The notes under the pieces: model-generated
What the model saw: only the letters and a program-made list of their open reading frames with translations
Databases searched by the model: none
What the model was told of the DNA's origin: nothing
Position numbers and translations under genes: made by a program
NCBI GenBank assembly: GCA_022013685.1
Contig: JAKLPV010000054.1
Location: forward strand, 1-64,000
Length of the DNA: 64,000 nucleotides
Origin: Anaerolineae bacterium
GTDB taxonomy: Bacteria > Chloroflexota > Anaerolineae > Anaerolineales > Villigracilaceae
Direction: 5' to 3'
Part shown: piece after piece, positions 1-64,000 of the stretch
Position numbering within the stretch: the stretch's first letter is position 1
How the letters are laid out: each line of letters starts with the position of its first letter

Positions 1-734
<734 letters not shown>

Positions 735-781
735 TTATAAAGGATGAAGATGAAATCTGAAGGATGAAAGACGGACTGGCG

Positions 782-2188
782 CTAATCTGTCGATTTTTTC
801 TGCTTTTGAAGTTTTTCCCTGCCCCAATCCCCTCCGACTGCCAGGATCGCCAGCCCAAGTGCAATCGCCAGGGTGTTGCGAATGCCCAGGTTGAAACCGA
901 GGCCAACATAGCGATGCAAGTACCAATGCCCAAAAACGATAATGATAATCGCCTCGACCGCCAGTATGCGCAAAAACCAGCGGTCGCGGGTGATTTTTAG
1001 TTGCTCACAACTGAGCGCGGCCAGCATCGCCATCCAAACCAGCAGGATGATGCGATAACGGGGATTATCCCACTGGTCGCCGCCGCCGCGGACTGCTGCG
1101 ATCAAAATCCAGACCCAGACAACGGCCGAAATCCACAGCCACTGGCGGCGCTGGCGCTTGTCGGGCAGTTTCCAGGCCGCAAAGGGCGCGTAACCCAAGA
1201 TCGGCAGCAGCACATACCAGCCGGCGGCGCGAAAAATGCCCAGCGTCTGCCAGAAAGGAAGGGCGGGCCGCTCGATCAGCACAGCGGGCAGCACGGGCTG
1301 GAGAACACCATAAATTGCCACAAATGGCATTTGTATGCCGGGCGGCAGGGTTTCAAAAAGCAACTGAACGATGCCCGAACTGCGCCCCAGGATGTATTGA
1401 TTCCACTTGGCGGTTTCGCGCGCCCAATCGCCGATCACGCCCAGCGGGCCTCCGCTCACCGTCACCAGGTTTTGCCAACTGAGTGACAATACCAGCAGTG
1501 CCAGGGCAAATACCGCCAGGGCGGGCAGGGCCAACTTCCAGGCGATGCTGCGGCCTTCGAGAAAAATCCAGCCGAACGAGACGAGAACAAACAGCGCCGC
1601 AAACCCCGGAGAGATCGTCAGCAGGCCGAGCAGGGCCAGTCCGCCCCACAGGGCCGCGCGCCCGGGTGTTTTGCGCCAGATCAAAACCGCGTAGAAACCC
1701 ATCGCCAGGAACAGGATGATGAACGGTTCACGCATCTGGGAAGCGCCGAGCAGGATCGATTCGGGCAAAAGGGTCATGATCCAGCCCACCCGGCGGGACG
1801 CGGATTCCCCCAAAGTTTGTTGGGCCGCTAAAACGGCGAAAACCACGCCTAGACCGCCTGCCAGCGCCGCCAGCGCTGCCACCCAAAGCGGCTGGTGCGC
1901 GTCTGACGGGGCGATTCTGTAAACTAGCGCCGAAAGCGCCAGCAAGCCGCCATACTGGTCTGATTCGTATTGACCGGAGAAGGCTTCGCCCAGGGATCGG
2001 CCAGACTGGGCTAAATCCCAGGCTGCGCTATCGCGCCGGGCGGCATCGAAGAAGATGTAACCGGCGTTTTCAACATCCGTGTCGTATCCGAGTACCGGCA
2101 GGGCATAATAAGCAAAAACGCCAAAAGCCAGGCGCAGGCTGGTGGCGAGAACGAAAAAGAAAAGAAGCGGACGGGAAAGGAATTTCAT
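782..2188 (-). CDS. Multi-pass membrane protein, possible GT-C type glycosyltransferase
   Basis: About 468 residues with roughly ten hydrophobic segments spread over the whole length and a charged C-terminus (REKLQKQKKSTD). After the first membrane segment there is an external stretch with Asp/Tyr residues (LGYDTDVENAGYIFFDAARRD), where GT39/GT-C enzymes carry their acidic catalytic residues. That resemblance is suggestive only. The start at 2188 (MKFLSRPLLFF) is preferred over an in-frame ATG 48 bp upstream because it follows an AAAGGAAAGG-like sequence on the complement and begins a clean signal-anchor. It lies downstream of a GT4 glycosyltransferase and upstream of gmd, so a role in surface polysaccharide assembly is plausible. 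It could equally be a ligase or polymerase. Confidence 0.6.
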   Translation of the reverse strand: MKFLSRPLLFFFVLATSLRLAFGVFAYYALPVLGYDTDVENAGYIFFDAARRDSAAWDLAQSGRSLGEAFSGQYESDQYGGLLALSALVYRIAPSDAHQPLWVAALAALAGGLGVVFAVLAAQQTLGESASRRVGWIMTLLPESILLGASQMREPFIILFLAMGFYAVLIWRKTPGRAALWGGLALLGLLTISPGFAALFVLVSFGWIFLEGRSIAWKLALPALAVFALALLVLSLSWQNLVTVSGGPLGVIGDWARETAKWNQYILGRSSGIVQLLFETLPPGIQMPFVAIYGVLQPVLPAVLIERPALPFWQTLGIFRAAGWYVLLPILGYAPFAAWKLPDKRQRRQWLWISAVVWVWILIAAVRGGGDQWDNPRYRIILLVWMAMLAALSCEQLKITRDRWFLRILAVEAIIIIVFGHWYLHRYVGLGFNLGIRNTLAIALGLAILAVGGDWGREKLQKQKKSTD

Positions 2189-2202
2189 AAAGGAAAGGGG
2201 AC

Positions 2203-2258
2203 CGGAGTCAAAAGTCTTCCGACTTTTGACATCCAACGACAGGAGTCGTTGGACTCCG
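2203..2258. repeat. Twin-hairpin intergenic element, copy 1
   Basis: Two adjacent perfect hairpins: GTCAAAAGTC/GACTTTTGAC with loop TTCC (2207-2230), and CCAACGAC/GTCGTTGG with loop AGGA (2233-2252). They are enclosed by CGGAGT/ACTCCG (2203-2208 and 2253-2258), giving a three-way-junction shape. It fills the gap between two co-directional genes and lacks a T-tract, so it is not a standard terminator. A related element sits at 20777-20840. Confidence 0.75.
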
Positions 2259-2266
2259 TTTTGGCG

Positions 2267-3394
2267 CTAAGATTTTGCAACAAACCCTTCCAGGATGCGA
2301 CTCGCGCGGGCGGTCCAGCTGTAATTTTCGGCGTCTTTGCGGGCCTGGGCGCCGAGCGTGGTGCGCCGGGCGGGGTTGTCGAGCAGCCCGCGCAGGGCGC
2401 CCTGCCAGGCGTTGCTGTCATCGGGCGGGCAGAAGGCAGCGTTGTTTTCGTTGAGCACTTCGTGAAAAACCGGCAGATCGCTGCTCAAGATGGCGCGCCC
2501 GGTGGCGAGATATTCGAACATCTTCATCGGGCTCGAGATTTTGGACGAGTTGCCCATTCCGCCCGAAATGGCGATGATCTGGCTATAGGGCATCAGCAAA
2601 ACGTCGGCAGCGGCCTGGTAAAGGGTCAACTGCTGGTTGGGGACAAACCCCGCAAAGTTGACATTCGGCAATTCTTTTGCCGCTTCGCGCCATTTTTCTA
2701 CATCTTCGGGTTTGCCGCCCGCCCACAGGAACTGGACATCGCTCATGCGCCCGGCCAGTTTCAGGAACAATTCCACGCCGCGCCCGGCGTACAGATGGCC
2801 GGTGCAGGCTATCGTGGGGGCTTCGGGAAGGTTCAATGAACGGCGGGCCGTTTTCGGGTCGGGAAGGTTGGCAAAGCGTTCGAGTTCGACTCCGTTCGGG
2901 GCCAGGATAACATCTTTCGGGGCGAGAAAAGTCCCGAATTGTTCATCCAGGGCTGTGTGTAAAGCCCGGGTGATGATGCTGATGCGCTTTTTCCCGCGCA
3001 TATCGCGGAAATAACGATACCAGAATGGGCCGATCCGCCCGCTGGGCAGGTCGTGAACTTCCATGATGACCGGAAATCCGTGCAGCAAGCCCAGGACGGC
3101 TGATTGCACCGGCCAGACATAGAGCAGGTCGGGCTTGAAGGCGCGCGCGCGGCGGACGGCGGTCAGGAAGAACAGGCGGCGCGAGGGCGCAGCGATGTAT
3201 TCCAGGCTGAAGCGGGTCTTCAGGCCGTAGAGTTGGGCGAGGCTATCCCAATCGGTGCTGGGGTTCTCGTGGTTCGGAACGATTAAGGTGACATCGTGTC
3301 CCAACTGCGCCAGGGCGTGGACGGCTTTCATGGCCTGGATGCTGTTGGCAACGCTGGACGGGATTTGCGAGGCGGAGATGGCGACGATTTTCAT
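2267..3394 (-). CDS. Glycosyltransferase family 4 (GT-B fold)
   Basis: A 375-residue retaining glycosyltransferase that transfers a sugar from an NDP- or lipid-linked donor to a glycan acceptor at the cytoplasmic face. The N-terminal domain shows SQIPSSVANSIQAMKAVHALAQLGHDVTLI, typical of GT4. The C-terminal donor domain has ACTGHLYAGRGVELFLKLA, VLLMPYS and the terminal pattern SPMKMFEYLATGRAILSSDLPVFHEVL, which contains the conserved E of the EX7E region. AAAGGA precedes the ATG at 3394. It belongs to the minus-strand run with the membrane protein and gmd. Donor and acceptor cannot be read from sequence. Confidence 0.85.
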   Translation of the reverse strand: MKIVAISASQIPSSVANSIQAMKAVHALAQLGHDVTLIVPNHENPSTDWDSLAQLYGLKTRFSLEYIAAPSRRLFFLTAVRRARAFKPDLLYVWPVQSAVLGLLHGFPVIMEVHDLPSGRIGPFWYRYFRDMRGKKRISIITRALHTALDEQFGTFLAPKDVILAPNGVELERFANLPDPKTARRSLNLPEAPTIACTGHLYAGRGVELFLKLAGRMSDVQFLWAGGKPEDVEKWREAAKELPNVNFAGFVPNQQLTLYQAAADVLLMPYSQIIAISGGMGNSSKISSPMKMFEYLATGRAILSSDLPVFHEVLNENNAAFCPPDDSNAWQGALRGLLDNPARRTTLGAQARKDAENYSWTARASRILEGFVAKS

Positions 3395-3513
3395 GGTGTC
3401 CTTTGACTGCCGGGGAGAATGGAACGCAGATGGCGCGGGTTATACGGATTTTCGCAGAAAAATTTAAGAAATCTGTGCAAATTCGCCAAATCCGCGTTCT
3501 ATTGCCCTTGCCT

Positions 3514-4164
3514 TTAAAACATGTTGAGTTGCTTCGGTTCTTCTTCTGGCGCGGCGTTGTATTTGACCTTTTGCTCGCCGATCTGGGTGGTTTTGCCCAG
3601 TTCCTTGCGGGCTACTTCGAGCAGTTGCGGCAGTTTGGCAAAATCAGCCAGGATGGTGGTCTTGAGCTGAGGCTGGTGCAGGGCGGCGGCCGGGTGGAAC
3701 ATGGCGATCACATAGCGCTCTCCAACTTTTCGCATTTGGCCGTGGACTGTGCTGATCTTTGCGCCGGGCATGAACTTGCCCATCGAAAAGCGCCCGAGGG
3801 TGATGATAATGCTTGGGTCCAACGCCGTAATCTGGCGTTCCAGATATTTATCGCAGGCGGCCAGTTCTTCAGGGAGCGGATCGCGATTGTTGGGCGGGCG
3901 GCACTTGACCACATTCCCGATCCAGACATCTTCGCGTTTCAATTCGGCCTGGGCCAGCAGTTCGCTCAAGAATTTGCCGGCCTGGCCGACGAAAGGCAAG
4001 CCTTGCTCGTTTTCATTGAAGCCGGGGCCTTCGCCGATCAGCATGATCTCGGCATTCGCCGGGCCGACCCCCGGCACCGATTTTTTGCGGGTCTTGTGCA
4101 GTTCGCAGTTTTCGCAAACCGATACTTCGCTGGCGATCTGATCGAGGGGCTCTTGGGCAGGCAT
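3514..4164 (-). CDS. udg: Type-4 uracil-DNA glycosylase (Fe-S)
   Basis: Removes uracil from DNA to start base-excision repair. The 216-residue protein has the four cysteines that ligate the [4Fe-4S] cluster of family-4 UDGs, at C17 and C20 (VCENCELHKTR), C88 (VVKCRPPNNRDP) and C104. It also has motif A (GEGPGFNENEQGLPFVGQAG, residues 44-63) and motif B around MFHPAAALH. The length and the Lys/Glu-rich tail fit the family. An AAGGA ribosome binding site precedes the ATG. It lies 12 bp downstream of rimI on the same strand, so it is probably cotranscribed with tsaE-tsaB-rimI. Confidence 0.93.
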   Translation of the reverse strand: MPAQEPLDQIASEVSVCENCELHKTRKKSVPGVGPANAEIMLIGEGPGFNENEQGLPFVGQAGKFLSELLAQAELKREDVWIGNVVKCRPPNNRDPLPEELAACDKYLERQITALDPSIIITLGRFSMGKFMPGAKISTVHGQMRKVGERYVIAMFHPAAALHQPQLKTTILADFAKLPQLLEVARKELGKTTQIGEQKVKYNAAPEEEPKQLNMF

Positions 4165-4176
4165 GTTTTTTTCCTT

Positions 4177-4617
4177 CTATTCGGTTTTTCGAGTTGACAT
4201 CAAGATCGCATCTTCGCCATTTGCATAGTAGCCACGGCGGCGGCCATCTTCTTCGAAGCCAAAACTGCGATACAGAGCCTGGGCGGGCAGGTTGCTGGCG
4301 CGCCCTTCGAGCATTACGCGCGGAAAGCCCAGTTCGGCGGATTTATCCAGCGCGGTCTGGACCAGGGCCCGGCCAATGCCTTGCCGCCAAAAATCGGGGT
4401 GGACGGCTACGTTGGCGATTTCGCCCTCGCCGACCACGTCCCAGAGCGTCAGCGACCCGGCCAGGCGGCCCTCCGCTTCGGCGACCCAGCAAAAAGTGGT
4501 CTGTTTGAGCAGTTCGCGGGCATAGGCGTTTGGGCTCCAGGGCAGCAAAATCCCAGCGGCGGTGTCGATTGCCACCACGCTTATGATGTCGGCTGGGCCC
4601 ATGCGACGGATGTTCAT
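4177..4617 (-). CDS. rimI: Ribosomal protein S18-alanine N-acetyltransferase
   Basis: A GNAT-family acetyltransferase of 146 residues; RimI acetylates the N-terminal alanine of ribosomal protein S18. The acetyl-CoA loop is visible as VHPDFWRQGIGRALVQTAL, followed by MLEGRASNLPAQALYRSFGFEEDGRRRGYYANGEDAILM, which matches the RimI signature (E-R-N-A-LY--GF). The start codon overlaps the tsaB stop (ATGA), implying translational coupling. The tsaB-rimI order is a common bacterial arrangement and strengthens the assignment over a generic GNAT. Confidence 0.9.
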   Translation of the reverse strand: MNIRRMGPADIISVVAIDTAAGILLPWSPNAYARELLKQTTFCWVAEAEGRLAGSLTLWDVVGEGEIANVAVHPDFWRQGIGRALVQTALDKSAELGFPRVMLEGRASNLPAQALYRSFGFEEDGRRRGYYANGEDAILMSTRKTE

Positions 4618-5282
4618 CCCGGGATGACTTCGCCGATGTGCAGGTAGATCGGGGCCAGGCTGGCAGCAGGGTCGGTCTGACCGGCTTGCCAGTGTTGAAA
4701 AGCGAGCTCGGCCAGGATTCCCGGTCGGCGGGCAGAGGCAGCCGGGGATGCCAGCAAAATGTTCTCGTTTTTGAGTAAAAGCTGACGTTCGGCGGCGGTC
4801 AGTTCACCCGTCAAAAGGGTTGCGGAGGTGATCTCGGCGGCCACCGTTTCGGCGGTCGTCACGCCCGCGCTGCCCGTCGCCTGCCACCCGTTTTCTGACG
4901 CGCTATACCAGCCGAGAGCGAGTCGTCCGCGCCCGGCAGCCAGGACACAGGCCAGAGGCCGGGATGCGCCCACCGCCACCTGCGCGGCGAGGATGTCGAG
5001 GGTCGGGATCCCGATCAGCGGCAGGGAGCGGCTCATCGCCAGTCCCTTCCCAAAAGCCAGCCCGACCCGCAGCGAGGTGAACGAACCGGGACCGATCGCC
5101 ACCCCGATCGCCGCTACCTGGCTGATGTCTGTGCCGGTTTGCGAGAGCATTTGGGCCACGGCCGGAGCCAGTTCGATGGTGTGACGGGCTTTGCTGACCC
5201 ACAGGTGCTCGGCCACGATGCGCGCGCCGTCATAGAGCGCGAGTCCGATCTGGGGGGTGGATGTGTCGAGGGCGAGGAGCAT
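4614..5282 (-). CDS. tsaB: tRNA t6A biosynthesis protein TsaB
   Basis: A partner of TsaD/TsaE in N6-threonylcarbamoyl-adenosine (t6A37) formation on ANN-decoding tRNAs. The 222-residue protein starts with LLALDTSTPQIGLALYDG and contains the ASKHA-type stretch AIGVAIGPGSFTSLRVGLAFGKGLA, diagnostic for TsaB/YeaZ. It overlaps rimI by 4 bp and lies 87 bp after tsaE. No clear Shine-Dalgarno sequence precedes the ATG at 5282. tsaD is not in the window. Confidence 0.93.
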   Translation of the reverse strand: MLLALDTSTPQIGLALYDGARIVAEHLWVSKARHTIELAPAVAQMLSQTGTDISQVAAIGVAIGPGSFTSLRVGLAFGKGLAMSRSLPLIGIPTLDILAAQVAVGASRPLACVLAAGRGRLALGWYSASENGWQATGSAGVTTAETVAAEITSATLLTGELTAAERQLLLKNENILLASPAASARRPGILAELAFQHWQAGQTDPAASLAPIYLHIGEVIPG

Positions 5283-5299
5283 AGTTTTTTTGGTGTCAG

Positions 5300-5333
5300 G
5301 CCCTGAGCGGAGGCGTAGCCGTAGTCGAAGGGC
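5300..5333. repeat. REP-like palindrome (CTGAGCGGAG / AGTCGAAGG type)
   Basis: A single unit beginning CCCTGAGCGGAG and ending TAGTCGAAGGG in the tsaE-tsaB gap. The same two half-sites recur at 19926-20030 and 29808-29905, so this is a dispersed extragenic palindrome family rather than a local regulatory site. Confidence 0.75.
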
Positions 5334-5357
5334 GGGGTCGGAGAGTAATTGGTAATT

Positions 5358-5388
5358 GGGGATTGGTAATTACCAATTACCAATCCCC
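5358..5388. repeat. 14-bp perfect hairpin over the tsaE stop codon
   Basis: GGGGATTGGTAATT pairs perfectly with AATTACCAATCCCC around a 3-nt ACC loop. The last codons and the stop of tsaE (5370) lie inside it, so the QGIGNW tail is encoded by the repeat. The unit TAATTGGTAATTGGGG continues to the left as a partial direct repeat. No T-tract follows on the minus strand; it is probably an inserted palindrome or an mRNA 3'-end stabiliser. Confidence 0.65.
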
Positions 5389-5831
5389 TGAATTAAGGTT
5401 TCGGGGCGTGTTCCGTGAGCGCTGATTTCTACTTGGCGTTCGGTTTCGGAGATGTGAGTAAGTGTCATCCAGATGCGTTCTGTGGGCAGGAGCGCTTCAA
5501 TGCGCTCGGGCCATTCAAGGATCAGAGCGCCTTCGGCCAGCATATCGTCGATGCCGATCTGGGCGGCTTCGGGCAGGCTTTCGATGCGGTAAGCATCCAT
5601 ATGATAGAGCGGCGTGCCGTCCTGGGCGCGATACAGATTAACCATCACAAAAGTCGGGCTGGAAACGGAATCGACGCTGCCCCAGCCTTCGGCCAGCCCC
5701 TGGGTAAAGGTGGTTTTGCCTGCGCCCAGGTCGCCTTGCAGGCAGAGCAGGTCGCCGGGTTGCAGGAGCCTGCCCAGTTTGCGGCCAAGTTCGCGGGTTT
5801 GATCGGGAGAGTTGCTGGTGATGGAGGCCAT
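5370..5831 (-). CDS. tsaE: tRNA t6A ATPase TsaE
   Basis: The ATPase that drives the TsaBDE complex in t6A synthesis. It has 153 residues, the usual family size. The Walker A motif is GDLGAGKTTFTQGLAEGWG, followed by VSSPTFVMVNLYRA, HMDAYRIE and LILEWPERIEALLP, all family hallmarks. It is the first gene of the tsaE-tsaB-rimI-udg run. The short divergent gap before the MscS gene at 5960 must hold its promoter. The extreme C-terminus is coded by an inserted palindrome. Confidence 0.93.
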   Translation of the reverse strand: MASITSNSPDQTRELGRKLGRLLQPGDLLCLQGDLGAGKTTFTQGLAEGWGSVDSVSSPTFVMVNLYRAQDGTPLYHMDAYRIESLPEAAQIGIDDMLAEGALILEWPERIEALLPTERIWMTLTHISETERQVEISAHGTRPETLIQGIGNW

Positions 5832-5959
5832 TGGCCGAAATTATACCCGTCCCGGCGATAAATGGACAATAGAGGCCCGCGCGCGTTTGCGGCCCCGCGC
5901 AGGATGTGCTGTAAAAAGTTTCTGGTAAGATTGGGACATGTTGCCTGGAGGTAGTTGTA

Positions 5960-6763
5960 ATGAATTTTGGAACTGAAATCGAACTCCGTTTATTGGACTT
6001 TCTGCCGAGATTGGGGCTGGCGCTGGTGATTTTTATCGCCAGTCTGTATTTTTCCAAATTATTAAGCGGTTTGGTGCGCCGCGCCATGCAAAAACGAAGC
6101 CTGATGCCCAATGCTGCCAACCTGATTGTCGATATGACCCGCTGGGGAATCCTGACGCTTGGCACGGTCATGGCGTTCCAACAATTCGTTGATGTGACGG
6201 CTTTCCTGGCCGGGCTGGGGATCATTGGCTTTACGGTTGGTTTTGCCTTGCAGGATGTGATGAAGAACTTTGCTTCGGGCGTCATCCTGCTGGTGCAGCA
6301 GCCGTTCCGGGTGGGTGATTCGGTCGAAGTTGGCGCTTACGAAGGGATGGTGCAGGCAATTGACTTGCGTTCGACCGAAATCAAGACTTTTGACGGGCGA
6401 ATTGCCATCCTGCCCAATGCGGATGTTTTGAACCATGCGATTGTCAATTACACCCGCAGCCTGCAACGCCGGGTGGAAGTGATCGTCGGTGTGGCTTATG
6501 GCACCGACCTGAAACTGGCGCGTGATACGGCTCTGGATGCGATCCGCGCGGTGCCGGGTTACATCGAAGAGCCGGTTTCACAGGTGGTGTTTAAGGATTT
6601 CGGCGATTTCTCGGTCGATATGTCAGTATTCGTTTGGATCGATACCGCCCAGACCGGCCCGCTCAAAGCGCGGGATGCGGCGATAGAAGTCATCAAGGCC
6701 GCTTTCGATGCGAATAAGATCGATATTCCATTCCCGATTCGGACGGTGTTGATGGAGAAGTAA
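5960..6763 (+). CDS. Small-conductance mechanosensitive channel, MscS family
   Basis: A pore protein that opens under membrane tension during hypo-osmotic shock. The 267-residue protein has three N-terminal membrane helices; the pore-lining TM3 is Gly/Ala rich (AFLAGLGIIGFTVGFALQDVMKNFASGVILLVQ). It is followed by the beta domain (PFRVGDSVEVGAYEGMVQAIDLRSTEIKTFDGRIAILPNADVLNHAIVNYTR), which is highly characteristic. A GGAGG-type ribosome binding site lies about 8 bp before the ATG. It is monocistronic and ends just before tRNA-Val on the other strand. Confidence 0.93.
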   Translation: MNFGTEIELRLLDFLPRLGLALVIFIASLYFSKLLSGLVRRAMQKRSLMPNAANLIVDMTRWGILTLGTVMAFQQFVDVTAFLAGLGIIGFTVGFALQDVMKNFASGVILLVQQPFRVGDSVEVGAYEGMVQAIDLRSTEIKTFDGRIAILPNADVLNHAIVNYTRSLQRRVEVIVGVAYGTDLKLARDTALDAIRAVPGYIEEPVSQVVFKDFGDFSVDMSVFVWIDTAQTGPLKARDAAIEVIKAAFDANKIDIPFPIRTVLMEK

Positions 6764-6819
6764 AAAATACGGGGCGTCTGTGGAAAAGAAAAAGGCCTCA
6801 TTTCTGAGACCTTCTTAGG

Positions 6820-6893
<74 letters not shown>

Positions 6894-6918
6894 GTGCGCC
6901 GAATTATACCCGAAAATT

Positions 6919-7458
6919 TCAGGCTGATTGATAAACTCGCAACCCGCCCATATCCATCAGGCGGTTGGAGATGCCTGCCTTGGCGGCGCCTTTCAGTCGA
7001 TTGATAATAGACTCGTACAAAGCCGGGTCATTCCATAGGTGCTTGAGTGCGTGGCGTGAGAGCAAATCTGCGCCGCGATTGTGCTTGCGCGGCAGCCACT
7101 GCCAGCGTAGTTTACTGAAGTGACGCGCCAGACGCACCGTGCGCGCATAGAGCGGCTTGACTGCCAGGGATGAAACGCTTGCCGATCCCTGCATTTGGCT
7201 GATGACGCTTTTGGCATCGCCGCAGACCAGCACACGTTCGTGATTAACGCCCATATCCAGCAGGGCCTCCAGCCCTTCGACCAGCGCTAGGTATTCGGCA
7301 ATGTTCGAGTTGGCGTTTTGTCCGCGCGCAAAAGTGCCATGTCCGTGCGCAATGACCTGTTTGTCTCGCAAAATCCGCCAGCCATAGCACATGATCCCCG
7401 CCGATGAGTGCTCTTCGTCTGTATTGCGGAACAAACCATCAAATTCCAGCCTCAGCAT
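6919..7458 (-). CDS. RNase H-like (type HI fold) protein
   Basis: A 179-residue protein of the ribonuclease HI / reverse-transcriptase-like superfamily, predicted to cleave RNA in RNA/DNA hybrids. The four acidic positions are all present: D7 (LEFDGLF), E55 (NSNIAEYLALVEGL), D81 (VLVCGDAKSVI) and D131 (RKHNRGADLLSRHAL). This suggests an active nuclease. The length resembles the plant/archaeal-type proteins more than E. coli RnhA. The ATG at 7458 is chosen because AGGAG lies 6 bp upstream; an in-frame TTG two codons earlier is less likely. Upstream is a structured leader with a terminator ending exactly at the ribosome binding site. The gene may be a housekeeping RnhA or a specialised paralogue. 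Confidence 0.8.
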   Translation of the reverse strand: MLRLEFDGLFRNTDEEHSSAGIMCYGWRILRDKQVIAHGHGTFARGQNANSNIAEYLALVEGLEALLDMGVNHERVLVCGDAKSVISQMQGSASVSSLAVKPLYARTVRLARHFSKLRWQWLPRKHNRGADLLSRHALKHLWNDPALYESIINRLKGAAKAGISNRLMDMGGLRVYQSA

Positions 7459-7467
7459 ACACAACTC

Positions 7468-7511
7468 CTAAAAAAAAGACGCACCCGCAGGACATAAGTC
7501 CGCAGGTGCGT
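7468..7511 (-). terminator. Intrinsic terminator abutting the RNase H-gene ribosome binding site
   Basis: On the minus strand a 14-bp stem (ACGCACCTGCGGAC with GTCC-t-GCGGGTGCGT, one bulged T, one G-T pair) and a 4-nt loop is followed by C and eight T (7470-7477). AGGAG follows immediately and then ATG. Because no promoter fits between the T-tract and the start codon, transcription of the gene has to pass this terminator, which implies attenuation. Confidence 0.8.
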
Positions 7512-7629
7512 GAGGGCGATTGAAATACAGGCGAACTGTTGAGGTTCTCATTGATAAAATTTGACTTGATTGGTGTGAGCGTATCCTGTTTCGGTTCAAA
7601 GAGTCACTCTACCTGCAATGTTTTCTCAC
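7502..7629 (-). ncRNA. Candidate cis-regulatory leader RNA (riboswitch-like)
   Basis: On the minus strand GCAGGT (7616-7611) and GTGA (7607-7604) can pair with TCAC (7513-7510) and ACCTGC (7507-7502), closing a ~115-nt domain. A second nested helix pairs GAAACAGG (7592-7585) with CCTGTATTTC (7531-7522), one A bulged. The ACCTGC strand of the closing helix is also part of the 5' arm of the downstream terminator, so the two structures exclude each other. No known riboswitch consensus was recognised. Confidence 0.55.
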
Positions 7630-7631
7630 CT

Positions 7632-7660
7632 ATTTTGCATTTTTTTTGAACCAAAGTCAA
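7632..7660 (-). promoter_or_regulatory. Sigma-70-type promoter of the RNase H leader
   Basis: TTGACT (7660-7655) and CAAAAT (7637-7632) are separated by exactly 17 bp on the minus strand. The predicted start at about 7628 gives a leader of ~170 nt that contains the structured domain and terminator. Confidence 0.5.
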
Positions 7661-7765
7661 TCAAGATTGCGTAAAAATTTGTTTAACGTTTTATCTTCAA
7701 GAACAACAGGATTATGCTACACTTTGCCTGATCAAAAATATTTTGCGCTTCAACAGGAGATTCTC

Positions 7766-8527
7766 ATGCGTTTTATTCGCTTTCAACTCAAAGACCAATC
7801 CGCCCGCCAGGGCTGGATACTGGATGACAAAATTGGTGAAGTGGAAGGCGACTTTTTTGGCGAATATCGCCGCCTGAAAGCTGAAATCCCGCTCGAGGAT
7901 GTTCGCTTATTGGCCCCCTGCCAGCCGGGGAAGATTATTTGTGTCGGGCGAAACTACGTCGATCACGCCAAGGAACTTGGCAATGAAGTGCCAACTGTGC
8001 CGCTGATCTTTATGAAACCGCCCTCCTCGGTCATCAACCCCGGCGATGCAGTCATCCTGCCGCCGCAATCCAGGCAGGTCGAGCACGAGGCTGAATTGGT
8101 GGCTGTAATCGGCAAGCGCGGACGCAATATCACTGCGGACCAGTCTCGCGAATATATCTTTGGCTATACCATCGGCAATGACATCACGGCCCGCGACCTG
8201 CAAAAAAGCGATGGACAGTGGACGCGCGCCAAAGGTTTTGACACTTTTTGTCCTCTCGGCCCGTGGATCGATACCGATTTTGACGCTGCCGACGCGCTCA
8301 TTACCTGTCGGGTTAGCGGACAACCGCGCCAGATGGGTTCGACCCGCGACATGGTCTTCAGTGTTGGCACGTTGGTTGCCTTTGTCTCTTCCGTCATGAC
8401 CCTCGAGCCGGGCGACCTGATCTTTACCGGTACGCCAGCCGGGGTGGGGCCGCTGCTCGATGGCGATGAGGTGACTGTTGAAATCGAAGGCCTGGGATCG
8501 CTGAACAATCTGGTGCGAAAGGGATAG
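7766..8527 (+). CDS. Fumarylacetoacetate hydrolase family protein
   Basis: A FAH-superfamily enzyme (253 residues), acting on 2-oxo acid or acylpyruvate-type substrates such as 5-oxopent-3-ene-1,2,5-tricarboxylate or oxaloacetate; the exact substrate is not readable. Visible are [20 protein letters not shown], the metal-binding [39 protein letters not shown] and the terminal [15 protein letters not shown]. The ATG at 7766 follows AGGAG with 6-bp spacing. The frame is open 40 codons further upstream, but that part overlaps the promoter region and lacks family similarity. An extended -10 (TGCTACACT, near 7715-7723) lies upstream. It is followed 3 bp later by a lipoprotein esterase gene. Confidence 0.88.
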
Positions 8528-8530
8528 AGA

Positions 8531-9454
8531 ATGATGATTCGACCGTTGATCGCGGCCGGGCTTTTGGGGATTCTGCTTTTATCCTGTTCCGCGCTGGCGA
8601 CCCCGCAGCCGACCCCGCTTCCCACATCCACGCCGACCCTGACGCCTTCCCCGACTCCGTTTGGATTATACGGGGTCTCCCTGCTCAACAAGACTTACTG
8701 CACCATGGATGGCGAACCGCAGAAAATGGACATCTACTTTCCGCAAACGGGCGGGCCGTGGCCGGTGGTGTTTTATATCCATGGCGGCAGTTGGATGGAA
8801 GGCGACAAGGCCGAAGCTGCCGGGTTGGGCTCCTGGCTGACTCCCCAGGGCTATGTGGTTGTTTCGGTCAATTATCGTTTATATCCATTCGCCCGTTTCC
8901 CGGCCATGATCGAAGATGTCAAATGTGCGGTTCGTTTTCTGCGCGCCAATGCGGTCGAATATAATATCGACCCCAACCGTATTGGCGCAATGGGCGCCAG
9001 CGCGGGCGGACACCTGGCGGCGCTGCTGGGCGCCTCGGATCAAAGCGCAGGTTGGGATGGGGGCGAGTACACAGAATATTCCAGCCGGGTGCAGGCGGTG
9101 ATCGATACCGCCGGGCCTTCTGACCTGACCCAGAGATTGGACAGGGGCGGGCTTGAAACCATTGTGGTGATGGCTTTTGGCCGCCCCAACCTGGAGATTG
9201 CCAGCCCGATCACACACGCCTCACCTGACGACCCTCCTTTCCTGATTATTCACGGGGAGAAAGACCCGATCGTGGGCCTGCTGCACGGCCAGGCCATGTA
9301 TGACAGCCTGGTCGAAGCGGGTGTTCCGGCCCAACTGGTCATCGTCCAAAATGGCGGACACGACCTGAAAGCGCCAGATGGCTCCCCGACCACCCCGACC
9401 ATGGATGAAATCAACCAGGCGATGTTGGATTTTCTGGAAAAATATTTGAAATAG
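8531..9454 (+). CDS. Lipoprotein alpha/beta-hydrolase (esterase, BD-FAE/lipase type)
   Basis: A 307-residue secreted, lipid-anchored carboxylesterase. The signal peptide ends in the lipobox LLLSC (Cys ~20), followed by a Thr/Pro linker (ATPQPTPLPTSTPTLTPSP). The catalytic domain has the oxyanion motif HGGSW, nucleophile S157 in GASAGG, D245 (HGEKDPIVG) and H277 (NGGHD). The arrangement is that of BD-FAE/Est-type enzymes active on acetylated or feruloylated polysaccharides, but the substrate is unproven. It starts 3 bp after the FAA hydrolase stop, so it is likely the second gene of that operon. A terminator follows at 9461. Confidence 0.85.
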   Translation: MMIRPLIAAGLLGILLLSCSALATPQPTPLPTSTPTLTPSPTPFGLYGVSLLNKTYCTMDGEPQKMDIYFPQTGGPWPVVFYIHGGSWMEGDKAEAAGLGSWLTPQGYVVVSVNYRLYPFARFPAMIEDVKCAVRFLRANAVEYNIDPNRIGAMGASAGGHLAALLGASDQSAGWDGGEYTEYSSRVQAVIDTAGPSDLTQRLDRGGLETIVVMAFGRPNLEIASPITHASPDDPPFLIIHGEKDPIVGLLHGQAMYDSLVEAGVPAQLVIVQNGGHDLKAPDGSPTTPTMDEINQAMLDFLEKYLK

Positions 9455-9460
9455 CAGCAA

Positions 9461-9486
9461 CAGGCGGCCCACTGGGCCGCCTGCTT
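9461..9486 (+). terminator. Rho-independent terminator
   Basis: CAGGCGGCC/GGCCGCCTG hairpin with loop CACTG followed by CTTTTTAT. It ends the FAA-hydrolase/esterase operon; its T-tract overlaps the stop codon of the convergent methyltransferase gene. Confidence 0.85.
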
Positions 9487-9487
9487 T

Positions 9488-10132
9488 TTATACGAACATT
9501 TGCGTATCGATTTTGAGATTTTCGATTAAGTTGACAGAAATACGCGCAGAAAGTAACCAGCCACGCGGGTCGCGGCCGTAGGCCAGACGCCTGGCCCAGG
9601 TGGTCGGGCAGGCGCGTAAGCCGGCGGCATCCAGCGGCCGGGGCTGTTGGACATTGAATCCAGCCGATTGCAAACGTTCATACACCCGCCAGGTTCCGGC
9701 TTCCAGGGCCCAGCCTGCCTCCGCCAGCGCGCCGCCGTTCAGGCGGATGGTCAACTCCGCGTTCGGGCGGGCTACCCGCGCCAGCCCGTCCAACAGCGCC
9801 AGGTCACCGTCCAGCAAACCGTGCAGCAGACTGCCCCAGGGGAAGTTGATCGTGATCTGGGCTGCCAGCCCATCCAGGCCGGCGGGCAGCGATTGGGCGC
9901 TGGCGATCAAATACAAGGCGTTGGCCGGGCAGTCGCGTGAGTGTTCGCGCAGGTTTTCGCGGCAGGCATCCAGGCCGATGAAGAAATCCTCTCGGTTTTG
10001 GGTCGACATGTGGCGCACAAAGCGCCCATCGCCGGTGCCCAGGTCGAGCCAAATATTTTTGTATCCCGCAACCCGGCGGGAAAATTCATCTGTGGTCAAT
10101 TGAAGGGGCGTTTTGCCCCGTATGCTCTCCAT
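9488..10132 (-). CDS. 16S rRNA (adenine-1408-N1)-methyltransferase, KamB/NpmA-like
   Basis: A SAM-dependent methyltransferase of 214 residues. KamB and NpmA methylate N1 of A1408 in the ribosomal A site and confer broad aminoglycoside resistance. The match is strong along the whole chain: IRGK at the start, D30 in WLDLGTGDGR (SAM site), D55 in FIGLDACRENLRE, the FPWGSLLHGLL motif with W99, and TTWARRLAYGRDPR with W179, R182 and R187. The two Trp residues correspond to those that sandwich A1408. The acidic residue in the A-E-S-L-P motif of NpmA is Gln here (Q80). AAGGAG precedes the ATG but lies partly in a hairpin. It is preceded by a 225-nt structured leader. Activity is inferred, not shown. 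Confidence 0.82.
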   Translation of the reverse strand: MESIRGKTPLQLTTDEFSRRVAGYKNIWLDLGTGDGRFVRHMSTQNREDFFIGLDACRENLREHSRDCPANALYLIASAQSLPAGLDGLAAQITINFPWGSLLHGLLDGDLALLDGLARVARPNAELTIRLNGGALAEAGWALEAGTWRVYERLQSAGFNVQQPRPLDAAGLRACPTTWARRLAYGRDPRGWLLSARISVNLIENLKIDTQMFV

Positions 10133-10140
10133 GTTTTTCT

Positions 10141-10178
10141 CCTTCTGTTCGTGAAATGAAATAAAAACGAACAGAAGG
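10141..10178 (-). promoter_or_regulatory. Hairpin occluding the methyltransferase ribosome binding site
   Basis: CCTTCTGTTCGT and ACGAACAGAAGG form a perfect 12-bp stem with a 14-nt loop. The AAGG of the AGAAGGAG ribosome binding site for the KamB/NpmA-like gene is inside the 3' arm. This is the geometry used in translational attenuation, although no ligand or ribosome-stall trigger is proven. Confidence 0.65.
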
Positions 10179-10205
10179 CATGGAGGACCACGGGCAAACG
10201 CAAAC

Positions 10206-10319
10206 AGACGGCTGCGTCAGGCACCGTCTAGGTCATCAGGATTTGGTTTTTTACGATTTAGGGGAAATGCAAAACAGGCCCGTTGGGCCTTGCAGTAACT
10301 TCGCTCCGATCCGGGAGCG
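10206..10319 (-). ncRNA. Three further hairpins of the methyltransferase leader
   Basis: On the minus strand the leader folds into CGCTCC/GGAGCG (10302-10319), a 10-bp two-part hairpin TGCAAGGCCC/GGGCC..TTGCA (10268-10294), and AGACGG/CCGTCT (10206-10229). None is followed by a T-tract. Together with the 10141-10178 hairpin they occupy most of the space between the promoter and the start codon. Confidence 0.5.
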
Positions 10320-10321
10320 GC

Positions 10322-10354
10322 TTAGCAGGGTGGTCGAGGAAGAAACTGGTTCAT
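10322..10354 (-). CDS. Possible 10-residue leader peptide of the methyltransferase mRNA
   Basis: ATG at 10354 begins a short frame, MNQFLPRPPC, ending in TAA just before the first leader hairpin. It starts only a few bases after the predicted transcription start, so it would be translated as a leaderless or near-leaderless ORF. The PRPP run is a kind of sequence on which ribosomes tend to slow. No homologue is known to me; the frame could be accidental. Confidence 0.3.
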   Translation of the reverse strand: MNQFLPRPPC

Positions 10355-10363
10355 GATAAAAAA

Positions 10364-10372
10364 ATTATAGCA
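10364..10372 (-). promoter_or_regulatory. Extended -10 promoter of the methyltransferase
   Basis: The minus strand carries TGCTATAAT, a full extended -10 consensus; no good -35 is seen at 17 bp. The expected start is near 10357, giving a 225-nt 5' leader for a 645-bp gene, and separating it from the small gene ending at 10393. Confidence 0.55.
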
Positions 10373-10392
10373 TCGCGCCAGAACAGCGTTCA

Positions 10393-10629
10393 TTAGAGTT
10401 TTGTATGTGGATTTTCGTAGTCAACACCGCCGCCAGCCGCCACAAGCGCCTCGGCCAATACTTGCCAATCGAGTGTTTCCATCTCGTGCGTATCGAGCCA
10501 TTCAGCCAGCGCTGCCAGGTATTGATAGGCTGTGTCATTCTTCCACGGAATGGCATCGTTTTCATCGAGCAGATCGAAGATCAGATCGAGCAGTTTATCC
10601 TTGCTGTCAATTTGGGGCGCTTCAGCCAT
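10393..10629 (-). CDS. Small acidic protein of unknown function
   Basis: 78 residues rich in Asp/Glu and Trp/Leu (LLDLIFDLLDENDAIPWKND, AEWLDTHEMETLDWQVLAEALVAAGG). It is probably all-helical and soluble, without signal peptide or cysteines. AAGGA stands 8 bp before the ATG. It follows the thioesterase gene by 5 bp on the same strand, so it is the end of the racemase-thioesterase run. I do not recognise the family. Confidence 0.55.
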   Translation of the reverse strand: MAEAPQIDSKDKLLDLIFDLLDENDAIPWKNDTAYQYLAALAEWLDTHEMETLDWQVLAEALVAAGGGVDYENPHTKL

Positions 10630-10634
10630 CCCTA

Positions 10635-11024
10635 TTATCCTTTCGCGCGCACTTTTTCCATGAATTTGAATTGATCCACCACAAAGCGGTCATGGAATGC
10701 CTCGCCGATCTTTTCGACTTCATCCCAGGCTTCGATCTTGAAAACCAGTTTGCGCCCCTCGACCTCGCTCAACTCTGCCGCAACCCGAACTTTCATCCCG
10801 ACCGGGGTTGGGGCCAGGTGGCGCACTTCGATCCGTCCGCCGACAGTTGTCTGCCCAATGGGCAGGTGTTTTTCCAGGGCCAGTACGGCGGTTTTCTCCA
10901 TCGCGCCGACCAGGGCGGGGGTGCTGTAAACGGGAACCAGCCCGCTGCCCCAGCGGGAGGCGGTGTCGGCATCCGTGACAGTCAGTTCAAATTCGGCCCG
11001 CAGGCCAACGGTCAGGTTGCTCAT
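10635..11024 (-). CDS. Hotdog-fold thioesterase, FlK-like
   Basis: A 129-residue single-hotdog acyl-CoA thioesterase resembling fluoroacetyl-CoA thioesterase FlK. The catalytic elements are in place: Thr in VYSTPALVGAMEKTA, Glu a few residues later in the same helix, and His in RIEVRHLAPTPVGMKV. The phrase HLAPTPVGM is characteristic of this subfamily. Most FlK-like bacterial proteins are of unknown substrate, so the fluoroacetyl activity should not be assumed. The neighbouring racemase gene is 17 bp upstream. Confidence 0.8.
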   Translation of the reverse strand: MSNLTVGLRAEFELTVTDADTASRWGSGLVPVYSTPALVGAMEKTAVLALEKHLPIGQTTVGGRIEVRHLAPTPVGMKVRVAAELSEVEGRKLVFKIEAWDEVEKIGEAFHDRFVVDQFKFMEKVRAKG

Positions 11025-11041
11025 GGTTTCTCCAAAAAATC

Positions 11042-11734
11042 TTATTTCAAGGCCATTTCCACGGCGGCCTGGGCATGGATGCTGGTGGTGTCGAAGAGTG
11101 GCACGCGGCTGTCTTCATCTTTGACCAGCAAGCCGATCTCGGTGCAGCCCAGGATAATCCCTTCCGCACTCTGCTGGACAAGGCTTTCGATAATGCGTTG
11201 ATATTCCAGCTTCGAAGCCGGGACGATCCTTCCCAGCACCAGCTCCTCGTAAATCACATCGTGGACGATCGCGCGATCCGCTTCGTCGGGGATGAGCACT
11301 TCCAGCCCGTATTTTTCGGCCAACCGCCCGCGATAAAAGTTCTCTTCCATGGTGAAACGTGTGCCCAGCAGCCCAACCTTGCGCAGCCCGCGTGCCTTGA
11401 TCGCCTCGGCCGCAGCATCTGCGATGTGCAGCAATGGGATCTCGATGCTGGCCTGCACTTCCTCGGCCATTTTGTGCATGGTATTGGTGCAGATTAATAG
11501 AAAATCCGCCCCGCCGGCCTGCACCTGGCGCGCCACGTCGATCATCGCCTGGGTGGCCTCCTCCCAGCGGCCTTCGCGCTGTAAGATTTCGATCTCGGCA
11601 AAATCGACCGAAACCAGCACGCATTTGGCGGAATGCAGCCCGCCCAAACCGGCCTTCACGCCTTCATTGACCAGGCGGTAATATTCCAGTGACGATTCCC
11701 AGCTCATCCCGGCGATCATGCCTATCGTTTTCAT
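11042..11734 (-). CDS. Aspartate/glutamate racemase family protein
   Basis: A PLP-independent amino-acid racemase of 230 residues that interconverts L/D-Asp or Glu, or acts as a related isomerase. It has the N-terminal GMIAGMSWESSLEYYRLVNEGV, the first catalytic Cys in LLICTNTMHK and the second in IILGCTEIGLL; both cysteines are needed for the two-base mechanism. The start ATG at 11734 has GGAG-like bases upstream. It may supply D-amino acids for the cell wall or act in catabolism. Confidence 0.85.
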   Translation of the reverse strand: MKTIGMIAGMSWESSLEYYRLVNEGVKAGLGGLHSAKCVLVSVDFAEIEILQREGRWEEATQAMIDVARQVQAGGADFLLICTNTMHKMAEEVQASIEIPLLHIADAAAEAIKARGLRKVGLLGTRFTMEENFYRGRLAEKYGLEVLIPDEADRAIVHDVIYEELVLGRIVPASKLEYQRIIESLVQQSAEGIILGCTEIGLLVKDEDSRVPLFDTTSIHAQAAVEMALK

Positions 11735-11769
11735 CTTTGCTCCTATTGTGGTGCGAGATTTATCTCGCC

Positions 11770-12729
11770 TTACTTGATTGTTGTGATGATGGTGTTGCGC
11801 GCGCCCGCAGCTTTTAACGCGGATGCGAGCGATTCGGCGCTTTCGGGTTGTACCAGCGCGATCATATTACCCCCGCGCCCGCCGCCGCTTAATTTTGCTC
11901 CGTCAGCCCCGGCAGCTTTGGCCGCCAAAACCAGCCGGTCGAGTTCTGGCGACGAAACGGTCATTTCTTGCAGCAGGGCGTGATTGGCATCCATCAGCGG
12001 CCCCAGGCTGGCAATTTCTCCGCTTTCGATGGCTTTTTTTGCGGCGACGACAATTTCGCCCACTTTGTCGAAGACTGCTTCCCAGCGGCTTTTGTCCGCT
12101 TCCCAGAGCTTTCTGACATCGCCGACGGATTCCTTGGTCGGGGCCGCCTGGCCGGTATCCGCGATGACCAGCGTAAAGGGCCGGGCAACGCTGAAGGTGT
12201 GGATGGGCTGTCCGCGCACGAAATAGACTGGCTTCGCGTAGGCAATAACGGTGTTGTCGATGCCCGAGGGCGTGCCATGATGCAGTTTTTCGATTTCGTA
12301 AGTAATTTGCGATACTTGCTCGTCGGATAGTGCGCGTTCAAACAGCCCTGCCAGGGCGTGGATAAGCGCCACAGAAACCGCAGCTCCCGAACCCAGCCCG
12401 GAGGCTACCGGGATGGTCGAGCGGATAGTCACCGTAAAGGCTGGGGGGATGGCAACGCCCAGGTGTTGTAAAGTTTTCTGTATAACGGCAGCCAGCGGAT
12501 GGGGAGTCTGATCCGCGAGTAAAGCGCTCAAAGGAGAAAAAAGCCCAATATCGGGAGCCTCCACCAGTATCGCATCGGCCCAGTTTTCCCTCATCCGTTT
12601 GTCCGTTACCAAATCCGCTCGCGCATCCGCGTGGACTTGCAGCACCGGTACAGCCAGCGCCGGACGGCCATAAACCACGGCGTGCTCGCCAAACAGGATG
12701 ATCTTGCCGGGCGCGGAAGCGGTTGCCAT
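11770..12729 (-). CDS. mvk: Mevalonate kinase
   Basis: A GHMP kinase that phosphorylates mevalonate to 5-phosphomevalonate in isoprenoid synthesis. The 319-residue protein has motif 1 APGKIILFGEHAVVYGRPALAVPV, the ATP loop PVASGLGSGAAVSVAL, HHGTPSGIDNTVIAYA, and motif 3 KLSGGGRGGNMIAL. The HAVVYG sequence separates mevalonate kinase from galactokinase and homoserine kinase. The ATG at 12729 overlaps the stop of the UbiA gene (TAATG); an in-frame start 39 bp upstream would extend into that gene. It indicates a mevalonate pathway in this organism. No other pathway gene is in the window. Confidence 0.9.
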   Translation of the reverse strand: MATASAPGKIILFGEHAVVYGRPALAVPVLQVHADARADLVTDKRMRENWADAILVEAPDIGLFSPLSALLADQTPHPLAAVIQKTLQHLGVAIPPAFTVTIRSTIPVASGLGSGAAVSVALIHALAGLFERALSDEQVSQITYEIEKLHHGTPSGIDNTVIAYAKPVYFVRGQPIHTFSVARPFTLVIADTGQAAPTKESVGDVRKLWEADKSRWEAVFDKVGEIVVAAKKAIESGEIASLGPLMDANHALLQEMTVSSPELDRLVLAAKAAGADGAKLSGGGRGGNMIALVQPESAESLASALKAAGARNTIITTIK

Positions 12730-13598
12730 TAGAAAATGTAGAATACCGCCAGAACTGCCAGACCCCACAGGGCGATGGAAGCTTGCAAGGGGCGGTCGGC
12801 CAGGACAACATCTTCCGGTGCGCCGCCGGTTTCCTTGACCTGCAACAGATACTGGTAGCGCAGAATGCTGTACATGATAAAGGGAATGGTCAGCATCATG
12901 GCATGGTTTTCAGGCAGGTTAGGCGCCGAAAAAGTATATAGGCTGTACGTGATGATCGTTGAACCGGATGCCAGCGTAATGAGTTGGTCGAGAAAGCTGA
13001 TTGTGTAGCCGTCGAGTACTTTGCGCTGGGCGTTCGGCCCGCCCGCCAGTTCGGCCAGTTCGGCGCGGCGTTTGCCGGTGCCCATCAACAGGGCCAGAAA
13101 AATGGTGAAAAGGTAGATCCAGGGTGAAAAGCGCTGGACGTCGATCAGGCTCACGCCTGCCGCCACGCGCAGCACGTAAAATGAAGCCAGCACGATGATG
13201 TCGAGCAGGGCGATATGCTTGATCCATTTGGAATAGAACAGGTTGCCGATAAAGTAAATGCCTGTGATGGCCGCAAAAGCTGGTGAAAGCAAATACGCCA
13301 ACGGAAAGGCCACTACCAGAATGGCGATCGCGAAACCCCAGGCCACCGGCAGCGGCAGTTTGCCCGCCGCGATGGGACGATTGCGCTTGGTCGGGTGCTT
13401 GCGATCCGATTCGACATCCGCGATGTCGTTGATGATGTAAACCACGCTGACAATCAGGCTGAAGAGCAGCACACCGGCCAGGGTGTGCAGGATGGCCTCC
13501 AGGTCGGTCAGTTTGCGGTCGAAGACCAGGGCTGCCAGCAGAAAGACGCTTTTTGCCCATTGTTTGGGACGCATGGTTTTGAGCAGGGCTTTTAACAT
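12729..13598 (-). CDS. UbiA-family prenyltransferase, decaprenyl-phosphate phosphoribosyltransferase-like
   Basis: An integral-membrane prenyltransferase (289 residues, about eight helices). The first Asp-rich motif is YIINDIADVESDRKHPTKRNRPIAAG, and the N-terminus reads MRPKQWAKSVFLLAALVFDRKL. That combination is typical of the branch containing 5-phosphoribosyl-decaprenyl-phosphate synthase (UbiA/Rv3806c) rather than quinone-forming UbiA. The product would be a polyprenyl-linked pentose donor for cell-wall arabinan or similar glycan. It is translationally coupled to mevalonate kinase, which supplies isoprenoid precursors. Substrate choice is inferred. Confidence 0.8.
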   Translation of the reverse strand: MLKALLKTMRPKQWAKSVFLLAALVFDRKLTDLEAILHTLAGVLLFSLIVSVVYIINDIADVESDRKHPTKRNRPIAAGKLPLPVAWGFAIAILVVAFPLAYLLSPAFAAITGIYFIGNLFYSKWIKHIALLDIIVLASFYVLRVAAGVSLIDVQRFSPWIYLFTIFLALLMGTGKRRAELAELAGGPNAQRKVLDGYTISFLDQLITLASGSTIITYSLYTFSAPNLPENHAMMLTIPFIMYSILRYQYLLQVKETGGAPEDVVLADRPLQASIALWGLAVLAVFYIF

Positions 13599-13658
13599 GC
13601 CGTTATTTTACTTGACACAAGGGCAAAGCGGGGATTGTGGATGGGGTACAATTCTCCC

Positions 13659-14501
13659 ATGCGCAAGACAAGACTCGATCTTTTACTGATGGAACGCGGC
13701 CTGGCCGAGAGCCGCGCCAAAGCCCAGGCCATTATCATGGCCGGGCAGGTGCGCGTTAACGGGCAGGTGGCCGACAAATCTTCGTCCAGTTTCCTGCCCG
13801 ATGTGCAGGTGGATGTGGATTCCGGGCCGCGCTTTGTCTCGCGCGGCGGCGAAAAGCTGCTCGGGGCGCTGGAGACTTTTGTCGTTGACCCCAGCGGACT
13901 GACCTGTGTTGATGTCGGCGCTTCGACAGGTGGATTTACAGATTGCCTACTCCAGCACGGCGCAGCCAGGATCTATACCATCGATGTTGGCAAAGGCATC
14001 CTGCACTGGAAAATCCGTTCTGACCCGCGCGTGATCGTCATGGAAGAGACCAATGCCCGTTTCGTCGAATCGCTGCCGGAGCCGGTGCAGTTGGTGGTTT
14101 GCGATGCCTCGTTCATTTCATTAAAAACCCTTTTACCGGTGATGAAGAAATGGCTGACCCCCGAAAAATCGCTCCTCCCACTTTCGCAGAAAATGGAAGG
14201 AGCCGCAGGGGGGCTGATCACCCTCATCAAACCCCAGTTCGAAGCCGGGCGCAAGGAATCGGCCAAACACAAGGGCGTTATCCGCGACCCTGAAATTCAT
14301 GCCCGTATTCTGCTCGATATTTTGCAATTTGCGCTGGATAACGGCTATGGCGTGCGCGGACTGGCAAAATCATCTTTGTTGGGGCCAAAAGGGAATGTCG
14401 AGTTTTTGGCCTGGCTGGATTTAAATCAAGCCACCAGCGCAGACATACCCACACTGGCGGCTCAAGTTTTGGGAAGTCCGCCACCTGAAAAAGCGGAATA
14501 A
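13659..14501 (+). CDS. tlyA: TlyA family rRNA (cytidine-2'-O)-methyltransferase
   Basis: In Mycobacterium TlyA 2'-O-methylates 16S C1409 and 23S C1920 and creates sensitivity to capreomycin. The 280-residue protein starts with an S4 RNA-binding domain (RLDLLLMERGLAESRAKAQAIIMAGQVRVNG), followed by an FtsJ-like methyltransferase domain with CVDVGASTGGFTDCLLQHGA (SAM site), VIVMEETNAR and VCDASFISLKTLLP, then IKPQFEAGR. ATG 13659 is the family start; the in-frame ATG 24 bp upstream overlaps a TACAAT promoter-like box. The usual C-terminal recombination-like neighbours are absent. Confidence 0.9.
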   Translation: MRKTRLDLLLMERGLAESRAKAQAIIMAGQVRVNGQVADKSSSSFLPDVQVDVDSGPRFVSRGGEKLLGALETFVVDPSGLTCVDVGASTGGFTDCLLQHGAARIYTIDVGKGILHWKIRSDPRVIVMEETNARFVESLPEPVQLVVCDASFISLKTLLPVMKKWLTPEKSLLPLSQKMEGAAGGLITLIKPQFEAGRKESAKHKGVIRDPEIHARILLDILQFALDNGYGVRGLAKSSLLGPKGNVEFLAWLDLNQATSADIPTLAAQVLGSPPPEKAE

Positions 14502-14512
14502 TTTGTTATTTG

Positions 14513-15478
14513 CTAAACCGGTTCTTCGGGCTCGGCCACCTGCAGGCGGGATTCGGCCAGAATTTCCTCGATGCTCATATCTTTGCGCGATTTTCGCGCC
14601 GGGTGGTAGTGGACATGCACCCTGCGCACGTTGGGAATGATCTTGCAAAGCAGAAATTCGACTTTGTTTGAGATTTCATCCCCTTCCAGCACGGTCATAT
14701 TGCCATCGACGCCGATTGTTAAATTGACCACGATATGCGGCCCAAAACGATGAGCTTGCATCTCTTCGACTTGTTTGACGCCGGGCATATCCAGCAAAAT
14801 TTCTGCAATTTGCACGGCCAGTTGTTTGCTGGGCACGGCATCCATCAGTTCAACGGAAGACTCGCGTAAAATGTAAATCCCTGTCCGCAGGATGAGCAGG
14901 GCCACCAAGGCCCCGGCCAGCGGATCGACCCAGGGCAGGCCGCGCTGGCCGAGAAAAATTCCCAGAGAAGCCGCCGAAGCAGAAAACAGGTCATTGCGAT
15001 GGTCATAGGCCATCGCCAGCACCACCGGATTGCTGGTTTCACGCCCCAGGCCCCCGACAAAATTCGTCAGGAAGATCTTGAGCAAGACGGTGAAAAGCGC
15101 TACCCACAAGGCAATTGGAGTCGCGCCCTGGTAACTGTTCAGCCCTCCCGAGAACAGGTCCCAGATTTTGTCGATTGCATCCCAGAAAACGGCCACGGCC
15201 GTGGCGACAACGAACGAGCCGACCACGACTGAGGCGATGCTTTCCAGTTGGCGGTGCCCGTAGGGGTGTTCATTATCGGCGGGTTTGTTTGCCAGACGCA
15301 CAAATACGCTGGCCACCACATAATAAGCCACGTCAGATGTTGAGTTGATGCCTTCAGCCAGCAGGGCCGGGCTATGCCCGGCTATCCCCACCCCTGTTTT
15401 GAGCGCCGCCAGAAATATATTGGTTCCCAGCCCGAGGTTAACGGCCAGCAGGCTTTTTTTATCGCGTTGATGGGTCAT
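14513..15478 (-). CDS. Cation diffusion facilitator family transporter
   Basis: A proton-coupled exporter of Zn2+, Fe2+, Co2+, Mn2+ or similar, in the cytoplasmic membrane. It has about 321 residues: six N-terminal helices with the metal site residues in TM2 (AEGINSTSDVAYYV) and TM5 (AYDHRNDLFSASAAS), the His-rich loop DNEHPYGHRQLESIA, and a C-terminal cytoplasmic domain (QMAHRFGPHIVVNLTIGVDG-like). The D-H-x-x-D site is closer to Mn/Fe-type members than to ZitB, but specificity cannot be fixed by eye. The start at 15478 is preferred to an ATG 57 bp upstream because it begins the conserved part and has GAG upstream. Confidence 0.85.
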   Translation of the reverse strand: MTHQRDKKSLLAVNLGLGTNIFLAALKTGVGIAGHSPALLAEGINSTSDVAYYVVASVFVRLANKPADNEHPYGHRQLESIASVVVGSFVVATAVAVFWDAIDKIWDLFSGGLNSYQGATPIALWVALFTVLLKIFLTNFVGGLGRETSNPVVLAMAYDHRNDLFSASAASLGIFLGQRGLPWVDPLAGALVALLILRTGIYILRESSVELMDAVPSKQLAVQIAEILLDMPGVKQVEEMQAHRFGPHIVVNLTIGVDGNMTVLEGDEISNKVEFLLCKIIPNVRRVHVHYHPARKSRKDMSIEEILAESRLQVAEPEEPV

Positions 15479-15571
15479 GATTTTCTCGTTTGATAGGTAT
15501 TTGTACTCAGCTGGTTTGCAGACAGCAGAGTGCAAGTATAATAGCCTCGCTTAATAAATGGAACAAAACTG

Positions 15572-15994
15572 ATGAATTGCCCAAAATGTGCCGCCCAATT
15601 GATTCATAAATCCTATAAAGGGATCATGGATGTCGAATGCTGCCCCAACTGCCGCGGGATGTGGCTGGATTCTGACGAACTCGACCGCCTCGAAGATGCC
15701 GCTTTTGACCAGGACCACCTGAAAGGTTCGCTGATCCACCGTGAAACTGTTACCGACCTGTCCTGTCCACACTGCGGCAAGCCGCTGGTTGAGTTTCAGT
15801 ACCGCCTGTACAGCCTGAGGCTGGATCTGTGCGCTGAAGGGAATCACGGTTTCTGGCTTGATGCGGGGGAGGACGAGCGGGTGCTCGAAATTATGCGCCG
15901 CCGCGCGGCTGAAATGAATCGTAAGCTTGAAGTCGAAACTGAGTGGCGCGCGACGCTCAAGCAAATGCACGAAATTTTTAAACAAGGTAAATGA
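15572..15994 (+). CDS. Tandem zf-TFIIB zinc-ribbon protein
   Basis: 140 residues with two zf-TFIIB domains: CPKC...CPNCRGMWLDSDELDRL near the start, and CPHC...C-EGNHGFWLDAGEDERVL in the middle. The W-L-D-x-x-E pattern after the second Cys pair defines the family. The C-terminus is a charged helix. Such proteins are common in bacteria with no established function; metal binding is expected. The stop overlaps the start of the following membrane protein by 4 bp (ATGA), so the pair is an operon. Confidence 0.8.
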   Translation: MNCPKCAAQLIHKSYKGIMDVECCPNCRGMWLDSDELDRLEDAAFDQDHLKGSLIHRETVTDLSCPHCGKPLVEFQYRLYSLRLDLCAEGNHGFWLDAGEDERVLEIMRRRAAEMNRKLEVETEWRATLKQMHEIFKQGK

Positions 15995-17988
15995 TTTTGA
16001 AACGGGCATATTCTATTTTTGCCTTTTTGTTGTTGGCTATTGTTGGCCTGGCCTATGGGTTACAAATTCAGCGCTTGGGCTTTTACTGGGACGACTGGGT
16101 ATTCCTTTATCGTTATAGCCGGATAGGCATCCTCGATACGATCTGGTATGGCTCCACCCGCCAGTTGGCGGTGTTTTTACAAGCCCCTGGTTTCCTGTTT
16201 GCAGCCGACTCTCCTTTAAGCTGGCATATTTATATGCTTCTCTTGCGCTGGGGCACGGCTGCGATTTTTGCCTGGGTGCTTGGGCTGCTCTGGCCTGCCC
16301 GCCGCAATGCTACTTACTTGATGGCTTTGCTTTTTGCTGTGCACCCGGCGTTTACTCAAAATTCAATCGCGGTTGTTTACAGCGTACAAATTTTTGGATA
16401 TGGAATTTTTCTTCTTTCGCTGGGGTGGATGATCTGTTCTCTGCAAGATCCTCGCCGCTATTGGCTGTTTACGATCGGAGCGCTGCTCGCCCAGGCCTTT
16501 CATCTGTTTTCCGGGGAATATTACTTTGGCCTTGAGTTGATTCGCCCGCTGGTGCTGTGGGTGGCCCTGCGCCAGAGCCAGGGCCGCTTGTTGAAAACCG
16601 CCAAATTTTCCGGTTTTTATGCGGCCTTATTGAGCTTTTACTTGCTATGGCGTTTTGGCCTTTTTACATCTGGAGAGTTTGCAACGTACAGCTATAAAAC
16701 CCTGCCTCTGGCTTACGCCAAAGACGGCCTGGATGCTGTGGTTTATCTGATACGTTATGCCATTCAAGATGTGATTTACTTGCTTGTGAATGTCTGGCAA
16801 ACCACCCTGTCCCCGGCGCTGATCGATTTCGCGCAGCCTTATAATCTTTTTTCCATTTTTATCGTTTTAATTGTTTCGGCGGGTTTGTACCATGTGTTTA
16901 TCCGCATTTTGCCTGTCCAGAACGAATTAACGCCACCCGATCATTTTTTTAAAGAAACATTCCTGCTGGGTTTTGGAGCTGTCCTGGCAGGTTTTGTGCC
17001 AGGCTGGTTTGTAATGCGTTTTATTGTCATGCCCGGCAATTATGGCGACCGCTTTGCCCTGCCCGGATTGTTGGGCGCCAGTATTCTCATCATTGCCCTG
17101 ACAGAATATCTCGGCAACCCCCTCAAGAATCGCAACATCTTAATGGCTTCCATATTGATCGGGCTGGCTGTCGGGCAGCAAATTCGGGTGACCAATAACT
17201 ACCGTTGGGATTGGGAACGCCAAACCCGCACATATTGGCAAACTTACTGGCGCGCCCCTGCGTTACAGCCGGGAACAATTCTTGTGGGCGGCAATGCTAT
17301 CTCGACCACAACGATTAATTATGTGGGCGCATTTGCTTATAATTTTGTCTATCCATCCACTGAACCCTACAACCAACCCCCCGTTTGGTTTGTCAATTAC
17401 TACAAAACAACGCTTCCTGAAAATTTGCAACAATTTCAACAGGGAGAACTTGAACTGATAGACCGGCACTCAAATATTGACATCGCCCTGACGCGCGAAA
17501 ATTTATTAACCATTCATTATGACACCGAAGCCTGCCTGCGCCTTCTTGAAGCAGATGTTTTTGATTTGTACAACATTGATGAAGAATATCGCGCCGCTGC
17601 TGCTTTATCAAACCCCGGTTTGATTTTGCCAGATTCAGTACAAACCCCGCCTGAGCATATTTTTGGCGCGGAACCCGCTGCGACCTGGTGTTATTTTTAC
17701 CAAAAAGCGGATTTGGCTCGCCAGTTCGGCAACTGGGAAAGAGTCCTGGTTTTGGAGCAGGAAGCCCTGAATTTGGGACTCGAACCCCGCAGCGATTTTG
17801 AATGGCTTCCGTTTATTGAGGCCCATGCGCGTACAGGAGACTGGCAAACCGCTCTTGATTTCAGCCTGGCTGCTTATCAGTCCACTCGAAAGACCGCAAC
17901 TGCTTTATGTGCTCTTTGGTCAACCTTTGAGAATCCGAATGTAGAAATGCATCAGGTATTGGTGGAAAAGCTCTCGTGCGGTGAATAA
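15991..17988 (+). CDS. Large membrane protein, GT-C-like N-terminus with TPR-like tail
   Basis: 665 residues. After the first membrane segment the motif YWDDWVFLYRY places two adjacent aspartates at the outer face, as in GT39/GT83-type enzymes. Around ten further hydrophobic segments follow to about residue 390. The rest is a soluble domain ending in helices with spacing that recalls tetratricopeptide repeats (EQEALNLGL, RTGDWQTALDFSLAAYQ). The family is not firmly recognised; a polyprenyl-phosphate-sugar transferase is the best guess. It is translationally coupled to the zf-TFIIB gene. Base composition is a little more AT-rich than its neighbours. Confidence 0.6.
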   Translation: MILKRAYSIFAFLLLAIVGLAYGLQIQRLGFYWDDWVFLYRYSRIGILDTIWYGSTRQLAVFLQAPGFLFAADSPLSWHIYMLLLRWGTAAIFAWVLGLLWPARRNATYLMALLFAVHPAFTQNSIAVVYSVQIFGYGIFLLSLGWMICSLQDPRRYWLFTIGALLAQAFHLFSGEYYFGLELIRPLVLWVALRQSQGRLLKTAKFSGFYAALLSFYLLWRFGLFTSGEFATYSYKTLPLAYAKDGLDAVVYLIRYAIQDVIYLLVNVWQTTLSPALIDFAQPYNLFSIFIVLIVSAGLYHVFIRILPVQNELTPPDHFFKETFLLGFGAVLAGFVPGWFVMRFIVMPGNYGDRFALPGLLGASILIIALTEYLGNPLKNRNILMASILIGLAVGQQIRVTNNYRWDWERQTRTYWQTYWRAPALQPGTILVGGNAISTTTINYVGAFAYNFVYPSTEPYNQPPVWFVNYYKTTLPENLQQFQQGELELIDRHSNIDIALTRENLLTIHYDTEACLRLLEADVFDLYNIDEEYRAAAALSNPGLILPDSVQTPPEHIFGAEPAATWCYFYQKADLARQFGNWERVLVLEQEALNLGLEPRSDFEWLPFIEAHARTGDWQTALDFSLAAYQSTRKTATALCALWSTFENPNVEMHQVLVEKLSCGE

Positions 17989-18115
17989 TTTTGGGTGGTT
18001 TTTTTCTCTTTTTGCAGCAGTGTTGATCAGAACACTAATTCAAGCCTGAGTTATACTTCGATAATCTTTGCGCTTATGAAATATGCGAATATTTTACCTA
18101 TTATGAAAGAAAAGT

Positions 18116-19915
18116 ATGCCTGACTATATCCGTAATTTTTGTATTATCGCCCATGTAGACCATGGCAAATCGACCCTTGCAGACCGTTTACTGCAAATTA
18201 CCGGCACAATCTCTGACCGCGATATGACTGCGCAGGTGCTCGATACCATGGACCTGGAGCGCGAAAAAGGCGTGACCATCAAGGCTTCGGCGGTGCGCAT
18301 GAATTATCGCGCCAGCGATGGCAAAGACTATGAACTGAACCTGATCGATACCCCCGGCCATGTTGATTTTGGTTACGAAGTCAGCCGTGCCCTGAACGCC
18401 TGTGAAGGCGCGATTTTGGTGGTGGATGCCACCCAGGGCATCGAAGCCCAAACCCTGGCCAATCTTTACCAGGCGCTGGATGCCGACCTGGAGATAATCC
18501 CGGTGATCAACAAGATCGACCTGCCCTCGGCCCGACCGGACGAGGTGGCCGAAGATGTGGCCTCGCTCATCGGCGGCGACCCGGCAGATGTGCTCCAGAT
18601 TTCGGCCAAAGACGGTTTGAATGTCGAACAGGTGCTGGAGGCAATTGTCGCCAAGGTCAAGCCGCCCAAAGGTGTCGATGAAGGCACGCTGCGGGCGCTG
18701 GTTTTCGATTCGCACTACGATTCGTATAAAGGCGTCATTTGTTATGTGCGCGTGGTCGAGGGATCGGTGTCGATCAACGACACGGTGCGCATGATGGCCA
18801 CCAAGGTGGATGTCAAGCCGATCGAAGTGGGAATCTTCTCGCCGGGGATGAAACCTGTCAGCGTGCTAAGGGCCGGGGAGGTTGGCTACATCGCCACCGG
18901 GTTGAAAACGGTCCACGATGCCCGCGTGGGTGATACCGTCACCAAGGCCAATGCCCCTGCGGCCGAACCGCTTCCGGGTTATTTCCATCCCAAACCGATG
19001 GTGTTTGCCGGGGTCTACCCGGTGGATGCAGAAGATTACAGCGATTTGCGCGATGCGCTCGAAAAGCTGCAACTGAACGATGCTTCGCTGACCTATGCGC
19101 CCGAAACCTCGCAGGCGATTGGCTTTGGCTTCCGGGCTGGATTTTTGGGCCTGTTCCACATGGAGATCATCCAGGAGCGCATCGAGCGCGAGTATGACCT
19201 GGACGTGCTTTTTACCGCGCCCTCGGTTGAGTACCAGGTGCTGACGGTGACCGGTGAGACGATTCTGGTCGATTCGCCGGCCGAACTGCCGGACGAAAGC
19301 CGGGTGGCTGAAATTCGTGAGCCGTGGATGACGATTGAGATCATCACGCCGACCGATTACTACGGCACAATTATGGATTTGGTCACCAAACGGCGCGGGA
19401 TTTTCAAGAGCCAGGAATATCCGGCCCCGCATCGGGTGCAGTTGAATTTTGAAATTCCGCTGGCTGAGTTGATCGTGAACTTTTTCGATGAGTTGAAATC
19501 ACGCACCAAGGGCTATGCTTCGCTCGATTACCAGTTTTTGGAATATCGCATGGACGAACTGCAAAAGCTGGAGATTCTGGTCAATAACGACCCGATCGAT
19601 GCGCTGGCGGCAATCGTCCATAACAAGGATGCCTACCACAAGGGCCAGTCGCTGATTACCAAGTTGAAGGAAATCATCCCGCGCCAGATGTTCGATGTGG
19701 CCATCCAGGCCTATTCGGCGGGGCGGGTGATCAGCCGCGCCAATGTCAAGGCGCTGCGCAAGGATGTGCTGGCCAAGTGTTACGGCGGCGACATCAGCCG
19801 CAAGAAGAAACTGCTCGAGAAGCAGAAAAAAGGCAAGCGGCGGCTGAAGATGGTTGGCAATGTCGAAATCCCGCAGGATGCGTTTATGGCGGTGCTGAAA
19901 TTAGGCGATGAGTAA
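18116..19915 (+). CDS. lepA: Elongation factor 4 (LepA)
   Basis: A ribosome-bound GTPase that aids translation and ribosome assembly under stress. The 599-residue length is standard. G motifs are G1 [16 protein letters not shown]2 region [15 protein letters not shown]3 [16 protein letters not shown] and G4 [10 protein letters not shown]. The LepA-specific C-terminal domain ends with [33 protein letters not shown]. The Shine-Dalgarno sequence is weak (GAAAG). A 15-codon ORF (18076-18123) overlaps the start codon. The gene is followed by a REP-like pair. Confidence 0.97.
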
Positions 19916-19925
19916 ATAATCCAGG

Positions 19926-20030
19926 CCCTGAGCGGAGTGCTGAGCGATAGCGAAGCACGCAGTCGAAGGGCGGTTGTGGCAAGAATATGTCCTTCGACTA
20001 CGTTCGCCTGTCGGCTCACTCCGCTCAGGA
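19926..20030. repeat. REP-like palindrome pair between lepA and rlmB
   Basis: A left unit CCCTGAGCGGAGTG...GCAGTCGAAGGG (19926-19970) and a right unit TCCTTCGACTACG...CACTCCGCTCAGGA (19990-20030) lie in opposite orientation, so the whole block can form one long imperfect hairpin. It is the fullest copy in the window of the family also seen at 5300 and 29808. Confidence 0.85.
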
Positions 20031-20043
20031 CTGAGGAAACTTA

Positions 20044-20796
20044 ATGAAAGAAATTATTTACGGACGGAATGCGGTTTACGAGACCTTGCGCGCCAAACGG
20101 CGGCATGTTTTCGGGTTGGAAATTGCCGAAGGGGCGCAGGATAAAGGCCGCTTGCAGGATATTCTGGATATGGCTGCCCAGCGCAAGCTGCCTGTCAGGC
20201 GCTCGCCGCGCATCCGCCTGGACAAGGTCAATGCCAATCACCAGGGAGTCTTGCTAGAAGCGTCGATCTACCCGTACCGCGAGTTGACCGATATTCTGGA
20301 ACTGGCCGAGAAGCGCGCTGAGCCGTTGTTTGTGCTCCTGCTCGATACGCTCAACGACCCGCAGAATTTTGGCAGTCTGCTGCGCACCGCGGAAATTGTC
20401 GGTGTGCATGGGGTGGTGATTCCGCTGCGACAGACGGTGACGGTTACCCCGGCGGTGGTCAATGCTTCAGCAGGGGCCAGCGAACATTTGCTGGTGGCCC
20501 AGGCCAACCTGCACCAGGCCATCGAAGAGCTTAAAAAAGCCGGGGCCTGGATTGTCGGCCTGGAAGGCGGCGACCAGGCCACGGGTGCGGAGCAGGTCCG
20601 CCTGGATGGCGCTTTGGGGCTGGTGGTTGGCTCGGAGGCGGAGGGTATGCGTCCGCTGGTGGCAAAGTCCTGTGACATCCTGATGAAGCTGCCGATGGTC
20701 GGCGAGATCGAGTCGCTGAATGCGGCAGTGGCCGGGTCGGTGGCCTTGTATATGGCATTGATGGCGAGGCAGAAAGCGGAGTCCAAAATCTCCTGA
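20044..20796 (+). CDS. rlmB: TrmH-family 23S rRNA (guanosine-2'-O)-methyltransferase, RlmB type
   Basis: A SPOUT methyltransferase (250 residues) that modifies G2251 in the peptidyl-transferase P loop in E. coli. The N-terminal substrate-binding domain begins IIYGRNAVYETLRAKRRHVFGLEIAEG. Knot motifs are LLLDTLNDPQNFGSLLRTAEIVGVHGVVI, GLVVGSEAEGMRPLV and LPMVGEIESLNAAVAGSVALYMAL. The last motif (N-x-SLN-A-VA) is diagnostic. The last codons lie in a twin-hairpin repeat shared with the start region of the next gene. Confidence 0.9.
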   Translation: MKEIIYGRNAVYETLRAKRRHVFGLEIAEGAQDKGRLQDILDMAAQRKLPVRRSPRIRLDKVNANHQGVLLEASIYPYRELTDILELAEKRAEPLFVLLLDTLNDPQNFGSLLRTAEIVGVHGVVIPLRQTVTVTPAVVNASAGASEHLLVAQANLHQAIEELKKAGAWIVGLEGGDQATGAEQVRLDGALGLVVGSEAEGMRPLVAKSCDILMKLPMVGEIESLNAAVAGSVALYMALMARQKAESKIS

Positions 20797-20840
20797 TTTT
20801 GGAGAAACGAATTCCAAAGTCAGGAGACTTTGGAGTCCCT
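20777..20840. repeat. Twin-hairpin intergenic element, copy 2
   Basis: Two nearly identical hairpins in opposite orientation: TCCAAAATC/GATTTTGGA with loop TCCT (20782-20803), and TCCAAAGTC/GACTTTGGA with loop AGGA (20813-20834), each next to GGAGTCC. The two loops are complementary to each other. The first hairpin covers the rlmB stop codon and the second ends shortly before the ribosome binding site of the GH1 gene. It is related to the element at 2203-2258. Confidence 0.75.
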
Positions 20841-20852
20841 GAGGGAAGAAAC

Positions 20853-22178
20853 ATGACGGCCTATCATTTTCCAAAAGGTTTTTTGTGGGGCACGGCAACG
20901 GCTGCGCATCAGGTCGAGGGCAACAATACCAACAACAACTGGCACCGCTGGGAGCAGGAAGGCCACACCAAACACCTTTCGGGGCTGGCCTGCGACTGGT
21001 GGGGCGGACGCTGGCGCGAGGACATGGATCGGGCTGCCGAAACCGGCCAGAACGCGCACCGCTTCTCGGTCGAGTGGAGCCGTATCCAGCCCGAGCCGGA
21101 CCGCTGGGACGAGGACGCGCTCGAGAAATATCGCGCCATGGCGCGCGGCATGGTCGAACGCGGCATCACGCCGATGGTTACGCTGCACCACTTCACCGAC
21201 CCGCTCTGGCTGTACGACCGCTGCGGTTGGGAGAAGACCGAAGTTGTGCCGCTGTTCGAGAAATTTGTGCGCAAAACGGTCGAGGCGCTTAAGGAATACG
21301 TCAGCCTGTGGACGACGATCAACGAGCCGAATATCTATGCGCTGAGCGGCTACGTGACCGGGGATTTCCCCGCCTGTCACAAGGGCACGAAGATTGCCAT
21401 GCAGGTGCTGGCCAACATGCTGCGCGGACACGCTGCCGCCTACCGCGCCATTCACGAGATCCAGCCCGAGGCGCGCGCCGGGTATGCCCTGCATTACCGT
21501 CCGATGCTGGCGGCCAACCCGTGGTCGCCACTCGACCGGATGATGCGCGACCTGCAATATAACGGGATTAACATGGCTTTCCCGAGCGGCATTTCGACCG
21601 GAGTAATGCGCACCCCGATCGGCAATTTCAACATCCCCGAAGCCAAAGGCACCCAGGATTTCCTGGGCCTGAACTATTACTCGGTCGATACGGTCAAGTT
21701 CGACCTGGGCAGCGCCAGGGAATTGTTCGGCAAACGCTACTACCCGGCGGATTCGGACTTTAGCGCGACCAATTTCATCGCCAACATTCCCGAGGGGCTG
21801 TACCAGTCGATTGAGTGGATGGCCAAAACCTACCCGAACCTGCCAATTCTGATCACCGAGAACGGCGTCGAAGACCCGGACGATGCCATGCGCCCGCGTT
21901 ACCTTGTCCAGCATTTGCACCAGGCCTGGCGGGCGCTCAATTACGGCTTCCCGGTCAAAGGCTATTTCCACTGGTCGCTGGTGGATAACTTCGAGTGGGA
22001 GCGCGGCTGGACGCAGCGCTTCGGCCTGTGGGGGTTGGACACTGAAACCCAGGCCCGCATCCGCCGCCCGAGCGTGGACCTGTACGCGGCCATCTGCAAG
22101 GAAAACGGCCTGACCCGCGAGATGGTCGCGCAGTACGCGCCTGAAGTGCTCGAGAAGGTTTTTCCGGCGGTTGGGTAG
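20853..22178 (+). CDS. Glycoside hydrolase family 1 (beta-glucosidase/beta-galactosidase type)
   Basis: A cytoplasmic retaining beta-glycosidase of 441 residues. It begins FPKGFLWGTATAAHQVEG, the classical GH1 N-terminal signature. The acid/base is E158 in TTINEPN and the nucleophile E336 in ILITENG. The C-terminal VKGYFHWSLVDNFEWERGWTQRFGL is the aglycone-site region. The first conserved codon is ATG 20853 behind AGGGA; a start 54 bp upstream would put the twin-hairpin repeat in the protein. The final 69 bp are repeated at 24348-24416, and the stop codon is joined to a cassette-like boundary (GTTAGGC). Confidence 0.9.
   Translation: MTAYHFPKGFLWGTATAAHQVEGNNTNNNWHRWEQEGHTKHLSGLACDWWGGRWREDMDRAAETGQNAHRFSVEWSRIQPEPDRWDEDALEKYRAMARGMVERGITPMVTLHHFTDPLWLYDRCGWEKTEVVPLFEKFVRKTVEALKEYVSLWTTINEPNIYALSGYVTGDFPACHKGTKIAMQVLANMLRGHAAAYRAIHEIQPEARAGYALHYRPMLAANPWSPLDRMMRDLQYNGINMAFPSGISTGVMRTPIGNFNIPEAKGTQDFLGLNYYSVDTVKFDLGSARELFGKRYYPADSDFSATNFIANIPEGLYQSIEWMAKTYPNLPILITENGVEDPDDAMRPRYLVQHLHQAWRALNYGFPVKGYFHWSLVDNFEWERGWTQRFGLWGLDTETQARIRRPSVDLYAAICKENGLTREMVAQYAPEVLEKVFPAVG
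22110..22178 (+). repeat. GH1 3'-end direct repeat, copy 1
   Basis: The last 69 bp of the GH1 gene, from CTGACCCGCGAG to the TAG stop. The copy at 24348-24416 matches at 66 of 69 positions, and a diverged 33-bp segment at 23118-23150 matches at 27 of 33. Confidence 0.85.
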
Positions 22179-22184
22179 TTAGGC
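22178..22184 (+). other. Candidate attC-type core site GTTAGGC
   Basis: The sequence fits the integron core GTTRRRY and begins with the last base of the GH1 stop codon. The same cassette's inverse core GCCTAAC at 23037 is its exact reverse complement, as expected for a cassette recombined between G and TT. Confidence 0.5.
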
Positions 22185-22205
22185 GTTTTCATAGAGTGAA
22201 TAACA

Positions 22206-23042
22206 ATGTCCATTGACAATAATAATACGAGCAATTACCTCACGCCTGAACAATACGATGAATTGTTTGAAGTAATTCAAGAATACACCTTGATTGTTTT
22301 GGCATCCATAACTGATAATTCTACAAGTGTGCGAGATGTAATCATTAGGAACTTTATTGCCAGAGGATTGACCTGTTTAAGAAGTATTTTGCACATATGG
22401 AAACTTGGAGACTTCGACAATTGCTGGAGCATTTTTCGAATAATGTTAGATCGTCTATTTCATTTGCAATCATTATGGGATAAGAACGAATTTGAAGTCT
22501 TCGAGAAATGGTCATTTATTCAACAATATAAAGCAAGGCAAGACGCCCGAAGCGATCCAGAATTGAGAAAAAAAGTACATTCATCGCGTATCTCCTTTAC
22601 GCCTGATGAAAAAAAACGATATAACCAATTAATCAAGGAAAATATTAAGTGGGTTCGCCCAAAGGCAGAAATAGTAGCCAAGAGTCAGGATTTGTCCTTT
22701 TTATATAAATATGGCTATGATTATGCTTCCACTCTTGTACATCCTATGGCTACGGATGGGGCAAGTGACTTTGAACAATTATCAAAGGGTATTATAGCTA
22801 TCCCCAGAGAATCATTGGGGGTGTTACAAAACGCAGTACTTGCTCAATTATTGCTTATTCAGATAGGTTTAAACGCGAGCGATTTGCAATGGCGAACGAT
22901 TATGTATGATTTCATCGATGAATGTTTATCTGCGCTAAAAGGTTACAATCAAAAATATCGTTTTACTTTTGCAAAAATAGCAACGATGAGTCCCGGTGTT
23001 CAGTGGTGCGAGCCAAGAAAATTAAAACCAAACCGCGCCTAA
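22206..23042 (+). CDS. DUF5677-like protein of unknown function (AT-rich, cassette-borne)
   Basis: 278 residues, largely helical, soluble, no signal peptide. Distinctive stretches are NFIARGLTCLRSILHIWKLGDFDNCWSIFRIMLDRLFHL and YGYDYASTLVHPMATDG. The repeated helical pattern with conserved His/Asp near STLVHP resembles proteins annotated DUF5677, which have no proven function; this family call is tentative. Codon usage is AT-rich and unlike the host genes on both sides, suggesting recent acquisition. The TAA stop is part of GCCTAAC. No Shine-Dalgarno sequence is evident before ATG 22206. Confidence 0.6.
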   Translation: MSIDNNNTSNYLTPEQYDELFEVIQEYTLIVLASITDNSTSVRDVIIRNFIARGLTCLRSILHIWKLGDFDNCWSIFRIMLDRLFHLQSLWDKNEFEVFEKWSFIQQYKARQDARSDPELRKKVHSSRISFTPDEKKRYNQLIKENIKWVRPKAEIVAKSQDLSFLYKYGYDYASTLVHPMATDGASDFEQLSKGIIAIPRESLGVLQNAVLAQLLLIQIGLNASDLQWRTIMYDFIDECLSALKGYNQKYRFTFAKIATMSPGVQWCEPRKLKPNRA

Positions 23043-23170
23043 CGTCATGTTTTCAAGGCACGCAACGCTTTTTCGCGAAATGATGCCCCGCCATCTTGCG
23101 CGAGTGTATAAGGCAAATACGCGCCTGAGGTGACGGGCAAGGTTTTTCCGCAATTAAGTAATAGTTGGGC
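23037..23170 (+). other. Candidate attC recombination site of cassette 1
   Basis: Bounded by inverse core GCCTAAC (23037-23043) and core GTTGGGC (23164-23170), 134 bp apart, at the long end of the attC size range. Inside, CGCGAA-ATGATG (23074-23085) can pair with CATC-TTGCGCG with unpaired bases, as in attC hairpins. The right part (23118-23150) resembles the GH1 3' end. Outer-arm pairing beyond the core sites is poor by eye. Confidence 0.4.
23118..23150 (+). repeat. GH1 3'-end repeat, diverged copy 2
   Basis: TACGCGCCTGA-GTG...AAGGTTTTTCCG matches 27 of 33 bases of the GH1 gene end. In both copies a GTTRGGC core follows within about 20 bp, so the similarity extends to the organisation around the cassette boundary. 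Confidence 0.6.
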
Positions 23171-23944
23171 GGCCACATCTGAATCTCATATATATGCTAA
23201 ACATAAACGAATTAAACACACTGATTACCCATCTAAAATTTAACCTTATACCTTTCAAGGGTATCTCTCGTTTTTCAACCGAAAAAGGGATTTACGCCAT
23301 TGGCTTTGATGGGATTGAATTCCCTTTAGCGTCAGCTATTCACAAGATAAAGCCAAATGATATTATTTACATTGGTAAGGCAGAAGATAGCCAGAGAGAA
23401 CGAGATGCTAATAGTCATTTTAAAAGTGATCAGACAGGACATTCTACAGTTAGAAGATCTTTAGGCGCTATTCTAAGAAAAAAATTGGGATTTATGCCTG
23501 TACCTCGTAGCTTTACAGAAACTAGCAATAAGCGATTTGTAAATTACAAATACTCTTTAGAAGGTGAAAATAAATTGACCGAGTGGATGATTGATAATTT
23601 ATCTCTATCCTATTGGGAATGGAATGACTCTATAGAAAATTTACGGAAAGCAGAAAAGCAGGTTATAAGATTTTTTACTCCAATCTTAAATCTTGCTAAC
23701 AACCCAAATAATGATTGGCGTTCAGAAATTCAAGATCTGCGTGCTGAATGCGCGGATTTGGCCAAACAATACAAACCACGATAACAAATGTAAGCCAAAA
23801 TGCCGCCTACTGATATATGCAGTGACGAATGAAGGCAAAGCTTAAACCATCTTGCAAGACTCGCCCAACACTGTTTCTCAGGATTCGTCGAGCGTTTTTT
23901 CTTGGAAAAATGATGGCCCACCAGCCAAAATTTAAAGGTAATTT
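23165..23944 (+). mobile_element. Candidate integron gene cassette 2 (GIY-YIG-like gene), right end unclear
   Basis: Begins TTGGGC; the ORF starts 28 bp later. A matching inverse core GCCCAAC lies at 23863-23869, 79 bp after the stop. The 65 bp after it resemble the left half of the first attC (both have a T-run and then AATGATG-CCC-CCA at 44-48 bp from the inverse core). No right-hand GTTRRRY was found before or in the next gene, so the end given here is arbitrary and the site is probably truncated. Confidence 0.4.
23194..23784 (+). CDS. GIY-YIG-like nuclease domain protein (AT-rich, cassette-borne)
   Basis: 196 residues. The pair GIYAIGFDG (~residue 30) and DIIYIGKAEDSQRERDANSHF (~residue 60) fits the GIY...YIG core. 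It is followed by a basic helix (RRSLGAILRKKLG) and an acidic ENKLTEWMIDNL where the family carries its metal-binding Glu. It would be a small endonuclease or a nucleic-acid-binding relative. C-terminal part: FFTPILNLANNPNN, then a charged helix. Very AT-rich. A restriction or anti-element role is possible, but no partner methylase is present. Confidence 0.6.
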   Translation: MLNINELNTLITHLKFNLIPFKGISRFSTEKGIYAIGFDGIEFPLASAIHKIKPNDIIYIGKAEDSQRERDANSHFKSDQTGHSTVRRSLGAILRKKLGFMPVPRSFTETSNKRFVNYKYSLEGENKLTEWMIDNLSLSYWEWNDSIENLRKAEKQVIRFFTPILNLANNPNNDWRSEIQDLRAECADLAKQYKPR

Positions 23945-24334
23945 ATGATAAAGACCCATCAAGAATTTATGTCCCAATTCGACGATGATCGCAAGCCGCT
24001 GGTCGCCGCTTTGCTGGCAGCCATTGTCGAAGCATGTCCCGGCCTGAGCGAAACGATCAAATGGAATGCGCCGACTTTTTGTGATAACGGCAAAGATCGT
24101 ATGACGATCATGCTGCACAAAAAAGAGCGGGTCGGGCTGGTCCTGCACACCGGCGCAAGACCCAAGGAAGACAAGAACGCGCCGCACCTGTATGCCGACG
24201 AGAGCGGGCTGCTCGACTGGAACTCGAACATCCGCGCCACGATTTCCTTTTTTGCGCTTGACGAGTTCCTTTCTAAAAGGGAACAGTTCAAAAAGGTTGT
24301 CAAACGCTGGCTTGTAGAGACAAAAAGCCTGTAG
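23945..24334 (+). CDS. DUF1801 (YdhG-like) protein
   Basis: 129 residues. The family marks are ETIKWNAPTFCDNGKDRMTIMLHKKERVGLVLHTGA, then LDWNSNIRATISF and a basic C-terminal helix. DUF1801 proteins have a YdhG-like alpha/beta fold and no firmly known activity. The base composition is host-like, unlike the two genes before it, so it probably belongs to the chromosomal backbone or to an older insertion. The ATG follows AAAGGTAATTT. A copy of the GH1 3' end begins 14 bp after its stop. Confidence 0.75.
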   Translation: MIKTHQEFMSQFDDDRKPLVAALLAAIVEACPGLSETIKWNAPTFCDNGKDRMTIMLHKKERVGLVLHTGARPKEDKNAPHLYADESGLLDWNSNIRATISFFALDEFLSKREQFKKVVKRWLVETKSL

Positions 24335-24347
24335 CGTAAAAATGCGT

Positions 24348-24416
24348 CTGACCCGCGAGATGGTCGCGCAGTACGCGCCCGAGGTGCTCGAGAAGGTTTT
24401 TCCGGCGGTGGGGTAG
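24348..24416 (+). repeat. GH1 3'-end direct repeat, copy 3
   Basis: 66 of 69 bases match the end of the GH1 gene, including the in-frame TAG. No GH1 coding sequence precedes it. It marks the right edge of the accessory stretch and is either the remnant of a second GH1 copy or a duplication made on insertion. Confidence 0.85.
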
Positions 24417-24465
24417 ATTTTTCTATTGCTCGTTCTCTTCCCTATATTTATAAAAAACAAAACGA

Positions 24466-25281
24466 TTATTTTTTTGACTCAACTTTTCCGCTAAACGGAT
24501 TGATGAATATATCTACTAGCCCTGTATCTGTTTCATATTCAATGCGCCAGTCGCCGTCCCGTATATCAGCCCGTATTCTACACCTATCTTGATTTACTTT
24601 TCCCCCGTTTTTGTTTGCGATTTGAACGGCCTGTTCGGCCGTCGTTTTAAACTTTGTCAGTTCAATATTCCCCCAAGGGAATATGAATAGTTCAGAAAAC
24701 TCACCGTCCCCAGCCCATACTGCTGTTCCCCTCCAGGGAGTCAATGTCAAGTAGCGTGCAGAATAAACTGTCTCCCAACCTATTTTGATTGTTTTGTAAT
24801 AGACAATATGAAAATCATTAAATCCACCAAAGGTGTCACTACAATGACCGATAAAATAAAAACTATAGATGGCCCAACCATCCAAGTCCAAAGGCTCATT
24901 CCATATCTTTTGACTTAGCGCACTGGCAACACGCAAGAAGTCGGCTTGGGTCCACGCGATGTTGTCATACTCAATATCCGGATCATCGAGACGGGGATCC
25001 ATTGCCAACCGTGCAAATACATCCGTCTTGCCTTGCTCCAGGGAGGCAAGGATGGTCTGTGAATTGAACTGGTAATATCCAATCCTGTTGTTGGAATAAC
25101 CACTCAAGAAACCCGGACTCGGCTCAGGCTTCGAATCACGGAGAAAAACCTCGTAGAATGTGAGATCTATGGATGACTTATGGTTTTCGTAGTATCCGTA
25201 GGTCAAGGCGAGTAAAGCCAACAAAGAGACAATTGTCCAAGAAACAGCCTTGATGACGCGCTTTACCATTCGGTTGTTCAT
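24466..25281 (-). CDS. Membrane-anchored extracytoplasmic protein, unknown function
   Basis: About 271 residues: a basic N-terminus, one signal-anchor helix (AVSWTIVSLLALLALTYGYY), then an extracytoplasmic domain rich in aromatic residues. The last 60 residues (TTAEQAVQIANKNGGKVNQ...WRIEYETDTGLVDIFINPFSGKV) look like a PepSY-type fold. ATG 25281 is preferred to 25290 because the latter would leave no spacing from AGGAG. Family not recognised. AT-rich relative to the 25.5-kb region. Confidence 0.6.
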   Translation of the reverse strand: MNNRMVKRVIKAVSWTIVSLLALLALTYGYYENHKSSIDLTFYEVFLRDSKPEPSPGFLSGYSNNRIGYYQFNSQTILASLEQGKTDVFARLAMDPRLDDPDIEYDNIAWTQADFLRVASALSQKIWNEPLDLDGWAIYSFYFIGHCSDTFGGFNDFHIVYYKTIKIGWETVYSARYLTLTPWRGTAVWAGDGEFSELFIFPWGNIELTKFKTTAEQAVQIANKNGGKVNQDRCRIRADIRDGDWRIEYETDTGLVDIFINPFSGKVESKK

Positions 25282-25519
25282 ATTTATCATCTCCTTGTGT
25301 GGTTCAGAATACTCTTCACCGGCGTATAATTGTAGTTCACGTTTTGATGGTTCTTAGAAATCTAATTGCAAATCAGATGAAAACAGCGCTAACACCTTGC
25401 ACATCAGACGGGCTGCCGTGCAACCGTTAAGACGCTTTTGTGGCAAACATTTTTCTCCCGTTTCGCAAGTTGGTTCTCGGCAACCTGCCGGTAACACCAG
25501 CCGATAAGCAGAGGCCATT

Positions 25520-28066
25520 GTGTCAAAAGACGAACTGCTCCAAGCGGCCATCGCCGCCGCCAAAGCGGGAAACCGCGCCCAGGTTGCCGGGTTATTCATG
25601 CAGGTGGTCAAGCTCGACCCGGCCTGTGAACAGGCCTGGCTGGGTTTGGGCTATTGTCTGCCTGAAGCCGATCGGCGCGAATATTGTTTTCGGCGTGTGC
25701 TGGCCATTAACCCGAACAACCGTGTTGCCAGGGCCGAACTGGCGCGTTTATCGAAGCCGGCAGCTCCGCCCCCGGCCCCGGTCCCGGCCCGGCAATCCCC
25801 TTTTGTCGAAAGCGGCAACGCTCCCCGCAGGCCGGTGGAATCTGTTGCTCCGCCGCGCCCCCCCGCGCCGGTCACAGTTCCAAAGGCGGAAGCGCCTGCG
25901 CCCAGGCGGGAAGCAGCTCCCGCAGCGTCCACGCCAGCCGCCGCCAAAGCGCTCCGCCCAAAGCCAGCCGTCAAGAAAAAGAAGAAATCCAACCTGCCGC
26001 TGGTGGCGGCCCTGGCTGCCGTGGCTGGGTTCGTCCTGCTCGGGAGTGTTGTCGGGGTCGGGTATGCAATTTTCGGTTGGGGCAGGCCCTCGGGCCTGGC
26101 TGCAAATCCGCCCGCGCTTGCCAGCCAATCGGGTTCGCAAACCCCTGTCACGCCGCTCGCCACTCCCAGCCCAACCCCCGTTCCGCCAACGCCCATTCCG
26201 AGCCCGCTGCCCACAATCGTTTACACACCGGTCTATGAAGATGTGCCCTGCCCGTTTAACGCGCCCAACGCATCGGTCAACTGTGGATATTTGACTGTCC
26301 CGGAAGATCGCACCGGCGACCCCGAGCGCACGATCAAGCTGGCGGTGGCCGTTTATCGCACCCGCAGTGAAGACCCGGCCGAGCCGGTCGTTTTTTTGCA
26401 GGGAGGTCCGGGGGCCGGGGCGGTTAATTTGAGCGCCAATGCCTATCACGTTCTTGTCTCGCCCTTTCTCGCAAAGCGGGACTTTATTACTTTTGACCAG
26501 CGCGGCACCGGGTTATCTGAACCTGTTCTTGAGTGTGAAGAATTAACAAAAATGTACCTGCAGGATATTCGCGGGCTGATCGATAGTTCAACCCGCGACC
26601 TGGTCTATGCCAACGCATTCCATTCCTGCAGCGGTTTGATGAAGGGCCAGGGAATACAGTTACGGGGGTACAGTACCCTCGAAAGCGCGGCGGACGTGCG
26701 CGACCTGCTTGCTGTGCTGAACTATCCGCAGGCGCATCTGTATGGCGCTTCATACGGGACGCGGCTGGCGCAGGTGATTATGCGCGAGTATCCGCAGATC
26801 GTGAAAACCGCAATCATCGATTCTGTTGTCCCGGTCGATACAAGCCTTTTCGGCAATTATTCCAACTCGATCACATCCGGGCTGGAGACGTTGTTCAGCA
26901 ACTGCGCCATCGATCCGCAGTGTAACGCCGCCTACCCCGATCTGGAAAATACATTTTGGAATCTGGTCAAAGAATTGGACGAAAACCCGGTTACGGTGAC
27001 GAGTTCAGATTACCCGACCGGGCTGGTTACTCAAACTGTGACCGGTGAGACGCTGATCAACCTGGTTCTGGGATCGATTAAAAGCTCTCGCTTCATAGAT
27101 ACAGCGCCTCAAACCATTTCCCGTTTCAAAGGCGGAGATTTCTCGACCCTGGTCATGCAGCAATCTTCCTTGCTTTTCATGTTCGATGATTTTGCTTCGG
27201 GCCTGTTCATCAACATGACCTGCCATGAACAGGTGCTTTCGACCACGCTCGAAGACGCCCGGACGGAAGCAAACCAACTGATCATCAGGGATTACGCCTG
27301 GCTTCCTTTTTATGGGGATGTCGACGATGTATTTAAGACTTGCGAATCCTGGGGCGCGGCGGCCCCGGCCTATGGCGAAAACAGCCCGACGATCAGCGGC
27401 ATTCCTTCCTTGATCATCACCGGTTCCTACGACCCTACCACGCCGCCCGATTACGGCAAACAGATCGCAGCCCATTTGAGCAACAGTTATTACTTTGAAT
27501 TTCCAACGCTGGGGCACACCCCCACCGCGGCTGATTCTTCGGGCTGCGCAATGGATATTGTTTTGCAGTTTCTCGATAACCCCGGGGCCGAACCCGACCG
27601 CGCCTGTTTGGGTGAGTTGGAGAAGCCCGTTTTCGTTGTCCCTTACACAGGCGATCCCCCGTTGGGGTTAAAAACCGTAACATCTTACGGGATCAAAATG
27701 AGCGTTCCCAAAGATTGGCATGAATCCGGCGAAGGATTTTACTACCGGGGGAATTCGCCATTCGATATCACCGAAGTGGGCATTTTGGTGCTTCCTGTCA
27801 GCATCGATAACATCGAAGAATTTTTTTCGTCAAAAGTGAATGGCTATCGCGGGCTGGACGGCCCGCTGATCCCTGCCGGGGAGCGGAGCGCAAACGGGTT
27901 TACCTGGCAGCTTTACACCTCGTCTTCGTATGGCCGCCCGGTTGATATTGCCATGGTCGAAGATCGAGGCTGGTCGATTATCGTGATGCAATTCTGCAAC
28001 CAGGATGAACACGATGCGCTTTACCGGACCGTGTTTTTGCCGATCGTTGACTCTGCAAGCCGGTGA
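25520..28066 (+). CDS. TPR/membrane-anchored alpha/beta-hydrolase (tripeptidyl-aminopeptidase type)
   Basis: A three-part protein of 848 residues. Residues 1-75 form tetratricopeptide-like helices (AAKAGNRAQVAGLFMQVVKLDPACEQAWLGLGYC). A Pro/Ala linker leads to one membrane helix after KKKKSN (~residues 160-185). From ~235 there is a TAP-type hydrolase: DVPCPF, QGGPGAGAV, DQRGTGLSEP, nucleophile S411 in GASYGTRLA, D638 in TGSYDPTTPP and H666 in TLGHTP. The last 130 residues form an extra domain. It probably cleaves peptides or proline esters outside the cell, with the TPR part facing the cytoplasm. The start is GTG (25520). It overlaps the next gene's start region. Confidence 0.8.
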   Translation: MSKDELLQAAIAAAKAGNRAQVAGLFMQVVKLDPACEQAWLGLGYCLPEADRREYCFRRVLAINPNNRVARAELARLSKPAAPPPAPVPARQSPFVESGNAPRRPVESVAPPRPPAPVTVPKAEAPAPRREAAPAASTPAAAKALRPKPAVKKKKKSNLPLVAALAAVAGFVLLGSVVGVGYAIFGWGRPSGLAANPPALASQSGSQTPVTPLATPSPTPVPPTPIPSPLPTIVYTPVYEDVPCPFNAPNASVNCGYLTVPEDRTGDPERTIKLAVAVYRTRSEDPAEPVVFLQGGPGAGAVNLSANAYHVLVSPFLAKRDFITFDQRGTGLSEPVLECEELTKMYLQDIRGLIDSSTRDLVYANAFHSCSGLMKGQGIQLRGYSTLESAADVRDLLAVLNYPQAHLYGASYGTRLAQVIMREYPQIVKTAIIDSVVPVDTSLFGNYSNSITSGLETLFSNCAIDPQCNAAYPDLENTFWNLVKELDENPVTVTSSDYPTGLVTQTVTGETLINLVLGSIKSSRFIDTAPQTISRFKGGDFSTLVMQQSSLLFMFDDFASGLFINMTCHEQVLSTTLEDARTEANQLIIRDYAWLPFYGDVDDVFKTCESWGAAAPAYGENSPTISGIPSLIITGSYDPTTPPDYGKQIAAHLSNSYYFEFPTLGHTPTAADSSGCAMDIVLQFLDNPGAEPDRACLGELEKPVFVVPYTGDPPLGLKTVTSYGIKMSVPKDWHESGEGFYYRGNSPFDITEVGILVLPVSIDNIEEFFSSKVNGYRGLDGPLIPAGERSANGFTWQLYTSSSYGRPVDIAMVEDRGWSIIVMQFCNQDEHDALYRTVFLPIVDSASR

Positions 28067-28068
28067 TT

Positions 28069-28986
28069 ATGTTGCAGCTTACTGATATTTTCATTCGTAA
28101 CATCCGCAGCGCTTTCGGCGCCGAGGGTGAGCGCTGGCTGGCGGATTTGCCTGACCTGCTGAACAAAGCGGCCCGCCGCTGGGATTTGTCTCTGGGCGAG
28201 CCGTTCTTGCTTTCCTATAACTACGTCTGCGCCGCGACCCGCGCCGACGGAACACAGGCTGTCTTGAAAATCGGCGTCCCCAACCGCGAGCTGAAGAGCG
28301 AGATGACCGCCCTGCGCCTGTTCGACGGGGAAGGGGCCTGCCGCCTGCTCGACGCCGACGATGAGAATTGCGCCTTTCTGTTGGAGCGGTTGTGGCCCGG
28401 GGAAATGCTCGTCAGCCTGCAAGACGACGAAGCCCGCACCCACATCGCCTGCGAAGTGATGACCCGCCTGTGGCGGCCGGCTCCGCCCGAGCTGCCGTTC
28501 ATCCCACTCTCCTCCTGGTTTGCGGAATTGGACAAACTGCGCCCCGGCTATGGCGGCGGAACGGGGCCGTTTCCGCGCTGGTTGGTGGAGCGGGTCGAGG
28601 CGCTTTTGCCCGATTTGCTGCATCCGTCAAACCCACAGACGCTGATCCACGGCGATTTTCACCATTTCAACGTGCTGAGCGCAGAGCGCAGTGAATGCGG
28701 CTGGCTGGCGATCGACCCGAAAGGCGTGGTTGGGCCTGTTGGCTACGAGGTTGGCCCGCTGCTGATCAATCCCTGGGACGATTTGCTGAAATCGGATGAC
28801 CCTGTCCGCATCACCGAGCGCCGTCTGGCGATATTATCGGAGCACCTGGGTTTTTCCCCTGCTTATTTGCGCGATTGGGGGTTGTGCCACTGCCTGCTTT
28901 CGGCCTGGTGGGATATGGACGAAACAGGCCGGGGCGGCGAGTATGCGCTGGCTTGCGCTGAAACGCTGGCAAAGGCCGGGGTTTAG
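28069..28986 (+). CDS. APH(6)/hydroxyurea-type antibiotic kinase
   Basis: A phosphotransferase of the APH(6)/Hur family (streptomycin 6-kinase and relatives), 305 residues. The catalytic loop is H194-GDFHHFN and the metal-binding DPKG starts at D216, followed by VGPVGYEVGPLLINP, highly typical of APH(6). The ATP-site Lys is in AVLKIG. Members phosphorylate streptomycin, but many chromosomal homologues have unknown substrates. The start is ATG 28069; GTG 28063 overlapping the upstream stop is the alternative. A strong terminator follows. Confidence 0.85.
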   Translation: MLQLTDIFIRNIRSAFGAEGERWLADLPDLLNKAARRWDLSLGEPFLLSYNYVCAATRADGTQAVLKIGVPNRELKSEMTALRLFDGEGACRLLDADDENCAFLLERLWPGEMLVSLQDDEARTHIACEVMTRLWRPAPPELPFIPLSSWFAELDKLRPGYGGGTGPFPRWLVERVEALLPDLLHPSNPQTLIHGDFHHFNVLSAERSECGWLAIDPKGVVGPVGYEVGPLLINPWDDLLKSDDPVRITERRLAILSEHLGFSPAYLRDWGLCHCLLSAWWDMDETGRGGEYALACAETLAKAGV

Positions 28987-28988
28987 TA

Positions 28989-29064
28989 CCGGAACTTTCC
29001 TGTTTTGTAGAGTAAAAACGGCGCAATTCAGCCGTTTTTACTCTACATTTTTATGAAGTTCCGG
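28989..29064. terminator. Strong bidirectional terminator between convergent genes
   Basis: A perfect 16-bp stem GTAGAGTAAAAACGGC/GCCGTTTTTACTCTAC with 8-nt loop (29007-29046), flanked by an outer CCGGAACTT/AAGTTCCGG pair (28989-28997 and 29056-29064). T- or A-rich runs flank both sides. It serves the APH-like gene (+) and mgtC (-). Confidence 0.85.
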
Positions 29065-29066
29065 CA

Positions 29067-29693
29067 CTAGTAATCCAGCGAGAGAATTTCGGAATTCCGG
29101 GCTACCTGGTGCGCGAAGAGTTCCTGCTTTGCCAGGGGCCCGCGCGTATCCCATTCGCCTATAAAACGGTCACCATGTTTGTATTCACGTTTTTGCAGAA
29201 CGTGAATTTTTAATTTGCTGAACTTGGCATCCAGTTCGTCCAGCTTTTTAACGTTGGCTACGCTGATGCGATAGGTGCGCACCTCGCGGCCCAGGGCATC
29301 CAGCCAGCGGTCGAAACGCGCAAAGATCCACAGGACAGCGATCACCATCGCGCCGGTGGCTGCCGCCAGCATAAATTCTCCCATGCCCACCGACATCCCG
29401 GCTGCGGCTGCGGCCCAGATTGAGGAAGCGGTTGTCAGTCCCTTTACCCGTCCTTCAGCGAACAAGATCACCCCCGCGCCCAAAAAGCCAACGCCGCTGA
29501 CGATCTGGGCTGCAATACGGGCATCCTGCTCGAATTTCAGCGAGAGTATGGTGAACAGGGCCGCCCCGACCGTGATCAGGGTGATGGTGCGCAGCCCGGC
29601 GCTTTTGTTGTGCATTTCACGTTCAAGGCCAATGAGGGCCCCGATTAACAGCGCGACGGCCAGTTTCATGAAATCTTCGGGGGAAACAAACAT
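29067..29693 (-). CDS. MgtC/SapB family membrane protein
   Basis: 208 residues: four or five N-terminal helices carrying ALLIGALIGLEREMHNKSAGLRTITLITVGAALFTILS and GVGFLGAGVILFAEGRVKGLTTASSIWAAAAAG (the MgtC signature), plus a C-terminal ACT-like soluble domain. MgtC proteins help cells cope with low Mg2+ and modulate F-ATPase activity in enterobacteria; the role here is inferred. A hairpin with T-tract lies immediately before its GAAAGGA ribosome binding site. Confidence 0.9.
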   Translation of the reverse strand: MFVSPEDFMKLAVALLIGALIGLEREMHNKSAGLRTITLITVGAALFTILSLKFEQDARIAAQIVSGVGFLGAGVILFAEGRVKGLTTASSIWAAAAAGMSVGMGEFMLAAATGAMVIAVLWIFARFDRWLDALGREVRTYRISVANVKKLDELDAKFSKLKIHVLQKREYKHGDRFIGEWDTRGPLAKQELFAHQVARNSEILSLDY

Positions 29694-29707
29694 GAGCTTT
29701 TCCTTTC

Positions 29708-29747
29708 AAAAAACAAAGCGGGCAACCCTGAAATAGGTTGCCCGCTT
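29708..29747 (-). terminator. Terminator-like hairpin directly before the mgtC ribosome binding site
   Basis: AAGCGGGCAACC/GGTTGCCCGCTT, 12 bp, loop 8 nt (29716-29747), followed on the minus strand by TGTTTTTT (29708-29715) and then GAAAGGA and the start codon. A second AAGCGGG (29761-29755) lies just upstream and could pair with the 3' arm instead. It can end transcription from plsY or act as an attenuator. Confidence 0.65.
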
Positions 29748-29807
29748 AATTTTACCCGCTTTTAAGGGTTAGACTTGTTGCAAAAGTTGTATTTTTATTT
29801 GTAACTG

Positions 29808-29905
29808 TCCTTCGACTGCGCTTACTTGATTAAGTTATCGCTGTCCTGAGCGGAGGGCGAAGCGTATTTTGCGCAGCCCAAAGTCGAAGGACGCTCCGCT
29901 CAGGA
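29808..29905. repeat. REP-like palindrome cluster between plsY and mgtC
   Basis: Three half-units: TCCTTCGACTGCGC (29808), TCCTGAGCGGAG...AGTCGAAGGA (29844-29891) and CGCTCCGCTCAGGA (29892-29905). The last two form a long hairpin through TCCTGAGCGGAG/CTCCGCTCAGGA. Confidence 0.8.
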
Positions 29906-29934
29906 CTTGTTGTAGCACTTATGCAAGAGGCTTG

Positions 29935-30639
29935 TTATTCGATGTCTTGAACCGCTTCTTCGGCGCTGATTTTCTCTTTCCTTGCCTTGAGCTTGCCGTG
30001 CAGGCTGATGCCAACCACGCGCTCGCTGCCGCTTATCAGCTTTTTCAGGTTGGGACGCAAGGCCCACAGCAGCAGGAGTTCAGCCAGGACGCCGTACAGC
30101 ACATAGATCCAGGGGGAGTATCCGAGCCAGGCGCGCACAGCAAAAACCACGATGGCTGTCAGGCCGACGCTAATGGTTGTCACGGAAGCGTACCCCAGCC
30201 CAAAAAAGACCAGCGCCCCCACCGGAATGACGATCAGCCCGGCGATCGGCCATAAACCGAGCGCCCCGCCTGCTGCCGGGCCGCCGCCCGCTCCGCCGCG
30301 CAAACGCTTGAATTTGCCGTTTTCATCGAAGTCCGGTAGAAAGGCCGAGTAGTTATGTCCCAGGATCGCGCCAACCGGGGCCAGCACATGCACCCATTCG
30401 CTGCCGGTCAGTGCCTGGGCAATCCAGACTGCGGCAGCGCCTTTGAGAATATCCATTACGGCGGTACCCAGCCCGGCCCAAAAACCGGCGGCGCGCAGGG
30501 CGTTGGTGCCGCCGGTGCGTCCGCTTTCAACATTGCGAATATCTTTGCCGGTCTTCAACTTGACGATGATCAAGCCAAAGGGAATCGAGCCTAACAAGTA
30601 ACCGAGTAAAACCAGTCCGGCATCCAATAGGAATTGCAT
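29935..30639 (-). CDS. plsY: Glycerol-3-phosphate acyltransferase PlsY
   Basis: A membrane acyltransferase using acyl-phosphate to make lysophosphatidate, the first step in phospholipid synthesis. The 234-residue protein has five to seven helices, motif 1 LLGSIPFGLIIVKLKTGKDIRNVESGRTGGTNALRAAG, a GHNYSAFLPDFDENGKFKRLRGG segment (motif 2, GHx-F) and a third glycine-rich motif. The tail (KARKEKISAEEAVQDIE) is longer than usual and charged. plsC is elsewhere at 48335. Confidence 0.92.
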   Translation of the reverse strand: MQFLLDAGLVLLGYLLGSIPFGLIIVKLKTGKDIRNVESGRTGGTNALRAAGFWAGLGTAVMDILKGAAAVWIAQALTGSEWVHVLAPVGAILGHNYSAFLPDFDENGKFKRLRGGAGGGPAAGGALGLWPIAGLIVIPVGALVFFGLGYASVTTISVGLTAIVVFAVRAWLGYSPWIYVLYGVLAELLLLWALRPNLKKLISGSERVVGISLHGKLKARKEKISAEEAVQDIE

Positions 30640-30698
30640 CCTCTTGCCTCCAAATGAATTGTTTGTTTGATAAAGGTAACACAGAAGCAGCAGTGAAG

Positions 30699-31112
30699 TT
30701 ACATGGCAGAGATATCGAGTGGGATTTCGGTTGCGCTTGTCTGGTCAAGCCAAAAGGCGCGGGCTTGCCATTCATTGTCGCACAGTGACCAGATCAGGGC
30801 GGCCGCTTCGTAGCGCGCTTCGTCAATGTCTGTTTGTGATGGGGTTTCCGGGCCGCGTGGATGGGAGTGGTAAATGGCGATCAGTTCCAGGCCGGATTCT
30901 TCAATGGCCTCGAAGGCCTTTAACTGCTCATACGGGTTCATGCGAAAGCGCACCGGACTGTTGAGCGCATTGGAGATCGGATAAACCACCTCGGCCTGGC
31001 TCCCGCGCCCGGCAATTAATCCACAGGCTTCGCGCGGGGCTGCGGCGCTGACCTGCTCTCGCATTTCCCGCCACAGCCGCACAGGCAGGTTAATCCGTTT
31101 GGGTTTCATCAT
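30699..31112 (-). CDS. M67 (JAMM/MPN+) metallopeptidase
   Basis: 137 residues with the JAMM zinc motif complete: Glu in REACGLIAG, then YHSHPRGPETPSQTDID (HxHx7SxxD). In bacteria such short JAMM proteins process the C-terminus of ubiquitin-like sulfur carriers (ThiS/MoaD/CysO type) or act as isopeptidases. No ThiS-like gene is adjacent. It overlaps the upstream membrane-protein gene by 4 bp, so the two are cotranscribed. Confidence 0.88.
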   Translation of the reverse strand: MMKPKRINLPVRLWREMREQVSAAAPREACGLIAGRGSQAEVVYPISNALNSPVRFRMNPYEQLKAFEAIEESGLELIAIYHSHPRGPETPSQTDIDEARYEAAALIWSLCDNEWQARAFWLDQTSATEIPLDISAM

Positions 31113-31921
31113 CTCAGGATGAAGGCTGCCAGCCAGAATAAGGCAAAATAAACGGCGGCTTCGGTCAGGGCGCGGCGCGCGGACATTGCATCCCCAAGAT
31201 TAATAGCCAGCCCGCTCAAAGCGTACAGCGGCGCGAGCGTTGCCAGCCCGTATTGCACGGGAGATAGCGGCCAGTAATGCAGCGCCGCCGCGATCTGGGC
31301 GCAGGCCATGGCAATCCCGATGGCCCATTGCCATTCCCAGCGGCCGTTGCGCAGGTGGATGGCGCGCAGGCTGACCAGCCCTGCCGCCGGAAAGAGCACC
31401 AGCAAGATCAGGATCAGGCGCGCGCCTGAAAATGAAAGCGCGCTGGCAAGTATGATGAATAGTGAAAACGAAACGGCAATCAATCCGGCAGAAGCAAACG
31501 CATAACGCGTATCAGATGAATCGAGCACGATGTATTCGGCCACAAAGACCATCAATAGCAAGGCCCCGCCCAGGAAGAAACTGACCCACCAGGCCGAGCC
31601 GGGAGGCAGGTTGTAGAGCGGAATTCCCAGCGCAAAGGCGGTCAGGGTGGGCAGTATCCAGTGTTGCAGGCTGATTTCCGATTCAAAGGTGGGATGGCTG
31701 CGCAGGATCCAGTCCATCCCTGCCGCGGTCAGGGCTGCGGCAAAAAAAACGGTTAGCAGGTTCAGGTTGAGCGGGATAGAGAGCGCCAGGCCCAGCAGGT
31801 TCCAATTCAATACCGGGCTTGGGGTTTCCAGGAGACGGGGCAGGGCGTAGGTAAGCAGTACCCCGGCAGAGAGTATGCTGAGACGGTTGGCGTCAGGTGT
31901 ATGGCGGCGGATTTCATCCAT
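31109..31921 (-). CDS. Conserved membrane protein of unknown function
   Basis: About 270 residues with eight hydrophobic segments, short loops and no motif I recognise. It begins MDEIRRHTPDANRLSILSAGVLL. ATG 31921 has AAAGG upstream; the in-frame ATG at 31963 has none. It overlaps the JAMM gene by 4 bp. It may relate to small membrane proteins (DUF5656-like) common in Chloroflexota, a weak guess. Confidence 0.6.
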   Translation of the reverse strand: MDEIRRHTPDANRLSILSAGVLLTYALPRLLETPSPVLNWNLLGLALSIPLNLNLLTVFFAAALTAAGMDWILRSHPTFESEISLQHWILPTLTAFALGIPLYNLPPGSAWWVSFFLGGALLLMVFVAEYIVLDSSDTRYAFASAGLIAVSFSLFIILASALSFSGARLILILLVLFPAAGLVSLRAIHLRNGRWEWQWAIGIAMACAQIAAALHYWPLSPVQYGLATLAPLYALSGLAINLGDAMSARRALTEAAVYFALFWLAAFILR

Positions 31922-32003
31922 CAATATGATTTTACCTTTAGAGACCGCTTTTGGGAAATTCATTTCGTTTTGGCATCTGCATGACTTAACCCTAAGCCTG
32001 ATT

Positions 32004-32009
32004 TATAAT
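32004..32009 (+). promoter_or_regulatory. -10 box TATAAT of a near-leaderless mRNA
   Basis: A perfect TATAAT ends 6 bp before the ATG at 32016, so the thioesterase transcript should begin at or within a few bases of the start codon. There is no Shine-Dalgarno sequence, consistent with leaderless translation. The -35 is weak (TGACTT at 31982). Confidence 0.5.
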
Positions 32010-32015
32010 CATGTC

Positions 32016-32438
32016 ATGACTGATTATCACTTTTATCATCCCATCGAAGTTCGTTATGCCGACATCGATGCCCAGGGCCATCTCAACAACGCCAAATTCC
32101 TGACCTTTTTCGAGCAAGCGCGCATCCAATACCTGCGCCGCCTGGGTTTGTTTTCAGGTGAGCAGTCTTTTATGGATATTGGCGTGATTTTGGCCGATAT
32201 CCATATTGCTTTTCGCGCCCCGGTCTTGTGGGGCATGGATGTGCGCGTGGGGGTCAAGACTGTCAAGCTGGGCAACAAGTCGATGACTGTGGCGCAATGC
32301 CTGAAAAACGGCCCGGACGGCTCGATCATGGCTGAAGGCGAGGTGGTGCTTGTTACCTATGATTACCACAGCGGCGTGACTTTGCCCATTCCTCAAGCCT
32401 GGCATGAAACAATTTCGCGGTTTGAATCTTTACCCTAA
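32016..32438 (+). CDS. Acyl-CoA thioesterase (4-hydroxybenzoyl-CoA thioesterase family)
   Basis: 140-residue hotdog protein. The N-terminal EVRYADIDAQGHLNNAKFLTFFEQAR contains the catalytic Asp of the 4HBT family (RYADIDxxGHxNN). The rest matches YbgC/FcbC-type enzymes: ADIHIAFRAPVLWGMDVRVGVKTVKLGNKSMTVAQ. Substrate unknown, probably short or aromatic acyl-CoA. The gene starts directly behind TATAAT. It is followed 15 bp later by the M42 peptidase. Confidence 0.87.
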   Translation: MTDYHFYHPIEVRYADIDAQGHLNNAKFLTFFEQARIQYLRRLGLFSGEQSFMDIGVILADIHIAFRAPVLWGMDVRVGVKTVKLGNKSMTVAQCLKNGPDGSIMAEGEVVLVTYDYHSGVTLPIPQAWHETISRFESLP

Positions 32439-32453
32439 AAAAAGGAATTCCCC

Positions 32454-33509
32454 ATGTCCTCCCTGCCTCCTGTCAATACTCCTTACATGCTAGATTTTCT
32501 GGTGCGTTTGCTCAACACCCCCTCACCCACCGGCCATGCTGAAGCGGGAATCGCGCTTGTCGAAAGCGAACTTGCAGCCATCAACCTGCCGACCTTGCAA
32601 TCCAGCCGAACCCGCAAAGGCGCACTGGTGGCCCGTTGGGAAGGTAGAAAAAATGATGCTCCGCGCGCCCTGACCGCCCATGTTGATACGCTCGGTGCGA
32701 TGGTCAAGGAAATAAAGCCCAACGGACGATTGAAACTGACCCGCATCGGTGGACTGGTGGTGGGCGGGGTTGAGACCGAGGGTTGCTGGGTTCTCACCCA
32801 GGGCGGGACGCGGATTCGCGGCTCGTACCTTTTTCAGCAGGCGTCCGGTCACGTTTACGGGGCGGCGGCCCATGAGGGCAAGCGCAGCGAGGAAACGATG
32901 GAAGTCCGCCTGGATGCCCGAGCTGCCAACCCCGAGCAAACCCGCGCCCTGGGCGTCAACATTGGTGATTTTGTCGTTTTTGACACCCGCACCGAAATCA
33001 ATGAGGGCTTTGTTCGCTCACGTTTCCTGGACGATAAAGCCTGTGTCGCCAACCTGGTGGCGGCCATTAAAGCCCTGGCCGATGCCGGTTTAACGCCTGC
33101 CCAAACCACTTACTTCCACTTCAGCAACTACGAGGAAGTCGGGCATGGCGCATCGGCTGGCATTCCCGCCGATGTGCATGAACTGGTTACGGTCGATATG
33201 GCTGCTGTCGGCGATGGACAAGAGTCGGACGAATTCCACGCCACCCTGTGCGTCAAAGACAGCGGCGGCCCGTACCATCACGGCCTGAGCCAGAAATTGC
33301 GCCGCCTGGCCGGGATCTATGATATTCATCACAAGATTGACACTTATCCCAACTACGGTTCAGATGGCGAGGCCTTCTGGCGCGCGGGCGGCGATGTGGC
33401 GGTTGCGCTGATCGGTCCCGGCGTGGACGCCTCCCACAACTACGAGCGCACCCATGTTGATGCCTTGGAAGCGACGACGAACTGGGTTGTGGCTTACCTG
33501 CTTGATTAG
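32454..33509 (+). CDS. M42 family metallopeptidase (glutamyl/endoglucanase-type aminopeptidase)
   Basis: A dinuclear metal aminopeptidase (351 residues), usually a large cytoplasmic complex (TET-like). Metal ligands are seen in ALTAHVDTLGAMV (His-Asp), RSRFLDDKACVANLVA (Asp), NYEEVGHGAS (Glu-Glu), TVDMAAVGDG (Asp) and the final GVDASHNYERTHVDAL (His). Order and spacing match M42 rather than M20. It starts 15 bp after the thioesterase and ends 8 bp before the oxidoreductase; the three are likely one operon. Confidence 0.9.
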   Translation: MSSLPPVNTPYMLDFLVRLLNTPSPTGHAEAGIALVESELAAINLPTLQSSRTRKGALVARWEGRKNDAPRALTAHVDTLGAMVKEIKPNGRLKLTRIGGLVVGGVETEGCWVLTQGGTRIRGSYLFQQASGHVYGAAAHEGKRSEETMEVRLDARAANPEQTRALGVNIGDFVVFDTRTEINEGFVRSRFLDDKACVANLVAAIKALADAGLTPAQTTYFHFSNYEEVGHGASAGIPADVHELVTVDMAAVGDGQESDEFHATLCVKDSGGPYHHGLSQKLRRLAGIYDIHHKIDTYPNYGSDGEAFWRAGGDVAVALIGPGVDASHNYERTHVDALEATTNWVVAYLLD

Positions 33510-33517
33510 GAGTGACC

Positions 33518-34612
33518 ATGAAACTGGATGCCGCTTTATCCCCTGCGCGTCTTGCGGATGTACCCGCAATTGCCACGGCTGCCGAGGCCGCTGGCTTCGA
33601 CTGCCTGTGGACGACCGAAACCCAGCATGACCCCTTCCTGCCGCACACGCTGATCGCCGAGCACACCTCGCGCATCCGCATGGGAACGGGCATCGCCGTT
33701 TCGTTTGCGCGGTCCCCGGCCACGTTGGCCTATACTGCATGGGACCTGGCTGCCCAATCGAATGGACGATTCATCCTGGGGTTGGGCACTCAGGTCAAGG
33801 CGCACATCGAACGCCGCTTCGGCATGGAATGGCCCGTTTCCGTAACCGGCAAGCTGCGCGAACAAATCCAGGTTATGCGCGCCCTGTGGCACACCTGGCA
33901 GACCGGCGAAGTACTCAATCATCGCGGTGAGTATTACAAGATTACGCTCATGTCGCCGTTTTTTAATCCCGGGCCATTGCCTCCCCCCATTTCCGACGAA
34001 GCTCAGTCGCAAATGGGGGGACAGAGGGGGGCCATTTCCGGCGAAGCTCAGCCGCAGATGGGGGCGCCGAAGACAGCCGTTCCCATCTACATCGCCGGGG
34101 TCAATACGGGGTTGGCAAAACTGGCCGGGGAATTGTGCAACGGCTTTCTCGTCCATCCTTTTCACACACCAGATTACCTGCGCGAAGTCCTGCATCCGGC
34201 AATTCGCGCAGGGGCTGACAAGACAGGCAGACAAAAGCAGTTGATTGCGATCTCGGCTTCGGTTTTCGCGGCAACAAATCACAAAGAGCGCGAATATTGC
34301 CGCCAACAGGTTTCCTTTTATGCTTCGACGCCCTCCTACCGCCCGGTGATGGCTCTGCATGGCTGGGAAGAGATCGCCGCGAAACTCTCCATGTTGGCTG
34401 CGCGCGGCGAATGGCAGGACATGCCCGCTCTCATCAGTGATAAAATCTTGTCGACTTTTGTAACCGAAGCTGGCAGCCCCCAGGAACTGGCCCTCGCACT
34501 CAAGGAACGTTATACAGGTCTGGCTGATCGCCTGACTCTCTATATCCCTTTTATGCCAGGCGAAAAAGATTCCTGGTGGCGTGATTTAGCCGCCCAATTT
34601 GCACAACAATAA
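33518..34612 (+). CDS. LLM-class F420-dependent oxidoreductase with in-frame palindromic repeats
   Basis: A luciferase-like TIM-barrel enzyme of 364 residues, close to the TIGR03617 group of F420-dependent oxidoreductases. It shows DCLWTTETQHDPFLPHTLIAEHTSRIRMGTGIAVSFARSPATLAYTAWDL, GRFILGLGTQVKAHIERRFGMEW and PIYIAGVNTGLAKLAGELCNGF. Between FFNPGP and VPIYIAG, where relatives have only a few residues, about 30 extra residues (PPISDEAQSQMGG...AISGEAQPQMGAP) are encoded by two copies of a palindromic DNA element. The frame is intact. ATG 33518 has AGGAG at 6 bp. F420 use is inferred from the family. Confidence 0.82.
   Translation: MKLDAALSPARLADVPAIATAAEAAGFDCLWTTETQHDPFLPHTLIAEHTSRIRMGTGIAVSFARSPATLAYTAWDLAAQSNGRFILGLGTQVKAHIERRFGMEWPVSVTGKLREQIQVMRALWHTWQTGEVLNHRGEYYKITLMSPFFNPGPLPPPISDEAQSQMGGQRGAISGEAQPQMGAPKTAVPIYIAGVNTGLAKLAGELCNGFLVHPFHTPDYLREVLHPAIRAGADKTGRQKQLIAISASVFAATNHKEREYCRQQVSFYASTPSYRPVMALHGWEEIAAKLSMLAARGEWQDMPALISDKILSTFVTEAGSPQELALALKERYTGLADRLTLYIPFMPGEKDSWWRDLAAQFAQQ
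33983..34020. repeat. Palindromic repeat inside the oxidoreductase gene, copy 1
   Basis: CCCCCCATTT pairs with AAATGGGGGG, then one mismatch, then CGAC/GTCG around the loop GAAGCTCA. The 38-bp palindrome is read in frame as PPISDEAQSQMGG. Confidence 0.85.
34032..34061. repeat. Palindromic repeat inside the oxidoreductase gene, copy 2
   Basis: Same design: CCATTT pairs with AGATGG, one mismatch, CGGC/GCCG around the identical loop GAAGCTCA. The stem changes are mostly compensatory (CGAC/GTCG to CGGC/GCCG). Read in frame as AISGEAQPQMGA, 45-48 bp after copy 1. Confidence 0.8.
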
Positions 34613-34631
34613 CCCCGGAGCAAACCATACA

Positions 34632-35444
34632 ATGTCTGACTCAACGCACAGCGGGCGCAACAAAGACTTCCTCTACCTGCACACCAACAGCCTGCCCTAT
34701 TTTCGCGGATTACTGCGCGCAGTTGAATCGCGCTTTTACCTGGATATCGACCTGCCCTCCCCGACTCTGGATGTGGGCTGCGGTGACGGGCATTTTGCCA
34801 GCCTGACCTTCGACCGTCCGCTCGAAGTTGGTCTCGACCCCTGGCATGCCCCCATCCATGAAGCGAAACAATACAACGCCTACAACCTGCTGGTCGAAGC
34901 CGACGGTGGGAGGATGCCTTACGAGGACGGGAAGTTTGCCAGCGCGGTCAGCAATTCGGTGCTGGAGCATATCCCACACCTGGATGTTGTCCTGGCCGAG
35001 ACGGCGCGGGTCTTGCAGCCGGGTGCGTTATTTGTCTTTTGTGTTCCCAACCACAACTTCTTACCCAACCTGTCTGTGGCGCGTTTTTTTGATGCCATCG
35101 GCTTGAAATCGCTGGCCGCGACTTATCGCAGTTTCTTTAATAAGATTTCCCGCCATCACCATTGCGATGATCCCGAAACCTGGCAAATACGCCTTGAAAA
35201 AGCCGGTTTCAAGATCGAAAAATACTGGCATTATTTTTCTCCTGCCGCGCTATCTGTGCTCGAGTGGGGACATTATTTCGGCCTGCCATCGCTGGTCACG
35301 AAAAAGTTATTTGGCCGTTGGATACTTATCCCGGCGCGCTGGAATCTGTCCCTCTTGCTGGCCTCCCTGCGCCGCTATTACGATGAGCCTGTCCCGCAGC
35401 AGCAAGGCGCATACACATTCTATATCACCCGCCGTGTTGGATAG
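34632..35444 (+). CDS. Class I SAM-dependent methyltransferase
   Basis: 270 residues. The SAM motif is PTLDVGCGDGHFASLTFDRPLEVGLDPWHAP, motif II NLLVEADGGRMPYEDGKFASAVSNSVLEHIPHLDVVLAETARVLQPGALFVFCVPN. This is the Methyltransf_11 pattern. A C-terminal ~90 residues contain two hydrophobic stretches (VLEWGHYFGLPSLV, SLLLASLRRYY) that may attach it to the membrane. Its place between the oxidoreductase and the GT39/DUF2298 block suggests a glycan or lipid acceptor, which is inference. Confidence 0.82.
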   Translation: MSDSTHSGRNKDFLYLHTNSLPYFRGLLRAVESRFYLDIDLPSPTLDVGCGDGHFASLTFDRPLEVGLDPWHAPIHEAKQYNAYNLLVEADGGRMPYEDGKFASAVSNSVLEHIPHLDVVLAETARVLQPGALFVFCVPNHNFLPNLSVARFFDAIGLKSLAATYRSFFNKISRHHHCDDPETWQIRLEKAGFKIEKYWHYFSPAALSVLEWGHYFGLPSLVTKKLFGRWILIPARWNLSLLLASLRRYYDEPVPQQQGAYTFYITRRVG

Positions 35445-35504
35445 GTTTAAGCCTGCCCTGTTATTTTTCAAATTAAACTTTATTTGTAGGAGATAATTTG
35501 CATC

Positions 35505-37658
35505 ATGGAAGAACCAAGTGTCCTCGATTATCTTAAAGCAAAGCTAAATCCCTGGTCGCACGAGAAGATAGAATTGCCTGAGCAGGCTGAACAGCCTGAA
35601 GATGGCGGGCTGTCCTCGTCCTTGCCCGCTGAACCGGCCAGGCAGCCTTTTTGGAAAAAAGATTTCCGTCAAATACCGTGGCGTTCCCTGCTGGCCTTGG
35701 GCCTTGCGCTGGTTGGACAATCGCTTTTGGAGCCTCCTGCGCCCCAACCGATCCCGGCAGTCGCATTTTATTTTTTTGCCCTGCTCTTCTTCATCTGGGC
35801 GGTCTGGCGCTCCGAGTGGCTGATGCCTGAATTCCGTCAACAGACATTTGATCTCGATCCGGGCACGATCCGGCTCGTTCCGCTGTTTGCCGCCTGTGCC
35901 GTCGGACTGGTTGCTTTCTTCTTTCTGGGCGGTAACCAGTTCAACAAACTTAACGTCAGCCTGTGGTTGCTGGCGACAGGTTTGTTTGTATACAGCCTGT
36001 GGATACCTAAAACGAGCTGGCGCGAGCGCTGGCAACAAACCAGGGATTTCTTTGCGCGCGGTTCCTGGTCTTTGCAGATCACTCCCTGGTTAATCCTGTT
36101 GGTTTTTATCTGGGGTGTGGCGATTTTTTACCGTTTCTATAATCTAAATGCTGTTCCGGCAGAGCCATTTAGCGATCACGCTGAAAAGTTACTCGATGTC
36201 TATGACATTACCCAGGGTAAAACGAGCATTTTTTTTGAGCGCAATACTGGTCGTGAATTTTTCCAAATGTATTTAACCCTGGCCGTTAGCGCCTTGTTTG
36301 GCACGGGTATATCCTTCCTGGCGCTCAAGTTGGGCACAGCCCTGGCAGGTTTTTTTACCCTGCCTTATGTCTACCTGTTGGGCAAGGAACTCTTCAACAA
36401 ACGTGTTGCCTTGCTGGCCCTTGCGCTGACGGCTTTTGCCTACTGGCCGAACGTTATCAGCCGGGTCGGACTGCGTTTTCCGCTTTACCCGCTCTTTGCG
36501 GCGCCGGTGCTTTTCTACTTGGTGCGAGGATTGCGCACCCAAAACCGTAATGATTTCATTCTCTCCGGATTGTTCCTTGGGCTTGGCCTGCATGGGTACA
36601 GTTCGTTTCGGTTTGTGCCTATTTTTGTTGTAATTGCGGTTCTGATTTATCTGTTGCATGTGCGAAGCAGCCAAATTCGCCAGCAGACCTTCCTCGCGAC
36701 CATTATGCTGGCTTTGGCTGCTTTTTTTATCTTCCTGCCTTTGGTGCGCTATGCTATCGACCATCCCGATGCAGTTGCCTATCGCGCCCTGACCCGCCTG
36801 ACGAGTTCGGAAACGCCCTTGCCCGGTGCGCCTTTGGCGATTTTCTTTGACAATCTGAAAAATGCCATGCTGATGTTTAACTGGGACAATGGCAATATCT
36901 GGGTTCATTCTGTGATGAGACGTCCCGCGCTGGATGTGATATCAGCCGTTTTCTTTGTCTTTGGCTTCATTTTCCTGCTCGCGCGTTACTATCGCCAGCG
37001 AGACTGGCGCGACCTGTTCCTGATTCTCTCTGTGCCCATGCTGTTGATGCCCTCCATTCTTTCTCTGGCGTTTCCAATGGAAAACCCGTCCCTGAATCGA
37101 ACCGGCGGCGCATATGTTACAGTTTTTATTATTGTTGCTTTTGCCATCGATGCTCTCTACCGAGGATTCAGGCAGCTTGGCTGGCGCAATGGGGCCATAA
37201 TACTGATAGCGATCTTACTCTCCTGGTCGGCAATGCTCAACTATGATCTGGTATTCAATAAATATGCCAACCAGTTCCGCTATAGCGCCTGGAATACATC
37301 TGAAATTGCCAACGTAACCCGCTCTTTCATGACCGCCGGGAACCCGATGAAAAACGCCTGGGTGATTCCCTATCCATTCTGGATCGATACCCGCCTGGTG
37401 GGTGTCTGGCTGGGCGACCCAACCTACGACCCGGTGCTTTGGTCGGATCAGGTTGGTGATACGGTTTACGTTGCCGGTAACAAGCTCTTTTTTGTCAAAG
37501 ATAATGATTCTGATTCGTTGGCCCTGCTTCGCGAAGTTTACCCACAGGGCGCATTGAGTTATTATCACGCTGCGCCCGGTCTGATCGGAAAAGATTTCTG
37601 GGTCTTTTCCGTTCCCGATACGGCCATCCTCCCTGATTCAGCCATAACCCAGCCTTGA
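35505..37658 (+). CDS. GT39/ArnT-like membrane glycosyltransferase
   Basis: 717 residues: a cytoplasmic Pro/Glu-rich N-terminus (~50 residues), about twelve membrane helices and a short periplasmic tail. After the third or fourth helix AEPFSDHAEKLLDVYDITQGKTSIFFERNTGREFFQMYL carries the Asp-His and Glu expected in the first external loop of GT39/GT83 enzymes, which move sugars from polyprenyl phosphate to protein or lipid. LGKELFNKRVALLALALTAFAYWPNVISRVGLRFPLYPLF is also typical. GGAG precedes ATG 35505. The stop overlaps the next start (TGATG). Confidence 0.8.
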   Translation: MEEPSVLDYLKAKLNPWSHEKIELPEQAEQPEDGGLSSSLPAEPARQPFWKKDFRQIPWRSLLALGLALVGQSLLEPPAPQPIPAVAFYFFALLFFIWAVWRSEWLMPEFRQQTFDLDPGTIRLVPLFAACAVGLVAFFFLGGNQFNKLNVSLWLLATGLFVYSLWIPKTSWRERWQQTRDFFARGSWSLQITPWLILLVFIWGVAIFYRFYNLNAVPAEPFSDHAEKLLDVYDITQGKTSIFFERNTGREFFQMYLTLAVSALFGTGISFLALKLGTALAGFFTLPYVYLLGKELFNKRVALLALALTAFAYWPNVISRVGLRFPLYPLFAAPVLFYLVRGLRTQNRNDFILSGLFLGLGLHGYSSFRFVPIFVVIAVLIYLLHVRSSQIRQQTFLATIMLALAAFFIFLPLVRYAIDHPDAVAYRALTRLTSSETPLPGAPLAIFFDNLKNAMLMFNWDNGNIWVHSVMRRPALDVISAVFFVFGFIFLLARYYRQRDWRDLFLILSVPMLLMPSILSLAFPMENPSLNRTGGAYVTVFIIVAFAIDALYRGFRQLGWRNGAIILIAILLSWSAMLNYDLVFNKYANQFRYSAWNTSEIANVTRSFMTAGNPMKNAWVIPYPFWIDTRLVGVWLGDPTYDPVLWSDQVGDTVYVAGNKLFFVKDNDSDSLALLREVYPQGALSYYHAAPGLIGKDFWVFSVPDTAILPDSAITQP

Positions 37659-40600
37659 TGCTTATGAAATCGCGCAGACTTTCTTTTTCCTGGTTATTTG
37701 ATGCTTTACTGATCGTGGTTCTGCTTTTTGGGGCTTATTTTCGGCTCATTGGCCCCAATTGGACCCTGGAACAATTCTGGCTGGGCCTGACCGGCCAGGC
37801 CGAAATGCCATCCCTGGTTTCAGATTGGGATCAAAGCCAGCACCTGCATCCCGACGAGCGCTTTCTGACGATGGTTTCAAGCTCCATTTCGCTGGTCAAA
37901 GGCTGTAACGATCCAGAATTGTCAATTCAAGACTGCCCCACCGACAAAAAACAGTGGATTTCGATCTCTGAATATTTCGACACCCTCAACTCGCCGTTCA
38001 ACCCCAACAACCGCGGCTACGGTTTTTACGTCTATGGCACATTGCCGCTCTTGATCGTCCGTTATGTTGGCGAACTGGTCGGCATGACCGGCTACGATGA
38101 AATTACCCTGGTTGGGCGGCAAATTTCCGCATTCATCGATCTTGGCTCGATCTTCATGCTTTATTTGCTGGCCTCGCGCCTGTATGGACGCCGGGTTGGC
38201 TTGCTGGCCGCAGCCTTTTCCGCGTTGGCGGTCACACAGATCCAGCAGTCGCACTTTTACACTGTCGATAACTTCCCGACCCTATTCATTCTCCTGGCGG
38301 CTTATTTTGCGCTGGATGTCTCCCTCGCAAGCCGGATGCGTGTCGACAGCCGGGATGGGGGCTGGGCCGGTGTTGCCCGCAGCATTCTCACCTCTGGCCT
38401 GTTCTGGTATTCGATTTTGTTCGGTTTGGCGACCGGCATGGCGATGGCCTCCAAGATCAACGCTGCCCCGGTGGCCGGACTCCTGCCCCTGGCCCTGCTG
38501 CTCCACTTCTGGCGCACCAGAAACGAACCGCTTGAAGGGCCTCTCCCGGTGGATATCGATGAATTGGACGATGCGCAGGCTGACACTGCCTCGATTGTTC
38601 ATCCGGCTCCGGCTGCCAGCCGCTACGATTACCTGTGGACCCTGGCCGGGTTCCTTGTCCTGGGCGCATTCTTTACGATTTTGTCCTTCCGCATCTTCCA
38701 ACCCTATGCTTTTAGCGGTCCGGGCTTCCTGGGCTTTGCGCCCAACCCGGCCTGGATCCAAGTCATCGCCGAGCAGCGCGCCCAGGCCGGGGGGGATGTT
38801 GACTATCCTCCTGCCCTGCAATGGGCGCGGCGCGCAAAAACCTTCTCGCTTGAAAATATCGTCGCCTGGGGGCTGGGCTGGCCGCTTGGTATCCTGGCCT
38901 GTGTTGGATTTCTTTACATGGGTTGGCGCATCCTGCGCGGCGAGTGGCCCAAACACATCCTGCTTTGGGTGTGGACGGGTGCCTACTTTGCATGGCAGTC
39001 GATGGAGTGGAATCCGACCATGCGCTACCAGTTGCCCATCTACCCGTTGCTGGCAATGATGGCGGCCTGGTTCATCTTTAACGGCCCGCGCTGGAGGTTG
39101 GCCCCTGACCCGGATCAGCCTGCGAGCGAGGGACGTTCGCACCCGCTGATGGTTGGGCTGTACGGTTTGCTTGGTTTGGCTGTGCTCGTTGCAACCTTCG
39201 GCTGGGCCTATGCTTTTACGCGCATCTATACCCGTGAGCATTCCCGTGTCCAGGCCACGCGCTGGATTTATCAGAACGTTCCTGGCCCAATCAATGTCAT
39301 GACCGCGCAGAATGGCGTTTTATTTCAGCAGCCCCTGCCTTATTCTGCCGGTTTTATTATCAGCCCGGCCACGCCTCTGGTGACGCAATTCAGCGCCAAT
39401 CACAGCGGCAACTTACAAGAACTGACTTTTGCTCATGCCCTTGACCTGCTCGCCAGCGGCCCGCAAGTCGTCAACGTTTTGATTGGCGATGATTTTGCTT
39501 TTGGGCCTGAATCTGTTTTGGCGAGCGCCACTGTCCAGGCCGATTTTTCGGCCCAGGGTGACTCGCGTGGCAAACCCTATGCCATTCGCTTCGACCCACC
39601 TGCCAGGATCGAAGCCGGGCAAGTCTACTACATCCGCATTGAAAGCAGTAACCAACTGACCTTTTCAGGCTCGGCCGTGGTCAGTGAAACGGATTGGGAT
39701 GACGGTCTGCCTTTGCGCATGGACGGTTACGATGGCTATGGCGGCATTTATGAAGGTGGCCTGAAATTTCAAGCCTATTGGGATGACAACGAAGAAAAAT
39801 TGAACCTTTTCTATACCGGCCTCGATCAGGGCGATTACCTTTTCATCTCGTCCAATCGCCAGTGGGGTACGACCACCCGCGTCCCGGAGCGTTATCCACT
39901 GACGACCGCGTTCTATTATGCCCTGCTCGGCTGCCCGGCCAACGAAGATGTCTTGCGCTGTTACAGCGTTGCCCGCCCCGGCATGTTCCAGGAGCAGTTG
40001 GGTTATGAGTTAATTCAGGTATTTGAATCGTATCCCACTCTTGACCTGGGCGAGCTCGGCTTCCGGGAGTTCAACACCCAGGGTGCAGATGAAGCCTTTA
40101 CAGTTTATGACCATCCCAAGGTTTTGCTCTTCAAGAAGAGCGATTCTTACGATCCGCAGGCGGTGCGCGACATCCTCGGCCAGGTGGATTTGACCCAGGC
40201 GGTGCGCCTGACCCCGCTTCGCGCAGGCAGTTTTCCCGGCGGAGAGATGACTCCGCGCGTGTGCCTTGGCCAGCCGACTTTGTGCCACATGCTCGGCGCG
40301 CCCGAGGCGGCTCAACTGGCTGGCCAGGGCTTGGGCACAACCTCCTTCGGGATGATGCTTTCGTCCGAGCGGCTGGCGATCCAGCGCGCGGGCGGCACTT
40401 GGAGCGAGTTGTTTTCTTACGATTATTTGCAGAACCGCTTCCCGATACTTGGTTTGCTGCTCTGGTATGGCTTCCTGTTTATCCTGGGAGTGTTTACTTA
40501 CCCCCTCCTGCGCCTCCTGCTGCCGGGCCTGGCGGACCGCGGTTACCCGCTCGCGCGCCTGTCGGGACTGGTCTTGCTGGCCTGGATGGTCTGGTTCCCG

Positions 40601-42991
40601 GCCTCTGTTGGCGGAGTCTATACCCGTCAGGCGATTCTGGCTGCTTTTGGGGTGCTCCTGGCTTTGGGATTGCTGGCCGCCTGGTTCCAGCGTGAAGAAC
40701 TGCGTGCTGAAATTCGTTCACGTGGAGCTTACTTTCTGCTGGTTGAAGCCCTTTTCCTGGCATTCTTTGTTATTGACTTGCTGATTCGCGTCGGCAACCC
40801 TGATTTGTGGCACCCGGCCAAGGGCGGCGAGCGTCCGATGGACTTTTCCTACTTCAATGCCATCTTGAAGAGCACCACTTTCCCGCCTTACGATCCCTGG
40901 TTTGCGGGCGGATACATTAACTATTATTACTATGGCTTTGTGCTGGTTGGCACACCTGTAAAACTGCTTGCGCTGGTACCCTCGATCGCCTATAACTTTA
41001 TTCTGCCCAGCCTGTTTGGAATGCTTGCGCTGGGCGGCTTCTCGGTGGCCTGGAATTTCTTCGGCATCTGGCAAAAGGGGCTGCCGGCTTCCCCCGAATT
41101 GGAAGAAGTGGAACAACCAACTGCCTCTGTTTTGCAGGAAACGGAGATGCAAGCCTCCCTGACACTGGAAGAAACGGAACAGCAGGCACCCGAAGGAACG
41201 CAACAAGCCGGCGCGCTGACCGTACCTCAAAAACCCCGCTCGGGCCTGTTCGACGGACGCTTCTTTTCTGGTCTGGCTGCGGCGCTTGGCCTGGTTTTGC
41301 TCGGTAACCTGGGCACCATCCAACTCATCTTTCAGCACTTGCAAAAGCTGGTGGTCGATTACGAAACCTTTGCCAGCCGCGATGTCTGGATGATCGAGCG
41401 CCTGGGCTGGGCCTTGCAGGGTATTTATAAATCCATCATTGGTCAGGCGGCCGGCATTCCCATGGATCAGTGGTACTGGAATCCCAGCCGGGTAATGCCG
41501 CCGGGCGATATCGCCATTACCGAGTTCCCGCTTTTCACGTTCCTGTACAGTGACTTGCACGCCCACATGATTGCCCTGCCCTTGACGGTGCTGGCGCTGG
41601 CCTGGGCTCTTTCAACCTTGTTTGCCCGCGGACTCAACCCGCTGCGCTGGCTGGCCACGCTCGCTTTTGGCGGGCTGGTGCTTGGCGCCCTGCGCCCTAC
41701 CAACACCTGGGACTTGCCCACCTACCTGGTCTTTGCCCTGTTCGTGACAGGTTACGCTGTTTTCCGCTACATCGACGTTGGCGAGGATAGACGCTTTGGC
41801 CTGCCGCCGGTTCTGCAACGGTTGCTGCTGGCCCTGGCCGCAATGGCCGCCCTGGCTGGTTTCACGGTGCTCTTCTACCAACCTTATGCCCAGTGGTTTG
41901 GGCTTGGCTATAGTAAGATCGAGATATGGGAGAATGAGAAAACCCCAATTTGGTCCTACTGGACACAATGGGGCTTGTTCTTGTTCGTTCTGATTTTCTG
42001 GATGAGTTGGGAAACCCGCCAATGGCTGGCCCAAACTCCGCTTTCGGCGCTCTCCAAACTCAAACCTTATCGTTTGTTGATCGAGGTTGCGGCTGTTTTC
42101 TCCATCGCGCTGGTGTTGGTTGCGGTTTTTTATGCCAATGCGCCAATCGCCTGGTTCAGCCTGCCCCTGGCAATTTGGGCGCTCTTGCTCATCTTGCGCC
42201 CGGGCATGTCTGATGCCAAACGCATGGTTTTGTTTATGGTTGGGACTGCGTTGGTCGTAACCCTGGCGGTGGACGTGGTTACCCTGGCGGACGACCGCAT
42301 GAATACCGTATTCAAATTTTACGTTCAGGGTTGGGTGCTCTTCACTATTAGCGCAGCCGCAGCCTTGGGCTGGACTTTGTCTGAGATCAATCAGTGGAAT
42401 CCGGGCTGGCGTAGATTCTGGACGGTTGGCATGTTCCTGCTGGCCGGAAGCGCATTCCTCTTTACGCTGACAGCCACCAGTGCCAAAATTAACGACCGCA
42501 TGGCCCCTGGCGTTCCGTTGACCCTCGATAGCATGGAATATATGGCTTATGCACGCTATTGGGATGGTCAGGATATGGATCTGAGCCAGGATTACCGCGC
42601 CATACGCTGGCTGCAAGACAACGTCGTCGCTTCGCCGGTCATTGTCGAAGGCCATGCCGTTGAATATCGTTGGGGCTCGCGCTATACCATCTACACCGGC
42701 CTGCCCTCTGTCGTCGGGTGGAACTGGCACCAGCGCCAACAGCGCGCCCTGACACCCGATACCTGGGTCTTCAACCGCGTGGCCGAAGTCAACGATTTCT
42801 ACAATACCGCTGACATCGACCAGGCGCGCGCCTTCCTCGAGAAATATGATGTGCGCTATATCATTGTTGGCCAGATGGAACATAATTATTACCCCCCCGG
42901 CGGCCTGCTCAAATTCGAGAGCAAAGACGGCGTTTTGTGGCGCTCCGTTTACCGGGATGCCGACACCGTCATTTACGAGGTCATCCAGTGA
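37658..42991 (+). CDS. Giant GT39-DUF2298 (Chlor_Arch_YYY) fusion membrane protein
   Basis: 1777 residues. The first ~480 form a GT39-like module (HPDERFLTMVSS after TM1, then DNFPTLFILLAAY). About 500-860 is a large extracytoplasmic beta-rich region without helices. From ~870 to the end is a DUF2298 module with the YYY motif (YINYYYYGFVLVGTP), EFPLFTFLYSDLHAHMIALPL, LRPTNTWDLPTY and RMNTVFKFYVQGW. The module repeats the layout of the protein at 43344. Probably a polyprenyl-sugar transferase machine of the envelope; no biochemical function is established for DUF2298. ATG 37658 is chosen by stop-start overlap; ATG 37664 is possible. Confidence 0.85.
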   Translation: MLMKSRRLSFSWLFDALLIVVLLFGAYFRLIGPNWTLEQFWLGLTGQAEMPSLVSDWDQSQHLHPDERFLTMVSSSISLVKGCNDPELSIQDCPTDKKQWISISEYFDTLNSPFNPNNRGYGFYVYGTLPLLIVRYVGELVGMTGYDEITLVGRQISAFIDLGSIFMLYLLASRLYGRRVGLLAAAFSALAVTQIQQSHFYTVDNFPTLFILLAAYFALDVSLASRMRVDSRDGGWAGVARSILTSGLFWYSILFGLATGMAMASKINAAPVAGLLPLALLLHFWRTRNEPLEGPLPVDIDELDDAQADTASIVHPAPAASRYDYLWTLAGFLVLGAFFTILSFRIFQPYAFSGPGFLGFAPNPAWIQVIAEQRAQAGGDVDYPPALQWARRAKTFSLENIVAWGLGWPLGILACVGFLYMGWRILRGEWPKHILLWVWTGAYFAWQSMEWNPTMRYQLPIYPLLAMMAAWFIFNGPRWRLAPDPDQPASEGRSHPLMVGLYGLLGLAVLVATFGWAYAFTRIYTREHSRVQATRWIYQNVPGPINVMTAQNGVLFQQPLPYSAGFIISPATPLVTQFSANHSGNLQELTFAHALDLLASGPQVVNVLIGDDFAFGPESVLASATVQADFSAQGDSRGKPYAIRFDPPARIEAGQVYYIRIESSNQLTFSGSAVVSETDWDDGLPLRMDGYDGYGGIYEGGLKFQAYWDDNEEKLNLFYTGLDQGDYLFISSNRQWGTTTRVPERYPLTTAFYYALLGCPANEDVLRCYSVARPGMFQEQLGYELIQVFESYPTLDLGELGFREFNTQGADEAFTVYDHPKVLLFKKSDSYDPQAVRDILGQVDLTQAVRLTPLRAGSFPGGEMTPRVCLGQPTLCHMLGAPEAAQLAGQGLGTTSFGMMLSSERLAIQRAGGTWSELFSYDYLQNRFPILGLLLWYGFLFILGVFTYPLLRLLLPGLADRGYPLARLSGLVLLAWMVWFPASVGGVYTRQAILAAFGVLLALGLLAAWFQREELRAEIRSRGAYFLLVEALFLAFFVIDLLIRVGNPDLWHPAKGGERPMDFSYFNAILKSTTFPPYDPWFAGGYINYYYYGFVLVGTPVKLLALVPSIAYNFILPSLFGMLALGGFSVAWNFFGIWQKGLPASPELEEVEQPTASVLQETEMQASLTLEETEQQAPEGTQQAGALTVPQKPRSGLFDGRFFSGLAAALGLVLLGNLGTIQLIFQHLQKLVVDYETFASRDVWMIERLGWALQGIYKSIIGQAAGIPMDQWYWNPSRVMPPGDIAITEFPLFTFLYSDLHAHMIALPLTVLALAWALSTLFARGLNPLRWLATLAFGGLVLGALRPTNTWDLPTYLVFALFVTGYAVFRYIDVGEDRRFGLPPVLQRLLLALAAMAALAGFTVLFYQPYAQWFGLGYSKIEIWENEKTPIWSYWTQWGLFLFVLIFWMSWETRQWLAQTPLSALSKLKPYRLLIEVAAVFSIALVLVAVFYANAPIAWFSLPLAIWALLLILRPGMSDAKRMVLFMVGTALVVTLAVDVVTLADDRMNTVFKFYVQGWVLFTISAAAALGWTLSEINQWNPGWRRFWTVGMFLLAGSAFLFTLTATSAKINDRMAPGVPLTLDSMEYMAYARYWDGQDMDLSQDYRAIRWLQDNVVASPVIVEGHAVEYRWGSRYTIYTGLPSVVGWNWHQRQQRALTPDTWVFNRVAEVNDFYNTADIDQARAFLEKYDVRYIIVGQMEHNYYPPGGLLKFESKDGVLWRSVYRDADTVIYEVIQ

Positions 42992-43347
42992 AGATTTATC
43001 ATCTCGTCGGCGTTAATAATTGGAAGCCCGGAGAGTCTTACCGCGCCGAATCGCTCTCGCGCGAGGGATTTATTCATTTCTCGCGTCTCGACCAGGTTCT
43101 GGGCGTTGCCAATGCTTTTTACGCCGGACAGCGCGGGCTGCTGTTGTTGGAAGTGGATGTTGACCGCTTAACCGCTGAACTCCGTTGGGAGGCGCCCGTC
43201 CACCCATCGGCGCCCGCGAGTGGACCGCTGCCGCCCGAAAGCCTGTTCCCGCATCTCTACGGGCCGCTCAACCCTGAAGCCATCCTGGCTGCCCATCCCT
43301 TTGAACCTGGCGAAGATGGCATCTTTGTTTTGCCTGAAAACCTATGA
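42988..43347 (+). CDS. DUF952 family protein
   Basis: 119 residues with the family marks IYHLVGVNNWKPG, SREGFIHFSRLDQVLGVANAFYAGQ, LLLLEVDVDRLTAELRWE and PHLYGPLNPEAILAAHPFEPGEDGIFVLP. No catalytic role has been proven to my knowledge. It starts with GTG overlapping the stop of the 1777-residue protein (GTGA) and ends in an ATGA overlap with the next DUF2298 gene, so it must be co-translated with both. The frame upstream of GTG 42988 lies wholly within the preceding gene. Confidence 0.85.
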   Translation: MKIYHLVGVNNWKPGESYRAESLSREGFIHFSRLDQVLGVANAFYAGQRGLLLLEVDVDRLTAELRWEAPVHPSAPASGPLPPESLFPHLYGPLNPEAILAAHPFEPGEDGIFVLPENL

Positions 43348-45788
43348 TCAACTTCATTCTCTGGTACCTGCTCATCACCGCCCTCGGATTTTTAACCTTT
43401 CCGTTGGCTTATCGTCTGCTGCCGGCCCTGCCCGAGCGCGGATACGCCCTCAGCCGTGCCCTCGGCCTGTTGCTGTGGGGGTTTATTTTCTGGCTGGCGG
43501 CTTCGTTTGGCCTGGCGCGCAATGACCTGGCAGGTTTATTTGCCACTCTGTTGATCTTGGCGGTCTTTTCGCTTTGGTGGGGGCGCGGCGTGGAAAGTGA
43601 ATCGCCGTTACACTGGCTCAAAAAACATCGCGGTTACGTTCTGGTTGTCGAAATCCTGTTCCTGCTGGCGTTTGCGGGGTTGGCTTTCGTGCGTTCCCAT
43701 GCGCCTGAAGCGCTCGGCACCGAGAAGCCTATGGAATTGGCCTTTATCAACGCTGTCCTGCGTTCTGAGACCTTTCCGCCCAACGACCCCTGGCTTTCCG
43801 GTTACGCCATTTCGTATTATTACTTCGGTTATGTCCTGACCGGTATGATGGCGAAATTCACTGCTACTTCGGGCGGCGTTGCTTTCAACCTGATGATTGC
43901 GCTGGTTTTTGGCATGAGCGCGGCCGGCGCGTATGGCTTGCTCTATAACTTCCTGACGCTTGCCCGCAAACGCAGCGCCATCTTCCCGGCCCTGCTTGGG
44001 CCGCTCTTCCTGCTCATCGTCAGCAACCTGGAAGGTTTCCTCGAAGTATTGCACAGACTTGGCATTGGCTGGAATGGTTCCAGCGGCCCATTTTGGGCCT
44101 GGCTAAACATGCGTGATCTCAGTACGCCGCCTGCGCAGCCGCTCGGTTGGATTCCTGAAAGATTCTGGTGGTGGTGGCGCGCGTCGCGGGTTGTGCATGA
44201 TTATGATTTGCAGGGCATCTTTAGAGAAATCATCGACGAATTTCCCTTTTTCTCGTACCTGCTGGCTGACCTGCATCCGCATGTTTTAGCCATGCCGTTT
44301 GGCCTGCTGGCTGTTGGCCTGGCTCTGAACCTTTACCTGGGCGGCTGGGCGGGAGAAATCAACCTGCGCCTGACCAAAATTCCGCTTGCGCCACGTGGGT
44401 TTGTTATTCTGGCCGTGGTTCTGGGCGGAGTGGCTTTCTTGAACACCTGGGATTTGCCGGTCTACTTGGCGCTGACCGGGCTGGGGCTTGCTTTCTATCG
44501 CATCCGTCAGTATGGCTGGGCCTGGGCCAGGCTCGAAGAACTGGGTGTTTTTGGTTTCACGCTTGGGTTGTCGGCGATATTGCTCTATTTCCCGTTCTAT
44601 GTCAGTTTTTCCTCGCAGGCGGGCGGCATTTTGCCCAATATCGTCTTCCCAACCCGCGGGGCATACCTGTGGATCATGTTTGGCTCGCTATTTGTGCCCT
44701 TGTTCCTGTTCCTGTTGCATTTACGTTCGAAACTCCCCGCCAATTTGCGCCTTGGATTTGGCCTGGCCCTCGGCCTGACGCTTCTCCTGTGGCTTTTTTC
44801 GAGCATCCTGGGGCTTGCGCTGGCAAACACGGACGCCATCCGCCAATTCATCACATCCCAGGGTGCGACCGGCGCGGGGGAGGTTTTGCGCGCGGCCACC
44901 CTGAGAAGATTCGAGTTTATCGGCGGGCTGACTACGCTGGTGCTCCTGCTCGGCATGAGCGCTGCTTATTTGACGGCGATCCGGGCTGAGGAGCAGAACG
45001 CTTCGGTAGAGCAGCCCTCGTCCGAATCCGCCCCGGCAGGGCAACTGGCCCAGGCGGCAGAAACGCCTCTCCCTTTCCTGCTCCTGATGATTTTGTTGGG
45101 CGGCCTGATGGTGCTGGCTCCCGAATTTGTTTATTTACGCGATGGTTTCGGCAATCGCATGAACACGGTTTTTAAGTTTTATTACCAGGCTTGGGCGCTA
45201 TGGTCGCTGGTTGCGGCCTTTGGGTTTGTGACGATTTTCAGTGAAATGCGCGGCTGGCTGACGTGGGCTGCGCGGATTGTGCTGCTGCTTGTGACCGTGA
45301 TGGGACTGGCTTACCCGGTCTTGAGCCTGCCCAGTCGGGTGAATTATTTCCAGTCGGAAGAACCCACTTTGGATGCAAGTGGTTATCTTGCCCGTTACGC
45401 GCCCGCAGACGCTGCGGTGGTCGAGTTTTTGGCTGACCAACCGTGGGGCGTGGTGGCTGAAGCCTCCACCAAGGACAGTTACACCGAATATGCCCGGATT
45501 GCAACCAATTCCGGCTTGGCGAATATCATGGGATGGGGCGGACACCAACTCCAATGGCGCGGAGGCAGCGAGGCTTTTGGCGGGCGCCAGGAAGATATTC
45601 GCCTGTTATATGAAATTCCATCCTGGGAGAAGGCCAGTGAGATTTTGGCCCGTTATAACGTTCGCTACGTGGTAATCGGTGATCTTGAGCGCCGCACGTA
45701 TCAAGTCAACGAACAGAAATTTATCAACCTGCCTGAGATTTTCCGCTCTGGCGATACGGTGGTCTATCTTGTTCCTGAAAGGCCGTAG
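43344..45788 (+). CDS. DUF2298 (Chlor_Arch_YYY) membrane protein
   Basis: 814 residues with about fifteen helices. Signature elements in order: LAFVRSHAPEALGTEKPMELAFINAVLRSETFPPNDPWLSGYAISYYYFGYVLTGMMAKF (the YYY motif), EFPFFSYLLADLHPHVLAMPFG, FLNTWDLPVYLALTG, RDGFGNRMNTVFKFYYQAW and a C-terminal domain with MGWGGHQLQWRGG and ILARYNVRYVVIGDLE. The C-terminal domain closely resembles that of the 1777-residue protein (EKYDVRYIIVGQME), showing paralogy. Likely a membrane glycosyltransferase. Confidence 0.85.
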   Translation: MINFILWYLLITALGFLTFPLAYRLLPALPERGYALSRALGLLLWGFIFWLAASFGLARNDLAGLFATLLILAVFSLWWGRGVESESPLHWLKKHRGYVLVVEILFLLAFAGLAFVRSHAPEALGTEKPMELAFINAVLRSETFPPNDPWLSGYAISYYYFGYVLTGMMAKFTATSGGVAFNLMIALVFGMSAAGAYGLLYNFLTLARKRSAIFPALLGPLFLLIVSNLEGFLEVLHRLGIGWNGSSGPFWAWLNMRDLSTPPAQPLGWIPERFWWWWRASRVVHDYDLQGIFREIIDEFPFFSYLLADLHPHVLAMPFGLLAVGLALNLYLGGWAGEINLRLTKIPLAPRGFVILAVVLGGVAFLNTWDLPVYLALTGLGLAFYRIRQYGWAWARLEELGVFGFTLGLSAILLYFPFYVSFSSQAGGILPNIVFPTRGAYLWIMFGSLFVPLFLFLLHLRSKLPANLRLGFGLALGLTLLLWLFSSILGLALANTDAIRQFITSQGATGAGEVLRAATLRRFEFIGGLTTLVLLLGMSAAYLTAIRAEEQNASVEQPSSESAPAGQLAQAAETPLPFLLLMILLGGLMVLAPEFVYLRDGFGNRMNTVFKFYYQAWALWSLVAAFGFVTIFSEMRGWLTWAARIVLLLVTVMGLAYPVLSLPSRVNYFQSEEPTLDASGYLARYAPADAAVVEFLADQPWGVVAEASTKDSYTEYARIATNSGLANIMGWGGHQLQWRGGSEAFGGRQEDIRLLYEIPSWEKASEILARYNVRYVVIGDLERRTYQVNEQKFINLPEIFRSGDTVVYLVPERP

Positions 45789-45803
45789 GGTAAAATTGGA
45801 TTT

Positions 45804-47549
45804 ATGGACTTTAATTTGAAAAACGACAAACTCTGGTTTGGGCTGGCTTTTACGCTGGCCCTGGCGGTGCGCCTGTTGCGATTGGGCGAAATTCCGCTTT
45901 CAGACTCTGAAGCGGCCTGGGCTTTGCAGGCCTTACATCTTTCGCGCGGCCTGCCGCTTGATTTTGGCCCCCAGCCGGGCTATATCAACCTGACGGCCCT
46001 GGTCTTCTTTGTTTTACAGGCATCCAATTTTGCGGCGCGCCTGCTCCCGGCTCTGGCGGGAAGTGCGCTGGTGCTGGCTCCGGCCCTCTTCCGCGACCGT
46101 TTAGGCGGGAAAGCCGCGATTGTGCTGGCCTTCATTCTGGCTTTCGAGCCGGGTTTGTTGGCGCTTTCGCGGATGGCGGGCAGCCCGATCCTGGCGATCA
46201 GCCTTTTGATCCTGGCCTGGGGTGCGTGGCGGAATAATTCTGTCCGTCTGGCGGGTTTCCTGGCCGGGCTGGCCCTGCTCGCGGGCAGCGCGCTCTGGTT
46301 TGGCCTGCTTGGATTGCTGCTGGCGTTTGCGCTGGCATATTTTTTTGTGCCCGGAACATCGTTCCCGCTCGAGAAGGAGCGGCTTCGCCCGGCACTGTAT
46401 TTTGCTGGCGGGACTTATCTCGTCTTTGGCAGTCTCTTCCTGCTCGCTCCCGGCGGCTTGGGCGCGGGGCTGGCATCCTTGTTGGATGTTTTCACCCGCT
46501 TGAGCGATTGGGATGGCGCACCGCTCTGGCTGCCGCTTTCTGCGTTGTTCTTATATCAGTTCCCTGCCCTGGTCCTGGCCCTGGTTTCGCTGGCGCGCCT
46601 CTTTAAACGACGCGACCCGCTGGTGATTTTCCTCGGTCTTTGGCTGACGATGTCCCTTTTGCTGGCAATACTCCCGCCCTCGCGTCAGGTGGCCGATCTT
46701 GGCTGGGCATTGCTGCCACTCTGGACCCTGGCTGCGCTCGAAGCGACGCGTTGGCTTGAGCCGCCCGAGCAAGTTGTCGAATTTCATCCATCTGCAGATG
46801 GGAAAGACGCAGAATTGCAGCCGCTGGTTATCTCGAGTGGCTTCTGGGAAACCCTGGGCATGGCTCTGTTGACTGTTGCCCTGATTGTTTTTTCCTGGCT
46901 TAATTTTTCCAGTGCTGCACTGGTAACGTTTGACCCTGACGCGGTGCGGTTGCGCTGGATATTGGCGTTCGGGGTACTCGCTTTGCTGGCCCTGAGCGTC
47001 TTCCTGGTTGCTTTTGGCTGGTCTGCCCGCGCGGCCCTGAAGGGGCTTGCCTGGGGCGGTCTGACCATCTTTGCAATTAACTTGCTGGCGATGGCGACTT
47101 TTGCGGCCCAGCTTCGTCCATTGCCCGGCATTGAGATGTGGCCCGCTGCCCCGCAATCTCTGGCAATTGGAGTGATCGATTCGCAGGCCAATGAAATTTC
47201 ACAAATGGCGCGCGGCTCAAACGCCGCCCTGAACGTTATGCTTGTTGGCGTGGATTCTCCCGCCCTGCGCTGGTTGCTGCGTGATTGGCGTGTAACAAGC
47301 GCCCAGGCGCTTTCGTTCGACTCCAGCCCGGAATTGATTTTTACCTCCGAAAACAACATCCTGCCCGAATTGGAATCGGCTTATCGTGGCGCGCCCTTCC
47401 AATTGCGTAATTATCCTGCCTGGGAGCAATTGACTGCGTCTGAATGGCTGAGTTGGATCATCAACCACGACTTGCCCCAGGGGTACGAACTGACCCTGCT
47501 CTGGGCGCGCAGTGACCTGTTTCCAGATTCCCAGAATTCGCTTCCCTAA
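45804..47549 (+). CDS. GT39-like membrane protein associated with DUF2298 proteins (Agl23-type)
   Basis: 581 residues, about twelve helices. External loop 1 reads LRLGEIPLSDSEAAWALQALHLSRG, with the D-x-E pair typical of the GT39-like proteins annotated as flippase-associated Agl23 (TIGR03663), a group that co-occurs with DUF2298 proteins. The C-terminus is a soluble periplasmic domain (QLRPLPGIEMWPAAPQSLAIGVIDSQANEISQMARG) that resembles a shortened DUF2298 tail. It follows 15 bp after the DUF2298 gene and closes the block. Confidence 0.75.
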   Translation: MDFNLKNDKLWFGLAFTLALAVRLLRLGEIPLSDSEAAWALQALHLSRGLPLDFGPQPGYINLTALVFFVLQASNFAARLLPALAGSALVLAPALFRDRLGGKAAIVLAFILAFEPGLLALSRMAGSPILAISLLILAWGAWRNNSVRLAGFLAGLALLAGSALWFGLLGLLLAFALAYFFVPGTSFPLEKERLRPALYFAGGTYLVFGSLFLLAPGGLGAGLASLLDVFTRLSDWDGAPLWLPLSALFLYQFPALVLALVSLARLFKRRDPLVIFLGLWLTMSLLLAILPPSRQVADLGWALLPLWTLAALEATRWLEPPEQVVEFHPSADGKDAELQPLVISSGFWETLGMALLTVALIVFSWLNFSSAALVTFDPDAVRLRWILAFGVLALLALSVFLVAFGWSARAALKGLAWGGLTIFAINLLAMATFAAQLRPLPGIEMWPAAPQSLAIGVIDSQANEISQMARGSNAALNVMLVGVDSPALRWLLRDWRVTSAQALSFDSSPELIFTSENNILPELESAYRGAPFQLRNYPAWEQLTASEWLSWIINHDLPQGYELTLLWARSDLFPDSQNSLP

Positions 47550-47669
47550 ATAAACCCGGGTTGCTGCTTTGCGTATTTTTATCGCGCAACACCAGGATTT
47601 ACCAGGAACGCCAGGAAAACTTTTTTCTTGGCGTCTTGGTAATCAGAGCAATACCTTTACAGGAGATTC

Positions 47670-48347
47670 ATGTCTGATTTGAGCATCATCGCTATTGACG
47701 GCCCGGCGGCTTCGGGCAAATCCACCCTCGGCTTTCGCCTGGCCGAATTTCTCGGCTATCTTTATTTCGATACCGGCTTGATGTATCGCGCCATTACCTG
47801 GCTGGCCCTCCAGCGCGGAATAGATATGCGCGATGAAGCCGCCGTCAGCCGCCTGGCCGAAGACATACCCATCGAAGTCGCCGCCCCCTCCTTTGAAGAT
47901 GGCCGCTCCTGCGATATCGTTGTCGACGGTCAGGATATCACCTGGAAAATCCGCCAGCCCGAAGTGGACGCCAACGTCTCGATTGTCGCCGCCTATCCGG
48001 GCGTGCGCGAAGCCCTGACTGTCCAGCAGCGCCGCATTGGCCTGCGCGGGCGGGTTGTCATGGTTGGGCGCGACATCGGCACCGTTGTCCTGCCCGAAGC
48101 CGATGTCAAAATCTATCTGGACGCCTCGGCGGGGGAACGCGCTCGCCGCCGCCATGAAGAAATTCTGCAAAGAGGCGAAACGGCTGACTTTGACGATATT
48201 CTTTCCAAGGTCAACAAGCGCGACCGGATCGACTCCACCCGTGACGTGGCTCCCCTTAAACCAGCCGATGATGCCATTTTGATTGATTCCGATAAACTCG
48301 ACGCTGACCAGGTCTTCCAAAAAGCCCTGTCTTTATGCAAACGTTAG
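47670..48347 (+). CDS. cmk: Cytidylate kinase
   Basis: Phosphorylates CMP/dCMP with ATP. 225 residues with the P-loop IAIDGPAASGKSTLGFRLAEFLGYLYFDTGLMYRAITWLAL, the NMP-binding QRRIGLRGRVVMVGRDIGTVVLPEADVKIYLDAS and RDRIDSTRDVAPLKPADDAILIDSD. All are diagnostic for bacterial CMP kinase. AGGAG stands 6 bp before the ATG. It overlaps plsC by 13 bp; cmk-plsC is a common pairing. Confidence 0.95.
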   Translation: MSDLSIIAIDGPAASGKSTLGFRLAEFLGYLYFDTGLMYRAITWLALQRGIDMRDEAAVSRLAEDIPIEVAAPSFEDGRSCDIVVDGQDITWKIRQPEVDANVSIVAAYPGVREALTVQQRRIGLRGRVVMVGRDIGTVVLPEADVKIYLDASAGERARRRHEEILQRGETADFDDILSKVNKRDRIDSTRDVAPLKPADDAILIDSDKLDADQVFQKALSLCKR

Positions 48348-49042
48348 CGCGTTACCAGACCCCGTTTTTCAACCGCATGGCGCGCACCCTGCTGCGGCCT
48401 GTTTTTCGCGGCCTGTTCCACCTGCTGGCGCGCATCGAAGTCGAAGGGCTGGAAAATATCCCGCGCGGGACGGCTTATATCGCTGCCTTCAACCATGTCT
48501 CGACCTTCGATCCGCCCTTCCTGCTCACCTTTTGGCCCGAAAACATCGAAGTTTTGGGCGCATCTGACATCTGGAAGCGGGCCGGGTTTGGGCAGAACGT
48601 ATTGGTGCGCCTGTTTGGCGGCATCCCCGTTCATCGTGGCGAATATGACCGCCAGGCCCTGGACAGGGTTGTGCGTATCCTGCAATCGGGTTATCCGCTT
48701 TTGATTTCCCCCGAGGGCGGCCGCACACGTGTCCCGGCCATGCGCAGGGGGCGTCCCGGTCTGGCTTTCATCGTCGAAGAGACCGGTGTGCCGGTACTCC
48801 CGGTTGGTATTGTCGGCACAACCATAGATTTTTTCCAGCGCGCCATCCGCGGCCAGCGGCCTGCGCTTCAAATGCGGGTTGGCAAACCCATCCAACTGCC
48901 GCCGGTAGAGGGCAAAGGTGAGGCGCGCCGTCAATCCCGCCAGCATAATGTCGACCTGGTTATGAGCCATATCGCCAGTTTATTGCCTGAAAACTATCGC
49001 GGTGTCTATGCCGGGCAACAAGTCTCTGAACCAGTCGTGTAG
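48335..49042 (+). CDS. plsC: Lysophospholipid acyltransferase (1-acyl-glycerol-3-phosphate type)
   Basis: 235 residues. PlsC motifs are complete: block 1 AFNHVSTFDPPFLL (HX4D), block 2 FGGIPVHRGEYDRQALD, block 3 LLISPEGGRTRVPAMRRGRPGLAFI and block 4 PVLPVGIVGT. It makes phosphatidate from lysophosphatidate, complementing plsY at 29935. There is no N-terminal membrane anchor longer than one amphipathic helix. The start overlaps cmk; an in-frame ATG ~40 bp inside is less conserved. Confidence 0.9.
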   Translation: MQTLARYQTPFFNRMARTLLRPVFRGLFHLLARIEVEGLENIPRGTAYIAAFNHVSTFDPPFLLTFWPENIEVLGASDIWKRAGFGQNVLVRLFGGIPVHRGEYDRQALDRVVRILQSGYPLLISPEGGRTRVPAMRRGRPGLAFIVEETGVPVLPVGIVGTTIDFFQRAIRGQRPALQMRVGKPIQLPPVEGKGEARRQSRQHNVDLVMSHIASLLPENYRGVYAGQQVSEPVV

Positions 49043-49113
49043 ATAAGGTGTACTTTCGTCCCGCCGTGCTATAATGACTCTGTCCTGGCATACAACTTGT
49101 AGCAACTGAGCGC

Positions 49114-52100
49114 ATGGAACCCATTTTCTCTCTCTTTCAAGGCGACTTCCTTTCACCAATCTGGCCCTCGGCGCTGGGCTGGTTGTGGTGGCTTATTCTC
49201 GCCGCGCTCCTCGGTTGGTTTTTGTTTACCTGGAGAAATTCCCAGCCCGTCTGGGATTCGCGCACCTGGGGGCTTATTCTTGTTCTTTCCATTTTTGTAA
49301 TTCTCGCCAATAACTTTATCGGCTTGCGCCTGCCTGCCGGTTCTGCTTTGCCGCCGCCGGGCATCCCCCAATCGCCTCGCGGCCCGGCCCTGATGCTGTT
49401 TTCAGCCTTACCCTGGCTGTTGGCCGGGGGAATGCTGGGTCCCGCCGCGGCTGCGCTGGTCGCTTTTGTGGCGGGTTTGTTGCGCTTTACGCTAGATACC
49501 CAGTCGGTTTTTACGCCGCTTGAAATGGCCTTGCTCGCGGCTATTTTTAGTGTCACAGTTCGGCAGCGTTTCCGTACCCTGGCTTACCGTTTATTGCGTG
49601 AGCCATTATTTGCTGCGCTAATTCTGACCATTCCTTTTGCCCTGTTATTTGCTTCCGGCGCATTTATGATCGTGACCGGGCCTGTTGAAACCCGCCTCGA
49701 CTACGCTCTGACGCAGTTGCAGTACGCCAGCCTGGCCTTTGCGGGAGAGATGCTCGTCGGCGGGCTTTTCGCCCAGGTACTGGCGCTTATCTTCCCCGGA
49801 GCTTGGGGCCGCCGCCTGCCGCTCCTGCCCTCGCCAGGGGAGCGAAGCCTCGAAGCGCGTTTCCTGTTTGGCACGGGCACACTCATCACTTCCCTTTTGC
49901 TGGCTCTGCTGATTGGCGATTGGCTGGTGGCAGGTTCGGCTGCCCGCCAGATGCTGCAATTTCGTATGCAGGGCAATGCCGAGCTGGCATCTCAAAGTGT
50001 GCCGTTTTTCCTTGAAACGGGCCAAAACCTGGCGGCTCAAAATGCTCTTAATCCTGAACTGCTTACGGCAGAGGGTGGGCGAGTTTCAGCGATCCTTGAG
50101 CAGCAATTACGCGCCATTCCCTTTTTTGACCAATTGATCGTCTTGGATTCTGACGGGCAGTTGGTGGGCTACTATCCCCAGGCCTCGCCCGCAGAACAGA
50201 TTCTTTCTCCGCAAGAAACGGCCGGCCTTGCGCTGGCTTTCAGCGGGGTTCTCAGCCAGACATACACCATCCCACCCTCAGCAACCGGACAGGCTGCGCG
50301 TGTTTCCTTTGTGACCGGCCTGGTCGGCGCAGACAGCAGCGGTCTGCCCGAACGCGTCCTGATTGGCCGCACCAATCTCGAAACCAACCCGTTTACCCAG
50401 CCGCTGATTAATAGCCTGATCAGCGTCCGCGAGTTGGACGGCGAAGGGATTTTGCTCGACGAAGACGGAATTATCATTTACCACAACAACCCATCCTTGG
50501 TGATGACCCGCTATTCTGGGCAAACTACCGTTGAAGCTGCTTTTTTTGACGATACATCTCCCAATGGAACCCGCAACCTGGTCTACTTTCAACCAGCCCT
50601 CGGACGCCCCTGGTCTGTGGTTTTGACCGTCCCGGCCCAGCAAGCCCAGAAACGTGCCCTGTCCATCGCTGCGCCGCTTTCGTTCATGATTTTGGCGTTG
50701 ACAGTGGTGGCTCTGCTCTCGCTCAAGTTTGGTTTGAGATCGGTTACCAGCTCCATGCAAACCCTGGCCAGCGAAGCGGTGCGTATCGCCCAGGGCCAGC
50801 TTGACCATCCGCTGCCGGTCGAAGGCGTGGACGAAGTCGGCCAACTACGGCGCGCTTTCGAGCAAATGCGCGCCAGCCTGCAATCACGCCTGGAGGAACT
50901 TAATCGCCTGTTATTGGTCAGCCAGGGCGTTGCCTCCAGCCTGGATATGGGCGATTCTGTCGAACCTGTTTTGGAAGCCATCCTGGCCACGGGAGCCAGT
51001 GCGGTTCGGGTTGTTTTGACCCAGGACAGCCTGCAAGATACCGAACGCGACCTGCCGTCTCTATTTGCGCTTGGCCCCTCAAAAGAAAAATACGCCTATC
51101 TGGATGAACAGATTTTGGAATTAACCCAGCAACAGGATCGGATCGTGCTGACCAATGTCGCCCGCTCGCGCACCTTTGGCCTGCCCGCCGGACAACCGGC
51201 CCCGGCTTCGCTGGTGGCTTTCCCGCTTCGCCACGAGAACCGTCATTACGGTGCGCTTTGGGCGGCTTATGATCAACCGCGGCTTTTTTCTGAGACCGAT
51301 GTGCGCTTCCTGGCGACCTTGTCCGGACAGGCGGCTTTGGCGGCTTCGAACAATCATCTTTTCCTGTCCGCTGAAGTGGGCCGCCAACGACTGGCCGCAA
51401 TCCTGGCATCCACCCCCGACCCGGTGCTGGTAACCGACCATCTCAATCGTTTGCTGCTGGCCAATCCTGCCGCCTGGAAGACTCTGGGCGATGGTGTTAG
51501 CGCGGGCGAAGGCCAGCCAATCGAGCGTGTGATTTCGTATAAACCCTTGCTGGATATTTTGCAAATCTCATCTCCCGACAAACTCTCTGCCGAGGTGACG
51601 GTTGCCAAGGGACAGGTCTACCTGGCAACGGCCTCGCCCGTGATGGCCGATGGCCGCCTCGTCGGCAGGGTCTGTATCTTGCGGGATGTTACCTACTTCA
51701 AAGAGCTGGACACGATGAAGACCGAATTTGTCAACACCGTCAGCCATGACCTGCGCTCGCCGCTGACCTTGATGCGCGGCTACGCGACCATGCTCGAGAT
51801 GGTCGGCGAACTGAATGAACAGCAGCAGGGCTATGTCAAGAAAATCATCTCGGGGGTTGAGAACATGGCCCGCCTGGTGAACAATTTGCTCGATCTGGGC
51901 CGCATCGAAGTTGGCGTGGGTTTGCAACTGGAAGTTGCCCCAATTTTCGAGATTGTTGAGCGGGTTACCAGCACCTTGCAAATGCAGGCATCGCAGAAAA
52001 ATATTACCCTGACCGTCGACATGCCATCCGATATGTCTGTCATGATCGAATCGGACAATGCATTGCTGCAACAGGCCATGTATAACCTGGTTGAAAATGC

Positions 52101-52416
52101 TATAAAATATACCCCTCAGGATGGGCATATTACGGTTCGCGCGCGGGTTTCGACAGAAACCTTTCACTTTGAAGTGCAGGATAGCGGAATCGGCATTTCC
52201 CCGATCGACCAGCCGCGCCTGTTCGAAAAGTTTTATCGTGGCGGACAGCGCGAAGCCCGCGAACAGAAAGGCTCCGGCTTGGGCCTGGCGATTGTTCGTT
52301 CCATCGTCGAGCGGCATGGCGGAAAAGTATGGCTTGAAAGCCAGTTGGGACAGGGCAGCACCTTTTTTGTTGAAGTTCCCCTGCGCCAATCAGATGGATT
52401 GCCCAAACCCGGCTGA
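49114..52416 (+). CDS. Large membrane sensor histidine kinase (orphan)
   Basis: 1100 residues. Order: a multi-helix N-terminal sensor (~1-235, seven hydrophobic segments), a helix at ~250-275, a periplasmic Cache-like domain (~280-510) containing LLDEDGIIIYHNNPSLVM, a further helix (~520-545), HAMP (~545-600), GAF (~610-760), PAS (~765-860), then HisKA with H878 in TVSHDLRSPLTLMRGY. The HATPase ends the chain (NLVENAIKYTPQDG, DSGIGISPIDQPRLFEKFYRG, GSGLGLAIVRSIVERHGG). A phosphorelay sensor; the ligand is unknown. No response regulator gene is within the window. Confidence 0.9.
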   Translation: MEPIFSLFQGDFLSPIWPSALGWLWWLILAALLGWFLFTWRNSQPVWDSRTWGLILVLSIFVILANNFIGLRLPAGSALPPPGIPQSPRGPALMLFSALPWLLAGGMLGPAAAALVAFVAGLLRFTLDTQSVFTPLEMALLAAIFSVTVRQRFRTLAYRLLREPLFAALILTIPFALLFASGAFMIVTGPVETRLDYALTQLQYASLAFAGEMLVGGLFAQVLALIFPGAWGRRLPLLPSPGERSLEARFLFGTGTLITSLLLALLIGDWLVAGSAARQMLQFRMQGNAELASQSVPFFLETGQNLAAQNALNPELLTAEGGRVSAILEQQLRAIPFFDQLIVLDSDGQLVGYYPQASPAEQILSPQETAGLALAFSGVLSQTYTIPPSATGQAARVSFVTGLVGADSSGLPERVLIGRTNLETNPFTQPLINSLISVRELDGEGILLDEDGIIIYHNNPSLVMTRYSGQTTVEAAFFDDTSPNGTRNLVYFQPALGRPWSVVLTVPAQQAQKRALSIAAPLSFMILALTVVALLSLKFGLRSVTSSMQTLASEAVRIAQGQLDHPLPVEGVDEVGQLRRAFEQMRASLQSRLEELNRLLLVSQGVASSLDMGDSVEPVLEAILATGASAVRVVLTQDSLQDTERDLPSLFALGPSKEKYAYLDEQILELTQQQDRIVLTNVARSRTFGLPAGQPAPASLVAFPLRHENRHYGALWAAYDQPRLFSETDVRFLATLSGQAALAASNNHLFLSAEVGRQRLAAILASTPDPVLVTDHLNRLLLANPAAWKTLGDGVSAGEGQPIERVISYKPLLDILQISSPDKLSAEVTVAKGQVYLATASPVMADGRLVGRVCILRDVTYFKELDTMKTEFVNTVSHDLRSPLTLMRGYATMLEMVGELNEQQQGYVKKIISGVENMARLVNNLLDLGRIEVGVGLQLEVAPIFEIVERVTSTLQMQASQKNITLTVDMPSDMSVMIESDNALLQQAMYNLVENAIKYTPQDGHITVRARVSTETFHFEVQDSGIGISPIDQPRLFEKFYRGGQREAREQKGSGLGLAIVRSIVERHGGKVWLESQLGQGSTFFVEVPLRQSDGLPKPG

Positions 52417-52424
52417 TTTTCTAC

Positions 52425-52453
52425 TTCCCACTTCATCCCGTTTACGGTATAAT
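52425..52453 (+). promoter_or_regulatory. Promoter of the rpmH-rnpA-yidD-yidC cluster
   Basis: TTCCCA (52425-52430) and TATAAT (52448-52453) are spaced by 17 bp, giving a start near 52460 and a ~65-nt leader before rpmH. The position between the sensor-kinase stop and rpmH fits the ribosomal-protein operon. Confidence 0.6.
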
Positions 52454-52524
52454 GACATGCCGATTGCGCCCCTGAGCGCTTTTTTGTTGTAGTTCTTATT
52501 CTTCTTTGATTGTGAGGATTTTGC

Positions 52525-52698
52525 ATGTCTACAAAACGTACTTACCAACCAAAAATCAGGCGTCGCGTGCGCGTTCATGGTTTCCGCTCCCGCATGTCTA
52601 CCGCCGACGGGCGTGATGTCTTGAAGCGTCGTCGTCTGCGTGGCCGCGCCAAATTAACGGTCACTTGCAACAATCACGTTAAGAAAGTGCGCTGGTAG
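52525..52698 (+). CDS. rpmH: 50S ribosomal protein L34
   Basis: A 57-residue basic protein of the large ribosomal subunit. It starts [20 protein letters not shown], continues [17 protein letters not shown] and ends in KKVRW. KRTYQP and HGFRxRMxTxxGRxVLxxRRxxGR are universal L34 features. The tail ([14 protein letters not shown]) is longer than in E. coli L34 (46 residues), as in some Chloroflexota and cyanobacteria. GAGGA stands 9 bp before ATG. It is followed by rnpA 39 bp downstream, the universal order. Confidence 0.97.
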
Positions 52699-52737
52699 GC
52701 CGCAGCGGCGCTCGCCGTTGCCAAAAGTGAGGGATGG

Positions 52738-53109
52738 GTGCAGCGTCGCTTTCGACTGACCCGGTCCACCGATTTCAAGCGGGTGCGGATTTCTGGCAAG
52801 TCTTTCGCGCACCCGCTTGTTGTGTTGATTACACTGGTTTCGGGTGAACCAGGCTTGCGGGTAGGGGTTGCCGCGAGCCGTTCGCTCGGAGGTGCTGTCC
52901 AGCGTAATCGCGCCAAACGCCTGTTGCGCGAGGCCATCCGCCCCGAAATCCCTGCACTGACCTCCGGTTGCGACCTGGTGCTGATTGCCCGACAGCCCCT
53001 TTTGCAGTCTGAATTTGCACAAGTCAGGAAGGCGATCAGCGGACTGCTGCGACGCGCCAATCTTTATGCAGATGAGCCAACATTACCTGCCGCAAGAACA
53101 CCCCAATGA
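52738..53109 (+). CDS. rnpA: Ribonuclease P protein component
   Basis: The protein subunit of RNase P for 5' maturation of tRNA. 123 residues: [26 protein letters not shown] at the start and the RNR motif [21 protein letters not shown], followed by [12 protein letters not shown]. The start is GTG (52738) behind GAGGGA. It overlaps the N-terminal extension of the yidD frame. Confidence 0.95.
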
Positions 53110-53125
53110 ACCGCATCTGCGCGAT

Positions 53126-53362
53126 ATGCCGCGTAGTCTGCCTAATTGGCCGCGCCTTGTACTTTTAGGTTTGATTCGGCTGTATCAGGCTACGCTTTCA
53201 AAAAGCATGCCGCCTAACACCTGCCGTTTTTACCCATCTTGTTCTCATTATGGCTACCAGGCCATTTACAAGTATGGGGCTCTAAAAGGAGGCTGGATGG
53301 CTTTTTCGCGGGTCTTGCGTTGCAATCCTTTCAACCCCGGCGGGGTTGACCCTGTTCCTTAG
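53126..53362 (+). CDS. yidD: Membrane protein insertion efficiency factor YidD
   Basis: 78 residues from the chosen ATG. Core: [65 protein letters not shown], all hallmark YidD residues (C-R-P-CS-Y, HPGG-like). YidD helps YidC insert inner-membrane proteins. The frame is open upstream and ATGs at 53066 and 53072 inside rnpA are possible starts that would add 18-20 residues; none has a clear ribosome binding site, and 53126 gives the usual family length. Confidence 0.88.
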
Positions 53363-53370
53363 GAGATTCG

Positions 53371-54465
53371 ATGAAGTTTAAGCGAGTTGTCTTACCTTTT
53401 CTGGTGGTTTTGCTGGCGTTTTTGATGAGCGCTTGTAGCGGTGCCGCTACTACCCGAGGTTTTCCTGGTCTCGTCTTGCAAGACCAAACGATTTATCTTT
53501 CAGAAAACCAGGTTTATGCTGTGAACGTTACAACCGGGCAGGAATCTACTCTGGCGGCCGCTCCACTGCGTTTTCCGCTTGAACCAGATGGCAATATTAA
53601 TCTATATGCACCGGTGTCCGTTACAGGCGATGGCCAGATCATTTTGCCGAACTCCCATCCTTCCCAGCACGGCTTGTATAGTTTTGATCCCAAGACTGGC
53701 GGCACTCGTTGGGTATTTGAAAAATCCAAGGGAACCTGGATCGCTGGAGCGTTATCGATTGGCACCGACATTTATGCCCCGGGCGGGGATGGCATCTTGT
53801 ACGCCCTGGATGCCAACGGCAACGTTCGTTGGATGGTTGAACTGTCCAATAGCGGTTTATGGACCATCCCTGTCACCGATGGTAATTTGATTTTCCAGTC
53901 CACCATGGACGGCGTTTTGTTTGCGATCAACCCGGCCAACGGCAAGGAAGTCTGGCAAGCCGAACTCGGCGGGCCGATCCTTGGCGCTCCCACCGTTGAC
54001 GAAAATGGCAGCCTGTATCTTGGTACCCTATCTGGTATGTTATACGCCATCGATGGTGCCAGCGGAGAAATTTCCTGGCAGCAGCAGCTCGAAGGCAGTA
54101 TCTGGGGCTCTCCCGCCTTGAATGCAGATTCTGTTTACCTTGGTACACTTATGGCCAAAACGGGAAAATTCTACGCCCTGCAAAAAAGCACCGGGGTAAT
54201 TTCATGGCAGCGTGACGAGGAAAGCTCAATTATTGCCAGCCCGTTGGTTTTTGAAGACCAGGTACTCTATGTTACCGAAGCGGGTCGTGTGCAGGCTCTG
54301 ACCAGTGCCGGCAGCCCCAAATGGCAGGCAGATATTAAAGGTAAATTACTCTCTGCACCCATCCTTGCCGACGAACTCATTATCATCGCTCCCATGCAGG
54401 GTGATACCATGCTTGTTGCTTTTGACTTGAACGGCGCGCAACGCTGGACGTTCAAAGCTGAATAA
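53371..54465 (+). CDS. PQQ-like beta-propeller lipoprotein (BamB-like)
   Basis: 364 residues. Signal peptide with lipobox AFLMSAC (Cys ~21), then seven to eight repeats of the PQQ/WD-like type, each with G-x-x-Y/W-A-[LI]-[DN]-x-x-[TN]-G (SFDPKTGGTRWVFEKSKG, ALDANGNVRWMVEL, AINPANGKEVWQAELGG, AIDGASGEISWQQQLEG). BamB in Proteobacteria scaffolds outer-membrane protein assembly, but Chloroflexota are thought to be monoderm, so the role here is open. It sits between yidD and yidC with 8- and 13-bp gaps, which suggests a link to membrane-protein insertion. Confidence 0.85.
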   Translation: MKFKRVVLPFLVVLLAFLMSACSGAATTRGFPGLVLQDQTIYLSENQVYAVNVTTGQESTLAAAPLRFPLEPDGNINLYAPVSVTGDGQIILPNSHPSQHGLYSFDPKTGGTRWVFEKSKGTWIAGALSIGTDIYAPGGDGILYALDANGNVRWMVELSNSGLWTIPVTDGNLIFQSTMDGVLFAINPANGKEVWQAELGGPILGAPTVDENGSLYLGTLSGMLYAIDGASGEISWQQQLEGSIWGSPALNADSVYLGTLMAKTGKFYALQKSTGVISWQRDEESSIIASPLVFEDQVLYVTEAGRVQALTSAGSPKWQADIKGKLLSAPILADELIIIAPMQGDTMLVAFDLNGAQRWTFKAE

Positions 54466-54478
54466 ATAGGAGTCTGAT

Positions 54479-55324
54479 ATGTGGGATACCCTGATTGTCA
54501 CCCCAATGACCAATATCTTGCTCTTGATCTACGCCTTTGTTGGCAATTTTGGTATTGCCATCATCCTCTTCACCATCCTGATCAAGGCAGCTACCCATCC
54601 TTTAATGGCATCACAGATCAAATCCAGTGCGCGTATGCAGGAGTTGATGCAGTCTGAAGACTGGCAGAAAATCCAGGCCAAGTATAAAGACGATAAAGAA
54701 AAACTGGCCCAGGAACAGATGCGTGTTTATAAAGAGCAGGGTGTAAACCCGCTTGGTTCGTGCCTGCCGACCCTGATCCAGTTCCCCGTCATTATTGGCC
54801 TGTACCAATCCATCAATCGTGTCATGGGTGCATCGCCCGTGCAATTGATCGATCTCGTGCGCAGCATTACCGACCCTTTGTGGTCGTGGATGGGCAATGT
54901 TATTCCGGCGGCTTCTCTCAACGCGCTTCTGCCCATCAATAATCATTTTCTCTGGATGAACCTTGGCCAACCTGAACGCATTCTGACAGATATTTTGCCG
55001 TTTGGTGGACTGCCCACCCTGGCGATTATCGTGGGCCTGACCACGTACATCCAGACCAAGTTGACCGTCATGCCCTCAGCCAGCCCCAACGATCAGTCTG
55101 CCCAGATGACCCAGATGATGGGAATCTACATGCCGCTGATGCTTTTCTGGTTCTCGCTGAATTTTGCATCCGGCCTGGCTGTGTATTTCATTGCCAGCAA
55201 CCTGGCGGGTATTGCGCAGTACGCTGCGCTGGGTAAAGTCAACTGGCGCAACCTTTTGAACTTTGGCGGCAAGCCTCAACCGGCTGTCGTCAAAGCCTCT
55301 GCCACCAAAAAATCCAAGAAATAG
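54479..55324 (+). CDS. yidC: Membrane protein insertase YidC/Oxa1 family
   Basis: Inserts and folds inner-membrane proteins with or without SecYEG. 281 residues with about five helices, as in Gram-positive YidC (no large periplasmic domain). NFGIAIILFTILIKAATHPLMASQIKSSARMQEL contains the conserved Lys/Arg of the hydrophilic groove; then KEQGVNPLGSCLPTLIQFPVIIGLYQSINRVMG and PLMLFWFSLNFASGLAVYFIASNLAGIAQYAAL. The basic tail (KASATKKSKK) binds ribosomes in related proteins. Confidence 0.95.
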   Translation: MWDTLIVTPMTNILLLIYAFVGNFGIAIILFTILIKAATHPLMASQIKSSARMQELMQSEDWQKIQAKYKDDKEKLAQEQMRVYKEQGVNPLGSCLPTLIQFPVIIGLYQSINRVMGASPVQLIDLVRSITDPLWSWMGNVIPAASLNALLPINNHFLWMNLGQPERILTDILPFGGLPTLAIIVGLTTYIQTKLTVMPSASPNDQSAQMTQMMGIYMPLMLFWFSLNFASGLAVYFIASNLAGIAQYAALGKVNWRNLLNFGGKPQPAVVKASATKKSKK

Positions 55325-55338
55325 GGGAAAACCTACCT

Positions 55339-56055
55339 ATGGAACGAACGACGCTTGAAGTGATTGCCCCCTCGGTCGAAGAAGCCCTTGCGCGCGGATT
55401 GGAACAATTGGGCGTCCCTGAAGACCAGGTTGAACTGGAAGTTCTGGATGAAGGTAACCGAGGTTTTCTTGGCTTCGGCGCGCGCCAGGTGCGTGTGCGC
55501 CTGAGTATCAAAATTGCAGGCGGGTCGGATTCATCGCAAACAGGCTCTGCCAGACCGCAAGCAGATGCTTCGGTTGTGACAGATGATCCGTTGCTCGATT
55601 TCAGCGCCCAGACCACCCGCGAATTGCTTGCCAAGATGAAACTGCCGGCTCGTGTCTCTGCCAAATACGGCGCCCCCGATGAAGGTGGCGACACACCCAT
55701 CCTGGTTGATGTTCATGGAGATGACCTGTCGATCCTGATTGGCCGCCGTGCCGAGACGCTTAACGCCCTGCAATACATTCTGGGGCTGATTATCAGCAAG
55801 GAAGCCCAGCACTGGGTGCAAGTGGTGGTGGACGTGGAAGGTTATCGCGCCCGTCGCGAGAAACAATTACGTCAACTGGCTCGCCGCATGGCCGAACAGG
55901 CCGTCCGCACCGGTAAACGCCAGATCCTTGAGCCGATGTCCTCCTCGGAACGGCGAATCATCCATCTTGAACTGCGCGACCACCCCGATGTCACCAGCGA
56001 AAGCATCGGCGAAGATCCGGCCCGTAAGGTCAGTATTCTGCTCAAAAACAAATAA
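55339..56055 (+). CDS. jag: RNA-binding protein Jag/KhpB (Jag-N, KH, R3H)
   Basis: 238 residues. Jag-N at 1-50 (TLEVIAPSVEEALARGLEQLGVPEDQVELEVLDEGNRGFLGFGARQVRV), linker, KH domain (DLSILIGRRAETLNALQYILGLIISKE) and R3H (MSSSERRIIHLELRDHPDVTSESIGEDPARKVSI). KhpB/EloR/Jag controls RNA and cell elongation in Firmicutes. The place after yidC is conserved (spoIIIJ-jag). A terminator follows at once. Confidence 0.95.
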   Translation: MERTTLEVIAPSVEEALARGLEQLGVPEDQVELEVLDEGNRGFLGFGARQVRVRLSIKIAGGSDSSQTGSARPQADASVVTDDPLLDFSAQTTRELLAKMKLPARVSAKYGAPDEGGDTPILVDVHGDDLSILIGRRAETLNALQYILGLIISKEAQHWVQVVVDVEGYRARREKQLRQLARRMAEQAVRTGKRQILEPMSSSERRIIHLELRDHPDVTSESIGEDPARKVSILLKNK

Positions 56056-56060
56056 GCCAG

Positions 56061-56090
56061 ATGCGCAAGGTGCTAAACCTTGCGCATTTT
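56061..56090 (+). terminator. Rho-independent terminator after jag
   Basis: ATGCGCAAGGT/ACCTTGCGCAT, 11-bp perfect stem with a 5-nt loop, followed by TTTGATTT. It ends the rpmH-to-jag cluster. Confidence 0.85.
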
Positions 56091-56116
56091 GATTTAAGCG
56101 AATCGGAGAATTTTTC

Positions 56117-57562
56117 ATGCTTTCCAGACGCGACACCCTTAAACTGATTGCCACCAGCCTAGGCGGACTCTTGCTCGTTCGCTGCGTCCCGTTACCTTTC
56201 TTGCCGTCAAATGTGGGTGGGACGACGCCTCGTCCCAATTCCCCGGCTGAAACCGCCTCCGTTTCCCTCACCAACCAGGCATCTGACAGCCGCCAGGCCA
56301 ACGTGCTGGTGCTCGGCGCGGGCATGGCAGGTCTCTCTGCTGCTCGCGAATTGAACCGAGGCGGATACAGCGTCATCGTCCTGGAAGCCCGCGAACGTAT
56401 CGGCGGCCGCACCTGGACGGATGCCTCGCTTGGCCTGCCGCTCGATATGGGCGCCAGCTGGATTCATGGCACAGACGGCAACCCGCTCACCCGGCTGGCC
56501 GATGAAGCCGGCGCAAAACGCGTCCGCACCGATTATGACAACATCACTCGCTACGTCAGTGATGGCCGTGAACTCTCCGCCCGCGAAGATGCCGAAATCG
56601 ACGAAATTTTCGAAACCATCGAAGAACTGATCGCCGAATGGCAGGAAGATTTCGATGACGATGTTTCCCTGCAAGCTGCCATCCAGGCCTATCTGGAAGA
56701 GGAAAACCTGCCCGCAGAGACCTTGCGCCAGGTCTGGTACGCCGTCAACACCGCCATCGAGCACGAATATGCCGCTGATGCGGCTGATCTTTCGCTGTAC
56801 TGGTTCGATAATGCTGATGATTACGGCGGCGGGGATGTCATCTTTCCCGGCGGGTACGGGCAGCTCGTCAGCCACCTGGCAAACGGGTTGGACATTCGGC
56901 TGGGGCATATTGTCCGTAGCGTGGAAGCCGGCTCCTCGGGAGTCCGCGTCCAAACCGACCAGGGGCAGTTTGAAGCTGGTAAAGTGCTGGTGGCTCTCCC
57001 GTTGGGCGTGCTCAGCGGTGGAGACATTTCGTTTAATCCGCCCTTGCCTGCCGAAAAACGCCGCGCGATGGCGCGTATGGGCTTTGGGGTGCTGAATAAG
57101 TTGTATTTGCAGTTCGATGAGGTCTTTTGGGATGCCGATGCCCACCTGCTCGGCTATGTTTCCGAAAACAAAGGGGAGTGGTGCGAGTGGCTTAATCTTG
57201 CGCCGCTGGTCGGTGTGCCGGTTTTACTCGGTTTTAACGCGGGCCGATTCGGCCTTGAAATCGAATCCTGGCCTGATGAGCAAGTGGTCGCTTCGGCCCT
57301 GTCCGTTTTGCGGCGCATCTACGGCCCAGACGTGTCAGAACCGCGTGGTTGGCTGGTGACCCGCTGGGGCAGCGACCCGTTTGCGCGTGGTTCCTATTCT
57401 TCACTGATGCCTGGCGCAGAACCGGATGATTACGATACCCTGGCTGCCCCAGTGGGAGATGTTCTGTTTTTTGCGGGCGAGCATACCCACAAAAAACACC
57501 CCGCAACGGTGCATGGAGCGTATCTTTCGGGTTTGCGGGCAGTCGAAGAAATGGATCGCTGA
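56117..57562 (+). CDS. Tat-exported FAD amine oxidase
   Basis: 481 residues, flavin-containing monoamine/polyamine oxidase family. The N-terminus SRRDTLKLIATSLGGLLLVRC combines a twin-arginine motif with a possible lipobox Cys, so the folded flavoprotein is probably exported and perhaps lipid-anchored. FAD site: VLVLGAGMAGLSAARELNRGGYSVIVLEARERIGGRTWT; substrate side LDMGASWIHGTDGNPLTRLADEAG; C-terminal FFAGEHTHKKHPATVHGAYLSGLRAVEEM. Substrate amine unknown. Confidence 0.9.
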   Translation: MLSRRDTLKLIATSLGGLLLVRCVPLPFLPSNVGGTTPRPNSPAETASVSLTNQASDSRQANVLVLGAGMAGLSAARELNRGGYSVIVLEARERIGGRTWTDASLGLPLDMGASWIHGTDGNPLTRLADEAGAKRVRTDYDNITRYVSDGRELSAREDAEIDEIFETIEELIAEWQEDFDDDVSLQAAIQAYLEEENLPAETLRQVWYAVNTAIEHEYAADAADLSLYWFDNADDYGGGDVIFPGGYGQLVSHLANGLDIRLGHIVRSVEAGSSGVRVQTDQGQFEAGKVLVALPLGVLSGGDISFNPPLPAEKRRAMARMGFGVLNKLYLQFDEVFWDADAHLLGYVSENKGEWCEWLNLAPLVGVPVLLGFNAGRFGLEIESWPDEQVVASALSVLRRIYGPDVSEPRGWLVTRWGSDPFARGSYSSLMPGAEPDDYDTLAAPVGDVLFFAGEHTHKKHPATVHGAYLSGLRAVEEMDR

Positions 57563-57648
57563 TCGGCAATTACTGAAAGGGATGGGGCTTTTCAAACGGC
57601 GCGGCCAGATATTCTCTAACCGCTGCGATTATAAGAATATAATGCCCG

Positions 57649-57749
57649 CGGGTGAGAATTGCGCGTTTCTGCTCTAGAAAAAAGCGCAATTCTCACCCGG
57701 AACGGGTATAAAAAGCGATAACCGCCAGGGATGGGGCCATCGCTTTTTT
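57649..57749 (+). ncRNA. Candidate small RNA (promoter, hairpin, terminator)
   Basis: TATAAT at 57638-57643 predicts a start near 57650. There a perfect 16-bp stem CGGGTGAGAATTGCGC/GCGCAATTCTCACCCG with a 19-nt loop (57649-57699) begins. It is followed by AAAAAGCGAT/ATCGCTTTTT with a T6 run (57710-57749), an intrinsic terminator. A ~100-nt free-standing transcript or an attenuated leader of the ABC gene are the two readings. The -35 is weak. Confidence 0.4.
57710..57749 (+). terminator. Intrinsic terminator
   Basis: A-rich/T-rich 10-bp stem AAAAAGCGAT/ATCGCTTTTT with a 19-nt loop, then T and G. It works on the plus strand and, because of the A-run, probably on the minus strand too. Confidence 0.7.
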
Positions 57750-57932
57750 GATGATTCTTTTAGGCAGTGTTTTGTCCCATATTGATCGAGAAACTATTGA
57801 CGTTGGTTAGCCTGCGGTTAGGTTTGAGTTCAGTTTGCCCGGTATGATTGTGCCTAAACGTACAACCTGTTTGGTTTTATTGCGTAAGTACAGATGCTTT
57901 TGCGCTTCACTTTATTTGCACAAGGATATGTT

Positions 57933-59075
57933 ATGGCTTCTTTCCCTTTCTTCAAGTCAACTGACGAAAACACCCGCCCCGCAAACGGACGCCCGATTGT
58001 CGACCTGCGCGGGGTCGATAAATCTTACAAAACGGCAGTGGGTGATTACCCGGTCTTGAAAAATATCAACCTGGAAATGAACGCGGGCGAATTTGTCAGC
58101 ATTATTGGCAAATCGGGCAGCGGCAAGACAACCCTCTTGAATATGATCACTGGTATCGACCGTCCGACTGGCGGCGAGGTGTGGGTCAACGATACAGCTC
58201 TGCATCTGATGAGCGAAGGCCAAATGGCGCGCTGGCGCGGACGTAATCTCGGCATTGTTTTTCAATTTTTTCAACTGTTGCCGATGCTCTCGGTCTACGA
58301 GAATATCCTGCTGGCGATGGACTTTGCCGGAAAAATCCCATCCTCCGGGCGCAAGCAGCGCGCCATGCACCTGCTTGGCCTAGTGGGTCTTGAAGAACAT
58401 GCCTATAAACTGCCGGCCGCCCTCTCCGGTGGACAGCAGCAGCGCGTAGCCATCGCCCGCGCCCTGGCAAATGACCCTCCGGTGCTGATCGCCGATGAGC
58501 CGACCGGCAACCTTGATTCGAAAACAGCCGAGTCTGTTTTCGAGCTCTTCCACGAACTGACCGCCCAGGGCAAGACCATCATTATCGTGACCCACGACAG
58601 CAGCCTGGCCAAACGGACCCATCGCACGGCCCTGATCGCGGATGGCGAAATCGCCAACGAATATGTGGCCCGTGCTCTGCCTGCGCTGACAGGTGAGCAG
58701 TTAATGCGCGTTTCGCGCGCGGCTGTGGCGCAAACTTTTGAGCCGGGCGCCATGATCTTTCGACAGGGTAGTACCTGTAAGGATTTTTATGTGGTCGCCA
58801 GCGGCAAGGTTGAAATCATCCTGCAGCGTGAAAATGCGTCTGATGTGGTTGTTGCCCAACTCGGGTCGGGACAATATTTTGGCGAAATGCAATTGCTGTA
58901 CGGAAAAGGTCGTTCAGCCTCGGCGCGCGCCAGCGAACTCTCGCTGGCTGAAGTTTATGCGGTCGATTTCCAGACCTTATCCGAAATTTTGGGCGAATCC
59001 GAGAGCCTGCGCCAGGCGATGACCCAGACCGCCAATGAACGTATGGCGCACAATCGCGTCATGCTCGGAGATTGA
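57933..59075 (+). CDS. ABC transporter ATPase (MacB/LolD type) fused to a cNMP-binding domain
   Basis: 380 residues. ATPase part (~20-245): [32 protein letters not shown], Walker [12 protein letters not shown] at ~59, Q-loop [19 protein letters not shown], signature [15 protein letters not shown], Walker [14 protein letters not shown] and the switch [17 protein letters not shown]. From ~265: [34 protein letters not shown]...[28 protein letters not shown], a cyclic-nucleotide-binding (CRP-type) fold with the phosphate-binding GEMxLL...RSASARA. The fusion suggests nucleotide-gated transport. The ATG follows AAGG. The permease gene starts 2 bp downstream. Confidence 0.92.
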
Positions 59076-59077
59076 CG

Positions 59078-61474
59078 ATGATGTACACCCGCTGGCGCAA
59101 AGTTTGGGAAGATTTCTGGGGCAACAAAACCCGCACCTTCTTGATGGTTCTGACCATCCTGGTCGGTGTTTTTTCGGTGGGGTTGGTCAACAACATGGCG
59201 ATCATGATGAACCACGACATGGACGCCGATTTTCTTTCGGCGAACCCGTCCGAGGCCAAGATATACGCTTATCCGCTTAACCAGGCCTGGGTGCGCTCCC
59301 TGCGAGATGTTGAGGGTGTCGGTGATTTGGAAGGCCGCTACGCCCTCAACGGAACCTGGAATACCGCTGAGGGCCAGGCGATCACCGTCCAGTTTTCTTC
59401 GATCAAATCCATTTTTGAGCAGGATGTGGATGTTTTGAAGCCTGCCGACCCGGAAGCGGGACTTTATCCCGAGCTTGGCCTGCACGATGTTGTTTTTGAT
59501 CGCTCCGCTGCCACCCTTGGCCTGGAACCGGGAGATGTGATCGAGATCGAACTTCCCGGCGGCGAAAAACGACAGATGCGCTTCACAGGCTATGTTCACG
59601 ATGCGACCACCTTCCCCTATGCGATGGGTATGACCGTTTCAGCCTATATCACGCCCGAAACAGCCGAGTGGATGGGCGCGGAGCCGGGTGTTTACAACCA
59701 GTTGCTGGTCAGTGTGGCCGAAAATCCGACCGATCGTAACCATGTTTCGCAAGTTGTTACCCGTATCACCGACCGCTTCGAGAAGGATAACGTATCGCTA
59801 AACGGGATTTTTATGTACAACCCCGGCCATCATTTTGCCTGGGAGATCACCCAGGGCGTTGTCTTTATCATGTCCCTGTTTGGCTGGATGTCGGTTGTTT
59901 TGAGCGGATTCCTGATCGTCAACACCATCGTGGCCCTGATGTCGCAGCATACCCGTCAGATCGGCATTTTAAAAGCGATTGGCGCTGACGAAGGGCAGAT
60001 CTTCCCGATGTACCTGGCACTGATCCTGAGTTTTGGCGTGATGGCTTTTGTTATTTCTGCGCCGCTTTCTTTTTGGGCCGCGCGTCAATTTCTGGTATTC
60101 ATGGCTGTCTTCTTGAACTTCGACCTGACTTCTACCTCCCTCTACCCGGGCGTGGTTTGGATGCAGGCCGGGGTGGCCCTGCTGACTCCGCTCGTCGCTG
60201 CCATTGTCCCCTTATTTAATGGGCTGCGAGTCTCGGTGCGCGAAGCCCTGGGCAGTTACGGTCTGGGAGGCGGTTCTCAAAGTCCATCCAAGACGACTGA
60301 ATCGCGGCTGGGATTTATCCCGCGCCAGGTGTTGGTCTCACTGCGCAATGCCTTCCGCCGCAAAGCGCGCGTTTCATTGACGATCTTTACCCTGGTATTG
60401 GCCGGTGCGATTTTTATCGCGGTTTTCAACCTGTGGGCCAGTTTTGACCGCGTCATGGTCGAGATTCAGGGTTACTTCCTGGCCGATATCAACGTTTCCT
60501 TTACCGGGAATTATCCTTTTAGCAGCGTCAATAAAATTGCCAGCGCTGTCCCTGGCGTGGAAAGCACCGAAGGCTGGCTGGTTTACAACGGCAAGATTCT
60601 CTCCACTGATGGGGAGCAGGAGGACGGGATCGCTTTTGTGGCCCCGCCCTCTGATTCGACCCTGATCCAGCCTTCGCTGGTCGAGGGGCGCTGGATCATG
60701 CCTGGTGACAAAAACGTGATCGTGATTGGCAACCACCTGTTGGCCATCCGCCCTGACCTGAAAGTGGGCGACTGGGTGACGATTAAGATCGATGATAAAA
60801 AGGTGCGCTGGCAAATTATCGGTGTTTATCGCATGCCCGGTAATGTCGTTCCGCCGCTGGTGTATACCAGCTATGAGTATTTGAGTTATCAGGTGGGCAT
60901 GACCGGCCAGATATTTGAACTGCGCGTCATCACCTATGACAAAGATTCCTGGTCGCAGGACCAGGTCTCAACAGAGTTGCAAAAACAATTCAAGCAGCGC
61001 GGCATTGGTATCAGTTATGTCCAGACTGCCGGTCAGTGGTACCAATCCCAAAAAAGCCAGACAGATGTGCTGGTCTATAACATGCTTGTCATGGCGATCT
61101 TGATCGCCGTTGTGGGTGGGTTGGGATTGACCAGTACCATGAGTCTGAACGTCATGGAGCGCACCCGCGAAATCGGCGTGATGCGCGCAATCGGTGCAGC
61201 CGACGGTGACATTCAGCGAATTGTGGTTACTGAGGGGTTGGTGATTGGCTTTGTCAGTTGGGCTTTTGGTGTGATTTTATCGTTGCCAATTACTTATGTC
61301 TTGATCTATGGCGTTGGCATGGCGGTTTTCAAGGCCCCGCTGACGGTTGTCTTTGGTTGGGCCGGTACTTTTGCCTGGTTGGCCTGCATGTTGGCGATTG
61401 CTGCGATTGCCAGCGCAGTCCCGGCCTGGCGCGCCTCGCGGCTGACCGTCCGTGATACGCTGGTTTATGAATAA
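59078..61474 (+). CDS. FtsX/MacB-family ABC permease
   Basis: 798 residues: two FtsX permease modules, each with an N-terminal helix followed by a periplasmic MacB-like domain. Helix 1 TRTFLMVLTILVGVFSVGLVNNMAIMM, then helices around 270-390, a second N-terminal helix (RVSLTIFTLVLAGAIFIAVFNLW) at ~430, and the last three helices with MSLNVMERTREIGVMRAIGAADGDI, the coupling motif of FtsX. This is the permease of the upstream ATPase and probably exports or remodels lipids, lipoproteins or a peptide. ATG 59078 is chosen; ATG 59081 and TTG 59072 are alternatives. Confidence 0.9.
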   Translation: MMYTRWRKVWEDFWGNKTRTFLMVLTILVGVFSVGLVNNMAIMMNHDMDADFLSANPSEAKIYAYPLNQAWVRSLRDVEGVGDLEGRYALNGTWNTAEGQAITVQFSSIKSIFEQDVDVLKPADPEAGLYPELGLHDVVFDRSAATLGLEPGDVIEIELPGGEKRQMRFTGYVHDATTFPYAMGMTVSAYITPETAEWMGAEPGVYNQLLVSVAENPTDRNHVSQVVTRITDRFEKDNVSLNGIFMYNPGHHFAWEITQGVVFIMSLFGWMSVVLSGFLIVNTIVALMSQHTRQIGILKAIGADEGQIFPMYLALILSFGVMAFVISAPLSFWAARQFLVFMAVFLNFDLTSTSLYPGVVWMQAGVALLTPLVAAIVPLFNGLRVSVREALGSYGLGGGSQSPSKTTESRLGFIPRQVLVSLRNAFRRKARVSLTIFTLVLAGAIFIAVFNLWASFDRVMVEIQGYFLADINVSFTGNYPFSSVNKIASAVPGVESTEGWLVYNGKILSTDGEQEDGIAFVAPPSDSTLIQPSLVEGRWIMPGDKNVIVIGNHLLAIRPDLKVGDWVTIKIDDKKVRWQIIGVYRMPGNVVPPLVYTSYEYLSYQVGMTGQIFELRVITYDKDSWSQDQVSTELQKQFKQRGIGISYVQTAGQWYQSQKSQTDVLVYNMLVMAILIAVVGGLGLTSTMSLNVMERTREIGVMRAIGAADGDIQRIVVTEGLVIGFVSWAFGVILSLPITYVLIYGVGMAVFKAPLTVVFGWAGTFAWLACMLAIAAIASAVPAWRASRLTVRDTLVYE

Positions 61475-61567
61475 CCATATTGTAAGAAATTGCTTGGGAT
61501 TATAATGAGAATTGATTTACGGGATTGGAAAATTTAATCTTATTGGTTTTATGCCCTTGAACGAATT

Positions 61568-61608
61568 GCCCCGGTTTTTTGGATTGGGTTTCCATTTACC
61601 CGGGGCTT
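61568..61608 (+). terminator. Probable terminator after the ABC permease
   Basis: GCCCCGG/CCGGGGC stem with a long loop that can fold further, followed by a T-rich run. It is about 95 bp after the permease stop. A TATAAT box at 61501-61506 lies between. No gene is seen in 61475-61668. Confidence 0.45.
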
Positions 61609-61668
61609 TGGTTTCTTTCTGATAATGCTGGTCGGTCGCCTTGGCTTGTTTCAACTTAAGGAGAACGT

Positions 61669-62472
61669 ATGAAAAAATCAAGGAAAAACTTTCTGGGCAT
61701 GTCGCAAAAGCAGATAGCCATTCTTAGCGGCTTTTCTTTTCTCGTTATTGTAATGATAGCTAGTTTGATGTTTCTGGTCATATCGAACTTATCTGTGCCC
61801 CGTTCTGCGCAATCCGCCGCCTCGCAAGTTATTGCCTCTGCAACGGCTTTACCCGCCACTGCGACCGTTTCATTAGCCCCGGAATTTACTGACACCCCTG
61901 AAATTGCCCTCACCCCAACCCTGGCTTTGCCTGCTGATCCGCCTGCGGGCTGGATTAAGTTTGAAACTGCCGGCGCAGAGCTTTGGTTGCCGAATAGTTT
62001 TGTCGGTGGCGATATGACCACCAAGCGCAATGAAAGTATTCAGAAAGTCAACGAGTTGGGAAAACGATTTGCTAATGTTGTCACATCGATGAAGGCAGCA
62101 GATAAGAATATAGTACTCTTCGCGGCTGATAAAAACATAACCCACACCGTTATTCGCGAAGTCACGCTGGAGTATGTGCCTGTTCCTGAAGAGACTTTGT
62201 TGAAAGATTACATTGATGCCGCCTACGTCTCAGAAGGTGGCCTGGCGATTGTCATCTATGAGAACAAAATAATGACCCTGCTTGGACTTGAGACACGGCG
62301 TTTAACTTATCAATCCCGCCAGACTTCTGGCCTGGAAGGGACTGTCATCGAGTATGCGCTCAAGGATGGACCGGGAATATGGTTTGTGGCTTATATCTTT
62401 CCCCCAGATCAAATTTTGGACATAATGCCGATGGTTGAGCAGAGTATTGCCACGTTCAATATCATCAAATGA
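61669..62472 (+). CDS. Membrane-anchored extracytoplasmic protein, unknown function
   Basis: 267 residues. Basic start, one helix (IAILSGFSFLVIVMIASLMFLVI), a Thr/Pro/Ala linker (ATALPATATVSLAPEFTDTPEIALTPTLALPADPP), then a ~180-residue beta-rich domain (GWIKFETAGAELWLPNSFVGGD, ADKNIVLFAADKNI). Family not recognised. The linker type recurs in the lipoprotein esterase and the deacetylase of this window, suggesting a common cell-surface design. AAGGAG precedes ATG by 6 bp. Confidence 0.7.
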   Translation: MKKSRKNFLGMSQKQIAILSGFSFLVIVMIASLMFLVISNLSVPRSAQSAASQVIASATALPATATVSLAPEFTDTPEIALTPTLALPADPPAGWIKFETAGAELWLPNSFVGGDMTTKRNESIQKVNELGKRFANVVTSMKAADKNIVLFAADKNITHTVIREVTLEYVPVPEETLLKDYIDAAYVSEGGLAIVIYENKIMTLLGLETRRLTYQSRQTSGLEGTVIEYALKDGPGIWFVAYIFPPDQILDIMPMVEQSIATFNIIK

Positions 62473-62476
62473 CTCT

Positions 62477-63367
62477 TTAAAAGCCAAAACGCTTGCGCAT
62501 ATTTTCGTAGGTTTCCTGCACACTTTGATACGGACCATCCCGTCCCACATAAAGCAGCTCGCGGGATGAATCGTATTGTGTTCCTCCATTGATGCCGACA
62601 ACCCAAATTAATTTAGCGCGGCGCAACTGCTTTGCATCGTTGACCATTTGTCCCTCGGGCAGAATGAGAGTGATTGGGCGAATGCCAACAGCGGCTTCGA
62701 TTTTGGTCAGGCTGTCATTGACCTCAAGGTAGATGGCGCGTGGGGAAACTCTTTCCATCTCGCCCAGGTTGCGATGATTATCTGTGTGACTGGCAATTTC
62801 CCAGCCCTGGTCTGACAATTCCTTGAATATTGCAACCGTTTCGGGGTAAGCGAACTCGCCTTCGGTGACGATGCCCAAGACTGCCGGGTAACCGGCTTCT
62901 TGCAACAGGGCGATCATTTCTACAACGCTCTCGTGCATGGGATAACGCAGGTAAATATCGTCAATGGTGATGATGAAGAGTGTTCCCTGTTCTGTAACCG
63001 TGATGGCGGGGTTTTGTTGAATATCTCGGTAGGTAACGACGCGTAAATCGTTTTCTTTGATGATACCGATCATTTCGTGCAGGAACTGAACGGCGTCAAA
63101 CTTTGCATTGCTGCGATGCAGCATCAAGGTGGGTGGAGTCTGACGCACCAGCGGCAGGGCGGTTGGGCTGAAAGTGGCGGTGGGAATGTCTGTGCTTGTT
63201 GCGACGGGGGTTGATGTGCTGGTGGATGCCGGCGCAGGCCGGGCTGTTTCTGTTGCTGGTAGCGTGGTGGGTGTTTCTGCTGCAACAGAGATTGGTTGAC
63301 CCTGGCAGGATAATAAATTGAAACACAGGTTAAGAATCAGAAAATATTTGGCAAATTTCTGTTGCAT
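62477..63367 (-). CDS. Lipoprotein polysaccharide deacetylase (NodB homology)
   Basis: About 296 residues. Signal peptide with lipobox LNLLSC, then a Thr/Pro-rich linker (~residues 35-75), then a NodB-like domain: IITIDDIYL (catalytic Asp pair), GYPAVLGIVTEGEF, WEIASHTDNHRNL (metal-binding His-His, the H-x-x-x-H motif as HTDNH), RPITLILPEGQ. It likely deacetylates N-acetylated glycans at the cell surface. ATG 63367 starts the signal peptide; 63403 lies upstream inside the next gene. Overlaps by -8 to +30 bp with the neighbouring hypothetical gene. Confidence 0.82.
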   Translation of the reverse strand: MQQKFAKYFLILNLCFNLLSCQGQPISVAAETPTTLPATETARPAPASTSTSTPVATSTDIPTATFSPTALPLVRQTPPTLMLHRSNAKFDAVQFLHEMIGIIKENDLRVVTYRDIQQNPAITVTEQGTLFIITIDDIYLRYPMHESVVEMIALLQEAGYPAVLGIVTEGEFAYPETVAIFKELSDQGWEIASHTDNHRNLGEMERVSPRAIYLEVNDSLTKIEAAVGIRPITLILPEGQMVNDAKQLRRAKLIWVVGINGGTQYDSSRELLYVGRDGPYQSVQETYENMRKRFGF

Positions 63368-63374
63368 GCTAAAT

Positions 63375-63905
63375 CTACTTAACGCCCCGGCTATTGAACT
63401 CAAATTCCATCAGGATTTTTAGGATGTAGGCGATGGCGCGATATAAGAGATAGGTTGTAATGGCTGGCAGAAGCGAAAAAATAAATATCAATATTGCGGC
63501 TATGGCTTTTACGCTAAAACTTGTTCCAAGAATATTGAAAAAGCTGTGGAGAGGCGTGATAAAAAGAAATACCATTTGAAAGGGGCTAATTATCAGCGCT
63601 GCTTTGGCTGCTATTTCAAGCCATCTAATCAAACCTATTACTTCTTTTGTTTTATAAAAAACAGGCGCGTTTTCACTACTTTCATCAATATCCTGCCAAG
63701 GTTCTTTGCTATCTGTTTTTTTTGTCCAAACCGCAGGTTCTTGAACCGGTATTTCTATCCCACGCTCATCCAGAATTTCTTCAATGAGTTCAAATGCTGT
63801 CTCCGACCAATCGTAGCGATGGTTTTTTAGCCAAATGTCGAGCAATTCGTCTGTTGTTTTCTGGCCCAAGTTGTTATAAATTTGATTTCGAAGGTTTTCA
63901 CTCAT
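63375..63905 (-). CDS. Membrane protein of unknown function
   Basis: 176 residues. A soluble N-terminal part (NLGQKTTDELLDIWLKNHRYDWSETAFELIEEILDERGI) with an acidic helical pattern, a linker, then two or three membrane helices (AALIISPFQMVFLFITPLHSFF, AIAAILIFIFSLLPAITTYLLYRAIAYI). The N-terminal pattern (TDELLxIWxxxxRxxWSxxAFExIxxILxERG) recurs in bacterial hypothetical membrane proteins but has no known function. Its ATG overlaps the end of the partial frame at the right edge (ATGAGTGA). AAGGAG stands 8 bp upstream. Confidence 0.7.
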   Translation of the reverse strand: MSENLRNQIYNNLGQKTTDELLDIWLKNHRYDWSETAFELIEEILDERGIEIPVQEPAVWTKKTDSKEPWQDIDESSENAPVFYKTKEVIGLIRWLEIAAKAALIISPFQMVFLFITPLHSFFNILGTSFSVKAIAAILIFIFSLLPAITTYLLYRAIAYILKILMEFEFNSRGVK

Positions 63906-64000
63906 TCCCAGCTCCTTCTTTGATCAACTTAATATCCAGGTCAATTTCAATAAGCATGAATAAACCAAGGGATATCGCGCGCAAGATTAAGAAGCTGTAC
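63898..64000 (-). CDS. 3' end of a gene cut by the window edge
   Basis: On the minus strand one frame runs open from the edge to TGA at 63900-63898, with 33 codons (YSFLILRAISLGLFMLIEIDLDIK then LIKEGAGNE). The start of the next gene overlaps it by 4 to 8 bp, as in coupled genes. No family can be assigned from this fragment. Confidence 0.4.
   Translation of the reverse strand, partial: YSFLILRAISLGLFMLIEIDLDIKLIKEGAGNE

Follow-up and report, generated by a model that had tools for sequence, protein, structure and literature searches.

By analogy, the conceptual relatives of the leader described here are erm attenuation, prfB, and the frameshifting of ermC. The prfB gene uses a +1 frameshift and senses RF2. 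An erm-type attenuator has a short leader ORF and a hairpin that sequesters the Shine-Dalgarno sequence, with the effect of a drug on the ribosome as the signal; in the ermC leader, ketolides induce a frameshift, and this error of decoding can turn the gene on (cited in PMC10959953). In the tail of AMD1, a eukaryotic gene, ribosomes that have read through pause at a second stop (PMC13025110).

We analyzed a window of 64,000 nucleotides (the whole stretch of DNA considered here) from a Chloroflexota assembly of 5.28 Mb in 239 contigs. The window gene encodes a predicted m1A1408-type 16S rRNA methyltransferase, for which A1408 is the presumed target, and the region upstream of it has the erm layout, that is, a leader ORF and a hairpin that sequesters the Shine-Dalgarno sequence. 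As in erm and ermC, the signal would be the effect of a drug on the ribosome. Unlike in those leaders, however, the conserved stops in the window appear to be the sensor, and coding sequence is conserved on both sides of them. As in prfB and AMD1, the efficiency of termination at a stop would control the output, and the UGA C context is shared, but neither of those is a resistance gene. We found no report of such a leader device in the open literature and, as far as that literature shows, the leader is undescribed. We propose that expression of the A1408 methylase is gated by stop-codon readthrough in the leader, with aminoglycosides as the probable inducer, and we consider this proposal likely, if well short of certain. 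The features, in order from the putative promoter to the gene, are:

10364 to 10369, minus strand: -10 element TATAAT (extended, TGCTATAAT), 9 nt before the leader ATG; the motif is found in relatives.
10322 to 10354, minus strand: leader ORF1, MNQFLPRPPC, and stop 1 (TAA, 10322-10324); RPP[C/W/..]-stop or a close variant in 38 of 39 leaders.
10217 to 10321, minus strand: ORF2, AAPGSERSYCKAQRACFAFPLNRKKPNPDDLDGA, and stop 2 (TGA, 10217-10219, then C); conserved KPTPDDLDGA-stop.
10269 to 10289, minus strand: terminator-like hairpin GGCCCAACGGGCC-TGTTTTGC (also given as GGCCCAACGGGCC-TGTTTT), between the stops; present in relatives.
10133 to 10216, minus strand: ORF3 region, in frame past stop 2, RSRLFAFARGPP..., with ARGPP at 10181-10195.
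10141 to 10178, minus strand: Shine-Dalgarno hairpin, 5' arm 10167-10178 and 3' arm 10141-10152 (from fold z and covariation).
10139 to 10144, minus strand: Shine-Dalgarno sequence of the methyltransferase, AAGGAG (from leader sequence and fold).
9488 to 10132, minus strand: predicted A1408-type 16S rRNA methyltransferase gene (PF24675), ATG start, 214 amino acids, short beta2/3-linker clade (from profile, alignment, and AlphaFold model).

Over residues 3-196, the protein scored 186.5 bits (E = 5e-55) with the NpmA profile of Pfam-A (PF24675), for which the cut-off is 60, and its predicted fold, of the class I SAM type, is closest to NpmA and KamB; the first-pass annotation, which had assigned it to the KamB/NpmA family, was thus right about the family. 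The models for named enzymes in NCBIfam were not reached: the best families were WarA (112.6 against 305), KamB (98.6 against 350), NpmB (84.2 against 460), and NpmA (74.4 against 470), each under its curated cut-off. The protein is a distant relative of these four and not any one of them. Its relatives by sequence among solved structures are NpmB1, Kmr, NpmA, KamB, UncKam, and CacKam. An AlphaFold2 model built from 16 clade members (pLDDT 91.4) aligned with NpmA at a Z of 26.4, KamB at 26.2, NpmB1 at 24.2, CacKam at 24.1, Kmr at 22.9, and UncKam at 21.0. The top 15 matching chains were all A1408 enzymes (Z of 21 to 26) and the next was TrmB (Z of 18.5). The reading frame runs from 9488 to 10132 as annotated, and D30, D55, W99, and W179 sit where they had been placed; these four and R182 (the equivalent of R206) are invariant across the 16 members, with the Asp pair of the SAM pocket and the base-flipping Trp pair kept. 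The alignment had been said to extend along all 214 residues; it does so through residue 199 or so, near which the family match stops, while the last 15 or so residues lie outside it. The enzyme is a new member of a known family and lies in a separate clade, which is set apart in our tree with support of 100/91. It resembles NpmA, KamB, CacKam, and Kmr in its fold, SAM residues, Trp pair, and TTWARRL motif, and differs from them in having a shortened beta2/3 linker and a leader with two in-frame stops.

The first-pass annotation also held that a Glu replaced by Gln at position 80 was the only change from the known enzymes. In fact, the basic beta2/3 docking linker is also shorter than that of NpmA by about 8 residues, a deletion shared by all members of the Chloroflexota clade. 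Q80 by itself does not look alarming. In the alignment, Kmr, an active enzyme, also has Gln at this position, and the column is variable within the clade. In NpmA, the E88A mutant stays active, whereas E94A of CacKam loses activity (PMC4705659). As Kmr has Gln and NpmA E88A is active, the Glu at E88/E94, which contacts the adenine of SAM in most members, is not strictly defining. For the linker, the comparison is with CacKam, where the basic residues R73, K77, and K80 are each essential (PMC4705659). The shortened linker retains R62 and an invariant R66, and the rest is lost; R66 may stand for one of the essential CacKam residues, and the other two, K77 and K80, are without a counterpart.

The expected chromosomal Chloroflexota host was borne out, with an accessory pattern: the clade of the window enzyme is in 42 of the 152 genomes of the host's taxonomic family, and 40 of 400 phylum genomes hold a PF24675 member that clears the Pfam cut-off. 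The view that known members are limited to actinomycetes and plasmids was too narrow, as Kmr comes from Sorangium (PMC4705659) and relatives turned up in Bacillota, Acidobacteriota, WWE3, and others. At the sensitivity used, no relative of the window protein was found in viral contigs or plasmids, and no aminoglycoside gene cluster surrounds the gene in the window. By Pfam domains, the neighbors are common metabolic genes (for an FAA hydrolase, an esterase, a thioesterase, a racemase, a GHMP kinase, and UbiA) and a gene for an FtsJ/S4 protein. This last (13635-14501, plus strand) lies 3.5 kb from the methylase and looks TlyA-like by eye; TlyA of other bacteria methylates C1409, which adjoins A1408. 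Because the host's own 16S rRNA is absent from the assembly, we checked position 1408 in relatives of the host, where it is an A.

In the window, ORF1 (ATG AAC CAG TTT CTT CCT CGA CCA CCC TGC TAA), stop 1, ORF2, stop 2, and ORF3 share one frame across the leader (10133-10354, minus strand), which then runs into the hairpin. ORF2 comprises 34 codons without a start codon and ends in KKPNPDDLDGA (nucleotides RKKPNPDDLDGA, then TGA); directly after stop 2 (UGA C) the sequence continues RSRLFAFARGPPC.... A consensus promoter scan found no full sigma-70 site. Of 39 leaders, 23 have a motif of the type TGnTAnnnT ahead of the ATG (at a distance of 6-9 nt in 22 of these). An Rfam search of the leader returned no known RNA (only weak microRNA and scaRNA matches under the gathering scores).

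To describe conservation, we used 39 non-duplicate leaders of the window's clade, from several Chloroflexota families. A stop after LDG[AG] is present in every one of them, and in 38 it is in frame with a stop after [RQ][PS]P[C/W/R/S/N], at a spacing that varies from 18 to 42 codons; the sole exception is L166, in which RPPC is out of frame. Stop 1 is TAA in 29 leaders, TAG in 8, and TGA in 2. Stop 2 is UGA in 39/39, and the next base is C in 36. Past stop 2, AR[AG]PP follows in frame in all 39, with synonymous changes at third positions. From stop 1 to ARxPP, and leaving aside stop 2, the 1847 codons of the leader frame include no stop, whereas the other two frames contain 54 and 102 in 1769 codons; between the two stops this is partly so by definition, as the nearest upstream stop was taken, but that this stop should be the RPP stop is an independent result. 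ORF2 lacks any ATG, GTG, or TTG in 31 leaders. The ratio pN/pS comes to 0.21 over the final four codons of ORF1 and to 0.19 over the final twelve of ORF2; it is 0.49 for ARxPP and the five codons that follow, the later of which overlap the hairpin. This is the pattern of a translated sequence, beyond what RNA structure alone would give. A degenerate DNA pattern for KPTPDDLDGA-stop hit 8 of 400 phylum genomes, always at the methylase (the reversed control gave 0), and the Thermomicrobiales-like relatives L122 and L125 carry the same leader.

With respect to the leader, the methylase start can fall in any of the three frames, at a nearly constant 46 to 64 nt from ARxPP, so translation of the enzyme begins at a start of its own; a leader-methylase fusion by readthrough was ruled out on the same grounds. 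A reassigned genetic code was also ruled out, because all three stops are used at conserved positions.

The leader is predicted to fold with a z of -4.3, and the hairpin buries AAGGAG. In the window the start codon is buried too: a further 7 bp at 10179-10185 pair with the start codon region of the methylase. Since a MAFFT alignment of the hairpin that included the window mixed two registers, we counted pairs in 18 relatives as a subset and, separately, in leaders anchored at their Shine-Dalgarno sequences. In the subset, 97.2% of pair cells are paired, 13 cells are changed on both sides (shuffles had a mean of 4.1, and 0 of 500 were as high), and the covariation score is 0.224, against at most 0.119 when the hairpin is slid; with anchoring, the pairing is seen in nearly all 39 leaders. 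The terminator-like hairpin was found in 23 of the 33 leaders with room for it, as compared to 9% of shuffles, and is missing in some.

We propose that a ribosome would, by default, translate M..RPPC and terminate at stop 1. The terminator-like hairpin between the stops could then form and the Shine-Dalgarno hairpin would stay shut, so that little enzyme would be made. With an aminoglycoside in the decoding site, stops would be misread, and some ribosomes would pass stop 1 and melt the terminator-like hairpin. A ribosome that also passed the leaky UGA-C of stop 2 would arrive at ARGPP, next to the 5' arm of the hairpin over the Shine-Dalgarno sequence, where it may pause at the PP motif and where its presence would free the methylase start. 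Methylation of A1408 would block the drug and restore fidelity, and the leader would be switched off.

Several observations weigh against this scheme. Amikacin does raise stop readthrough in E. coli, but the reported gain is modest, about 2-fold (PMC10959953), and having to pass two successive stops would multiply a number that is already small. In a fold model, masking a ribosome footprint at ARxPP raised the mean unpaired fraction of the Shine-Dalgarno sequence from 0.08 to 0.26, a partial release, and the same masking in the window leader lowered it from 0.50 to 0.20. As a footprint at ARxPP releases the Shine-Dalgarno sequence partly at most, the ribosome would have to advance further. The shortening of a linker that is essential in CacKam, the out-of-frame RPPC of L166, and the leaders that lack the terminator-like hairpin also count against the proposal.

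One alternative is a conventional erm-like attenuator, with a drug-dependent pause on RPPC or its stop, and with ORF2 and ORF3 either reached by reinitiation or acting only as RNA. The RPP-stop and PP motifs do look like pausing sequences, and the hairpin over the Shine-Dalgarno sequence is the erm layout. Nevertheless, a shared frame is unnecessary for reinitiation, and ORF2, mostly without a start codon, stays in phase with ORF1 over a wide range of spacings and shows synonymous change, so we regard such an attenuator as unlikely. Another possibility is that the leader senses a shortage of release factor or a general loss of fidelity, and not aminoglycosides specifically. UGA C is the context by which prfB senses RF2, and stop 2 is always UGA and mostly UGA C. 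However, stop 1 is mostly UAA, which both release factors read, and the output is a member of an enzyme family that protects against miscoding drugs; sensing of this kind seems to us rather unlikely. That the leader is a decayed gene or a product of chance, with the methylase expressed constitutively, is very improbable, since its frame, stops, peptides, and hairpin are all conserved across the 39 leaders of several families, even though the promoter scan gave no full consensus.

A different doubt concerns the enzyme, which might methylate another rRNA site or a tRNA and so not be a resistance enzyme. This would accord with the loss of docking-linker residues in the whole clade, including the counterparts of K77 and K80 of CacKam (PMC4705659), and with the lack of conservation at the E88 position. 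But both flipping Trp residues, the SAM residues, and R182 are invariant, the nearest folds are NpmA and KamB, the patchy distribution argues against a housekeeping role, and relatives of the host do have A at 1408. We consider another target to be rather improbable, and we favor a readthrough-gated A1408 methylase.

Interrupted reading frames also occur in related genes. In a second clade (support 100/99), an in-frame stop lies inside the gene itself, as D[VI]G-stop, just before motif I. The D[VI]G-stop (WarA-type) loci, 34 in all, are:

L050-L054, L056-L067, L069-L077, L079, L080, L084, L085, L087, L090, L105, and L114.

Their hosts are Chloroflexota MAGs, a MAG labelled Rokuibacteriota, Nocardia (eight loci), and Mycobacterium aquaticum. 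The sequence ahead of the stop is M-R-x-x-x-G-[KR]-x-x-x-[ED]-V-D-[VI]-G, which puts the stop about 15 codons after the start; it is TAA in 22 loci, TAG in 11, and TGA in 1, and 16 of the 34 have no ATG, GTG, or TTG between the stop and motif I. The gene of this clade in Nocardia wallacei corresponds to WarA. Because clinical isolates show a strong association between carrying warA and resistance to amikacin (PMC12488653), such an interrupted gene is apparently functional. WarA of N. wallacei and the window gene are alike in belonging to the same enzyme family and in having a reading frame interrupted by a stop, but WarA has the stop inside its own gene (DIG-stop), whereas those of the window gene lie ahead of it in a separate leader, and its linker is shorter. 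The NCBIfam model for WarA (NF051863, 190 positions) starts at motif I and covers only the part after the in-frame stop. WarA as annotated is thus probably missing the N-terminal hairpin that the family conserves.

Five Acidobacteriota genes (L081, L086, L089, L092, and L099) carry MI[KR]xIRGST[IV]-TGA-TAA-LxxExF...PYRR near the start and resume in another frame with VV[VI]D[IL]GTGDG, so that all five combine tandem stops with a +1 shift, which falls immediately ahead of motif I. KamB, NpmA, CacKam, and Kmr fall outside the interrupted-frame clades in the tree. We also observed one or two in-frame N-terminal stops in L078, L098, L109, and L127 (from Chloroflexota, KSB1, and a MAG labelled Proteobacteria), and L041 and L042 (in G145 and G161), which are DVG-stop genes of one genus, have a second, common in-frame TGA in mid-gene.

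A broader proposal, to which we would give even chances, is that A1408 methylases in several phyla are kept unreadable by conserved stops or a frameshift, that miscoding caused by the drug turns them on in a self-limiting way, and that this arrangement arose more than once. Leader stops (in Chloroflexota), an in-gene stop (in Chloroflexota, Nocardia, and Mycobacterium), and tandem stops plus a +1 shift (in Acidobacteriota) would be its variants.

If the proposal is true, it would offer a direct molecular test of translation errors as a bacterial signal for aminoglycosides, and it would account for the silence of a costly ribosome methylase at times when it is not needed. Annotation pipelines truncate or discard such interrupted genes, as the NCBIfam model for WarA exemplifies, so counts of silent methylases among environmental and clinical Actinomycetota and Chloroflexota may be too low.

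Follow-up and report, generated by a model that had tools for sequence, protein, structure and literature searches.

Directly after the stop codon of a GH1 glycosidase gene, the DNA analysed here (a stretch of 64,000 nucleotides, referred to as the window) carries two AT-rich genes bordered by short complementary sequences of the kind that delimit integron cassettes. The locus raises the question whether these genes are indeed cassettes, as the initial annotation had proposed, and by what route they came to lie at the end of a chromosomal gene. The genome is a draft (5.28 Mb, 239 contigs, 99.56% complete, 5.33% contaminated), and the joins discussed below rest on its assembly.

Boundary layout of the two genes

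The 5' core of cassette 1, GTTAGGC, occupies positions 22178-22184 of the forward strand, its first base doubling as the final G of the GH1 TAG, while the stop codon of ORF1 lies inside the inverse core GCCTAAC at 23037-23043. The core of cassette 2 (Table 1) has its counterpart in GCCCAAC at 23863-23869, 3' of ORF2. These cores, reading frames and inverse cores were confirmed within one or two bases of where they had been placed originally; the core-to-ORF spacing, given then as 27 and 28, measures 28 and 30 bases from the first base of the respective core to the starts of ORF1 and ORF2. The GC content is 0.385 in the first segment and 0.375 in the second, against 0.613 in the GH1 gene and 0.549 in the window.

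On either strand, every open reading frame with 120 aa or more was scanned for GTTRRRY 5' of the start together with the exact complementary 7-mer overlapping or following the stop. This design was present in 2 of the 122 window ORFs, only ORF1 and ORF2, which are adjacent and arranged head to tail; with ORF ends re-paired, 0.11 such cases would be expected per window by chance. A loose core pattern applied to the whole genome did not outperform the same pattern reversed (351 + 397 vs 356 + 337).

Table 1. Features of the GH1 locus in window coordinates; R2 is the covariance model built from attC sites of the genus.
Feature	Position	Strand	Evidence
GH1 glycosidase gene, intact	20853..22178	+	PF00232 E 2.7e-77 (Pfam)
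GH1 3' end, source of tail copies	22110..22178	+	69-nt repeat, 96% to 24348-24416
Cassette 1 ORF (ORF1)	22206-23042	+	278 aa, DUF5677; PF18928 E 2.3e-19 (Pfam)
Inverse core GCCTAAC and left part of cassette 3' site (relic)	23037..23097	+	repeat-family match, 9 substitutions
Diverged GH1 3'-end copy, in place of the first site's right half	23098..23163	+	local alignment
Core GTTGGGC, 5' boundary of cassette 2	23164-23170	+	sequence and leader match
Cassette 2 ORF (ORF2)	23194-23784	+	196 aa, GIY-YIG domain; PF20815 E 1.2e-26 (Pfam)
Conserved cassette 3' flank up to inverse core GCCCAAC	23804..23870	+	match to G003:C26
Cassette 3' site of cassette 2, left part only	23863..23926	+	similar to array contig C9 (G000)
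DUF1801 gene	23945..24334	+	PF08818 E 2.9e-12; 89.5% DNA identity to G001
GH1 3'-end copy, 3' of DUF1801	24339..24416	+	69 bp at 96% (24348-24416)
PepSY-like ORF	24466..25290	-	weak PF03413 match, below cut-off; attC relic then
Decayed attC, genus type	25388-25509	+	R2, 20.7 bits
Alpha/beta hydrolase gene	25520..28066	+	PF00561

Cassette pool, resident integrases and the state of the 3' sites

Both cassettes have boundary sequences in common with each other and with the resident cassette pool, and are therefore of cassette origin. The 34-nt leader after core 1 matches a leader that follows an attC in a sister array, as does the leader after core 2, with a null fraction of 0.0002 in each case (1 in 5000 window pieces matches as well). 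The sequence AAACCGCGCC before the inverse core of cassette 1 is typical of the pool, and the final 67 nt of cassette 2, ending with the inverse core, match G003:C26:221-287 at 85%; there GCCCAAC is the start of an intact attC scoring 97 bits. The resemblance noticed earlier between the segments that follow the two inverse cores is real: a single repeat family, seen at cassette ends elsewhere in this genome, accounts for the left 60-70 bases of either site. The gene of cassette 1 was found in no further genome among 251 searched in the order, and for that of cassette 2 the 250 other genomes yielded a single relative, at 40%. The proposal of integron-type cassettes in Chloroflexota, from which integrons have already been reported (PMC2426708; PMC8618304), is supported, and the named relatives of the GH1 gene are Anaerolineales.

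The cluster had been described as lacking a visible integrase, which holds for the surroundings of the cassettes and for the window but not for the genome, where two intact integron integrases without stops lie on other contigs (TIGR02249, 459 and 453 bits; cut-off 265, exceeded by 0 of 14 control genomes). The search for intI and further cassettes that had been recommended thus returned two integrases, together with 19 matches to R2 at E<=1; at the same threshold, genomes G001, G003, G002 and G004 gave 32, 13, 2 and 0 matches. The integrase contig C197 of this genome (G000) and the large array of G001 have a common flank (84.7% over 919 bp), and the integron is therefore a resident chromosomal locus. 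Integrases above the curated cut-off were present in 31 of the 61 genomes surveyed in the order, in which integrons are hence common; G001 had no integrase match at E<=1e-40.

Both integrases are located near contig ends and are 92.5% alike over 1254 bp, including the region upstream of the integrase. These copies (loci L014 and L015, last ~1250 bp) have differing flanks, which may reflect two integrons in the genome or two strains in the bin. The long cassette array at G001:C2:58001-76000, with no strong integrase match, occupies the same chromosomal locus as the C197 integrase, and within G001:C19:141001-149000 positions 3089-3160 resemble the upstream region of the G000 integrase (72 bp, 80% identity) and are then followed by attC cassettes. 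Several cassette-like genes are separated by units of ~400 bp, 84-91% alike (G001:C7:44001-56000, ~4456-8455; G000:C9 locus, 5458-5868), which combine an inverse core with a terminator-like hairpin and with sequence resembling the region upstream of the integrase, and end in GTTRRGC; cassettes with such units look like each carrying an attI-like site.

The attC sites of the genus were modelled from an alignment of 11 of them, which share an 18-pair stem with paired changes on both sides at 8 of the 18 pairs. The covariance model R2 combines this stem with the R boxes, and the sites used for building it match by construction. A previous model from mixed families (R1) had no base pairs and was dropped, the genus-only alignment giving R2.

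With these tools the two cassette sites read as broken, not as working attC. No attC was found by R2 at 23037-23170 or starting at 23863 (E<=10, filters off), and the one overlapping line, on the opposite strand at 23824-23889 (3.3 bits, E 8), is noise. Hairpin folding of the bottom strand against shuffled sequence gave z values of +0.23 and -0.16 at the two sites, compared with -2.3 to -5.8 at six comparison sites of the same order; for the 30-nt arms of the first site, pairing was weaker than in 92% of the null pairs, and Rfam returned chance-level matches only. The view that the inverse cores open working attC sites is thus contradicted. The first site turns into a diverged copy of the GH1 3' end after ~60 bases, while the second is broken off at ~23926, with homology to the DUF1801 leader of G001 beginning at ~23927. 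One decayed attC of the genus type persists further downstream; with E values of 1.6e-4 in 8.5 kb, 0.0055 in 296 kb and 0.098 in the whole genome it is marginal genome-wide when taken alone and convincing at this place.

The interval between GH1 and the kinase gene, and the copies of the GH1 end

The interval between GH1 and the kinase gene is an insertion hotspot. In G004 the kinase gene lies directly 3' of GH1 with no insert, whereas the interval of G001 holds, in order, an unnamed ORF, a GH1-end copy, HigB-HigA, a GH1-end fragment, DUF1152, a kinase-start copy and DUF1801, with no attC found there by R2. The alpha/beta hydrolase gene of the present locus is found between GH1 and kinase in neither relative, and the PepSY-like ORF here is probably the inverted gene of a third cassette. 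The contig of G003 stops exactly at the GH1 TAG and the kinase side was not found in that genome, which hints at variation there; G003 contig C26 was tried as the continuation of this broken contig and rejected, having no match to the GH1 tail or flank.

Length and content at the site are accordingly polymorphic in relatives. The comparison of empty sites that had been suggested yielded the insert-free G004 but no exact empty site, since the sequence at its stop codon differs, and the claim of an insertion exactly at the GH1 stop therefore stands as a position, only the left junction being integrase-like. Two observations had been named beforehand as speaking against the cassette reading: the lack of an attC match at relaxed score is what we found, while the lack of polymorphism in relatives is the opposite of what we found.

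The 3' end of GH1 recurs within the interval. The copy downstream of DUF1801 reads, at 24408-24423, GGGTAG/ATTTTTC where GH1 itself reads GGGTAG/TTAGGC (the slash follows the stop codon), and the diverged copy in the first cassette site reached a local alignment score of 23, compared with 15 for the best of 1649 other window pieces. Neither of these two copies, nor the decayed attC, had been noted in the initial annotation. The tail is native to GH1, because the orthologs in relatives end in a homologous C-terminus; as insert-free orthologs share it, a derivation of the tail from an attC was ruled out. Among 80 GH1 loci compared, clear downstream copies of the own tail were seen only in G001, with weaker matches in loci L148 and L159, which speaks against such copies being typical of this gene at large. 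Since attC-less genes of G001 also have GH1-end copies beside them, some insertions there occurred without the integron, and the copies are a mark of insertion at this site as such rather than of the integron alone.

Further repeats were noted in the same genomes. Within G001:C24:48001-68000 the kinase-start copy before DUF1801 measures 67 nt (5417-5483 vs 5926-5991, 79% alike), and a small ORF (323-706) upstream of an RlmB-like gene lies between 68-nt direct repeats (242-309 and 723-790, 94% alike). A near-palindromic repeat of ~87 nt occurs at many places in G002 (e.g. C58:37229-37315) and is 94% identical to the G001 sequence after the kinase gene.

Origin of the arrangement and comparison with known systems

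We consider it likely that ORF1 and ORF2 are cassettes of the genus integron pool that became stranded in the hotspot between GH1 and the phosphotransferase gene, their boundaries still readable and their attC sites lost. As the attC structure needed by the integrase is lost at both sites, the cassettes should be immobile. In an off-target, attG-like event, an integron integrase would first have inserted each of the cassettes behind the final G of the GH1 TAG or of a copied TAG; the left junction and the GGGTAG/ATTTTTC of the downstream copy fit an integrase cut after that G. Later recombination would then have joined pieces each carrying a GH1-end copy, replacing the right halves of the attC sites, and this may be why each cassette now follows a GH1 end. 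Counting against this account are the lack of an exact empty site, a right junction that is not an attC junction, the GH1-end copies beside attC-less genes in G001 and the draft state of the assembly. Read-through from GH1 may allow expression of cassette 1, because ORF1 starts 27 bases past the GH1 stop.

Other histories were weighed on the same evidence. A clean and recent insertion, in which a resident integrase placed both cassettes at the GH1 stop as an attG-like site and the sites, unusual as they are, still function, is possible but in our judgement unlikely: the cassette does begin exactly after the G at the left junction, the downstream copy has the sequence expected of an uninterrupted site, the contig of G003 ends at the GH1 TAG and integron integrases are present in the genome, but neither cassette site has an attC fold or R2 match, the right end is without the second half of an attC, and strand exchange by an integrase does not yield the 69-bp GH1-end copy. 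It is quite conceivable, if somewhat short of probable, that ordinary recombination brought in DNA of a related strain (a GH1 end with its downstream genes) through a homologous joint at one end and an illegitimate joint at the other; the integron would only have supplied the donor with its cassettes. Such one-sided homologous joining, or homology-facilitated illegitimate recombination, is a described route (PMC3240628), and it suits both the GH1-end copies of varying extent that precede inserted genes in two genomes, attC-less genes included, and the kinase-start copy before DUF1801 in G001; it is opposed by the failure to find any donor arrangement, and by the length of four of the five GH1-end copies, ~66-78 bp, which appears more uniform than random joints or one-sided joining would suggest, five cases being too few to decide.

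A more far-reaching idea, which we hold to be improbable, is that the 3' end of GH1 repeatedly accepts new DNA, every gene or cassette gained there bringing a ~70-bp GH1-end copy by a defined, undescribed process; in cassette 1 the copy would have taken the place of the attC right half, fusing the host gene end and the cassette site in register with the core. Finally, the 7-mers might be coincidental and merely stand beside unrelated foreign genes. They are short, and R2 does not match the two sites, but two adjacent cases against the expectation given above, and boundaries and flanks that match true cassettes, already disfavour chance and make it hardly credible.

Off-target cassette insertion and integrase-less clusters are already known (PMC8618304; for attG sites, as cited in PMC12901181 and PMC12444791), and the locus is not a new kind of system; its interest comes from the unusual detail of the record and from the GH1-end copies. 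It shows a route by which cassettes can pass from an integron into the stock of ordinary, fixed chromosomal genes, in a phylum whose integrons are little studied, and the GH1-kinase interval of relatives offers a natural series of gains. If the GH1-end copies did arise by one defined process, this would be a new route of single-gene acquisition.

Measured by the usual marks of a cassette, the ORF between core and inverse core and the boundary shared with a nearby integron are present and the imperfect attC hairpin is absent, while the mark of an integron platform, an integrase with its specific domain, is found in the same genome. One of the closest likenesses is to the chromosomal integron of the genus (G000 C197; G001 C2), the source of the cassette boundaries and 3' flanks, although the attC sites of those arrays fold and those of the two cassettes do not. 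SCC elements insert at the 3' end of rlmH with duplication of that end; here too the host gene (GH1) is intact and 3'-end copies lie beside inserted genes, but the inserts contain no recombinase gene. A CALIN is a cluster of attC sites lacking an integron integrase, for which off-target insertion by an integrase elsewhere is one proposed origin (PMC8618304), and the IntegronFinder default, as quoted in PMC12444791, is two attC sites. The present genes resemble a CALIN in lying away from any integrase and in one orientation (the third, inverted, is uncertain), and differ from it in that one decayed attC (25388-25509) is recognised, not at least two. Genomic insertion at attG (Loot et al. 2024, as cited in PMC12901181 and PMC12444791) resembles the present case in that the cassette begins immediately behind a G of the chromosome and that an integrase is encoded in the genome; it differs in that the right junction here is without a complete attC and the rest of the target, the second site abuts the DUF1801 leader, and copies of the host-gene end are interspersed. 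Falling outside the CALIN definition and differing from attG insertion at the right junction, the two cassettes are therefore filed under neither class but as decayed members of the cassette pool of their genus.
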